DNA of 41,352 bases from Candidatus Poseidoniales archaeon (GTDB lineage: Archaea > Thermoplasmatota > Poseidoniia > Poseidoniales > Poseidoniaceae): assembly GCA_009887095.1 (NCBI GenBank), contig QXYC01000002.1, forward strand, positions 1-41,352. Reading direction: 5' to 3'. A model generated the notes under the pieces. It was not told the origin of the DNA. It saw nothing but the letters and a program-made list of their open reading frames with translations, and made no database searches. Each line of letters begins with the position of its first letter. The first letter of the stretch is position 1. Below, piece after piece: positions 1 through 41,352 of this stretch. The position numbers and the translations under genes are program-made.

Positions 1-7
1 GTTTGAT

Positions 8-1063
8 TCACTCCGTGATTTCGTACTTTGAATCGAAGTACGTCGAGATGCCGGGGACATCTTCGATGAGGTTCCCGTAGGATGCGAGGTGTTCGGATGC
101 AGTGGTGGCAGAGATTGCTGGTGTGTTGAGTACGTTTTCCAGAATCGACTTGCCTTCATCCGTGTTTACCATGTCGACCAATGCCGCTTGCACGAGGTTC
201 ATGGTGACTGAATCTGAGGTCTGAGGGTTGTACATCACTGGGTGGGAAGGGGCGTTGCCGTAGGATGGAAGCAGGATGTAATCCGATTCTGGAAGGCACC
301 AGGCTTCATTGGCGGATGCATCTTCGTTGCCACAATAGGCGTTGATCGTTGAATCCTTTGCAAACGCAACATCGCCCACGCCTTCTGACAAACACTTGAC
401 TGCACCACTGTAGGAGTAGTACGGCGTACCTGAATCTGGAATGCTCGCATCTTCATTGAAGAAATTGGTGATGGTGGTTCGGAGGGACTCCACATCATTT
501 GCATCACCGATAACATTTGCATATCCGTTTCCAATCAAGAATCCCATCGGTAAGAGCATGCCTGCGGATTTTAGCCATCCTGTGTGGCACGAGGTTTTTC
601 CAGCCATCAACGAGAATGGGTCAGTGCTTGGATCATCGTCAAGATGGGCTGCGGCAATTTCTGAATCTTTGAGAACAACAGCATGAGCGCTGTAGTAAGT
701 TCGCCCGTCTGATTTTTGATCAGCTGCGAGTGCTTCGAGGCCGTATTGTTGCCATCCGACCCACGCGGCACCGCCATCCATGAATGCAATGTCGGCATTA
801 CCGAAGCGCAGTGCTTGAAGGGCGGCCCCTTCAGAGTCAATTGGATAGAGGGAGACATCCATGTTGAGTGCATCGCCAAGGTAATCCGCAAACTTCTGAG
901 GGTTTTCATCGACGTTTGTGTAATCGTCTTTGATGCTGAAGGCAATCACCAGAGATTCGAGGTCGGAATTATCAGACTCGTCCCCTGCTCCAAGACACCC
1001 GGCAAGTGCGGTCGTTCCAATTAAGAGGGTCATTATCAGGGTTTTTGCAATTTTGTGATCCAT
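8..1063 (-). CDS. PhnD-like ABC transporter substrate-binding lipoprotein
   Basis: A 351-residue predicted solute-binding lipoprotein of the phosphate/phosphite/phosphonate (PhnD-like) family. It would bind ligand outside the membrane and hand it to an ABC permease, which is not in this window but could lie just past the left edge. The N-terminus has a hydrophobic signal segment ending in a lipobox, LAGC, with Cys23 as the lipid-anchor residue. The FGNADIAFMDGG motif matches the ligand-pocket segment of PhnD-type proteins. I chose ATG 1063 because GGAG (1072-1075 on the minus strand) sits 8 bases upstream; a GTG at 1072 is the alternative. Two palindromic sites flank its TATA box, so it is probably tightly regulated, perhaps by a metal-dependent repressor. 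The ligand is therefore open: phosphonate by family, or another scarce nutrient by regulation. Confidence 0.82.
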   Translation of the reverse strand: MDHKIAKTLIMTLLIGTTALAGCLGAGDESDNSDLESLVIAFSIKDDYTNVDENPQKFADYLGDALNMDVSLYPIDSEGAALQALRFGNADIAFMDGGAAWVGWQQYGLEALAADQKSDGRTYYSAHAVVLKDSEIAAAHLDDDPSTDPFSLMAGKTSCHTGWLKSAGMLLPMGFLIGNGYANVIGDANDVESLRTTITNFFNEDASIPDSGTPYYSYSGAVKCLSEGVGDVAFAKDSTINAYCGNEDASANEAWCLPESDYILLPSYGNAPSHPVMYNPQTSDSVTMNLVQAALVDMVNTDEGKSILENVLNTPAISATTASEHLASYGNLIEDVPGISTYFDSKYEITE

Positions 1064-1077
1064 TCCAAGCACTCCGG

Positions 1078-1093
1078 TTTAGGCCGCCCTAAA
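1078..1093. promoter_or_regulatory. Palindromic operator, proximal copy
   Basis: A 16-bp inverted repeat, TTTAGG-N4-CCTAAA with spacer CCGC. It overlaps the expected transcription start of the PhnD-like gene, about 27 bp downstream of the TATA box and directly before GGAG. A protein bound here would block initiation. The half-sites resemble the TTAGG/CCTAA arms of DtxR/IdeR-type metal-repressor boxes, but that link is by likeness only. Confidence 0.72.
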
Positions 1094-1101
1094 AGTCAGC
1101 C

Positions 1102-1111
1102 ATACATATAG
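1102..1111 (-). promoter_or_regulatory. TATA box of the PhnD-like gene
   Basis: CTATATGTAT on the minus strand, lying in the gap between the two palindromes. An archaeal start about 25-27 bp downstream would fall near 1080 and give a leader of about 17 nt containing the GGAG ribosome-binding site. Confidence 0.65.
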
Positions 1112-1127
1112 TTTAGGTCGCCCTAAA
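1112..1127. promoter_or_regulatory. Palindromic operator, distal copy
   Basis: A second 16-bp inverted repeat, TTTAGG-N4-CCTAAA with spacer TCGC, differing from the proximal copy at one spacer base. The copies are 34 bp apart (centre to centre), close to three helical turns. This copy covers the region just upstream of the TATA box where TFB binds. Confidence 0.72.
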
Positions 1128-1143
1128 AATTACAAATTCGGAT

Positions 1144-1149
1144 AAAAAA
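1144..1149 (-). terminator. Oligo-T terminator candidate
   Basis: Six consecutive T on the minus strand, 18 bp after the stop codon of the membrane-protein gene at 1168-2067 and upstream of the PhnD-like promoter. Short T runs are the usual intrinsic termination signal in archaea. It would insulate the regulated gene from read-through. Confidence 0.4.
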
Positions 1150-1167
1150 CAGGCGCATTCCTCGACT

Positions 1168-2067
1168 TCACGCCGCCAGCCATTCCAAGACAAGGGATTC
1201 GGCATATCGGTCGGAAGACAAACCAGGGTGTAGAAGCGGTCGCACGATCACCAACACTTGCAATTCACCCCCGAAGTTCGCCTTTGCCACACACAAAACC
1301 TCGCCGACGCGAGTGCCATCTTCCGAGGTACTCAGGAGGCTTCGTAACTCATAGATACGCATCTCGACACGTTCGTCGACACCTGCCGAGGTTGAGGCAT
1401 ATCGGTGGCTCTCCTCCGCTGAGACGCTGACAAGCGTCATTTGCTCAGGATCGAGTGAAGGCCCTGCCGTTTGTTGATCCAGTAATTCGATGGCTTGACG
1501 CATGCGCTCACTTTCCATTCCAAAAATTGATGCGAGGTCAAGCGCCGATGACGCCGCCCCCCAAACACCGTACTGGTAAGGCAGCCGCATGCTGATTGAT
1601 TGAACTATTTCGACCTCAAAACCGGCTTCATCGGGAAGCATGAGCCAAGTGTATTGCTCACTGGCTGGGTACAATGGAGCGTTTGGATTTTCCTTCAACA
1701 GTGGCTCCCCCCAAGACTCTGGAGCAACGGGTTGCTGAACTGGCACGCACCCACCGAGCAACACCATGAGAACAAGAGAAACGCACAAGACGCCTCTGGT
1801 TTTTTTGTGTTCGCGCCAATCTTCGCGACCCGCTGGACTCAAAACTGAAAGAAGGAGAATCAACGGCATTACAAGCAAAATCCCCCATGGAATGAGCCAC
1901 AACAAGAGGAGGCCGCTTAGAGCTGCATGGATACCAAGCGGTCCCAAAAGTAGGCGGATGGGGCGTTGAGGATCTTCTGCCTCAAGCGGTCGGCGAAGCC
2001 ACCAAACCGCAATGTAGAGCCCTGTAAGAACCAAAATGGTTGGAACAAGGTTCCAAAGTTGGCTCAT
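1168..2067 (-). CDS. Uncharacterised membrane protein with C-terminal ectodomain
   Basis: A 299-residue protein I do not recognise. The first ~105 residues hold about four hydrophobic helices: one near 5-24, a pair around 37-75, and one near 88-105 after a short charged loop. The rest (from about 110) is a soluble, mostly acidic domain with no motif I can name. The last helix ends in LLGGC, which looks like a lipobox but is internal, so lipidation would need an unusual route. ATG 2067 is preferred because GAGGAATTACAGGAACC precedes it; an in-frame GTG at 2109 would add 14 residues. It diverges from the ABC ATPase gene and may share its promoter region. Function unknown. Confidence 0.65.
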   Translation of the reverse strand: MSQLWNLVPTILVLTGLYIAVWWLRRPLEAEDPQRPIRLLLGPLGIHAALSGLLLLWLIPWGILLVMPLILLLSVLSPAGREDWREHKKTRGVLCVSLVLMVLLGGCVPVQQPVAPESWGEPLLKENPNAPLYPASEQYTWLMLPDEAGFEVEIVQSISMRLPYQYGVWGAASSALDLASIFGMESERMRQAIELLDQQTAGPSLDPEQMTLVSVSAEESHRYASTSAGVDERVEMRIYELRSLLSTSEDGTRVGEVLCVAKANFGGELQVLVIVRPLLHPGLSSDRYAESLVLEWLAA

Positions 2068-2124
2068 GGTTCCTGTAATTCCTCGATGGTGAAGAGCATT
2101 GGGGTGCACATGTCATTTGAACGG

Positions 2125-2131
2125 TATATTG
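2125..2131. promoter_or_regulatory. Shared divergent TATA-like element
   Basis: TATATTG on the plus strand (CAATATA on the minus) lies between the divergent genes starting at 2067 and 2158. On the plus strand it is about 30 bp before the ATG at 2158, which suggests a leaderless or nearly leaderless mRNA. On the minus strand a start near 2098 would leave a ~30-nt leader containing GAGG. Confidence 0.45.
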
Positions 2132-2157
2132 TCAAGCCATGACCTCTAGGCCGTCTC

Positions 2158-3177
2158 ATGGAGGGGGCGGCTTTGGAACTCGATGCTGTGACCTTTCGTC
2201 ACATGGTCAGCGCACCCGCTCCCCTTCGCCCATGGAAAAAGCGATTCGGGCCCGGTGTATTCGAGGTCTCGTTGAGGCTTCAACCGGGACAGATTCTTGG
2301 CCTGGTGGGCCCAAATGGTGCTGGTAAAACAACGCTTCTTCGTACGATCGCAGGCATCCTCCCGATTCAAGGTGGCCAGTTGGTCCACATCACCCCTAAC
2401 GAACGCATCCCCTTGGAAACAAACGAACTGAGATCCCTCGTTGGCCACATGCCTGAACAAGTGAGATGGCAAGGAACACAATCGGTGCATGATGCCTTGA
2501 TGGAACTTGCCGAGATGCGGGGCATTGAACAAAAAAAGGTCGATGGATTGCTGAAACTGGTAGGTCTCTCAAGCCGGATGGAGGGGCCACTCTCCGGGCT
2601 CAGTCAAGGCATGCGACAACGCTTGACACTTGCAGCATCATTGCTCGGCTCTCCAAAGTATCTCCTGCTTGATGAACCACTCAATGGGCTTGACCCGGTT
2701 GCAGCAGCAGCCTTTGTGAAATTACTCCATCAATTGAAACACAAAGGCGTCGCCATTGTCATCTCCTCGCATCAAGTTGCAGGGTTGCAGGAAATTACAG
2801 ACCGCATCGCCTTGATGCATCGTGGCCAATTGCTTGCCTGTGACCGACTTGATGTCATGGCCGAATCACTCGGTTTGAACTCCAAAATCATCGTCACAGG
2901 GCACGGAACCTTGCCCGATGTCTCGTGGTGCACTGCCATACAAGGGGAGCCGGTGGACACAGATGGCGGTTGGTCAGTGGATTTGGTTGATGACGGAACT
3001 GCTTCAATTGAAGCGTTCATCGAACGAGGCATTGCTCTGCAAACATGGACACCAAAACATCCTGGAATCGTTGAGATGCTCTGCGCAGCAACTGGCATGG
3101 AAATCGATGAAATCGGGCTCGACATCGCTTCACCATCCTTGCTCCCTCATCGACGGATTGGTGGTGAGGAAGAGTGA
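2158..3177 (+). CDS. ABC transporter ATP-binding protein
   Basis: A 339-residue ATPase subunit of an ABC transporter, acting on the cytoplasmic face to power the permease encoded next. Visible motifs are Walker A GPNGAGKTT (51-59), signature LSQGMRQRL (148-156), Walker B YLLLDEP (168-174) and the switch His in SSH (203-205). The domain layout (ATPase first, then ~120 residues of C-terminal extension) is that of ABC-2/CcmA-type exporters. The stop overlaps the permease start by 4 bp (GTGA), so the two are translationally coupled. A TATA-like element about 30 bp upstream suggests a leaderless start. The substrate cannot be read from the sequence; the secreted protein encoded just downstream may be related to it. 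Confidence 0.9.
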   Translation: MEGAALELDAVTFRHMVSAPAPLRPWKKRFGPGVFEVSLRLQPGQILGLVGPNGAGKTTLLRTIAGILPIQGGQLVHITPNERIPLETNELRSLVGHMPEQVRWQGTQSVHDALMELAEMRGIEQKKVDGLLKLVGLSSRMEGPLSGLSQGMRQRLTLAASLLGSPKYLLLDEPLNGLDPVAAAAFVKLLHQLKHKGVAIVISSHQVAGLQEITDRIALMHRGQLLACDRLDVMAESLGLNSKIIVTGHGTLPDVSWCTAIQGEPVDTDGGWSVDLVDDGTASIEAFIERGIALQTWTPKHPGIVEMLCAATGMEIDEIGLDIASPSLLPHRRIGGEEE

Positions 3178-4004
3178 ACGACCTACAGCGAATTCTAGCT
3201 CTTTCGAATCGAGTGTTTAGGGGCAGAATACAATCGACTCGAACTCTGATTATGCTGCCTATTTTGGTCCTCTTCCTACCTGGAATGGCGTGGGGTTTCT
3301 CTGACCCGAACATCATTTTGCCAGGCGGTCACCAACCGGATGAACCGATGGAGGTGCTGTTCTATGCAAGTCTCGGCGTTGTTTTTGGTGCAACGATGTG
3401 CGCCGTATTGCTGGCGTTTGATGGAGTCAGCAAGGATCGGGCAAGTGGTGTGTTCGAACTACGACTTGCCCAACCAATGCCTCGCACGCATCAAGCACTG
3501 GCTCTTCTCCTCGGGACGTGGCAAGCCATCTTCGTACCTGTAGCATTGCTCATCCTTGCATCCATCTGCGTCATTCGATATCGGCTCGGCGAGTGGGCAT
3601 CAATAGCCGATCTCAGCGTTCATTTGGCAGCAACTGCACTCATCCTGTACTGGTATGTTGTGTTCACACTTCTGGCATCATCAAGAACAAAAGACCAAGG
3701 TACTGCGATTGCCTTTGGTGTTGGCATGTGGTTCCTCTTCACATTCCTTTGGGCATTGGTGACCACGATGGTGGCCTATGCTTCTGGGGTGAGCATTGGC
3801 GAGCAAAATGATGCCCAATGGCTTGCGCTGGAAGGTGCTTTGGATTTGCTCTCACCAAATGGAGTGTACCATCACCTTCTGGAAACACGACTCATCGAAA
3901 TTGACCGAGGTATTGCCGGCTGGCAATCATGGGCAATGGCGATTGTATGGACTGTTCTCCCGACGTGGTGGTTCGTTCGGAGAATGAATCAACTCCAACC
4001 ATAA
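3174..4004 (+). CDS. ABC-2 type transporter permease
   Basis: A 276-residue integral membrane protein with about six hydrophobic helices (roughly 22-43, 60-85, 108-130, 145-165, 172-200 and 250-268), the layout of ABC-2 family export permeases. The GTG start lies inside the stop codon of the preceding ATPase gene (GTGA overlap), so the two subunits are almost certainly made together. A charged segment with SKDRASGVFELRL between helices 2 and 3 is typical of this family (the ATPase-facing coupling loop). Substrate unknown. Confidence 0.85.
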   Translation: MNDLQRILALSNRVFRGRIQSTRTLIMLPILVLFLPGMAWGFSDPNIILPGGHQPDEPMEVLFYASLGVVFGATMCAVLLAFDGVSKDRASGVFELRLAQPMPRTHQALALLLGTWQAIFVPVALLILASICVIRYRLGEWASIADLSVHLAATALILYWYVVFTLLASSRTKDQGTAIAFGVGMWFLFTFLWALVTTMVAYASGVSIGEQNDAQWLALEGALDLLSPNGVYHHLLETRLIEIDRGIAGWQSWAMAIVWTVLPTWWFVRRMNQLQP

Positions 4005-4091
4005 TGGGTGGCCTTTGGGGGTCAAAGAGTCCAATGCGAGACCTGCTTTGGAGGCGAAGTCTCTTTGAGACAAGACGACACCGCAGAAAGC

Positions 4092-6062
4092 ATGGCCAGA
4101 CCTCGTTTCGCCCAGACCGCCACCGCATTGACAATCGTGATCTTGTTTTTGTTCATGGCATCATCATCCTTTGTGACCTCCCCTTCGTTCGAAGACAGTA
4201 ACTCAGATTCCCAAACAAGTGCCCGCCAAGGCTCCCTCGATGTGGATTGTACAGGTTACAAATTCGAGGATCTTTTTGACTACAATTATGCCTCGTTCGA
4301 CATCCTCCTCGGCGATGATTGGGCAACGGCGCAAATGAGTGCCGTTGCATATGTCAACGGAAGCAACTCGGCCACGGTTCGTGAGAACCTCGACGAACTG
4401 TTCGATGGCACGCCAGGCGGCAACAACTCATGGATGAGCACGGACGAGCGTGAAGCTGTCCGAGCGATTGGCCCTGAGTGCATCGCCGACATGGACACGC
4501 GAATCGGAATCCGTGAAGGGCTGCCACATCGCGGCGGCGTCGACTGGAACGACCTCGAATTCGTCAAAGATGGCATCGCTCTCGACGAGGTGAACTTGGT
4601 ACCCGAAAACCATGCAGAAGAGCGAGATTGTCAAGACTTGCTTGCTTCGTCAGACTGCAAGGAAGTGCCAGTCACCATCACTGATGATCTTCAAATCCTC
4701 ATGTTCACCAAGGAAGATGAAACCCACAATGTTCGCTTTGACCAACTACCAAACAGCGGCTCGTCAAACTTCACGCTGGCCCTCAATGTAACAAACATGA
4801 GCAGCGCTGGGCTCGTGCTGACCTTCCCTCAACTCCAAGGCTTGCGCATGGTCAACTCCTCAATTCAAGACGATAATCAAGAAAGTACAGCCATGCCCGC
4901 ACCAGTGGCAGAGTACCTCCCCGATGGTCGACTTCGAGTCACTCAAGAAGTCAGTTACATGGCAAGCGAATACCCGATCATTCGAAATTTGTTCCTTGAT
5001 TTCACAACTCAAGCACCGGAAACAAACGAAATTCCAGAATGGACTGCTGACGCCCCTGTTGATGGGACGGTGATTCCATACACCGTCGGCACCCGAACCC
5101 TTGTTGACGGCGAAATCACTGCAGCCTGGGCCACCGATGACAGCGGTTGGGCCTTGGATTGTGACTTCGGTGAGCAAACGCCATCCGACCTGTGGACCGC
5201 TGGATTAACAGAAGACGGTGCCCTGTTCTTAGACGGACCAGATGCACCCGCTGCCGACGAGTCCGTGAATGCAGAATGCAGCGTCGTCGATCCATTCGGT
5301 GCGACATCTGTTGAGACACGTAACTGGTCCTTTGCACAGCCGTTCACAGCTGAGGCAGTGATTTCTGAAGCCGGCGATGCTGTTGAATTTACGGTGACTC
5401 CCACAGGTGCTGTCAGCGAACTTTCAATTAGCGCCCATGCACACCAATCCAACTCAATGGGGGAAATGCGCATGGCCACCCTTGCAACAGCACCTTCAAC
5501 ACTTGCCCTTCCAATGGATGGTCTCGGACCTGGCATGGTGATGGTCATGGGGCAAGCACAGTCGAGCGGCATGCTCGATTACGCTTTCATGCTCGACTTT
5601 GGACTGCAAAAGGCGAGTGCACCTCCAGTGATTGACGTAGATGTAAACCTCGACGGCACGAACGCCACTTGGGATGCAAGTTACCTCAAATTCACACTCC
5701 AAGGAAAGGTGCTCGATCCCGATGGTGAAGCAGTGGAGATGTCCCTCTCCTTGTGTGGCCGCACCACCAATGACTTTGTTCGATCTGGACCCGCTTGGGA
5801 AATCGATGTCAACATCGTATCTTGCTCTTCTCAAAATCCACCTGTGACTGTGTACGATATCACCCTCGTGGCCACAGACGAATCCGGAACGATGACCACC
5901 TTGCAAGTGATGGTTCCAGACCCCTATGCAGCCTCCGATGACGACCCTGTCTCAGAACCAGGTGTCGTGGATGAGGAAGGCCTACCAGCAGCCTCCCTGA
6001 TGGCAACATTGGCAGTCGCTCTGTTCGGGGCCGCTGTTGTAAGCAGAGGAAAAGACGAGTGA
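4092..6062 (+). CDS. Secreted or surface protein anchored at both ends
   Basis: A 656-residue protein with a hydrophobic N-terminal helix (about 10-28) and a hydrophobic C-terminal segment followed by RGKDE, so most of the chain should lie outside the cell, held by the C-terminal helix. The ectodomain is acidic, Asn/Ser/Thr-rich with several N-x-S/T sequons, and has paired cysteines spread along it. The second half contains repeated beta-strand-like stretches resembling immunoglobulin-like folds, but I cannot name a family. ATG 4092 is chosen because the hydrophobic signal follows it; the open frame extends to a GTG at 4008. It lies 87 bp after the ABC permease gene on the same strand, so it may be a partner or cargo of that transporter (inference only). 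Confidence 0.7.
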   Translation: MARPRFAQTATALTIVILFLFMASSSFVTSPSFEDSNSDSQTSARQGSLDVDCTGYKFEDLFDYNYASFDILLGDDWATAQMSAVAYVNGSNSATVRENLDELFDGTPGGNNSWMSTDEREAVRAIGPECIADMDTRIGIREGLPHRGGVDWNDLEFVKDGIALDEVNLVPENHAEERDCQDLLASSDCKEVPVTITDDLQILMFTKEDETHNVRFDQLPNSGSSNFTLALNVTNMSSAGLVLTFPQLQGLRMVNSSIQDDNQESTAMPAPVAEYLPDGRLRVTQEVSYMASEYPIIRNLFLDFTTQAPETNEIPEWTADAPVDGTVIPYTVGTRTLVDGEITAAWATDDSGWALDCDFGEQTPSDLWTAGLTEDGALFLDGPDAPAADESVNAECSVVDPFGATSVETRNWSFAQPFTAEAVISEAGDAVEFTVTPTGAVSELSISAHAHQSNSMGEMRMATLATAPSTLALPMDGLGPGMVMVMGQAQSSGMLDYAFMLDFGLQKASAPPVIDVDVNLDGTNATWDASYLKFTLQGKVLDPDGEAVEMSLSLCGRTTNDFVRSGPAWEIDVNIVSCSSQNPPVTVYDITLVATDESGTMTTLQVMVPDPYAASDDDPVSEPGVVDEEGLPAASLMATLAVALFGAAVVSRGKDE

Positions 6063-6121
6063 TTTTGGCTACCGGCACCCTCAAGAGGGGACGGTGAGCC
6101 CATTGAGTTGAGAGTGAGGGC

Positions 6122-7441
6122 ATGTTTGCAGGCACCATTGAGTCGTTAAGCCACGAAGGTGGCCTGTTGGTGTCCTTTACAGGCTCCTCCCCAGCCCTCG
6201 AATCGATCATCATCAACCAAGCAACTGGTGATTACATCGGCAAGGTTGACGCCGTTCTTGGAAACACAAATGCACCCCTTGCGCACGTTGCTCATCTCGA
6301 CAGAAAACTCGACATTCCAAGCCTCGTTGGAATCGAAGTAAACATTCGACCAAAGAAGGTCAAGGAAGACCGAAACTTCGGCGACCGAAACAATGGTCGC
6401 AGCAACGACCGACGTGGAAACGATCGAGGTGGACGTTTCGACCGAAATGACCGTGGAGGTCGATTTGACCGAAACGATCGAGGTGGACGATTTGAGCGCA
6501 ATGACCGTAGAAACAACGGCGGTGATTGGGATTGCCCCAAGTGCAACAACAATAATTTCGCTTTCAGGGATGAATGCAACCGATGCGGCGAACCAAGAGG
6601 AAACGGTGGTGGCCGGTCAAACAACAGAGGATTCCAACGCCGAGACGACCGACGTGGTGGCGACCGATTTGGTGGCAATGACCGACGTGGTGGCGACCGA
6701 AGAGGAAACGACCGATCGAATAATCGAATGGATGGCGACTGGGATTGCCCCAAGTGCCACAACGACAACTTTGCATGGCGAACTGAATGCAACAAGTGTG
6801 GAGCGCCAAAGGCCGGTGGCCAAGGGCGGCCTCCTCGCAGAGACGACCGAAGAGGGGGTGACCGATTTGGTGGCAATGACCGACGTGGTGGCGACCGAAG
6901 AGGAAACGACCGACGGGGCGGAGAAGTGTTCAACGACAACGACTGGGATTGCCCTCAATGCAACAACTCCAATTTCGCATTCCGTCAGGAATGCAACCGA
7001 TGTGGATTGCCCCGTAGCGGCGGTCAATCCCGCCCTCGTCGAGACGATCGACGTGGTGGCGACCGTAATGGCGGCAGCAGATTTGGCGGCAATGACCGAC
7101 GTGGTGGCGACCGGAGAGGTGGCGATGACCGACGGGGCGGCGACCGAAGAGGTGGCAGCAGATTTGGCGGCGATGACCGACGTGGTGGCGACCGAAGAGG
7201 TGGCGATGACCGACGTGGTGGCGACCGAAGAGGTGGCGATGACCGACGGGGCGGCGACCGAAGAGGTGGCGATGACCGACGGGGCGGCGATGACCGACGT
7301 GGTGGCGACAGCCGACCTCCTCGTCGTGAACCTCGTGAACAACGCGAACCCCGGGAATTCCGAAAAGCTCGTGGCAAAGGATCTGGGCATGCTCACAACC
7401 GACCACCTCGTGATTTGATGGGTCGAGATCGAGAAGATTGA
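6122..7441 (+). CDS. Gar1-like H/ACA RNP protein with RanBP2 zinc fingers and RGG tail
   Basis: A 439-residue protein. Residues 1-80 align by eye with archaeal Gar1, the H/ACA RNP subunit that helps Cbf5 pseudouridylate rRNA: a GTIESLS start, then [11 protein letters not shown] (37-47), NAP (50-52) and a closing VGIEVNI strand (69-75). Three zinc fingers of the RanBP2 type follow at about 136-156, 207-227 and 275-295, each W-D-C-P-x-C ... N-F-A ... C-N-x-C-G. In known members this fold binds single-stranded RNA. Linkers and tail are Arg/Gly/Asp-rich ([21 protein letters not shown] repeats). Eukaryotic GAR1 has Gly/Arg-rich arms, whereas archaeal Gar1 normally lacks both arms and zinc fingers. 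GTGAGG before the ATG is the likely ribosome-binding site. The Gar1 call is the least certain part; an unrelated RNA-binding beta-barrel is possible. Confidence 0.72.
6370..7320 (+). repeat. Low-complexity repeats coding Arg/Gly/Asp
   Basis: Degenerate units built from GACCGACGTGGTGGC and GACCGAAGAGGTGGC recur through the linkers and are nearly perfect at about 7020-7315, where they encode DRRGGD. They create long open frames on both strands that are not genes. The unit number is likely to vary between strains by slippage. Confidence 0.8.
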
Positions 7442-7463
7442 ATTCGTGACGAAGGTGTGTCAA

Positions 7464-8501
7464 ATGGGCGCTGAAGAACACTACCTCGATGCAGTTGAAG
7501 CCTACGACCTTGGAAACCTCGAGGAAGCCTACAAATCTGCTCGCCTTGCTGTTAAAGAAGACCCCATGCATGTAGATGCTTGGCAATTATGCGCAGAGGC
7601 AGCCTTGCCTCCAAAGGGTGAGAAACCAACTCTGAAACAAACAGCTCAATCGCTGTCAGCAGTCAAGAAGATCATCGCCATTGATCCTGCACGAACTGCG
7701 ATGTGGTTCCTTGGAGGACGTTTGTTGAGCGACGAACTCGGATTGCTTGATGAAGCACTTGCTTGGTGGCAACAACTCCGTCACCACATGCCGATGGAAG
7801 TAACACCTTTGGTCGAACAAGCCACACTGCTTGCCGATATGGGACTTTACACAGAAGCACGGTATAGACTCGAAGCCATCACCGACGAGAACATGGACGT
7901 CAGTGGGCAACAGTACGCCAAGATTAGCCAACTTCACGGCATGGTCATGGCTGCTTCAATGCAAGACGAACGAGAATTCTTCAAGCCCTGGGAAAAGCAC
8001 CACAATGGCTGGGGTGCAATCGAACTGAAGATGAGGAAACCTCCAGTTTCCGAGAGTTTTCTCTTCATGACCACAACGGTCCCAATTCTGTTGATTGAGG
8101 TCCTGTTCTCAAATCGATTTGTCGAACAAGGATGGGGTGGATTCTGCCTTACGACCTTGATGATTTTCGCCACAGTGCTGATTGGAATGCGATTCAGCCG
8201 TCGCATCTTCAGGAGGGTCAACCGACCGGCGTTCAACCTATTGCGAGCAATGAATTTCGAAGCATCGAGTGGTTACGTCGTCATATCTGAAGACATACGA
8301 ACCTCGGTCCTCTATGTCTACATCATGCAACGCAAGCCAAAGGCATGGCAAGAGCGCATGCTGAAAATCATCGAAGACAACACAAAGCTCCCCGGTGGCT
8401 GGAAGCACAACCTGCCTGATTTTGAGTCCCACTTAGAGGATCTTGGATTTATCGAAGAAGCTGATGAAGAACATTTCCAACAATGGAATGAAGAAGAGTA
8501 A
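7464..8501 (+). CDS. TPR-repeat membrane protein
   Basis: A 345-residue protein. The first ~185 residues are helical with TPR-like repeats (for example ALxxxG/EEAYKSARLAVKEDP around 10-35 and LADMGLYTEARYRL near 125). Two hydrophobic helices follow near 198-218 and 226-246, then a ~95-residue cytoplasm-type domain ending in acidic residues. TPRs usually mediate protein contacts, so a scaffold role at the membrane is plausible, but no enzymatic motif is seen. ATG 7464 is chosen because GAAGGTG lies 7 bases upstream; a GTG at 7446 is in frame. It starts 22 bp after the Gar1-like gene and could be co-transcribed with it. Confidence 0.68.
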   Translation: MGAEEHYLDAVEAYDLGNLEEAYKSARLAVKEDPMHVDAWQLCAEAALPPKGEKPTLKQTAQSLSAVKKIIAIDPARTAMWFLGGRLLSDELGLLDEALAWWQQLRHHMPMEVTPLVEQATLLADMGLYTEARYRLEAITDENMDVSGQQYAKISQLHGMVMAASMQDEREFFKPWEKHHNGWGAIELKMRKPPVSESFLFMTTTVPILLIEVLFSNRFVEQGWGGFCLTTLMIFATVLIGMRFSRRIFRRVNRPAFNLLRAMNFEASSGYVVISEDIRTSVLYVYIMQRKPKAWQERMLKIIEDNTKLPGGWKHNLPDFESHLEDLGFIEEADEEHFQQWNEEE

Positions 8502-8691
8502 AGTTTCATCCATTGCAAGTGTTCTCTCGTGCGCTTCGTGGCTCAAAAAACCATTGCACTCCTATAGGGAGCGTTGGCAAAGGCCATCACAAGTATGAGC
8601 GCTATGCGCTCACCCGTCGACAATGCACCCTCTTCATAGGAAGGTTGGCGTAGCTTACGCTCATCCTATTGCCATTGAGGCATGCTCAGCA
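8502..8691. repeat. Structured intergenic spacer with two related hairpin units
   Basis: A 190-bp gap between convergent genes. Two imperfect copies of a unit are visible: TGCAC...TATAGG...AG...GTTGGC (about 8556-8579) and TGCACCC...CATAGG...AG...GTTGGC (about 8623-8649). Each is followed by a palindrome: TGAGCGC-TAT-GCGCTCA (8596-8612, 7-bp stem) and GCGTA-GCT-TACGC (8648-8660), the latter enclosed by ATAGGA/TCCTAT arms (8636-8641, 8664-8669). A T6 run on the minus strand (8545-8550) could end the giant surface-protein transcript. I see no open reading frame of note. It may be a dispersed palindromic repeat, a bidirectional terminator or a small RNA. Confidence 0.5.
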
Positions 8692-11600
8692 TCATTGCTG
8701 TGACTGAGCGTATTGGGCTGCGTATTGTTGCGCATACTGTGCCGCTGTCGCTTCATCATAGCCTTGCGCAACGAACTGCTGGTAGTACTGTTGGTACACC
8801 GCATTATCGGCCGCAGGGGCTGCTGCCGCTGCCGGTGCTGCTGCACCCGCTGCTTGAGCTGCATATTGTTGAGCGTAGGTCCGAGCTGTCTCCTCAGGGT
8901 ATCCCTGAGCAATGAGTTGCTGAACGTATTGTTCTGTGGCATCAAGTTGAGCAGATCCATAGCCGGCAGAACTTGCTGCGAAGTCCTTGATGGTGTCATC
9001 GCCGCCAGCGCCGCCTTTTCTAAGGAACACCAAACTGAGGATGACAATCAACAGAAGTCCTGCTGCTGCAAGACCAATGGTGGTCATGTCGAGGCCAGAA
9101 CTTGCTCCGTCTGAATCACCGGTTTGAGCAGGTGCAACCCATTCTCCATCCACAAGAGTCCATGCTCCGCTCCATTCACATTCACCGTCAGCGTTGAGAA
9201 TAAACTCGCCACCGGCTGCAATTGCTTCTGCACTTGCTTCGGTTCCCTGACATGCTGGAAGTTGGATTTCGATCCACTTGATGGTGACCCAACGTTCATC
9301 ATCGCCTTCGTAAATCTTGATGAAGATTCGCTGGCTTTGAGATTTGTTGGTGTACTTTCCATCGAGCGAGAGAGTAAGGTCGAAGGTTTCGGTGTCGCCC
9401 GTCTTGTCAGATCGGTCCCATGCGCCTGCAAGGCCAAGGTTGTACTTGTCCACTGCACTGGCTTCGAAATCAGATTCCACGAACGCTGCTTCAATGTAGA
9501 CATCGCCGTTTTCAGCTCCTGAAAGAACAGTACCTGTGATGGTCACACTGTCGGTATCAACACGGGAAGCGTTGAGTGATGCATCGAGTTGAACCACTGG
9601 TTCTTCATCCCCGAAGCCGTCTGGAACAACAACGAAGTACATTCGGTACTTCTCTGAGAACTTACCTGCCTTGTCGTAAACAATCAATTCAATTCTGATT
9701 TGGTTTTCTGTCGTACCGCTTGGGTCGACCGTGACGTTTCGGAAGGTGTAAGCCCATGCACCATCGCTTGCTGCATTTTGCTCAAAGGTGTGACCGTCAA
9801 GGCTGAATGAGTCGTCGCCGTATGGAGCGTCGAAGAGGACCTTCCATTCGTAGGTCTCGATGCCGCTGCCTTCAAGCGCATCCAAGTCAGAGGAATTGCT
9901 TGCATCAAAGTGGATGGTGACTTCACCGTCTTCATCAAGGATGATTCGGTTCACGGCCCATTCTGTGTTGGACACTGTCTTTGTACCAACATACTCAACG
10001 AGGTCAGAGTATTCATCTCGCATGTCAATCATGGCTTCAGCGGTTGGTCGGTATTCATCAGCGTAGACATCGTTGGTCTCAACGGTGACTTCGATGACAC
10101 GGGAGTGGCCTGCATCGTCGTGAAGCATGAGCGTGATGGTCCATTGCTCGCCTTGAGCGCAACCTGTGGCCGAAGAAAGGTCGACCTTACAGAAGTTCAT
10201 GACTGGCATGGCTTCTGTGGTGTGACCGCTCATTCCAGTCGCCATGGTTGATCCGTCCCAAGAGGTTGGTCCAGAAACAATCCAATCGGTGTGGAGGGTC
10301 TCGGTTGTGGTTGTGCTGTAAGAGAAGGTCAAATCTGCATCACTCTTCATGTAACGCAGTTCGTATCCACCTGTGCTCGGGTTAATGCCTGGCACTTGGT
10401 CGTTAATCTTCAAATCCAATCCGTTGCCGAGCGTTCCAAACCCTTCAGGGTAAGGTGTAACTTGGTAGGAGAGCATGTTTCCAAGCAGAGGCAAGGTTGA
10501 GCTGTCTGCTCGCTCTGAGTGAGTTGAAACGTCCATGGTTGAAACGATCATTCCGCCAGAGTAGTAACTGCACACACCAAGCACAGTGTCTTGGATGTCG
10601 TCAGCGTCTCGAATGAGTCGCTGGAAGTAGCCACCATCTTCCATGTAACCGTTGCAGGTAACGGGAACGTTGTTGGCGCTCACAGACTTGGTGTTCAAGA
10701 CCGCTTGTGCAACGGTGGAATCTGCATCAAATCCTTGGAAGGCGTTGAGGTCGACGTTGTCCATCAATGGGTGGTATGGATCAGCGAAGTCGGTGCTCGA
10801 GAAGTCAATTCGGGATTCCGGAGTGTTTCGGCTTTGGACGTCGAGGCCGAATGGCAAACGACCGTTGAGGCCTTGGTCAACACCGTAAATTTGGCTTCCT
10901 TGAGGTCCAAGGTGAGCTTGAATTGTTCCGCCAGCCGACATGAAGCCCTCGAGTGTGGTTCGGTGAGCAGTGGAACCCAACTTCTGATAGTAGCCACGTC
11001 CACCGTTCTCGATGTCCTTCGCAGCGATATCGTCTTGCCATGGCAACACAATCTTGTCGTAATGGGTGAACCATCCTGCGTCGAGGTAGGTGTCCCAGTC
11101 GTTGATGGTGTATTGCGTGTAAGACATGCCCAGTATGTTCAGGTCTTCCTTGATAGCAGTGGTTCGAACCGAGGTGTCGGAAAGAATGGCGACATCAACG
11201 TTGTCAGCAAAGGTTGCGTGGAAGTAACGGACGTTTCCAGATGGATTGCCGTTAGCCAATTCTGCATCAAAACTGATGTTGTAATCGTGGCCATCCATCC
11301 AACCGTTCCATGGGGTGAAGGTCACTTCGATTCGCTGGTGTGAGTCGAGGGTTTGAGATGGGCCAGCAGTGGTTGTATGAGCCATTGTTTGGGTGGTTTC
11401 GTCGAAGATGTTCATGTTGAAGACATAATCACCAGCAAGCACACCGTTTGTCGCTTGGAGAGCCCAATCGTGGGTGTATGAACTGTCAATTGGCATCACA
11501 CATTCGAGGACTTGATCGCTCAAGCAGCCGAGAACGTTTGGCTTACCCAGTGTAATGTCGACTGATTCAACATTGAAGATGACCCGTTCAATGTTGTTGG

Positions 11601-14600
11601 CTGTTGAAAGCTCTTGCACATTGTACCATGCAACACCTTGTGTCTGGTTGTCATAGATGGTTTCTGCTTCAATCATGTAGACGCCCGCAAAGAACTCGTG
11701 GCTAGCAATCGTGTCAGTGGAAGAATCTTCTGCATCGACATTGGTTCGAGAGATGGTGTATGAGTTATCTTCGATGAAGGTGTATTCTTGTAGAGAGATG
11801 TTGTTGAATGCAACGCCCTTGAAACCATCGTTGACACCATTACGTCCGTCATCATCCGACTGGAATTCAAAGTTGATGTCAACAACCGAGCCGGAGAGTG
11901 ACATGCACTCATAGCCCCAGTTGATGGAACTCGCATCTGAGGTATTGAGAACGTACAGGTGGGTCAAGTCAATCGAGGTTGTTGCAACAAGATCGTTTGT
12001 GTTGAAGAACACGTTGTAGTTTCCACCCGTTCCGTCTGTTGACGAATCATCACCAATGTAGGAGATTTCAGCATTGTCAATTGGTTCCGATGCATTGACG
12101 ATGTTGTCACCGTTCTCATCGATTTGACAAGTGCCGTCTTCGTTGTAATCGTTCCATTGTCCGACAAGAACACCAGAGTAGGTTGCCCCATCGCGAAGAA
12201 TGTCGAGGGTCATTGCAGCGTAGTCATTGACGTCAACGATGGATGTTCCATCTGAGTCAATGCCGTAGAATGTGTCTGCGTAATACTCGAAATTCAAGGA
12301 GACGAAATCGCCGCTCATCGAGGTCAAGTCGATGTCAGGGATGGTGAGGGTTTCGTTTGCCCATGCATCGCCGTAGCCGTTTGCACCTGTGTCACAAGGG
12401 TGGCCGAACCAGTACGCATTGTTGTTGAAGATCGTGTCTTGGCAAGTGGTTTCATCGTAAATGACACCCTTTGGGTTAGCGCTTTCGGTGTATCGGTAAC
12501 CGTTCGCTCCACCTTCAAAGTCTTCTTCACACAGAGCGTTTGGTGTACCACAGTACACATCGGAAGGCGTGGCTGAGAAGACGGTTGCCTTCACATCAAA
12601 GTCCATTTCGGTGTTTCCGAAGTTGTTCGTGGTGACATCGATGTCGAACAGACCTTCTGCATAAAGACCGCCAGGATTGAAGTAATCGATGCCTTCAATT
12701 GTTGGGTCGTAGAGGTTGAACGGCGTGATATAGCCGACGAGTTCATCGTTTTGTGGCTGCTCATCCCAGGAGTTTCCAGAAAGGCTTGCAGAGATTCGGT
12801 ATGTTGTATCGTTGAGCAAATCTGCGCTGATCGAGGTTGTGTATTCTTGCCCTGGCCCAAGGTTGTTGAGATTGATGGTTGATTGCTGAATTTGTGGGTT
12901 CGCAAGGAACGCAGTGTTTTGCTTCCAGATGGTGAGGTTGTCAACAGCGTAACCATCTCGTCCGGACCATCGGCTTTCGTTATCATTGGAGATTGAGCCC
13001 TCGAATCCTGTGCGGAATCGGAATCGAACGTCAACAGTTTCGCCAGCCCATGGGCTGAGGTCGAATGCACCGACGCCTTCTTCGGTGAAGTTGCTCCAAC
13101 CGTAGTTGGTTCCAAAGGAGTAGACGCCGTAGTAGTAGACGCCCTCAGCAACACCGCCGATCGCTTGCTTGTATTGGCGGTCGAGATCGAAACCACCCCA
13201 CATCGAGGTACCTGAGGCACAAGCCCCGTTGATGTAGGCTTCTTGTGGACAGGAGATGACATCCCATCCAGACTCTTCGCTTCCGATTTCAATGAGAGCG
13301 ATATCATCCCAAACATCGCCTGCGATGAAATTCCCCGTTGCGTCAGCGTTGCCGAGCACACCATGTCCGAGGTGCCGGAACAATTCGACGCTCATGAACG
13401 CCCGGTCTGAGCCAGTAAGATCAACATCCTCGAGGACCATTGCATCGTCCCAGTTGCTGTCGTACCCAGACCACAGGTCACCGGACGAATTTGTCTTGTA
13501 ATGTCCAGCCCACATGAAGTCAGTTGGGTTGAGATAGTTAGCAGAGACGTTTGGATCGTTGTTTCCATCAGAAGCGCCTTGGGAATGGTTGGTTTCTTCG
13601 TGCCACTTGGTTGCTTGATCGATGTACTCTTCGTACGCCCATGCGCAACCTGAACCACATCCGGTTTTGTCTTCAGGACTGTCCCAGTCCATTTGATAGA
13701 CAGTGCTGTTGGTTGAGGCTGCTTCATCGACAATCTTCAGTTCCAAGTCAAGGGTTGCAGATTGGCCGTTGAGAATGTCCATTCCAGTGTTGGTAACGGT
13801 CACGTTGATGTCACGGGTTCCTTCCCCAACGATGCCGAAGAAGTTGTCAGTAGGGCTGATTTCAAGCGAAGAAACTGAAAGGTCCTTGCTGTCCATTTCT
13901 ACAACTGTCAGTGTATCGTACTGACCATCCCATCCAAAGTTGTCCACCCAACTGCCGAAGCTGTAACTTGTGTGGCCCACAACGATGTCAAGGGCTGAGT
14001 TCGATGCACCTGCGAGTTGACCGACTGAAACCATGCTTGGTCGACGACCTGCCTCGTAGGAGAGCGGGGTCAAGTGGCCGCCGCTTCCGTCAGACAAGGT
14101 CACCTGAACGGTGGTTGGGAAGTTGAGGAAAAAGTTGGAAGTAGTACCACCTGCGGAGTCACTGCTGTTTTGTTGGTAAGCAATCGTAGGATTGACGAAG
14201 TCGGGCTCACCGTCATTGTTGAGATCCGTTATTGTAACGGAGTAGGAGATGTAGGGTCCGAAGTAAGCAAGGGCAGGCGTCGACCATGTGCCGACTGCAG
14301 AGGAGGTGACAAAACTGACGTTTTCCACGTTTCCATCGTTGAGCACCATGGCATCAATTTCCCCGTTGCCATCAACATCACCGATGTCGAAATCGTTTGC
14401 GAAGTCAACGTTCAAGTTGACGATGCTGGTTGCTGTCTGAGGAGAAACGATGTTGAAGTTGTAGGTTGCAGGATAGGTGTTTGTCAAGCAAGAGAATTCA
14501 ACGATCGAAATGTTGTCGCTTTTTCCAGGATTCGTAACTTGATTTGTAGCATAATCGAGGCCTTCTGAACGAAGGAGGTAGATGTCGTCATCCGTGCATG

Positions 14601-15345
14601 TGCCGCTAAGGCCACCGGTTTCAGTTTCTCCATGATCGCCGACTTCAAGGCTCCTGTACGCATTTTGGTTGGAAGGGCCAAGGGTCGTGATTGCGCCTTG
14701 TGTACCGGAGTTGATTGGTCCACGGTAGGTCACGACACGCTGGGAGGAAAGATCGCTGAGCAAGTCAAGAACGTAGACATCGTCGTTTCCGTCTTGGTCT
14801 GCATCGCCAACGGCGAGGTCCCAAGCCCAGAAGTGAGTGAATCGTTCGCCAATGCTCCATGTTTTCTCGCTGCATCCGCCGTTTTCGATGATGGTGATGT
14901 TCCCCGGTTGCCCAGCTGGGTTACCGGCATCATCGGTCCTGAATGGATTGTTGCGCTGGAAGATCACGATGTCGTCGGCTCCGTCTCCAGTGAATTCACC
15001 GACCTCGATGAACTGAACATTTGAGAATTCATCCCAATCTGCGTTTCGGCTTTGGTTCGCAGAAACCCAGATATCTTGTCGTTCGCTGAAATCACCGTTT
15101 CCATCGTTCCACAGAACGGTGATGGTGTGGGTTCCTTCAGTGGCCACTGCCATGTCGTTGAAACCGTCACAGTTGAAGTCGCCAATAGCGACATCCAACG
15201 GGTCACGGTTGGTTGTGTAGGATCGTGCAATCGAAGCACTTGCGGTTGTAGCAAGAGCTGCGGTGGTCGACAAGACCATCAGCATGACGAGGAACATGCT
15301 GAGGGCGCGGCTGTTATTGTGGTTGTTTTTGGAGAACATCAACAT
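8692..15345 (-). CDS. Giant FG-GAP surface protein with C-terminal membrane anchor
   Basis: A 2,217-residue exported protein. It starts with a signal peptide (hydrophobic stretch about 16-38). FG-GAP/VCBS-type calcium-binding repeats follow in the first ~400 residues, such as GDFNCDGFNDMAV, GDADQDGNDDVYV, GDVDGNGEIDAMV and TDLNNDGEPDF. The middle holds CARDB-like beta domains and jelly-roll-like segments. A flavodoxin/amidotransferase-like alpha-beta domain lies in the third quarter (from VDVAILSDTSV), followed by more beta-rich repeats. One membrane helix (TTIGLAAAGLLLIVILSLVF) lies about 110 residues from the end. The cytoplasmic tail carries two copies of a helical motif, AQGY-x-E-x-TA-x-x-YAQQYAAQ. 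A role in adhesion or polymer binding is likely but unproven. ATG 15345 is chosen; an ATG at 15339 and a GTG at 15372 are alternatives. Confidence 0.88.
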   Translation of the reverse strand: MLMFSKNNHNNSRALSMFLVMLMVLSTTAALATTASASIARSYTTNRDPLDVAIGDFNCDGFNDMAVATEGTHTITVLWNDGNGDFSERQDIWVSANQSRNADWDEFSNVQFIEVGEFTGDGADDIVIFQRNNPFRTDDAGNPAGQPGNITIIENGGCSEKTWSIGERFTHFWAWDLAVGDADQDGNDDVYVLDLLSDLSSQRVVTYRGPINSGTQGAITTLGPSNQNAYRSLEVGDHGETETGGLSGTCTDDDIYLLRSEGLDYATNQVTNPGKSDNISIVEFSCLTNTYPATYNFNIVSPQTATSIVNLNVDFANDFDIGDVDGNGEIDAMVLNDGNVENVSFVTSSAVGTWSTPALAYFGPYISYSVTITDLNNDGEPDFVNPTIAYQQNSSDSAGGTTSNFFLNFPTTVQVTLSDGSGGHLTPLSYEAGRRPSMVSVGQLAGASNSALDIVVGHTSYSFGSWVDNFGWDGQYDTLTVVEMDSKDLSVSSLEISPTDNFFGIVGEGTRDINVTVTNTGMDILNGQSATLDLELKIVDEAASTNSTVYQMDWDSPEDKTGCGSGCAWAYEEYIDQATKWHEETNHSQGASDGNNDPNVSANYLNPTDFMWAGHYKTNSSGDLWSGYDSNWDDAMVLEDVDLTGSDRAFMSVELFRHLGHGVLGNADATGNFIAGDVWDDIALIEIGSEESGWDVISCPQEAYINGACASGTSMWGGFDLDRQYKQAIGGVAEGVYYYGVYSFGTNYGWSNFTEEGVGAFDLSPWAGETVDVRFRFRTGFEGSISNDNESRWSGRDGYAVDNLTIWKQNTAFLANPQIQQSTINLNNLGPGQEYTTSISADLLNDTTYRISASLSGNSWDEQPQNDELVGYITPFNLYDPTIEGIDYFNPGGLYAEGLFDIDVTTNNFGNTEMDFDVKATVFSATPSDVYCGTPNALCEEDFEGGANGYRYTESANPKGVIYDETTCQDTIFNNNAYWFGHPCDTGANGYGDAWANETLTIPDIDLTSMSGDFVSLNFEYYADTFYGIDSDGTSIVDVNDYAAMTLDILRDGATYSGVLVGQWNDYNEDGTCQIDENGDNIVNASEPIDNAEISYIGDDSSTDGTGGNYNVFFNTNDLVATTSIDLTHLYVLNTSDASSINWGYECMSLSGSVVDINFEFQSDDDGRNGVNDGFKGVAFNNISLQEYTFIEDNSYTISRTNVDAEDSSTDTIASHEFFAGVYMIEAETIYDNQTQGVAWYNVQELSTANNIERVIFNVESVDITLGKPNVLGCLSDQVLECVMPIDSSYTHDWALQATNGVLAGDYVFNMNIFDETTQTMAHTTTAGPSQTLDSHQRIEVTFTPWNGWMDGHDYNISFDAELANGNPSGNVRYFHATFADNVDVAILSDTSVRTTAIKEDLNILGMSYTQYTINDWDTYLDAGWFTHYDKIVLPWQDDIAAKDIENGGRGYYQKLGSTAHRTTLEGFMSAGGTIQAHLGPQGSQIYGVDQGLNGRLPFGLDVQSRNTPESRIDFSSTDFADPYHPLMDNVDLNAFQGFDADSTVAQAVLNTKSVSANNVPVTCNGYMEDGGYFQRLIRDADDIQDTVLGVCSYYSGGMIVSTMDVSTHSERADSSTLPLLGNMLSYQVTPYPEGFGTLGNGLDLKINDQVPGINPSTGGYELRYMKSDADLTFSYSTTTTETLHTDWIVSGPTSWDGSTMATGMSGHTTEAMPVMNFCKVDLSSATGCAQGEQWTITLMLHDDAGHSRVIEVTVETNDVYADEYRPTAEAMIDMRDEYSDLVEYVGTKTVSNTEWAVNRIILDEDGEVTIHFDASNSSDLDALEGSGIETYEWKVLFDAPYGDDSFSLDGHTFEQNAASDGAWAYTFRNVTVDPSGTTENQIRIELIVYDKAGKFSEKYRMYFVVVPDGFGDEEPVVQLDASLNASRVDTDSVTITGTVLSGAENGDVYIEAAFVESDFEASAVDKYNLGLAGAWDRSDKTGDTETFDLTLSLDGKYTNKSQSQRIFIKIYEGDDERWVTIKWIEIQLPACQGTEASAEAIAAGGEFILNADGECEWSGAWTLVDGEWVAPAQTGDSDGASSGLDMTTIGLAAAGLLLIVILSLVFLRKGGAGGDDTIKDFAASSAGYGSAQLDATEQYVQQLIAQGYPEETARTYAQQYAAQAAGAAAPAAAAAPAADNAVYQQYYQQFVAQGYDEATAAQYAQQYAAQYAQSQQ

Positions 15346-15442
15346 CACTGCTTCGGCCAACGCCCGTTGCACTTTAATTGCTTTGCTCTAAAGTTCATTA
15401 TTGTCTTCCACACCTTCGCCCGCAGTACCCCATTTAGGGCGA

Positions 15443-15450
15443 AAATATAG
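15443..15450 (-). promoter_or_regulatory. TATA box of the giant surface-protein gene
   Basis: CTATATTT on the minus strand, about 100 bp upstream of the start codon. Initiation about 25 bp downstream would give a leader of roughly 75 nt, longer than most in this window. The sequence TTTAGGGCGA (15433-15442, plus strand), identical to ten bases of the palindrome before the PhnD-like gene, abuts it on the downstream side. Confidence 0.5.
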
Positions 15451-15483
15451 ATTTCTTTGGCGAGGTAAATAATCGGCTCAAAT

Positions 15484-15503
15484 TTTGCACTCTTTTGTGC
15501 AAA
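15484..15503. other. Inverted repeat between two minus-strand genes
   Basis: TTTGCAC (15484-15490) and GTGCAAA (15497-15503) form a perfect 7-bp inverted repeat around a 6-base loop. It lies just after the end of the aconitase-linked gene and ~45 bp upstream of the giant-gene TATA box. It could be a terminator hairpin or an activator/repressor site. The rest of 15373-15521 shows only AT-rich sequence. Confidence 0.4.
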
Positions 15504-15521
15504 TTATGGCTGATTAAGGGT

Positions 15522-16268
15522 TCAGAATTTACCCTTCAACCATGCAGGCGAGGGGCCCCATCCGGTTGCATCTCCGCCGTGTACTTTGACAAGTTTTCCA
15601 GCGCCGAAAAGGGATTCTAACCAAACTTCCAAGGCAGTGCCCTCGCGGTTGCCCAATTTCTTGCTGGCCACTTCCTCAATCACCTCTGTTTGCAGTGCAG
15701 TAATGCCATATTCACGCACGACAAGGTGGAGAAGTTCCCGTAACCATGCTTCAGCCATTGGATCAACACTCATGGCGCCTTGAACCGGGCGAGGTTCTTC
15801 CATGTCGTCGAGGGCTTCCATCAATTCGATTGGATCAGGACGTTCTGGGATTTGGAGCCCAATCGCAGCAAGTTCAGCCTCAAGATCAAGTTGTCCGATA
15901 GGCCTACGAACGACCGGAATTCGACTTGGGTCCGGGGTTGGGCCCATATCGAGGGGCTTATCGCCGATTGGAGAATCATCAAGTTCGTCCTTTGGTGTTG
16001 GCTTGGAGGACGGAATGCCAGAAGTGTTGGTGGCTTGGACTTCAGTCCCAATTGGCATCGACCAACCGACGCCTTGGAGGCCAAGTTCTTTCACGCGCTC
16101 TTCAATCCACGACGCATCGCCTTCAAGCAGAACATTGACCTCATGTTCATCTGAACGGAATCGATAGCGAACATTGCCTCGTAGTTTCGCCATCATCCAT
16201 CCCTCGGTTGACGACCTCTTGAATTTGACCCATGAACCGTTGTGAGGGTTTTCATCAGAAATTCTCAC
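15522..16268 (-). CDS. Uncharacterised protein coupled to aconitase
   Basis: A 248-residue soluble protein that I do not recognise. The N-terminal ~65 residues are a compact charged domain (LRGNVRYRFRSDEHEVNVLL, then DASWIEERVKELGL). A Pro/Asp-rich linker spans about 80-125. The C-terminal ~75 residues are helical and end in a strand pair, like a winged-helix fold (MAEAWLRELLHLVVREYGI ... SLFGAGKLVKV). The start is a GTG inside the aconitase stop (GTGA overlap), so its synthesis depends on aconitase translation. An internal ATG pair near 16196 could give a shorter form. The coupling suggests a role tied to aconitase level or to the same transcript; a regulatory or assembly role is only a guess. 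Confidence 0.65.
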   Translation of the reverse strand: MRISDENPHNGSWVKFKRSSTEGWMMAKLRGNVRYRFRSDEHEVNVLLEGDASWIEERVKELGLQGVGWSMPIGTEVQATNTSGIPSSKPTPKDELDDSPIGDKPLDMGPTPDPSRIPVVRRPIGQLDLEAELAAIGLQIPERPDPIELMEALDDMEEPRPVQGAMSVDPMAEAWLRELLHLVVREYGITALQTEVIEEVASKKLGNREGTALEVWLESLFGAGKLVKVHGGDATGWGPSPAWLKGKF

Positions 16269-18934
16269 TCGGATGATGCAAGTTGTCGAAGAACCGTGTG
16301 GAGGATTCCACCGTTTCGATAATATTCGACTTCGACAGGTGTGTCCAAGCGGACTTGCGCAGCGAAGGTCAGCGCGGTCCCATCAATCCGAGTTGCGGTC
16401 ACTTCGAGGGTTTGCAACGGTTGAACATCGTTGTCGATTGGGATGGTGAATGATTCACTTCCATCGAGGCCGAGGGTCTCGTGAGATTCGCCTTCCATGA
16501 AGGTCATAGGGAGCACGCCCATGCCAACGAGGTTCGAGCGATGAATTCGCTCGAACGAAGTTGCAATGACAGCACCGATCCCTAACAGGTAGGTCCCTTT
16601 AGCTGCCCAGTCCCTCGAAGATCCAGTGCCGTATTGGCTGCCTGCAAGGACCACTTTGGGCCCGTCATAGCTCTGTGCTGCATCGTAAACGGAAACCACT
16701 TCACCGGTCTGGAAATTTCGTGCAAAGCCGCCCTCTGTGCCTGGCGCCATTTGATTGCGAATTCGAACGTTGGCGAAAGTACCACGCATCATCACTTCGT
16801 GATTTCCACGTCGGCTGCCGAAGGAGTTGAAGTCAGATTGTTGAATGCCTCGTTCGACCAACCAAGAACCAGCAGGACCGTCGGCAGGGAATGCGCCTGC
16901 TGGGGATATGTGGTCTGTGGTGATCGAGTCGCCTAACTTGAGCAAAACCTTCGCATCATTGATGCTGCTGATGGGCTGCGGTGCAGCGGAAAGGCCGGAA
17001 AAGAACGTCGGCAAACGAATGTAGGTCGATTCTGCTTCCCATGGATAAAGCGGGCTTGGCTCAGATGGAATGCTGTCCCAACGGGGCTCATTCATGGCGT
17101 CAGCGTAACGCTGACGGAACATCTCTGGTGTGATGACTGCAAGGGCCTCTGCGAGTTCTTCATCTGTCGGCCATAAGTCACTCAACATCACTGGCGTTCC
17201 ATCCGGAGCGTAGCCAACTGGTTGAGTTGAAAGGTCCACTTCCAGCGAACCTGCGAGTGCGTATGCCACGACCAAAGGTGGGCTCGCGAGGTACGATGCC
17301 TTGACTTTTCCATGCACTCGGCCTTCGAAGTTTCTGTTTCCAGAGATTACAGAACCAACAATCAATCCAGCCTCATCAATCGCCGCTTCAATTTGTTCTG
17401 GAAGTGGGCCTGAGTTTCCGATGCATGTGGTGCAACCGTACCCAACCACGTTGAAGCCGAGGGCGTTGAGATCCTCTTGGAGACCAGATGCTTCGTAGTA
17501 TTCAGTCACCACACGGGAGCCAGGCGCAAGGGAGGTTTTGACCCAAGGTTTGACTTCCAAGCCATGCTTGCGAGCGTTGCGGGCCAACAGGCCTGCAGCG
17601 AGCATGACGCCGGGATTTGAGGTGTTGGTACAGCTCGTGATTGCAGCAATCACAACATCGCCGTGGTTGAGGTCGTAGGTTTTGCCGTCGCGTTCAACAA
17701 TCGCTCCCTTCGAAAGATCAGCAGGTGCCAATCCGTGGCCGTGATGACCGAGTTCATGGGTGAGAGATTCGATGAAATGAGACTTCATGTGAGCAAGGTC
17801 AACACGGTCTTGGGGTCGCTTTGGTCCTGCAAGGGCTGGCTGAACGGTGGACAAATCAAGTTCGAGGGTCGCCGTGTATGCCTTCTCGGCATCGCTGGCC
17901 TCATACCACAAACCTTGGGCTCGTGCATAGGCTTCGACCCCAGCAATCGCATCGTCTTCACGCCCACTAAGTCGCATGTAATCGAGGGTGCGTTCATCGA
18001 CGGGGAAGAAGCCGCAGGTTGCACCATATTCAGGAGCCATGTTGGCAATTGTTGCGCGGTCTGCTAAGGTAAGAGCAGCCATGCCAGCGCCAAAGAATTC
18101 GACAAATTTGCCAACGACGCCGTGTTCACGGAGCATCTCCACAATTCTCAGGGTCATATCGGTAGCGGTCACGCTCGGGTTGAGATTGCCGACCAATCGG
18201 ACGCCAACAACATCGGGGGCAAGCATGTAGATTGGTTGTCCGAGCATGACGGCTTCTGCTTCAATGCCACCGACGCCCCATCCGAGAACACCCAGACCGT
18301 TGATCATGGTGGTGTGTGAATCCGTTCCGACGAGTGTGTCTGCAAGCCAAACACCGTCTTCCTGGCGGGCAACGCTTGCAAGATATTCCAAGTTAACTTG
18401 GTGAACAATACCACGAGAAGGCGGGACTGCTTGGAAATTTGCCAGCGATTGTTGACCCCACTTCAAGAACGTGTACCGTTCCATGTTTCGATGGTATTCG
18501 ATGTCGAGGTTCATGTCCAACGCTTGGCTGTTTGCGCCGTCGATATCGACCTGAACTGAGTGATCGATTACCAAGTCGACAGGAACTTGCGGGTTGACCT
18601 TTTCTGGGTCACCACCCATTTCGACCATTGCGTCACGAAGCGCTGCAAGGTCAACAACGGCTGGAACACCGGTGAAATCTTGGAGAATGACCCGTGAAGG
18701 GCGGAATGGAATTTCACCACGTTCGCCATGGGGCGTCCATCCAGCAATGTTTCGGATGTCGCTTTCACTCACAAGGAAGCCATCGTTTCCACGGAGTGCC
18801 CCTTCCAGAAGGATGCGGATTGAGTACGGAAGCGGGGAGGTGTCAATGCCTTGTTCGTCGAGTCCTGCGAGTGCATAGTAATCGCCGCCAACCGAAAGCG
18901 TTCGTCGTGCATTGAATGGGTCCAAGGTCGCCAT
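16265..18934 (-). CDS. acnA: Aconitate hydratase (AcnA type)
   Basis: An 889-residue aconitase that interconverts citrate and isocitrate in the TCA cycle in the cytoplasm. The three [4Fe-4S] ligand cysteines are visible in SCTNTSNP and GCTTCIGNSG, and length and domain order (three N-terminal domains, linker, swivelling fourth domain with GTGSSRDWAAKG) match the AcnA/IRP1 class. Other family landmarks are GTDSHTTMINGLGVLGWGVG and SFGSRRGNHEVMMRG. ATG 18934 is preferred; the open frame extends to a TTG at 18946. An AT-rich box (CATAGATTA) about 27 bp upstream suggests a leaderless mRNA. The stop overlaps the next gene by 4 bp. With the 2-oxoacid oxidoreductase nearby it supports a TCA-cycle-based heterotroph. 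Confidence 0.96.
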   Translation of the reverse strand: MATLDPFNARRTLSVGGDYYALAGLDEQGIDTSPLPYSIRILLEGALRGNDGFLVSESDIRNIAGWTPHGERGEIPFRPSRVILQDFTGVPAVVDLAALRDAMVEMGGDPEKVNPQVPVDLVIDHSVQVDIDGANSQALDMNLDIEYHRNMERYTFLKWGQQSLANFQAVPPSRGIVHQVNLEYLASVARQEDGVWLADTLVGTDSHTTMINGLGVLGWGVGGIEAEAVMLGQPIYMLAPDVVGVRLVGNLNPSVTATDMTLRIVEMLREHGVVGKFVEFFGAGMAALTLADRATIANMAPEYGATCGFFPVDERTLDYMRLSGREDDAIAGVEAYARAQGLWYEASDAEKAYTATLELDLSTVQPALAGPKRPQDRVDLAHMKSHFIESLTHELGHHGHGLAPADLSKGAIVERDGKTYDLNHGDVVIAAITSCTNTSNPGVMLAAGLLARNARKHGLEVKPWVKTSLAPGSRVVTEYYEASGLQEDLNALGFNVVGYGCTTCIGNSGPLPEQIEAAIDEAGLIVGSVISGNRNFEGRVHGKVKASYLASPPLVVAYALAGSLEVDLSTQPVGYAPDGTPVMLSDLWPTDEELAEALAVITPEMFRQRYADAMNEPRWDSIPSEPSPLYPWEAESTYIRLPTFFSGLSAAPQPISSINDAKVLLKLGDSITTDHISPAGAFPADGPAGSWLVERGIQQSDFNSFGSRRGNHEVMMRGTFANVRIRNQMAPGTEGGFARNFQTGEVVSVYDAAQSYDGPKVVLAGSQYGTGSSRDWAAKGTYLLGIGAVIATSFERIHRSNLVGMGVLPMTFMEGESHETLGLDGSESFTIPIDNDVQPLQTLEVTATRIDGTALTFAAQVRLDTPVEVEYYRNGGILHTVLRQLASSE

Positions 18935-19018
18935 GATTAAGCCCAATTGACTCTAATCTATGAACAAAACCCTTGACAAGGCTCGTTCAAGAGTGAGTCA
19001 TCTGTGAGTGGAAACGGT

Positions 19019-20101
19019 TCACCAGAACTGCCACCATGGGTCAGAAGATTCCCCGCTGAATGATGCATCAATGAGGGTCACTGGGTAGACCGGGTCACTT
19101 CCGGATTGGCCACCAGTTTGAACCGCATCGATCTTGTCGACCACCTCTTGGCCGTCGATGACCTTGCCAAAGACAGTGTGAATGCCATCGAGGTGGGATG
19201 GCGTCGAATCTGGAGAGACGATGAAGAATTGAGAACCACCGGTGTGGGCGTTGGAGGTTTTTGCCATCGAGAGCATGTACGGCTCGTGCTTCAAACCGTT
19301 GTCTGCTTCATCGCCAATGGTCCACGAGGTCTTGGCGCAAGAGGACTGAGAGGCGGTTGCTGCACCGTTGCAGTACCCGTCCCATATGGCAGCGTGGCCG
19401 CCAGTTCCGTCGCCGTTGGTGAAGTCGCCACCTTGGAGCATGAAGCCCGCGATGATTCGGTGGTATGTTGTGGCGTCATAGGAACCGTCCCGTACGAGTT
19501 CCTTGAAGTTCTCTACATGCGTTGGGGCGTCGTCGCCGTACAGTTCGATGGTGATTTCACCAGTTTCGAACGACCCATCTGCATTGGTCCAGGACATCTC
19601 AAACACGACGTTCTCGCCATCTGCTCGAGGCGCACTGAGGACAGAAATTCCAGCAAGAATCAACAACATTGCAGCACCGAAGGAAAACACGCCAGCAACG
19701 GTTGGGGTTCCGTCTCTCACCAAAGGAGGGAATGTTGTTTCGCTGATGCGTGCATCTTGCATTTCGTTTCGAAGGTTGTTGTACAATGTGTTGGTACGCT
19801 TATCGTTTGAATTTCCTTTCAAAGAATCTCTGAAGAGGCTGGCGGCTGCTCTGTAATCCGATTTCGAGTGGGTATCCTTGGCCTTTGCCCATGTTGCTTC
19901 ACCAGCAATTCGAAGCGTGGTTGGATGTTCACCGGAAGGATCGACGGTGCGGAGCGAATCGAGGGCACCCTCATATTTTCCCTTCGCAAGGGATTTTTCG
20001 GCTTTGTCCCACACTGCTTTCCTGGTTTCCGCTTCAGTCAGAGCGGGCTTGCTTAGCCCCTTTTTTGCGGCGGATTTTTTCGATGAACCACTGTCGGCCA
20101 T
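19019..20101 (-). CDS. Membrane-anchored cyclophilin with N-terminal helical-repeat domain
   Basis: A 360-residue peptidyl-prolyl cis-trans isomerase. Order: Lys/Ser/Ala-rich N-terminus, a TPR-like helical region (about 25-115), one membrane helix (about 133-155, VFSFGAAMLLILAGISVL), then a cyclophilin domain (about 165-350). Key cyclophilin residues are kept: YHRIIAGFMLQGGDF (catalytic Arg, Phe, Met, Gln), GGSQFFI and HTVFGKVIDGQEVVDKI. The usual drug-binding Trp is His here. The topology puts the TPR part inside and the isomerase outside, so it probably folds exported proteins such as the large surface proteins nearby; two cysteines in an insert (GYCNG ... SSCAK) could form a disulfide. ATG 20101 is chosen, with AACATACT about 25 bp upstream as a possible TATA box; the open frame extends to 20137. 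Confidence 0.88.
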   Translation of the reverse strand: MADSGSSKKSAAKKGLSKPALTEAETRKAVWDKAEKSLAKGKYEGALDSLRTVDPSGEHPTTLRIAGEATWAKAKDTHSKSDYRAAASLFRDSLKGNSNDKRTNTLYNNLRNEMQDARISETTFPPLVRDGTPTVAGVFSFGAAMLLILAGISVLSAPRADGENVVFEMSWTNADGSFETGEITIELYGDDAPTHVENFKELVRDGSYDATTYHRIIAGFMLQGGDFTNGDGTGGHAAIWDGYCNGAATASQSSCAKTSWTIGDEADNGLKHEPYMLSMAKTSNAHTGGSQFFIVSPDSTPSHLDGIHTVFGKVIDGQEVVDKIDAVQTGGQSGSDPVYPVTLIDASFSGESSDPWWQFW

Positions 20102-20230
20102 ACCACTGCCGAGTGCGCAGTATGTTTTGAGCATCACGGCTCAATTGAAGAGGAGAAACAACATCGAAATCTTGCTTGATTTAGTGAGAGCCCCATCAAC
20201 ATGTTCAAAGGGTGCATGCTGAACCCGACC

Positions 20231-20237
20231 CTATACG
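20231..20237 (+). promoter_or_regulatory. TATA-like box of the oxidoreductase operon
   Basis: CTATACG lies ~45 bp before the ATG at 20279. A start near 20258 would give a leader of about 20 nt holding AAGGTG (20265-20270), a good ribosome-binding site 8 bases before the ATG. Nothing else is seen in the 20102-20278 spacer between divergent genes. Confidence 0.4.
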
Positions 20238-20278
20238 CCCACTCATTTCGGTGAGTTTGGACAAAAGGTGAACAAAGA

Positions 20279-22066
20279 ATGGATACCATTGCCAACGATT
20301 ACACCATCAACATCGCAACTGCAAACGGAACTGGCTCACAATCGGCGAACCTCATCCTCCTCCAATCCCTCTTCGAGATGGGCGTCCCAGTAAGCGGAAA
20401 GAATCTGTTCCCTTCGAACATTTCTGGGCTCCCGACATGGTACATCGTACGACTTTCTGACCATGGCTACCAAGCCCCTGGCGATCGAACCCACATCCAA
20501 ATCCTCGTCAACCCTGCGACATGGGTAGAGGACCTCGCTGCCCTCGAACCGGGTACGGTTGTTATTTGGAATGAAAACTCAAAGATGGAAATGACCCGTG
20601 ATGACGTCGTTTCATATCCAGTTCCAATGATGAGTCTTGCTCGAAAAATCAATCCTAAAATTGCAAAACTTGTCACCAACATCATCTACGTTGGCGTGCT
20701 TGCTGAAATGCTAGGAATCGATCAAGGCGCATTGGAAGACGCTGTGGCAAAGCAGTTCAAAGGCAAAACGAGCGCCATTGAATTGAACATTACCGCACTC
20801 GGTCTCGGGCGTGAATATTTCAGAGACAACTTCACCAAAGAAGACCCTTATGTGGTTGAAGCACGAGAAATCAAGACGCCAAAATTCTTCATTGACGGAA
20901 ATGAAGCAGCGGCACTTGGATGCATCTTTGGCGGTGTGCAAATGCTTGCATGGTACCCGATTACACCCTCTTCATCACTCGCTGAAGGCATCATCAACTA
21001 CATCCCACAACTTCGTGTGGATGATGAAGGCAATGCCACATGCGCAGTGATACAAGCTGAGGATGAACTGGCAGCAGCGGGCATGGTGCTCGGTGCCGGC
21101 TGGGCAGGAGGCCGCGGCATGACCGCCACATCTGGCCCTGGTATCTCCCTCATGCAGGAATTCATTGGTTTGGCTTACTTTGCAGAAATCCCATCGGTCT
21201 TCTGGGACGTAAATCGTGTGGGCCCATCAACTGGACTACCAACTCGTACCCAACAATCTGACATCACGCTTCTCTACGAAGGTAGCCACGGTGATACACA
21301 ACACATCGTCTTGATTCCAGGGACTGTCGAAGAATGCTTCGAATTTGGATGGAGGGCTTTCGACTACACCGAGCGTTTCCTAACCCCCGTTTTCGGCCTA
21401 AGCGACCTCGACTTGGGAATGAACCGCTGGGCTTGTGAAGGATTCACATACCCAGACCAAGCAATGGACCGCGGCAAGGTCGTGCGTGACCGAGATATCT
21501 TCGAAGCATTCGAAGAATTCGGACGGTACCTCGATGTTGACGGTGACGGCGTTCCTTACCGCACCCTTCCCGGATCCGGTATGGATCCAATTCTCTACCG
21601 TGGTACCGGCCATAACCCAAAGGGTGTCTACTCTGAAAAGCCGGAAGATTACCTCTATCTCATGAACCGTCTGAAGACCAAAATCGACGGAGCACGAGAC
21701 CACTTGCCAGCACCAATCATCCGAGAAGAATCCGAATGTGAAGTTGGTATCATCTACCTTGGAAGCATGGAAAACACGATCCAAGAAATCGACGACATGC
21801 TCGAAACAACAGGTCTCAAGATCAGCCAATGCAGGGTTCGTGCTTTGCCACTTCACAGCGGTGTGGAAGACTTCATCCGCCGGCATGAACACACAATCGT
21901 TCTCGAAATCAACCGAGATGGTCAACTCTACGGTATTCTCCGCAAGGAGTTGCCAAACGATTTGGTCACGAAGGTGCACTCCGTTGCTTACAGCGATGGT
22001 ATGCCACCTCGTGCCCGTATTTATGCGGACCAAATCCTATCCACCCTCAAGGAGGCGAACCAATGA
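20279..22066 (+). CDS. korA: 2-oxoacid:ferredoxin oxidoreductase, fused gamma-alpha subunit
   Basis: A 595-residue subunit of a CoA-dependent 2-oxoacid:ferredoxin oxidoreductase, which decarboxylates a 2-oxoacid to acyl-CoA and reduces ferredoxin. Residues 1 to ~190 form the gamma-type domain (ATANGTGSQSANLILLQSL); the rest is the alpha-type pyrimidine-binding domain with the YPITPSSS substrate motif near 225. The gamma-alpha fusion and two-subunit set are typical of KorAB-type enzymes (2-oxoglutarate, sometimes broader). The next gene overlaps by 4 bp and encodes the beta subunit. Substrate is inferred: 2-oxoglutarate fits with aconitase nearby, but pyruvate or branched-chain acids cannot be excluded. 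Confidence 0.92.
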   Translation: MDTIANDYTINIATANGTGSQSANLILLQSLFEMGVPVSGKNLFPSNISGLPTWYIVRLSDHGYQAPGDRTHIQILVNPATWVEDLAALEPGTVVIWNENSKMEMTRDDVVSYPVPMMSLARKINPKIAKLVTNIIYVGVLAEMLGIDQGALEDAVAKQFKGKTSAIELNITALGLGREYFRDNFTKEDPYVVEAREIKTPKFFIDGNEAAALGCIFGGVQMLAWYPITPSSSLAEGIINYIPQLRVDDEGNATCAVIQAEDELAAAGMVLGAGWAGGRGMTATSGPGISLMQEFIGLAYFAEIPSVFWDVNRVGPSTGLPTRTQQSDITLLYEGSHGDTQHIVLIPGTVEECFEFGWRAFDYTERFLTPVFGLSDLDLGMNRWACEGFTYPDQAMDRGKVVRDRDIFEAFEEFGRYLDVDGDGVPYRTLPGSGMDPILYRGTGHNPKGVYSEKPEDYLYLMNRLKTKIDGARDHLPAPIIREESECEVGIIYLGSMENTIQEIDDMLETTGLKISQCRVRALPLHSGVEDFIRRHEHTIVLEINRDGQLYGILRKELPNDLVTKVHSVAYSDGMPPRARIYADQILSTLKEANQ

Positions 22067-23118
22067 GCGACGCACCAGCACGACCGGCCCGAACTGTGAA
22101 ACTGAACGTGATCAATGAACCAAAGGACAGTTACACCGGCGGGAAATCCTCGCTTTGCCCTGGCTGTGGTCACGACCAAATCTCAAACGTCATCATTGCA
22201 GCAGCATGGGAAAATGGAATTGAGCCACACCGCATCGCCAAAATGTCGGGAATCGGATGCTCATCAAAGACACCAGCATACTACCTTGGACAATCTCACG
22301 GCTTCAACACCGTACATGGCCGAATGCCGTCGGTCACCACCGGCGCCTACGCTGTGAACAAGGACCTTCTTTACCTCGGAGTTTCCGGTGACGGCGATTC
22401 TGCCTCGATTGGTATTGGCCAACTCATTCACGCCATTCGACGCAACATGGACATGGTCTACATCGTCGAAAACAACGGCGTCTATGGCTTGACAAAGGGA
22501 CAATACTCCGCTACTGCGGACGTTGGCTCAAAGAAGAAGAAAGGAAAGACAAACACCACGCAACCGATCGATTTGTGCGCACTTGCCATCAACCTTGGAT
22601 GCACATTCGTGGCTCGCTCCTTCTCAGGTTCGAAGAAGCAATTGACTTCCCTTCTCAAGGCGGCAATGTCCCACAAAGGCTTCGCTCTTATCGATGTTAT
22701 CAGCCCGTGTGTGACCTTCAACAACAACGATGAGTCCATGCGGTCGTATGGCTATGTCAAAGAGAACGAAATCACCCTTCACATGGCAGATTACATTCCT
22801 CACTTCAACCCCGTTGAAGAAATTGAAGTGCCTGAAGGACATTTCAGGGACATCGAACTCCACGATGGTTCCACAATCCGCCTCGAAACAATCTCGGATG
22901 AGCATGACCCCGGAAACGCTGTCGCTGCCTTGACTGCACTTCACGAAGCAGAGTCGACTCAAAAGCACGTGACTGGGCTTCTGTACTTTGATAATTCAAA
23001 ACCTGCACTTGCAGAGGATCTAGGACTTGTTGACACCCCGCTCATCGATGTCCCTGAAAAGGAGTTGCGACCAACCAAGGCGATCCTCGATGAACTCAAC
23101 GCCGCTTTGCTTGGATAA
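22063..23118 (+). CDS. korB: 2-oxoacid:ferredoxin oxidoreductase, beta subunit
   Basis: A 351-residue thiamine-diphosphate and iron-sulfur subunit, partner of the preceding gene (ATGA overlap). The TPP-binding motif GDGDSASIGIGQL ... ENNGVYGLTKGQ is clear. Cysteines in CPGCGH (32 and 35), GIGCSS and ISPCVTF match the four ligands of the beta-subunit [4Fe-4S] cluster. No extra ferredoxin-like domain or delta subunit is present here, as expected for the KorAB class. A DUF2135-like gene follows within 52 bp. Confidence 0.93.
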   Translation: MSDAPARPARTVKLNVINEPKDSYTGGKSSLCPGCGHDQISNVIIAAAWENGIEPHRIAKMSGIGCSSKTPAYYLGQSHGFNTVHGRMPSVTTGAYAVNKDLLYLGVSGDGDSASIGIGQLIHAIRRNMDMVYIVENNGVYGLTKGQYSATADVGSKKKKGKTNTTQPIDLCALAINLGCTFVARSFSGSKKQLTSLLKAAMSHKGFALIDVISPCVTFNNNDESMRSYGYVKENEITLHMADYIPHFNPVEEIEVPEGHFRDIELHDGSTIRLETISDEHDPGNAVAALTALHEAESTQKHVTGLLYFDNSKPALAEDLGLVDTPLIDVPEKELRPTKAILDELNAALLG

Positions 23119-23169
23119 GCGGGAAGACCTACGAATCTCCAATAAAGGAGAAGGAAGGGTGTGCGTGCG

Positions 23170-24063
23170 ATGAACACCGTTGCAATCATCTTGGGTTTCA
23201 TTGCGTTCTGTGTTGTGATTACCGTTGCAGTCCGCGCATTAAGAGCGCGAAGGCTCCGTGAATTGCTGGCTGCTCGTCGAGCAAAATACAACCTGAATTT
23301 TGCCGAGCGGCGAAGGCATGTCCAAACCGTCCGAGGACGTCAAGTCGAGGACCTCGACGAGGAGGAGATCACCGCCTACGAACAAAGGGATGCCGCTCGT
23401 AACCAGAACATCCACTTCTTGCGCTTGCTCGTCGCCGATCTTTTCGATGAGGAAGAACTTGAACCAGAACAGGAAGAAGAGCAGCGGGAAGAGCAGGTGC
23501 TTGCAAGGCAATCTTGGATTGAAGAGCATCAAGAAGGGTTGGATCAACACGCTGCTCTTGTTGAGGAAGAAGAAATCGGCAGTGGCGTGACCGTCATGGC
23601 GGAGATTGCTCCAGAAGAAGACGACATCGAGGAACGCCTTGAACGAGAAGGTGGGAAAGGCGGAGAAGTACAACTCTCCCTTGCCTGGGATGATTACAAT
23701 GACCTCGACATGCATGTCTTTTGCCCATCTGGAGAACGCATCTATTTCAACAATAAAAACAGTGAATGTGGCGGCGAATTGGACGTCGACATGAACGTGC
23801 GACCGGTCAGCAGCAACCCCGTCGAAAATGTGGTCTGGACCGGTCAAGCACCGCCTGGAAAATACAAGATTGGCGTCCACTTTTACAAGCACCACCGAAA
23901 GCGACGCACCAAGAAAACAACCTCCTTCCGTTTGCGAGTCATGGTGCACGGTAAGTCGAGGGATTACAGTGGAACGATCACTTCGGGAAGCGCCATGCAA
24001 ATGGTGACAAGCTTCACGCTCAAACCCAACAGTTCGACTTCGACAAAATCGGTTCCGCTGTGA
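23170..24063 (+). CDS. Membrane-anchored protein with C-terminal DUF2135-like domain
   Basis: A 297-residue protein with one N-terminal membrane helix (about 3-22), a basic stretch, a long Glu/Gln-rich helical region likely to be coiled coil (about 55-160), and a C-terminal beta domain. That domain contains LAWDDYNDLDMHVFCPSGE, IYFNN and GGELDVDMN, the hallmark pattern of the DUF2135/YfaP-like family, which often accompanies von Willebrand-type surface proteins. Function is unknown; the DLDMHV and DVDMN acidic clusters may bind calcium. The start is uncertain: ATG 23170 has GGAAGGGT 9 bases upstream, and a GTG at 23161 also fits. The gene lies 51 bp after korB, so it may share its transcript. 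Its stop abuts the glutaredoxin stop on the other strand. Confidence 0.72.
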   Translation: MNTVAIILGFIAFCVVITVAVRALRARRLRELLAARRAKYNLNFAERRRHVQTVRGRQVEDLDEEEITAYEQRDAARNQNIHFLRLLVADLFDEEELEPEQEEEQREEQVLARQSWIEEHQEGLDQHAALVEEEEIGSGVTVMAEIAPEEDDIEERLEREGGKGGEVQLSLAWDDYNDLDMHVFCPSGERIYFNNKNSECGGELDVDMNVRPVSSNPVENVVWTGQAPPGKYKIGVHFYKHHRKRRTKKTTSFRLRVMVHGKSRDYSGTITSGSAMQMVTSFTLKPNSSTSTKSVPL

Positions 24064-24384
24064 TCAGAATTTCTGGCCACGCATGAACCGCGTGAATTTC
24101 GTCAGCGGATTGACGCTGGGCCGAGGCATGAGACCCAACCGCCAATCTAATTCATTGGCCTGATCGTACTTGAGAAGGTCATCGAAACCACCAATCCATT
24201 CCTCGTTGATGAAGATTTGAGGGACAGACTTGCTCCCCTTTGTCCGAATCAAGAATTCCCGGTCCATCCGTGCAGAGGAACCGAGTTTTTTCTCTTCATA
24301 GGCCACGCCTTTGCTGTCGAAGAGACGCTTTGCATTGACGCAGGCGCCGCAGCCTTTGTTGGTGTAGACCTCAACCTTGACCAT
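24064..24384 (-). CDS. Glutaredoxin
   Basis: A 106-residue thioredoxin-fold oxidoreductase that exchanges dithiols with protein or small-molecule disulfides in the cytoplasm. Visible are the EVYTNKGCGACVNAKRLF active-site region (CGAC, a variant of CPYC), the cis-Pro motif SVPQIFI and the closing GGFDDL. Lengths match single-domain glutaredoxins, with a ~25-residue C-terminal extension. It follows tRNA-Gln on the same strand by 47 bp and may be read from the same transcript. The stop codon touches the stop of the convergent upstream gene, leaving no spacer. Confidence 0.9.
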   Translation of the reverse strand: MVKVEVYTNKGCGACVNAKRLFDSKGVAYEEKKLGSSARMDREFLIRTKGSKSVPQIFINEEWIGGFDDLLKYDQANELDWRLGLMPRPSVNPLTKFTRFMRGQKF

Positions 24385-24431
24385 GTCGATGCCAGCGCAT
24401 GATGGTCTTCAACCTCACTGGATTGCGGTGG

Positions 24432-24504
24432 TAGTCCCTCTCGGATTTGAACCGAGGTCGGAGGAACCAGAATCCTCCATGATGGACCGCTACACTAAGG
24501 GACT
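24432..24504 (-). tRNA. tRNA-Gln (anticodon CTG)
   Basis: A complete 73-nt cloverleaf read on the minus strand. Acceptor AGTCCCT pairs with AGGGACT, discriminator A. The anticodon stem GAGGA/TCCTC closes loop TTCTGGT with anticodon CTG. The T arm is CTCGG-TTCAAAT-CCGAG. The genome encodes CCA directly after it (24429-24431), unlike the tRNA-Phe here. No intron is seen. Confidence 0.95.
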
Positions 24505-24572
24505 GTTGTGTTGGCGTATCGCCTTTCCCTCTTCAATTCAGCGGTTCGAACGAGTGGTGATAAAAACGCGAA

Positions 24573-24773
24573 TCAACCTTCGATTGAAACAAAGCGGAAC
24601 AGCACCTTGGAAACAGCGCTCAACATGAGAACAATCATGAACGAACCAAGCGCCCATTTTGCCCAAGGTCGCTCCTTCTTTTCTGGTGGCCAAGGATCGA
24701 TGCCGAGTTCTTCAGCCTCACGGACGAGCGCAGCCAATTCGGCCAGTTCTTCTTCGACTGATTGCGCCGCCAT
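24573..24773 (-). CDS. Small single-helix membrane protein
   Basis: A 66-residue protein: an acidic amphipathic helix (about 5-28, VEEELAELAALVREAEELG), a Pro/Lys-rich joint (DPWPPEKKERP), and one hydrophobic helix (about 40-60, GSFMIVLMLSAVSKVLF). Function unknown. ATG 24773 is chosen because the clean helix begins there; the open frame runs further upstream into the divergent Nudix gene, which is unlikely to be real. Its small size and weak ribosome-binding site make this a moderate call. Confidence 0.5.
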   Translation of the reverse strand: MAAQSVEEELAELAALVREAEELGIDPWPPEKKERPWAKWALGSFMIVLMLSAVSKVLFRFVSIEG

Positions 24774-24858
24774 GGATTTTCCAAGACCCCCCGATACAAG
24801 ACCTTCACGCTTCCATGCGCATGCAAAGCCTTGAAACCGGTGCGTTCGAGGCCAATTC

Positions 24859-26364
24859 ATGAGTGAGGTCCCACAAGGTGTTGCTTTCCCGTCGATGGAA
24901 CGTCGACCTCCACGCCCAACAGCGACCATGACCATGACCCGTGATGGGGCAAATGGCGTTGAAGTCCTGCTTGGTCTTCGTTCACCGACAATGCGTGCGT
25001 TCCCTTCCTACTGGGCCTTCCCCGGTGGAGGCGTCTCAAGGGTTGATGCTGCCGCTGTCGAACAGCTCGAAGCCCTCGAGGGCCCTCAGGCCAAAACCAT
25101 CGCCTGCATCTTACGAGAAATGAGCGAAGAATTGGGATTAGCTCCTTCAGAAGAAGGCCTTGTAGCGCTTGAACCATCCGTTCGTGCTGAGATTATTGCT
25201 GACAAGACTCGCTATCTTCCGCTCGCCTTGGAGGGGCATGTGCCTCACGTTCGAACCGATCTCAAGGTGCTTTGCCATCGAATCACACCACCGTTTGGCC
25301 CCGTGCAGTTTGACAACGCCTTTCTGCACTACCACGCTGGTGAAGCAAGTGAAATGCCTGAAATTGATTTAGAGCCACAAACAGAATTCACTGAACTCAT
25401 GTGGGATGTACCAACGAACATTTTGGCACGTTGGTCAAACCATGAAATCAAAGTTGCCCCTCCTGTTGTCACCCTCCTCATGGAAATTGAGCGTGTGCTT
25501 GAACGCACCAATGGAAACATGGAACATGCTGCAACCGACATTGCAAAACGCCTGCCTGGGCGTCGTTCCATCTTGTTTGCACACGGTGTTGAAGTCGTCC
25601 CTGTTAAGACAGCAACATTGCCCCCAGCCGATCACACCAACGCCTATCTCTTGGGCGACCCAAACGGAGATTTTGTGCTCGTTGACCCTGCTGCTCATTT
25701 GCGAGAAGGAATGGAAGACCTCGCCAATGCAGTCGAACGGCACAATGGCACCCTTGTCGCCCTCTTGTTCACGCATTCACATGGCGACCACATAGGCGAC
25801 ATTGGGCTGTTACGAGAAGCATTTGATGTACCGATTTGGGGCAGTGAACACACCGCCAAGAGCGTCACTTGCGACCGAATCCTCGCCGATGGGGAAATGC
25901 TCAGCCTCGGCGCAACTGAATGGGAGGTGCTCATCACCCCGGGCCATCATCCCGGCCACGTGTGCCTGTTGGGAGATGCTGGTCTCATCGCTGGCGACAT
26001 GGTCGCAGGCATTGGCACGATTCTTATCCCGCCTCACACAGGTGACATGGAAGTCTACATTCAGCAACTTGAACGGTTGAAAAGCCGCCAACCCCACCTC
26101 CTCTTCCCATCTCATGGCCCAGTCATTGCTCAACCAACAAAGGTCTTTGAACGCTACATAAGCCATCGTCAGGCACGTCATCAGCGCGTGCTTGACGCCG
26201 TCCGTGAAGCATCGTCAATCCCTGAAATCGCATCGCTGGCCTATGCCGATACACCCGATGCACATCCCGGTCTTTCAGAAGATCAAACGCTCTCGCATTT
26301 ATTGGTTCACGAACGCGACGGCCTTGTCCACCAAACGCCAAACGGATGGGCATTAAACGAATGA
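24859..26364 (+). CDS. Nudix hydrolase fused to metallo-beta-lactamase-fold hydrolase
   Basis: A 501-residue two-domain enzyme. The N-terminal Nudix domain has FPGGGVSRVD (54-63), then ~22 extra residues before REMSEELGL (86-94), so the Nudix box is split by an insert as in NUDT19-like enzymes, which cleave CoA or related diphosphates. The C-terminal MBL domain (about 240-440) has the zinc motif HSHGDH (306-311), GHHPGHV (362-368), Asp380 and FPSHGP (His419), and resembles LACTB2-type hydrolases or nucleases, with a helical C-terminal cap. Both active sites look intact. GAGG lies 7 bases before the ATG. The fusion suggests linked steps on one substrate, but neither substrate can be read from sequence. 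Confidence 0.88.
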   Translation: MSEVPQGVAFPSMERRPPRPTATMTMTRDGANGVEVLLGLRSPTMRAFPSYWAFPGGGVSRVDAAAVEQLEALEGPQAKTIACILREMSEELGLAPSEEGLVALEPSVRAEIIADKTRYLPLALEGHVPHVRTDLKVLCHRITPPFGPVQFDNAFLHYHAGEASEMPEIDLEPQTEFTELMWDVPTNILARWSNHEIKVAPPVVTLLMEIERVLERTNGNMEHAATDIAKRLPGRRSILFAHGVEVVPVKTATLPPADHTNAYLLGDPNGDFVLVDPAAHLREGMEDLANAVERHNGTLVALLFTHSHGDHIGDIGLLREAFDVPIWGSEHTAKSVTCDRILADGEMLSLGATEWEVLITPGHHPGHVCLLGDAGLIAGDMVAGIGTILIPPHTGDMEVYIQQLERLKSRQPHLLFPSHGPVIAQPTKVFERYISHRQARHQRVLDAVREASSIPEIASLAYADTPDAHPGLSEDQTLSHLLVHERDGLVHQTPNGWALNE

Positions 26365-26404
26365 ATACCGCAGGGTTCATTCAACCGTTCCACTTGGCAA
26401 CATT

Positions 26405-27424
26405 ATGCCTCGTCGTATTGTTCTTACAAAAGCTGGTGGTCCGAACACCCTCGCTGTGATTCCAATGGACATGCCCGAACCAAAAGCCGGTGAAATCCGA
26501 ATTGAAGTCGCCTATGCTGGCATCAATTTTGCAGACCTCTTGATGCGATTGGGTCTCTATCAACCGAGGCCAAAATACCCCTTCACTCCCGGGTATGAGA
26601 TGAGTGGTACAGTCGATGCCGTTGGTGAGGGCGTCACCGAGTTTACTGTTGGACAGCGAGTGGTCGCCGGGCTTCCGAATGGTGGCCAAGCAAGCCATGT
26701 TGTTGTCAATTCACACCGCGCGCTCGCACTGCCTGATGATGTTGGATTGGATGTCGCAGCTGCGATTCCAGTGACGTACCTCACCGCCCATCATATGCTG
26801 CATCACCTTGGCCACATGAAATCAGACGATTCCGTTCTGATTCACGGAGGTGCCGGTGGCGTGGGCACTGCTGCATTACAAATCTGTCAATGGGCCGGCG
26901 TCTCCAAGGTATGGGCAACTGCATCGGGTCACAAAAGTTCCACAATCGAGGCCTATGGCGGCGTGGCTATTGACCGTCATAACGAAGATTTTGTTGAAGT
27001 GATTAAACAAGCTACAAACGGCCAAGGTGTCGACCACATTCTCGATCCTATTGGAGGCGACAATCTCAGCCGTTCTCTTTCAGCGCTCAAAGAAGGAGGG
27101 CGCCTCTACACCTACGGAATGTCTGCGGCCGCTCCATCATCGAAACGGAACATCGTTCGTTCCTTCTTGGCTTGGCGACGCACCCCTAAATTCGATCCTC
27201 TTCGGTTGATGACACGCAATCGAGGCGTGTTTGGAGTGCACATGGGTACATGGAAAGATGAGGCTGTGATGGTTGAACAACTTCATACAATCCTCAAAGG
27301 CGTTGAGGAAGGGGTGTTGTCGCCCGTCATCGACTCGGTGTTTGATGCTGAAGATGTTGCGAAAGCGCATCAGTACATCCACGACGGAAAGAACATCGGC
27401 AAAGTTCTGCTTCGCTTCAAGTGA
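26405..27424 (+). CDS. Zinc-free MDR-family quinone oxidoreductase-like protein
   Basis: A 339-residue NAD(P)H-dependent reductase of the medium-chain dehydrogenase family. The nucleotide-binding loop HGGAGGVGTAALQ (147-159) and the NFADLLMR segment (41-48) match the quinone oxidoreductase/VAT1/enoyl-reductase branch, and the structural and catalytic zinc cysteines are missing. It likely reduces quinones or enones. It lies 40 bp after the Nudix-MBL gene and 45 bp before the rqcH start, all on the same strand. Exact substrate unknown. Confidence 0.88.
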   Translation: MPRRIVLTKAGGPNTLAVIPMDMPEPKAGEIRIEVAYAGINFADLLMRLGLYQPRPKYPFTPGYEMSGTVDAVGEGVTEFTVGQRVVAGLPNGGQASHVVVNSHRALALPDDVGLDVAAAIPVTYLTAHHMLHHLGHMKSDDSVLIHGGAGGVGTAALQICQWAGVSKVWATASGHKSSTIEAYGGVAIDRHNEDFVEVIKQATNGQGVDHILDPIGGDNLSRSLSALKEGGRLYTYGMSAAAPSSKRNIVRSFLAWRRTPKFDPLRLMTRNRGVFGVHMGTWKDEAVMVEQLHTILKGVEEGVLSPVIDSVFDAEDVAKAHQYIHDGKNIGKVLLRFK

Positions 27425-27469
27425 GCATTGAAGAAGCCTCGACCACACGCAATCAAGGAGGGCAAGCAA

Positions 27470-29641
27470 ATGAAAGCGACAATGTCTGGTTTTGACCTTC
27501 GTGCGGTGGCACAAGAGCTCGATGTTTTTGCTGGAGCTTATGTCAAGAAGGCATACATGCCACACTACGAGCAGATTGTGCTTCGCATTAACCCAAAGGA
27601 GCAAGATCAATTCGACTTGGTTCTTGTCCGTGGTTCAAGAATCTACACCTCGCAACGAGACCGCCCAATGCCAATGACGCCGCCACCGTTTGCGATGGTT
27701 CTTCGCAAGCATTTGAAAAACGCACGAATGACGGGTGTCCGTCAACTTGGCTTTGACCGAGTGTTAGGATTTGATTTTGATACAAAACACGGTAGTTACC
27801 ACCTCTACGTGGAAGTGTTTAGAGATGGAAACATCATTCTGACAGACCAAGAAGGCGTCATCATCCAACCGCTGACGCATGCCTCCTATGCAGGTCGCAC
27901 GCTCAAGAAGGGGGTCGTATACCAACCACCTCCAGCAGCGATGGACCCTCATGACCTTGATGTGGCGACTCTTTCTGAGTTGTTTTCAACGTCCGATCGA
28001 GACCTTGTTTCGACGCTCGGAGGAAAGGCAAATCTTGGTGGAACACACGCTAATGCAGTGTGTGACTTGGCTCAACTTGAACCGAACATGGCTACCCAAG
28101 ATGCGAATGTAGAGGATGTTCATGCAGCATTACAGACCTTACTGGGGCATTTAGGAGAACAACGCCAAGGCATTCTGTTGATGAAGGCTACCGACGAGAT
28201 GGATGTCGACGCTCTTGAACAGAAGGCAGCTTCGATGGATGCAAATGGGCTACGTGACCGATTTTATGAACAACACGCTGGTGAAGCCACAGCAACAATC
28301 CTCCCTTCACATGCTGGCATGGCGCAGGCCAAATTTGCTACATTGTGCGAAGCCGTCGATGCTTGGAAAGGAGCCCATGATGCGGGGGCACTCGCCCGCA
28401 GAGAGGCGGAAAAACTGGACATCGCAGCACCGGGAAGAGGCCACTCAACGGATGTTGAAAGGCTTGAACGACGAAAAGTCCAACAGGAAAAAGCGCTCTC
28501 TGGATTTTCAAAGAAAATTGAGAAACAGCAGATGATTGGACACACCATCCAAAACAACTGGACGCATGTAGAGAGCCTGCTCAAACAAGTCACAGAAGCC
28601 ATCGAAGCAAAGGGCTGGAAAGAAGTCAAAGCGATGGCTAAGGGCATACCTTGGATCGTATCACTCAATCCTGCTGAACGGTCCTTCCTCAGCGTTCTTC
28701 CAGATGAAAATGGTGAGCCTAAGGGGCCCCAAGCGACGCTTTCCATCGATGAAAGCGTGCATCAAAACGCACAACGTTTCTTCACGGCTGCTCGAAAACA
28801 GAAGGACAAGACAAAGGGCGCTGTCGACGCTTTAGAGGATACATTGCTCCAACTTCAACGGGCCCAAAAGAAAGAAGCTAAACAACAAGCCACTGGAAAG
28901 TTGAACAAAATTAAGCGAAGCAAGCGGCTGTGGTTTGAACATCACCGCTGGAGCATGGTCAGCGGGGGCCACTTGCTTGTCGGTGGGAAAGATGCAAAGG
29001 GCAACGATTCAATCGTCAAAAAGCACCTATCAGGCCAAGACCGGTACCTGCACGCTGATTTACACGGGGCACCGAGTTGCAGCCTCAGAGCAACCCAGGG
29101 CTTTGTCGTCGACCAGCACAAACCTGCCCACATCCCTGCTGATGTTCCAGCATTCAGAATTGTCGACAAACTTGGTGATGAGCGCATCACTGAAGAGAAA
29201 CTACTCGAAGCAGCCTCAATGGCCTTGTGTTGGAGTCGGGCATGGGCTGGTGGCGGCGCACACGGAACCGTGTATTCGGTCAAGCCTGCTCAAGTCTCAA
29301 AGACAGCACAAACCGGTGAATTCGTCGGCAAGGGTTCGTTCATCGTCCGAGGTCAACGTCAGTGGTTCAAAGATCTCGATGTGCAAATTGGAATCGGTAT
29401 TGTTGCCATCAATGGTGTACCGCTCCTGATGGGCGGTCGCCCTGAAACCATTGCTGCAACATGCCAAAGGTACGCGATTCTCCGCCCAGGACTCACCAAA
29501 AAAGAGCAACTTGCAAACCGTATTTACAAGAACACAGGTCTTGTTACTGACGATGTGTTGCCTGTGATACCGGGATCTTCAGACATTATCGAAGATTATG
29601 GAATCTTTTCGCCACCAGCCACGAGTGCTGAGGAAGAATGA
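27470..29641 (+). CDS. rqcH: RqcH/NEMF-family ribosome quality control protein
   Basis: A 723-residue homologue of RqcH/Rqc2/NEMF, which binds large ribosomal subunits carrying stalled peptidyl-tRNA and, in bacteria and archaea, directs C-terminal alanine tailing. The NFACT-N domain begins at the start (MSGFDLRAVAQEL) and keeps the Asp96-Arg97 pair in GFDRVLGF that is needed for tRNA recruitment in studied family members, followed by FRDGNIIL. A helix-hairpin-helix and long coiled coil fill about 190-480. The NFACT-R domain follows (from WFEHHRW at 488, with HLSGQDRYLHADLHGAPS). AAGGAGG sits 8 bases before ATG 27470, which is why the upstream in-frame codons from 27428 are left out. Its stop is 9 bp from the stop of the convergent helicase gene. 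Confidence 0.92.
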   Translation: MKATMSGFDLRAVAQELDVFAGAYVKKAYMPHYEQIVLRINPKEQDQFDLVLVRGSRIYTSQRDRPMPMTPPPFAMVLRKHLKNARMTGVRQLGFDRVLGFDFDTKHGSYHLYVEVFRDGNIILTDQEGVIIQPLTHASYAGRTLKKGVVYQPPPAAMDPHDLDVATLSELFSTSDRDLVSTLGGKANLGGTHANAVCDLAQLEPNMATQDANVEDVHAALQTLLGHLGEQRQGILLMKATDEMDVDALEQKAASMDANGLRDRFYEQHAGEATATILPSHAGMAQAKFATLCEAVDAWKGAHDAGALARREAEKLDIAAPGRGHSTDVERLERRKVQQEKALSGFSKKIEKQQMIGHTIQNNWTHVESLLKQVTEAIEAKGWKEVKAMAKGIPWIVSLNPAERSFLSVLPDENGEPKGPQATLSIDESVHQNAQRFFTAARKQKDKTKGAVDALEDTLLQLQRAQKKEAKQQATGKLNKIKRSKRLWFEHHRWSMVSGGHLLVGGKDAKGNDSIVKKHLSGQDRYLHADLHGAPSCSLRATQGFVVDQHKPAHIPADVPAFRIVDKLGDERITEEKLLEAASMALCWSRAWAGGGAHGTVYSVKPAQVSKTAQTGEFVGKGSFIVRGQRQWFKDLDVQIGIGIVAINGVPLLMGGRPETIAATCQRYAILRPGLTKKEQLANRIYKNTGLVTDDVLPVIPGSSDIIEDYGIFSPPATSAEEE

Positions 29642-29650
29642 GTCGCAGAC

Positions 29651-31297
29651 TCATTTGTTCCCTTTGGGGCCACGGTTGAAGCCACCTTTCGAGGGCCTGT
29701 TGTTTCGATTGGCTTGGCTTTTGCCAAAGCCTTTCTTTGAGTTCTTGGAAGGTTTGTAGGTTTGGCCTCGTGCCTCGCCTCGGTATCCCTTAGAGGAACC
29801 ACCGGAACCACGGTCGTTCGACCTTGAATCATTACCACCGCTGCGGTTGCTGTCACGGAATCCGGATCGTCCACCGCTGTCGTTGCTTCGACCACCACGG
29901 TAGCCTCCACCACCGCCGCTTCGACCTCCGCCGCCGCCTCGGCCGCCACCACGGTAACCACCGCCACCGCCGCTTCGACCACCGCCGCTTCGTCCACCAC
30001 CGCGGTAACCTCCGCCACCACCGTTTCGACCACCGCTGCTGTATCCACCTCGACCACCGCCGCTTCGACCACCACCGCGGTAACCTCCGCCACCGCCGTT
30101 TCGTCCGCCCCCAGCGTATCCGTTTCGGTTTTGTTCACGGGAACGGCGATCTGCCGCAATGTAAACCACTTCGAATTCAGGAAGTATTGAGAATTCTGGA
30201 GGCATGAACTCGACGTTGATTCCTACATCGCGTTGAATGCGAACATAGGATCGCTTCTGAGGGCGTTGTACGAGCGAGACGACAACACCTGAAGCGCCAC
30301 CGCGAGCGGTTCGACCACTGCGGTGCTTGTACGCCTTACCGTTTTCTGGAGGATCGTAGTGAATGACACAATTCACGCCAGCCACGTCAATACCACGAGC
30401 AGCAACATCTGTTGCAACGAGTGCCATGCATTCTCCGTGTTGGAAACGCTCCATGGCTCTGTCACGACCGCGTTGTGTCAACCCACCGTGGAGCGTTTGA
30501 ACGGCCATGCCGTCGTAGGTCAGATCGTCGCCAACTCTGTCGACTCCAGCGCGGGTGCGGCAGAACACAATGGTTCGTCCACACTTGCGAATAAGTTCAG
30601 CAGTGATGTCTGGTTTCTTGGAGTTGGGCATCAACCAAAAGTGATGAGTCATGCTTTCCATGCTGACTTCCTTTGGTCCGACTTCGATGGTGACAGGATC
30701 GATTTGGTAATCACGAACAAGGTCAGCAACTTCGTCATCGAGGGTGGCGCTAAACAAGATGGTCTGTCGGTCCTTTTTACATGCGTCAAGAATCTCGCAG
30801 ACGGGTTCCATGAAACCCATGTCCGCCATTCGGTCTGCTTCATCAAGCACAACCACTGAAACATCATCAAGCGAGAGAGAACCTCGCTCCATCAAATCAA
30901 GCAGACGCCCAGGGCAAGCCACAAGCACATCGACGCCACGGTCAAGGGCGCGGAATTGCTTCTTGTACGAAACGCCACCATACATTGCTTCGACATACAG
31001 TTTCAAGTCGTAGGCAAGGGGATCGAGAACCTTGTAAATTTGTTCTGCCAGTTCACGGGTTGGCGTAAGAATGAGCGAAGTCGGTCGGCGTGGTTCTGCC
31101 TCAGTGGTACGAGAAAGGAGAGGAAGTCCGAATGCGAGGGTCTTTCCAGAACCCGTTGGCGCTCTGCAGCAGACGTCTTTTCCGAGCATGGCATCAGGAA
31201 TTGACTCCCGCTGAACTTCGAACGGTTCAAGGATGCCTTGCGTTTTTAGAGCATTCACCAATACTGGTTCGATACCCAAGTCACTGAACGACACCAT
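29651..31297 (-). CDS. DEAD-box RNA helicase with RGG-rich tail
   Basis: A 548-residue ATP-dependent RNA helicase. The core has the Q motif (FSDLGI ... FEVQ), motif I APTGSGKT (46-53), PTRELA, DEAD in VVLDEADRM, SAT in LFSATLDD, and the C-terminal RecA motifs ATDVAARGIDV and HRSGRTARG. From about 394 to the end lies a 155-residue tail of repeated GYRGGGR/SGGG units, then a basic Lys/Asn/Arg end. Such tails bind RNA and can promote condensates in known helicases. GGGGTG lies 6-7 bases before ATG 31297; the open frame extends to 31363. It follows the thiolase gene on the same strand by 85 bp. Role in ribosome assembly or RNA decay is likely but not resolved. Confidence 0.93.
   Translation of the reverse strand: MVSFSDLGIEPVLVNALKTQGILEPFEVQRESIPDAMLGKDVCCRAPTGSGKTLAFGLPLLSRTTEAEPRRPTSLILTPTRELAEQIYKVLDPLAYDLKLYVEAMYGGVSYKKQFRALDRGVDVLVACPGRLLDLMERGSLSLDDVSVVVLDEADRMADMGFMEPVCEILDACKKDRQTILFSATLDDEVADLVRDYQIDPVTIEVGPKEVSMESMTHHFWLMPNSKKPDITAELIRKCGRTIVFCRTRAGVDRVGDDLTYDGMAVQTLHGGLTQRGRDRAMERFQHGECMALVATDVAARGIDVAGVNCVIHYDPPENGKAYKHRSGRTARGGASGVVVSLVQRPQKRSYVRIQRDVGINVEFMPPEFSILPEFEVVYIAADRRSREQNRNGYAGGGRNGGGGGYRGGGRSGGGRGGYSSGGRNGGGGGYRGGGRSGGGRSGGGGGYRGGGRGGGGGRSGGGGGYRGGRSNDSGGRSGFRDSNRSGGNDSRSNDRGSGGSSKGYRGEARGQTYKPSKNSKKGFGKSQANRNNRPSKGGFNRGPKGNK
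29860..30120 (-). repeat. Gly/Arg coding repeats in helicase tail
   Basis: Tandem degenerate units reading CGGTAACC, CCTCCGCCACC and CGACCACCGCCG on the plus strand encode GYRGGGR and SGGGR. They generate long spurious frames on both strands. Copy number is likely variable between related genomes. Confidence 0.7.
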
Positions 31298-31382
31298 ACA
31301 CGCACCCCGTTCCATCCCGCCGTCCGACCCTATTTGAAACCCACAGTAGGAATAATCGCCCATTCCTGTGGCTCAATTGGAA

Positions 31383-32576
31383 TCAAGCGCGCCGAACAAG
31401 CATGGCAACTGCATTCCCACCGCCGAGGCAAAGGGTCACAATTCCGCTCGACGATTCAAGACGACGCATGACACCAAGCATGGTGATCAAGCACCGTGTG
31501 CCACTGGCTCCGAGAGGGTGGCCAAGGCTGACTGCTCCGCCATGGAGGTTGAAACGATCTTCTGGAATGTTCAATTCTTGAGCCACCGAACATGAGGCGG
31601 ATGCAAAGGCTTCGTTGTGTTCGTACACATCCACATCAAGGACACCAAGTTCGTTTCGCTCAAGAAGCATCTCCACAGCGGTGATTGGTGCGCTCATGAC
31701 TCGAGCGGGCTCAACACCGCTTGTGACGTAATCTTCGACATAGCCGAGAATTTCCCAACCTTGTTGTTGAGCAAACGCAGCATCAGCAAGAAGAACAGCG
31801 CTTGCGCCATCGTTGAGTGTGCTGGCGTTGCCTGCGGTCACTTGACCATCTTTCTTGAACACTGGACGAAGACCTGCGAGTGATTCTGATGTGGTGCTTG
31901 AACGAACGCCTTCATCAGAATGGAAGTGGATCGGATCGCCACGGCGTTGTGGAATTTCAATCGGGAACATCTCCCAGTCAAACCAACCATTTGCTTGAGC
32001 GGTTGAGGCCCGTTGTTGGCTTCGTGCGGCGTAGGCATCAGATGCCTCACGAGTGATGTTGCATTCCTCGGCAATGGTTTCGCCAGTAGTACCCATGTGA
32101 ACATTGTTGTAGCCGTCCCAGAGTCCATCATGAATCATGGAATCAACCAGGGTGGAATCACCCATTTTCGAACCTTTTCGGTGATTCTTGAGCAGGTGAG
32201 GGGCGTTGGACATGCTTTCCATACCACCAGCGATGATTGCTTTGTATTCGCCTGCACGGATGCTGTTCGAAGCCATCATGGCTGCTTTGAGTGAACTACC
32301 ACAGACTTTGTTGATGGTAACGCAAGGTGTGGTGTATGGTAGATGCGCTCCGAGTGCGACTTGACGAGCAGGATTTTGCCCGGCTCCTGCTTGAAGCACT
32401 TGACCGAAGATGACCTCGTCAACAACACCCGATGATGGGTCGAGGCCTGCACGCCGGCAGACTTCTTGAACAGCCAGAACACCAAGTTCAACCGCTGTAA
32501 AGCCTGACAGAGTGCCCATGAATTTGCCAATTGGCGTTCGGGCAACGGCACAGATGGCAACCTTAGGCTGAGGCAT
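31383..32576 (-). CDS. Acetyl-CoA C-acetyltransferase (thiolase)
   Basis: A 397-residue thiolase, condensing or cleaving acetoacetyl-CoA or longer 3-ketoacyl-CoA. Catalytic residues are present: Cys92 in NKVCGSSLKA, the HNEAFA motif, His in GHPLGASG and Cys in the terminal CLGGGNA motif (usually CxGGG-x-G). Full length without a partner DUF35 gene makes it closer to the classic acetyl-CoA acetyltransferase/FadA class than to the archaeal mevalonate-linked type. It may serve fatty-acid degradation or acetoacetyl-CoA supply. On the minus strand, AATAAAG about 20-25 bp before the ATG may be its TATA box, giving a leaderless mRNA. Confidence 0.93.
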   Translation of the reverse strand: MPQPKVAICAVARTPIGKFMGTLSGFTAVELGVLAVQEVCRRAGLDPSSGVVDEVIFGQVLQAGAGQNPARQVALGAHLPYTTPCVTINKVCGSSLKAAMMASNSIRAGEYKAIIAGGMESMSNAPHLLKNHRKGSKMGDSTLVDSMIHDGLWDGYNNVHMGTTGETIAEECNITREASDAYAARSQQRASTAQANGWFDWEMFPIEIPQRRGDPIHFHSDEGVRSSTTSESLAGLRPVFKKDGQVTAGNASTLNDGASAVLLADAAFAQQQGWEILGYVEDYVTSGVEPARVMSAPITAVEMLLERNELGVLDVDVYEHNEAFASASCSVAQELNIPEDRFNLHGGAVSLGHPLGASGTRCLITMLGVMRRLESSSGIVTLCLGGGNAVAMLVRRA

Positions 32577-32672
32577 GACCGCCCTAACGGGACTTTATTC
32601 TTCAATGTGCGCGCCTCCATACCAGCCATATTTCATGAGAAGCCTTGATGATGTGAAGGTGCTGGCGAGTGC

Positions 32673-33497
32673 ATGGCGAAATTCAAGACTGGATTCACAA
32701 CGGACCGAGAAGCGAACGAAATGCGACACGTCGAGGTGGAAATCGATTTCACACCGAACGCACTTGCTTCAATCCTCTACCGCCAAGGCGACACCGTGAT
32801 TCTTGCATGCTGCACAAAGGAAGCTCGATTGCCAGGTTGGTTCCCTCGAGATTCCACAAAAGGATGGGTTCACGCAGAGTACTCACTCTTGCCGGGTTCG
32901 ACCGATTCGAGGTTCCGAAGGGAGCGTCGCGGGGCAAAAGGACGCACTCAGGAAATCGAGCGTTTGATTGCTCGCTCACTCCGTGCTGCTGTCGATCTTG
33001 AAGCACTTGGCCCAGTGGCCCTCAATGTTGATTGTGATGTGCTCAACGCCGATGGAGGCACCCGATGTGCATCGATTACCGCAGCAAACATCGCACTCCG
33101 ACTTGCTGTTCGCCGGCTCATTGCTCGAGGCGATTGCCTTCCAATTGACATGCGGCCAACCGAAGACGAACGACGCAACGGATGGACCGCTCCGTCCCTT
33201 TCGGATACAGAACGAACCAACCACGAAAACGCTGTTATCCCACACGACTTGGCTGCTATTTCAGTCGGTTTGATCGACGGCGAAGTGTACCTTGACCTCG
33301 ATTATGTCCTTGACTCAAACGCAGATGTCGATATGAATGTCGTCAAAACTGCCGATGGAAAGTACGTCGAAATTCAAGGCACAGGTGAAGAATCAACTTT
33401 TTCTGGCGAAGAACTCGTTGCGCTGTTGGCACGAGCTGATGGTGGACTTGAAACACTCTTTGATGCTCAAGTAGCAATCCTTGACGGCATCGAGTGA
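32673..33497 (+). CDS. rph: Bacterial-type ribonuclease PH
   Basis: A 274-residue phosphate-dependent 3' exoribonuclease that in bacteria trims tRNA 3' ends and structured RNAs. The sequence follows bacterial RNase PH along its length: GWVHAEYSLLPGST, GRTQEIERLIARSLRA (phosphate-binding Arg), NVDCDVLNADGGTR, and DLDYVLDSNADVDMNVV with both catalytic Asp, then EIQGTGEE. The usual Glu in YxEDS is Leu here. Archaeal exosome Rrp41/Rrp42 proteins lack several of these motifs, so this looks like a bacterial-lineage enzyme, probably acquired by transfer (inference). CATATTT about 40 bp upstream is a possible TATA box. tRNA-Phe lies 55 bp downstream on the same strand. Confidence 0.9.
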   Translation: MAKFKTGFTTDREANEMRHVEVEIDFTPNALASILYRQGDTVILACCTKEARLPGWFPRDSTKGWVHAEYSLLPGSTDSRFRRERRGAKGRTQEIERLIARSLRAAVDLEALGPVALNVDCDVLNADGGTRCASITAANIALRLAVRRLIARGDCLPIDMRPTEDERRNGWTAPSLSDTERTNHENAVIPHDLAAISVGLIDGEVYLDLDYVLDSNADVDMNVVKTADGKYVEIQGTGEESTFSGEELVALLARADGGLETLFDAQVAILDGIE

Positions 33498-33520
33498 GGC
33501 ATACTGTTCGGGCGGAAGCC

Positions 33521-33529
33521 TTGATATGG
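33521..33529 (+). promoter_or_regulatory. Possible TATA box of tRNA-Phe
   Basis: TTGATATGG, about 28 bp before the 5' end of the mature tRNA. The spacing suits an archaeal promoter with a very short tRNA leader. Confidence 0.4.
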
Positions 33530-33552
33530 CAGGGGTCATCGCCAAGTTGCAC

Positions 33553-33625
33553 GGGTCAGTAGCTTAGTTGGGAGAGCGCGGCACTGAAGATGCCGAGGTC
33601 GCTGGTTCAAGTCCGGCCTGACCCA
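33553..33625 (+). tRNA. tRNA-Phe (anticodon GAA)
   Basis: A complete 73-nt cloverleaf. Acceptor GGGTCAG pairs with CTGACCC, discriminator A. The anticodon stem CGGCA/TGCCG closes loop CTGAAGA with anticodon GAA. The T arm is GCTGG-TTCAAGT-CCGGC with one T-G pair. CCA is not encoded (CCT follows), so it must be added after transcription. No intron is seen. Confidence 0.96.
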
Positions 33626-33742
33626 CCTCAACACACCACGAGCGAAAGCTGTCTACAAAATTATGATTCTCAACACGGCAAAAGCCCGTGTGAATCTTTT
33701 TCCCATCGTTGGGTTCATTTGCGAGAACCTCTTCTTGTGGGC

Positions 33743-35854
33743 ATGGGCGGAAAGGATGATGACAATCCAGCACTGCCTGAGGGCACCGAGCATGAAACTC
33801 GGAAGGACAAACTCAGCAAAGAACTCGAAGTGATTCGATCCCGAAGAACTGGGGGGGCAGGCCGCAGTTTCTTAGCAAAGAAAGAGAATTTTGTCCTCTT
33901 TGGTGGCATCGTTTACGGTGGAGTCTACGCCCTCATGATTTTCGCCATGTCTTCTGGAATGCTCGGTGAATCAACGGCACTCGATCACGCCGCCTCCAAG
34001 ACCTTCCTTGACATTGGCGGTGAATGTGAAGAAATCACAGAAGAGCCGTGGATCCACATGTTCCCTAACGAAGACCTGCATGTTTTCTCTCTGGCAGGTC
34101 ATAACCTTCCTGAGGGTTTTGCATCACTCTCATATGAGATTACATCGACCGATGAAGGTCAAGAATGGTGGTCGAAAGTAAACGCCACGGTCTCGCCGGT
34201 CAAGTTCAAAGGCGGCTCTGAAACAGGGCGATCCAATTACCAAGCTGACTACAGTGACTTGAGCGAAGGCCACTATTCGATGACCTTCGAAATTTCAGTT
34301 TACAATCAATCAAACCTCACGGGTGCAAGCATCGTTGAAGGCGGCGAACGAATTGACAAAACCATTGAATTCGAAATCTCAGAATCGAAACAAGCCCTTG
34401 CCTTCCTTCCGTTTATAGATGACGAAACTAAGCAAGAAATTCGAGTCACTGACACTGGTGCTCGCTCGTGCTGGAGTGTCCAAGATTTGGGAGACTGGGG
34501 TTACATCCTCATCGGTGCTGAACTTGGCGGCGGTCGAGAAACTGCCATGCTCTCCGGTGGCTCTGCAGGCATACCTGCTTGGTGGATGGCTTTCACGTCC
34601 CTCTCGCTTTCAGCAATCACTTTGCTTGTGATTTATCCGTTGATGTACAAAATCTACCACCAAGAAAGCGACGACATTCTCTCGAGGGCTCACATTGGCC
34701 GCCTTGTGGAAGAGATCCTCACAAAAACAGCAAGCCGATTGTCAATTGATGTTGACTGGGAATTGTATAAACTCGAACCTCGAGAATTATCCATTGACAT
34801 CATGGTCCCATACAAGAACACGGAATCCACACTCTCAGACAGCAAGGACGTGCGGGCTGAAGTGCTTCGAGAAATCCTTGACGAGTTTGCGATTTTCCGT
34901 GTCTTCAAACCCGTTCAATTGACGGTGCGAACGATTGGCGTCAATCAAGGCATTGATTTTGATTCTGGTGTTGGAATTGGCACCTCTGCAGAGGAGGAGA
35001 CAGAAGAAACTCAGAACTACTCATCCTTCTTCTCTGAACTCCACACTCTCTCACGGGTCGAAGATGAAGTACGAGAGAGTCTCGAACTGTTCTTTGCCCG
35101 TCGAAACGACCTCGCCATGAAGGGTGCAGTCGTTACCAGCGATGACCGAGTCATCTTCGTCTCTGTCATCTATCGGCCAACTCAACGGTTTGCTTTCTTC
35201 AGGTTCAAGAAAACCAGGGACGAAGTTCAAACCGATCTTCATCGATTCATCTCAAAGCGAAACGCTGACTTGTTGGGGTCGCAAGACCTCATCGTCAAAG
35301 GACGAAACCAAGTCTCGACCTTGGCAGACCGGTCGGGTGCTGGCCGGGTTGAGCGAGCCTCGAAGAGCGACGAGCGAATCGTGGCCGTTGCTCGCCAAGA
35401 CGGACTTGGCGGGAAAATGCTCCAAACCAAACTGCTTGGTGATACACTCTCGACGGTCGAATACATGGCCAATGAAAAGCGTGAAATGATCAATAAGTGG
35501 GGCTTCTGGGGCTTGATTGTCTTCGTTTGGATTCCATTCATGGCATCAGGTGTGCTGGTTGGAGCAATGCTTGGATTGCTTTCAAGAATGAACTTCACTC
35601 GAGTGCTCTCTGCCACCTTCATCGGTGGTTCGATTGCTTCTGTCACTTGGGCCTACACTGCGGAAGGCATTGTGAAATTCATGCACCAATACAAACTTGA
35701 GGCGGTCATTCCACTGATCATCATCGTCTTCGTCGGCGCTGCGTTCCTGCACATTCGCTCGACCAAGATGCGCCGACAGACTGAACTTTTCGAAGACACG
35801 CTTTTGGACAATTTCCATGCGAACATCCAAGCCAAATACGGCGAGCAAGGATGA
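33743..35854 (+). CDS. Large membrane protein with C-terminal COG2426-like domain
   Basis: A 703-residue protein. A charged N-terminus precedes TM1 (about 50-72), then an outside domain (about 75-270), TM2 (about 277-305), a cytoplasmic domain (about 310-580, mostly alpha-beta, rich in Glu/Arg), and a C-terminal membrane block of about three helices (585-672) ending in a basic cytoplasmic tail. The block WGLIVFVWIP ... GVLVGAMLGLL resembles the small multidrug export (COG2426/PF06695) family, here attached to a much larger protein. Transport is therefore possible but unproven. ATG 33743 is chosen; the open frame continues upstream into tRNA-Phe and cannot all be coding. The stop overlaps the next gene by 4 bp (ATGA). 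Confidence 0.7.
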   Translation: MGGKDDDNPALPEGTEHETRKDKLSKELEVIRSRRTGGAGRSFLAKKENFVLFGGIVYGGVYALMIFAMSSGMLGESTALDHAASKTFLDIGGECEEITEEPWIHMFPNEDLHVFSLAGHNLPEGFASLSYEITSTDEGQEWWSKVNATVSPVKFKGGSETGRSNYQADYSDLSEGHYSMTFEISVYNQSNLTGASIVEGGERIDKTIEFEISESKQALAFLPFIDDETKQEIRVTDTGARSCWSVQDLGDWGYILIGAELGGGRETAMLSGGSAGIPAWWMAFTSLSLSAITLLVIYPLMYKIYHQESDDILSRAHIGRLVEEILTKTASRLSIDVDWELYKLEPRELSIDIMVPYKNTESTLSDSKDVRAEVLREILDEFAIFRVFKPVQLTVRTIGVNQGIDFDSGVGIGTSAEEETEETQNYSSFFSELHTLSRVEDEVRESLELFFARRNDLAMKGAVVTSDDRVIFVSVIYRPTQRFAFFRFKKTRDEVQTDLHRFISKRNADLLGSQDLIVKGRNQVSTLADRSGAGRVERASKSDERIVAVARQDGLGGKMLQTKLLGDTLSTVEYMANEKREMINKWGFWGLIVFVWIPFMASGVLVGAMLGLLSRMNFTRVLSATFIGGSIASVTWAYTAEGIVKFMHQYKLEAVIPLIIIVFVGAAFLHIRSTKMRRQTELFEDTLLDNFHANIQAKYGEQG

Positions 35855-36447
35855 GGATTCAAATGGACGCCATCACCCAGACGACTGGTAGGGAAGGACA
35901 CGTCGGTGAGGTATCGAACATTGGCATCGTTACCGTCAGCGACCGAGCCAGCGATGGAACCTACGAAGACCAAGGTGGGCCGGCCATTCTTGCTTTCCTC
36001 AACGAAGCCATTGCTAGCCCGTGCATCGTCCACTACATGTGCGTCCCAGATGTTCAAGCAACCATTGAATCAGCCCTGATTGAACTCGCCGATGAGATTG
36101 GATGTGATGTCATCGTCACAACAGGCGGTACAGGCCCCACGCCTCGGGACGTAACGCCGGAAGCGACTGAGGCCGTCCTTGATCGAGTCCTTCCTGGATT
36201 TGGCGAGCAGATGCGAGCCATATCGCTGAAGTATGTACCAACCGCCATCCTTTCGAGGCAACTGGGAGGAACCAGAGGGGCTTCCGTGATTTTTAACCTT
36301 CCAGGGCGCCCTAAGTCGATCAGGGAGACCATCGATGAAATTTGGCAAGCCGTTCCATATTGTGTGGATTTAATCGGTGGCCCTTACATCGACACCGTCG
36401 ATGAAGTCTGCAAAGCATTCAGGCCTGCCTCAGCCCGTCGCAGGTGA
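35851..36447 (+). CDS. MoaB/MogA-family molybdopterin biosynthesis protein
   Basis: A 198-residue protein of the MoaB/MogA family, which adenylylates molybdopterin before metal insertion. The fold signature is clear: GIVTVSDRAS (24-33), DVIVTTGGTGPTPRDVTPEA (the MPT-binding loop) and IFNLPGRPKS. Length fits single-domain members. The start ATG overlaps the previous stop; a second ATG at 35863 is also possible. No other molybdenum-cofactor genes are in the window, so the cofactor user is unknown. Confidence 0.9.
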   Translation: MRIQMDAITQTTGREGHVGEVSNIGIVTVSDRASDGTYEDQGGPAILAFLNEAIASPCIVHYMCVPDVQATIESALIELADEIGCDVIVTTGGTGPTPRDVTPEATEAVLDRVLPGFGEQMRAISLKYVPTAILSRQLGGTRGASVIFNLPGRPKSIRETIDEIWQAVPYCVDLIGGPYIDTVDEVCKAFRPASARRR

Positions 36448-36496
36448 ACGCATAACCCAAGCAAGAGTTCATTGAGTAGATTCTCAAGGCAACCAT

Positions 36497-37915
36497 ATGG
36501 ACCCAAAGAACAACGGAAATTTGCTCGTTCTAAACGCTATGATGCTCCTACCCGAACAGACTGTTCTCGGTGACTTGCGAACGGAAAATGGGACCATCTC
36601 GGAAATCAAGATTGGCGGTGGTCTTGAGCCAAACGACAACGAACAAGTCATCGATGCGACGGGGTTGCATCTTCTTCCGGGCGCCATTGATCCTCAGGTG
36701 CATTTTAGAGAACCTGGCCAACCCGAAAAGGAAGACCTTGGGAGTGGATCGGCTGCTGCAGTCAGTGGAGGCATCACTTCATTTTTGGACATGCCAAATA
36801 ACAAACCAGCCATCACAGACATGAAGGGCATGCAAATGAAGCTCGACAGCGCCGCTGCTACATGCGTCAACAACTATGGCTTCTTTATCGGCGCTACGCC
36901 AACCAACCTTGCAGAACTTCAGGAAGTCGTTGGGACCGCTGAAGCACCACGAGCCATTCCTGGAATCTGTGGAACAAAGGTGTTCATGGGATCTTCAACT
37001 GGAACCTTGCTCGTCAATGAGCGTGAAGCACTGGATAGAATTTTTCGTGGAATTGGTGGACTGATTGCCGTTCACGCCGAAGACGAGGCCCGGCTCAACG
37101 AACGCTACCCCTCCTTTGAACATCGCACGGACATGGCCGCCCATGCTGAATGGCGAGACGATGTGACGGCACTGCTTGCCACTCAACTTGCAGTGGAACT
37201 TGCAGAGCGACACCAACATCGACTCCACATTCTCCATCTCACATCTGGACTCGAAGCTGATTGGTTGGAAGGACGAACCTCGTTGCCAAGTCAAGCGGAA
37301 GGAAAAGGCATCATCACAACAGAGGTACTGCCTCAACATTTGACATTCAATGAAGCGGATGTGGAACGTGAGGGTGTGCGACTGAAGATGAACCCCCCAA
37401 TACGCTATCAAGCCGACATGGACATCCTGTGGCGCAGAATTCATGACGGAACAGTGCAATGCGTCGCCACCGATCACGCACCCCACACTTTGGAAGCAAA
37501 GGCGAAAGGTTTCCCTGCTGCACCGAGCGGCATGCCAGGTGTTGAAACTTCACTCCCAGCCATGCTCACCCATGCCAAGGAGGGCCGATGCACCATCGAA
37601 GATGTCGTTAGATGGATGTCTGCGAATGTTGCGGATTGTTACAACATGACGAACAAGGGTGCACTTCGGCAAGGCCATGATGGAGATCTTGTCTTGGTTG
37701 ACATGGAACATGAGGCCGAAGTAACTGATGAAAATTCATGGACTCGTGTTGGTTGGAATCCGTACAGAGGCCGAACCCTTGTTGGATGGCCAATTGTCAC
37801 CGTTGTCGCAGGCGTGCCAGTGTTCGAGAGAACGCCCGAAACTGGTCAAAAAGGGCAACTATTGGTGAAACCAGGCGAAGCTGGTACAGCGATCGAAATG
37901 GCTCCTTGGATTTAA
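36497..37915 (+). CDS. pyrC: Dihydroorotase
   Basis: A 472-residue amidohydrolase that closes carbamoyl aspartate to dihydroorotate in pyrimidine synthesis. Landmarks: DPQVHFREPG (65-74), GGITSFLDMPN, the carboxylated lysine in GTKVFMGSSTG (Lys161), HAEDE (His193), HILHLTSG and ATDHAPH. The usual metal motif HxH reads QVH, with Gln67 replacing the first His. From memory, the same QVHFREPG form occurs in some bacterial dihydroorotases, so it is more likely a subtype than a dead enzyme. Hydantoinase or allantoinase activity is a less likely alternative. AAGG lies 7 bases before the ATG. Confidence 0.88.
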   Translation: MDPKNNGNLLVLNAMMLLPEQTVLGDLRTENGTISEIKIGGGLEPNDNEQVIDATGLHLLPGAIDPQVHFREPGQPEKEDLGSGSAAAVSGGITSFLDMPNNKPAITDMKGMQMKLDSAAATCVNNYGFFIGATPTNLAELQEVVGTAEAPRAIPGICGTKVFMGSSTGTLLVNEREALDRIFRGIGGLIAVHAEDEARLNERYPSFEHRTDMAAHAEWRDDVTALLATQLAVELAERHQHRLHILHLTSGLEADWLEGRTSLPSQAEGKGIITTEVLPQHLTFNEADVEREGVRLKMNPPIRYQADMDILWRRIHDGTVQCVATDHAPHTLEAKAKGFPAAPSGMPGVETSLPAMLTHAKEGRCTIEDVVRWMSANVADCYNMTNKGALRQGHDGDLVLVDMEHEAEVTDENSWTRVGWNPYRGRTLVGWPIVTVVAGVPVFERTPETGQKGQLLVKPGEAGTAIEMAPWI

Positions 37916-37950
37916 TCACAAATACGAATTAATATCACATATTGCCGGAT

Positions 37951-37960
37951 AACATTATAT
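37951..37960 (+). promoter_or_regulatory. TATA box of the small membrane protein gene
   Basis: AACATTATAT, about 36-45 bp before the ATG at 37996, in an AT-rich 80-bp spacer. A start near 37982 would leave a ~15-nt leader containing GAGGAAG (37984-37990). TTGCC and GGCAA flank the box as a weak inverted repeat. Confidence 0.5.
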
Positions 37961-37995
37961 GGCAAGATATTTGATTCCGGATTGAGGAAGTCTGC

Positions 37996-38280
37996 ATGAG
38001 TTGGCTAGAAGAAAATATTGGAGAAGGATATCAACAGGTGATTGTCGGCGTTGTGCTGTTCATTATTGGTGCGACGATGGGTTGGCTTGAAGCCGCTGAC
38101 GGCGCCATGTCAGCAGCTGACGTCTATGTTCCATCGTTGCTGATGCTCTCTGGAGGAATGGTGACGCTGCTTGGCATTTCCTTTGGCACTGGCCATGAAG
38201 ACGACAGGACAAACGATTTGATGGATGCCATCAACGACTTGACAAACAGAATGAACGCTATGCTTGGCGAAGAAGAGTGA
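37996..38280 (+). CDS. Small two-helix membrane protein
   Basis: A 94-residue protein with two hydrophobic helices (about 14-31, VIVGVVLFIIGATMGWL, and 44-63, VPSLLMLSGGMVTLLGI) and a C-terminal amphipathic, acidic helix (TNDLMDAINDLTNRMNAML) that could form a coiled coil. I do not recognise a family. A strong GAGGAAG ribosome-binding site and a clear TATA box suggest real and possibly high expression. Its stop is 2 bp from the stop of the convergent carboxypeptidase gene. Confidence 0.72.
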   Translation: MSWLEENIGEGYQQVIVGVVLFIIGATMGWLEAADGAMSAADVYVPSLLMLSGGMVTLLGISFGTGHEDDRTNDLMDAINDLTNRMNAMLGEEE

Positions 38281-38282
38281 GA

Positions 38283-39779
38283 TCAAAGGCCGTAAATCCG
38301 GCCGTACTTCTCTTCCACGTAGCGCAGGAAAGGCTCGGGGCTTGGTGGAGCACCTGTCGCTTTTTCAATCAAATCAGCAGGAGAAAATTTGCTTCCTTCG
38401 GCATGAATTCTTGGCCTCAACCATTCGAGGAGCGGCGACCAGTCACCTGATTCAACGAGTGCATCGATGTCACCAAGTTCTTCAGCCATTGATTCGAGAA
38501 GTTGTGCTGCATACAAATTCCCGAGGGTGTAGGTTGGGAAGTACCCAAATGCACCCATGGACCAGTGAATGTCTTGCAAACACCCGAGGCGATCGTTTGG
38601 AACCTCTTCACCAAACCACTCCTGAAACATGGTATTCCAAGCCTTTGGCAACTCTTTGACGGTCAATTCACCATTGAACAACTGCTTCTCAATTTCATAC
38701 CTGAGCATCACATGGAGGTTGTAGGTCACCTCGTCCGCTTCCACCCGAATGTAGCCGGTTGTCACTTTGTTCGCAATTCGATTCAAGGTTGTTGGGTCCC
38801 ACTCCGGAGCGGAAGGGAAGTGCTCTTTGTACCAAGGAAGGGCAACCTTCCAAAAAGCGGGAGTGCGACCGATTTGGTTCTCCCAAAATCGACTTTGAGA
38901 CTCATGCACTCCGAGGGAGACCGCAGCACCGCGAGGTGTGTAGGAGTGATCTGGGTCGAGACCTTGTTCGTACAGGGCATGACCAGTTTCATGCATCACA
39001 CCATAGAGGCAAGAGAACGGTTCACTCGAGTCGTACCGAGTGGTGAATCGCGTGTCACCTGGCCAAAGTCCAGCGGAAAAAGGGTGGGTCGATGCATCCA
39101 TTCGCCCTGCCTTGAAGTCAAAGCCCATTGCTTCTGATACCTTGGTGCAGAAGGCTGTTTGTTGCTCGATTGAAAATTCAAGACCCTCCGGCCATGGAGG
39201 GTCAGGTGACGTTTCCTTTGCCGCCATGATGCGGTCGAGGAGGGGGACGAGTCGTTGGCGTAGCCCTGCGAAGAGTGGGTCATAGTCCGACACTTTCATG
39301 CCGACCTCGAACTCATCCAACAAAGCATCATATGGCGTACCTTCAACCTCGAGGTACGAGATTTTTTCCTTGGTCATGGAAACCAATCGCTCAAGGTGTG
39401 GCTCAAATGCAGAGAAGTCCGAAACCGCCCGAGCATCTTGCCAAGCCATCATTGCTTCAGATTTGGCTCGAGCGTAATCCGCTACGAACTGTTCTGGAAG
39501 CTTGACCGCCTTGTCATGAGCACGGCGCATCTCTCTCACATTGGCCTGTTGATCTTCGTCCAAGCCCGGCTCTGCCTCGAGGTGAGCGATCATTTCTCCA
39601 AGGTCAGGGTGAATGAGGCGTGAATGTGCTTCTTTTGCTAACCATGACAGCATATCGGCCCGAGCAGATGCTCCTTTTTCGGGCATGATTGTTTCTCTGT
39701 CCCACCCAAGATGACCTTGCAAGGCTTGCAATCGATGGATGTCTTTTACGGCAGTGATGAAGGCTTCGTAGGCGCTCAT
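38283..39779 (-). CDS. M32-family metallocarboxypeptidase (Taq type)
   Basis: A 498-residue zinc carboxypeptidase that removes C-terminal residues from peptides in the cytoplasm. The zinc motif HETGH (about residue 264, in GVMHETGHALYEQG) and the downstream SYTPRGAAVSLGVHESQSRFWEN segment are the family signature; length matches the usual ~500 residues. ATG 39779 is preferred over a GTG at 39803. It diverges from the M29-like aminopeptidase gene, so two peptidases share one promoter region, consistent with peptide degradation as a carbon source. Confidence 0.94.
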   Translation of the reverse strand: MSAYEAFITAVKDIHRLQALQGHLGWDRETIMPEKGASARADMLSWLAKEAHSRLIHPDLGEMIAHLEAEPGLDEDQQANVREMRRAHDKAVKLPEQFVADYARAKSEAMMAWQDARAVSDFSAFEPHLERLVSMTKEKISYLEVEGTPYDALLDEFEVGMKVSDYDPLFAGLRQRLVPLLDRIMAAKETSPDPPWPEGLEFSIEQQTAFCTKVSEAMGFDFKAGRMDASTHPFSAGLWPGDTRFTTRYDSSEPFSCLYGVMHETGHALYEQGLDPDHSYTPRGAAVSLGVHESQSRFWENQIGRTPAFWKVALPWYKEHFPSAPEWDPTTLNRIANKVTTGYIRVEADEVTYNLHVMLRYEIEKQLFNGELTVKELPKAWNTMFQEWFGEEVPNDRLGCLQDIHWSMGAFGYFPTYTLGNLYAAQLLESMAEELGDIDALVESGDWSPLLEWLRPRIHAEGSKFSPADLIEKATGAPPSPEPFLRYVEEKYGRIYGL

Positions 39780-39897
39780 GATTTGACCATCAGGGCGTGG
39801 CACATGAACGCTCGCATGTACGAGCCACAGGTCGAAGGGGTGAGATGCACGGACATGACGGCCACACCTTCAAGGTACGAGGCTCCTTGGTGTGGGC

Positions 39898-41070
39898 ATG
39901 GCCAAAACGTTCGGTAAGGACGACGACAAATTGGCCGCTAAAGAAGACCATGAAATCGAGTTGGCTGTCGCCGAGCTCGAAGGCATCGATCTTGAATCAG
40001 ATGGACAACCTGAGGCCGAACCACTCATGGCTGTCGTCCCCGATAACGAAATCCCATTTGACAAACTGAACTCAGAGGAAATCAGTGAACAGTTGAAACG
40101 AAGTGCGAAGATGGTGGTTGAAACATGCATGGACATCCGCCGCGGTGAAAATGTCCTCATTGTCTGTGATCCAACCACTGGCGATATTGGTCAAGCGTTG
40201 CATGAGGCTGCGAACGAACGTTCCGACAGGGTGCTGCTCATCGTTATGCCAAAAGCGAGGCATCATGGCGAAGAACCGCCAGCCCCGGTGGCGAATCTGA
40301 TGCGCCAACAGCAGGTTGTCATTGCGCCAACTCGGTATTCATTGACGCACACTCGAGCAGTCCGTCAAGCACAAAAAGATAGGGCGCGGGTGGCCACAAT
40401 GCCCGGCATGACCAATGAAATGTTCTGCCGAGGTGGAATGTCTGCAGATTTCACCGAGGTAAAAAAACGGATTGGTGCACTCCAACCTCACCTTCGTCGC
40501 AGGCGAATCCTCAACGTCAAATCAGAACAAGGAACCGATGTCACCTTTGAGGTGAACTGGCGTGAATGGAAGCTTGATGACAATGGAATCTGCAACCGGC
40601 CAAGGATGTTAACAAACCTTCCAGCAGGAAAAGCATTCATCATGCCCCGGGAAGGAACCATGAACGGAACGGTCGTCATTGATGGCTCATGGGAATCCAA
40701 TTTGGTTGATGAACCAGTCACCCTCACCATCGAAGCCGGTATGGTTGTCGATGTAACAGGTGGAACAATTGCTGCCTCAATTCGCCAAGAGTTTGGAGAA
40801 GCGGCTGGACGATTGCGAGTGAAGGACCGAGAGAACGTATGGACTGTGGCCGAATTTGGGTTCGGAATGAACCCGCACGCTCGTTTATTTGGGAACGTTC
40901 TCGAAGATGAAAAGCGATTGGGCACCTGCTATTTTGCTGTGGGAGATAACTCTGCACTCGGTGGATCTTCGTCAGTTGGCATTCATATTCCAGGGGTTCT
41001 CAAAGAACCAAGCCTCTGGTTCGACGACACCCCTGTTCTCGATAAAGGGCAGTTTTTGCTCCAGTTGTAA
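39898..41070 (+). CDS. M29/NicX-like aminopeptidase-family protein
   Basis: A 390-residue protein related to M29 aminopeptidases and the NicX-like group. An acidic ~60-residue N-terminal extension precedes the body. Family landmarks near the C-terminus are EFGFGMNPHARLFGNVLEDEK and TCYFAVGDNSALGG, which hold several metal-binding residues, followed by VGIHIPGVL. It probably cleaves N-terminal residues from peptides using two metal ions, though NicX-like members act on ring compounds, so substrate is open. The start is ATG 39898, with a GTG at 39892 also in frame. The stop abuts that of the convergent gene at 41071. Confidence 0.82.
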   Translation: MAKTFGKDDDKLAAKEDHEIELAVAELEGIDLESDGQPEAEPLMAVVPDNEIPFDKLNSEEISEQLKRSAKMVVETCMDIRRGENVLIVCDPTTGDIGQALHEAANERSDRVLLIVMPKARHHGEEPPAPVANLMRQQQVVIAPTRYSLTHTRAVRQAQKDRARVATMPGMTNEMFCRGGMSADFTEVKKRIGALQPHLRRRRILNVKSEQGTDVTFEVNWREWKLDDNGICNRPRMLTNLPAGKAFIMPREGTMNGTVVIDGSWESNLVDEPVTLTIEAGMVVDVTGGTIAASIRQEFGEAAGRLRVKDRENVWTVAEFGFGMNPHARLFGNVLEDEKRLGTCYFAVGDNSALGGSSSVGIHIPGVLKEPSLWFDDTPVLDKGQFLLQL

Positions 41071-41352
41071 TTACTGGACGGCGTTTTGGGTTCCACAGAT
41101 TGGGCAGAACCGCCAGTATGGATCAAGCCCAATGCCACATCCACGGCACATCACACCGGATCGAATCGTTGGTTGAACTGAGGGCATTGTTGGGTGGGCT
41201 TGGTTCCACTGATGCGTCGGTTGTTGTTGATCCCAGCCTCGTTGCTGTTGCTGTTGATTCCAACCCTGTTGCTGTTGCTGTTGATTCCAACCCTGTTGTT
41301 GAGGTTGCTGATTCCAACCTTGATGCTGCTGTGGTTGCTGTGGTTGCTGCTG
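41071..41352 (-). CDS. Gln-rich zinc-ribbon protein, C-terminal part
   Basis: The last 93 codons of a gene that begins beyond the right edge. Read on the minus strand the frame gives repeated GWNQQ blocks (QGWNQQPQQQ, QGWNQQQQQQ, QGWNQQQQQ, RGWDQQQ), a short linker, then a zinc ribbon with two CxxC knuckles (MCRGCG ... RFCPICGTQN) and a TAA stop at 41071-41073. It has no start in the window. The C-terminal ribbon resembles those at the ends of many archaeal membrane or regulatory proteins. The Gln/Trp-rich repeat is low complexity; function unknown. Confidence 0.75.
   Translation of the reverse strand, partial: QQQPQQPQQHQGWNQQPQQQGWNQQQQQQGWNQQQQQRGWDQQQPTHQWNQAHPTMPSVQPTIRSGVMCRGCGIGLDPYWRFCPICGTQNAVQ
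41220..41352 (-). repeat. GWNQQ-coding tandem repeats
   Basis: On the plus strand TGTTGCTGTTGATTCCAACC recurs with period ~27-30 bp, encoding GWNQQQQQQ on the minus strand. CAG/CAA tracts make it prone to slippage, and it may continue beyond the window. Confidence 0.7.

Follow-up and report, generated by a model that had tools for sequence, protein, structure and literature searches.

Is a protein that joins a Gar1-like barrel to zinc fingers and a repetitive, arginine- and glycine-rich arm the Gar1 of an archaeal H/ACA ribonucleoprotein (RNP), and what would such appended parts do for the particle? The gene that raises this question lies in a 41,352-nt stretch of Poseidoniales DNA (hereafter the window), which belongs to contig 12 of an assembly of 1.48 Mb and 68% completeness. 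The features of its locus are collected in Table 1. Within the 439-residue product, Pfam recognizes the three RanBP2-type fingers that the earlier note had read from the sequence (E = 5.2e-24; 83.6 bits against a cut-off of 27), each a classical C-x2-C-x10-C-x2-C (C4) unit. Residues 85–439 are 26% R and 22% G, and the whole protein holds 16 DRRGGD units and 21 RGG triplets; 7 different codon strings encode the 16 DRRGGD units, so the repeats are not exact copies of one another at the DNA level. The note had the fingers and DRRGGD repeats following the barrel. Both are present, but R/G-rich sequence also lies ahead of the first finger and between the fingers rather than only trailing them. At the extreme C-terminus, beyond the fast-changing RGG tail, the motif FRKxRGxxxGHAHNRxP recurs in 27 of the 34 same-genus orthologs that include their 3′ end, with a near form, identified by eye, in 3 more; the pattern occurs in none of the 30 sister-family orthologs with a 3′ end, 2 of which are masked.

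Table 1 Features of the gar1 locus, with positions in the window; counts for the neighbours refer to the 53 parsed loci that exceed 3.4 kb
Feature	Position	Strand	Extent	Basis or remark
Upstream neighbour	4008..6062	+	684 aa	Homolog at gar1 locus in 52/53 loci
gar1: Gar1 barrel, three RanBP2-type zinc fingers and Arg/Gly/Asp-rich arm	6122..7441	+	439 aa, ATG start	ORF translation, Pfam
Gar1 domain, six-stranded barrel (predicted)	6122..6370	+	Residues 1–83	Profile, fold and bridge evidence
R/G/N/D-rich linker, barrel to first finger, with FDRNDRGGR repeats	6371..6520	+		Sequence; tandem repeat 6417-6508, period 27
RanBP2-type zinc finger 1	6524..6586	+	Residues 135–155	Pfam, Cys pattern; closest solved finger FUS 6g99, E 6.2e-6
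RanBP2-type zinc finger 2	6737..6799	+	Residues 206–226	Pfam, Cys pattern
RanBP2-type zinc finger 3	6941..7003	+	Residues 274–294	Pfam, Cys pattern
DRRGGD-repeat tail	7028..7357	+		DRRGGD count; tandem repeats 7049-7309
C-terminal motif FRKxRGxxxGHAHNRxP, conserved	7358..7417	+		Ortholog pattern match
Downstream neighbour, TPR-like	7446..8501	+	351 aa	Homolog at gar1 locus in 42/53 loci

The earlier note took the first 80 residues for a Gar1 β-barrel, and profile and fold searches agree with that assignment, with Pfam by itself remaining below threshold. The Pfam Gar1 model gives E = 0.041 (14.1 bits) against the whole protein and E = 0.0015 (18.7 bits, residues 21–86) against the N-terminal 93 residues alone, below the curated cut-off of 29.3 bits. 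For the family as a whole, we aligned 52 N-terminal domains drawn from 86 parsed orthologs with a 92% identity filter; Pfam Gar1 matches 47 of these 52 at E ≤ 0.1, the next family matches 3, and the leading NCBIfam Gar1 model matches 44 at E ≤ 1. A search of the PDB with the family profile puts four chains annotated as gar1-like, or as similar to gar1, at ranks 1–4 (E = 0.039–0.17), unrelated proteins at ranks 5–7 and yeast Gar1 at rank 8, E-values that are not significant alone yet are consistent with Gar1. The AlphaFold model of the barrel (pLDDT 89.2, pTM 0.77) has the predicted fold of Gar1, a comparison that the note had proposed. Foldseek ranks 1–15 are small chains from entries for Cbf5–Nop10–Gar1, the H/ACA RNP, telomerase H/ACA or the Gar1 domain of Naf1, as judged from entry and chain size; the best match is 2ey4_D (TM 0.73/0.82, E = 1.5e-3), and no match has E ≤ 0.001.

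A bridge search through the phylum connects the family to recognized Gar1 genes. When 20 Thermoplasmatota loci that carry an over-cut-off Pfam Gar1 were searched in all six frames with the family profile, the Gar1 frame came out best in every case, with E < 0.1 in 19, the E-values referring to a small search space. The Pfam cut-off itself is reached by no ortholog (0 of 99 genomes). Of the genomes with a Gar1 match, those that exceed it number 2 of 4 among the named control archaea and 62 of 229 across the phylum, and therefore we treat it as an operational threshold and not as a biological bar. As an arbiter of barrel identity, the single-sequence Pfam score left the matter unsettled; the family profile, fold and bridge searches settled it. 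A chance match, in which the barrel would belong to an unrelated small-barrel RNA-binding protein, would account for the sub-threshold single-sequence scores and for the barrels unrelated to Gar1, in many cases ATP synthase subunits, that fill the Foldseek list from rank 16 onward. Pfam, NCBIfam, the PDB profile search, the fold search and the phylum bridge nevertheless agree with one another, and this reading, already disfavoured, is hardly credible. By homology, predicted fold and genome context, the N-terminal barrel is Gar1.

The genome context is that of a single gar1 accompanied by its H/ACA partners. The note had suggested looking for a separate, canonical gar1, whose presence would have counted against its reading. 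None appears in the window genome, even at E 10 in a Pfam Gar1 search of the 68%-complete assembly, nor across the full set of 99 genomes, which comprises the window genome and 98 relatives and includes a one-contig relative, 96% complete, in which only this gene was found. An ortholog is present in 88 of the 99, as one copy per genome apart from one gene divided over two contig ends, and in 17 of the 19 genomes with completeness of 90% or more and contamination of no more than 5%. It was not found in the other 11, including 2 of those 19; we tentatively attribute these cases to incompleteness. Pfam Gar1 matches 74 of the 99 genomes at E ≤ 0.1, once per genome and at the position of the ortholog, contig and place having been compared by eye. 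One genome of the same family but another genus (G188) has two Gar1 matches, on contigs C37 and C38, with fingers on the same contig as each, from either a duplication or mixed strains.

The Cbf5 encoded by the window genome has 322 residues, with TruB, DKCLD and PUA domains, and its best match among solved archaeal-type Cbf5 structures has E = 1.1e-70. Its thumb loop keeps the SAVK sequence, including V149, which the available text of one study describes as critical in the P. furiosus Cbf5 thumb loop (PMC4551948); the positions of P. furiosus R146 and R151 both read V. Nop10 was found in 55 of 59 genomes, the window genome included, and the window genome has two L7Ae-family genes. Rfam and tRNA scans of the window returned two tRNAs and nothing else. 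As judged from sequence, the 439-residue protein is the one Gar1 of these Poseidoniales, in a genome with Cbf5, Nop10 and L7Ae.

The gene also keeps its place. The downstream neighbour starts 4 bases past the gar1 stop, and its TPR match is weak here and over the Pfam cut-off in a homolog. The upstream neighbour has no Pfam match at E 0.01 and, by eye, looks secreted or membrane-like. This neighbourhood is common to both families of the order, with no evident link of the neighbours to RNA modification. Because the neighbours are shared, the long and short forms of gar1 are the same gene, and the common locus ties the 439-residue protein to sister-family proteins of 145–379 residues. Further along the window, on the minus strand (8692-15372), lies a very large predicted protein of 2226 residues with a membrane-like stretch and an Ala/Gln/Tyr-rich tail at its end. 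Copy number and locus bear on the reading that the protein descends from Gar1 but has left the H/ACA particle to act as a free, FUS-like RNA-binding protein. Its barrel sequence is far from canonical Gar1, and the GPV of the Gar1 loop is replaced by GNT in the window protein and survives in no more than 7 of the 52 aligned N-terminal domains, as might be expected of a departed protein. It is, however, the sole gar1 candidate and nearly always single-copy, Cbf5 and Nop10 are kept, and shorter copies occupy the same locus in the sister family; we consider a free protein very improbable.

The survey of related genomes that the note had called for shows how widespread the architecture is. We counted features in 60 complete, unmasked orthologs, scoring C-x4-C variants as well as classical fingers. 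All 60 possess an arm rich in R/G or R/K, with R+G making up 26–59%, and 46 of the 60 carry one to four RanBP2 fingers. In the same genus, every complete ortholog (32/32) has one to four fingers and the arm, measured from residue 85, spans 176–448 residues, a few rows (G015, G021 and G052) having ends that look frame-shifted or cut. In the sister family, half (14/28) have one to three fingers and half (14/28) have none, with arms of 61–295 residues; fingers are thus dispensable for Gar1 function there. Four of the fingerless orthologs, all of genus g2 (G059, G073, G083 and G086), contain a looser Cys pattern with other spacing, which in G059 is, by eye, a different short ribbon.

Elsewhere in the phylum, the 19 frames printed from the 20 bridge loci stop at the barrel or after a short basic tail, and five of these short Gar1s belong to a different order of the class (family f3). 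Some longer Gar1 frames also occur in the phylum, for example in G115, G129 and G381. The short Gar1s in that order and elsewhere in the phylum support an independent origin of the arm, in line with the independent route that the note had envisaged. These comparisons support an arm that would have arisen within the Poseidoniales lineage, with part of the sister family lacking fingers but keeping a basic arm. A gain and loss tree built from the upstream neighbour covers 45 of the 86 parsed loci and has faults: one row (G075) is 14% filled and another 27% filled, G004 is labelled fingerless solely since its gene is masked, and there are long branches. In this tree the fingerless genus g8 adjoins the fingered g6 (98/99). 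Since the fingers are alike in both families, the best reading of g8 is finger loss, the alternative being a separate gain in g6.

Divergence between relatives gives the same picture for barrel and fingers. In 8 of 13 relatives compared in a purifying-selection test, pS is 0.21–0.64 and pN 0.005–0.095 for the barrel, and the corresponding values for the first and last fingers are 0.23–0.89 and 0.015–0.074; in the other 5 relatives, the barrel has saturated pS (0.77–0.92) and pN of 0.17–0.26. Purifying selection thus looks to act on both barrel and fingers. We considered whether the RGG-repeat region is a frame or repeat artefact and rejected this; overlapping long frames exist, but the plus-strand frame has low pN/pS and orthologs. 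The extension on this Gar1 is real, selected and widespread.

What kind of finger does the arm carry? A PDB search with finger 1 gives FUS as the best solved match (6.2e-6), together with ZNF265/ZRANB2 and RBM10. We number the RNA contacts by what we take to be the ZRANB2 residues D68, N76, W79, R81, R82 and N86. In the available text of a published account, the ZRANB2 contacts with GGU include D4, N14, a stacked Trp, R19, R20 and N24 (PMC6384913); we map these, in that order, onto the six residues just named. With a finger pattern that demanded the first Trp and four Cys and left the contact residues free, we collected 147 classical fingers from 62 of the 86 orthologs. All 147 keep D, N, an aromatic residue (F/Y) at position 79, R82 and N, the fingers within one gene being duplicates and hence the 147 not independent cases. 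Position R81 is occupied by F in 113 fingers, by R in 18, by W in 15 and by K in 1; according to the accessible part of the same account, FUS and EWS have W at this position and still read GGU (PMC6384913). In the eleven C-x4-C variant fingers, K takes the place of R82. From these residues we infer that the fingers would bind single-stranded GGU-type RNA.

RanBP2-type fingers do not all bind RNA; those of NZF type bind ubiquitin, and a Thr-Phe pair is a feature of ubiquitin-binding NZF fingers. The fingers could accordingly bind a protein in place of RNA, such as a ubiquitin-like modifier or a ribosome assembly factor. The finger 1 search also lists fingers of Nup153, TAB2/TAB3, MDM2 and RanBP2 (E = 0.003 and weaker), and ZRANB1 is named in connection with RanBP2-type fingers and ubiquitin in the available text of PMC6384913. 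The best matches are nevertheless the fingers of FUS, ZNF265/ZRANB2 and RBM10, and the three window fingers lack the Thr-Phe pair while keeping the RNA-contact set, which makes protein binding quite improbable as the role of the fingers.

Strong RanBP2 fingers are nearly confined to this order. At E ≤ 0.001 the RanBP2 model matches 89 of 248 genomes of the phylum, and it exceeds the cut-off in 38, of which 37 belong to this order; of the 50 other genomes with a match outside the order, just one is over the cut-off. This sole over-cut-off finger outside the order, at 2900-2983 of contig C2 in G102, sits in a 465-residue frame away from the gar1 of that genome. Every RanBP2 match of the window genome (three) and of the one-contig relative (two) lies inside gar1. 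At least nine matches fall on a contig other than that of gar1, eight where gar1 is cut at a contig end and one in G002, and for the other genera of the family the assignment of fingers to gar1 rests on matching contigs. Such near-confinement suggests that the fingers serve a specific use.

We propose that the Poseidoniales Gar1 has probably grown into an RNA-binding component of the H/ACA RNP, adding capture of single-stranded GGU-type RNA to the particle. The N-terminal barrel would dock on the catalytic domain of Cbf5 and work its thumb loop as in other archaea, a step based on homology, fold and the finding of Cbf5, Nop10 and L7Ae genes. In the H/ACA particle, Gar1 that binds Cbf5 and its thumb loop aids both catalysis and product release. 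The arm, flexible and rich in Arg, Gly and Asp, would extend out of the particle, and its one to four RanBP2 fingers would each take a single-stranded GGU/GGN triplet through the ZRANB2/FUS residues observed in them, with the disordered RG tail possibly making weak, general RNA contacts. Together, fingers and tail could hold pre-rRNA or guide near the active site and so raise the local concentration of substrate. Two reports from yeast, each cited here from the available part of its text, concern the eukaryotic arm: removal of the Gar1 RGG arms has unlike effects at the two hairpins, taken by the authors as a pointer to contact between arm and substrate (PMC8096250), and Gar1 reduced to its central domain is sufficient for growth (PMC7991803).

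RG tails elsewhere in the organism qualify how much of this is peculiar to Gar1. A DEAD-box helicase of 570 residues, encoded on the minus strand of the window (29651-31363), ends in a Gly/Arg-rich tail of 165 residues (406–570; 41% G, 16% R). Since the helicase shares this feature, the tail by itself may be typical of the organism in general. A search with the repeat tail as query in 4 genomes returned gar1 alone in 2 and nothing in the other 2; since it missed the helicase tail of the window, it is no proof of rarity for RG tails. No fibrillarin turned up in the 68%-complete window genome, and in the one-contig relative its open frame has 242 residues and hence no long arm. The reading of the note is weakened by the helicase tail and by the absence of fingers from half of the complete, unmasked sister-family orthologs.

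The helicase also bears on a plainer reading, in which a normal Gar1 acts in the H/ACA particle and its arm and fingers are generic RNA glue, an RNA chaperone trait without GGU selection or substrate steering. A Gly/Arg-rich tail on a second protein would suit this, as would the wide variation in arm length and finger number and the sister-family genera that live without fingers. The GGU contact residues, however, persist in every classical finger while the linkers differ in length and sequence, and we think generic glue possible but rather unlikely. A bolder reading holds that the H/ACA particle of Poseidoniales independently acquired the ability to read single-stranded rRNA, by way of FUS-type GGU fingers on Gar1, and that the RG arms of Gar1 and the DEAD-box helicase gather it into a nucleolus-like ribosome assembly condensate; we regard it as speculative and doubtful. 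Our preferred reading remains the enlargement of Gar1 into an RNA-binding subunit.

We found no earlier description of a Gar1–RanBP2/RGG architecture in archaea in the open-access literature, as judged from titles and the starts of abstracts, and an RNA-binding-type arm appended to Gar1 would, by its sequence, be new relative to the open-access sources searched. The presence of the arm in the examined orthologs of both families of a marine order suggests that growth of a Gar1 arm is not purely eukaryotic. Fingered and fingerless related genera at the same locus also form a natural series, with which the contribution of arm and fingers to RNA-guided pseudouridylation becomes testable.

Compared with known systems, the protein combines familiar parts in an unfamiliar way. 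It shares with canonical archaeal Gar1 (P. furiosus; 2hvy and 2ey4) the barrel domain, the single copy and the presence of Cbf5, Nop10 and L7Ae partners in the genome. Canonical archaeal Gar1 is, however, a bare barrel (a 104-residue chain in 2hvy), whereas the 60 complete Poseidoniales orthologs add an arm of 61–448 residues and zero to four fingers. Eukaryotic GAR1 shares the central domain and the RG-rich arm after it, but it carries Gly/Arg arms on both sides, whereas the Poseidoniales barrel begins at residue 1 and bears a C-terminal arm only, of DRRGGD type and rich in Asp and Asn, unlike the eukaryotic arm. To our knowledge, eukaryotic GAR1 has no zinc fingers. The earlier note had called known archaeal Gar1 proteins small and armless, and a 2021 review agrees, in its accessible part, that the Gly/Arg arms of eukaryotic GAR1 are missing from the archaeal protein (PMC7991803); a 2021 study, in the text available, calls the role of the eukaryotic arms elusive (PMC8096250). 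An archaeal protein with a RanBP2-type finger is known in Sulfolobus ArnA, a module of archaellum (motility) repression; as described in the available text of PMC6509490, it has a single finger and an FHA domain with no Gar1 domain reported, in contrast to the fingered Gar1 of Poseidoniales. Closest in their fingers are FUS, EWS and ZRANB2, whose RanBP2-type units are likewise C4 fingers with the GGU-reading set of D, N, aromatic, R and N. FUS also pairs its finger with RGG stretches. The Poseidoniales protein differs from these three in having no RRM and in carrying its fingers on an H/ACA subunit, and its C-x2-C finger differs from the C-x4-C finger of FUS.
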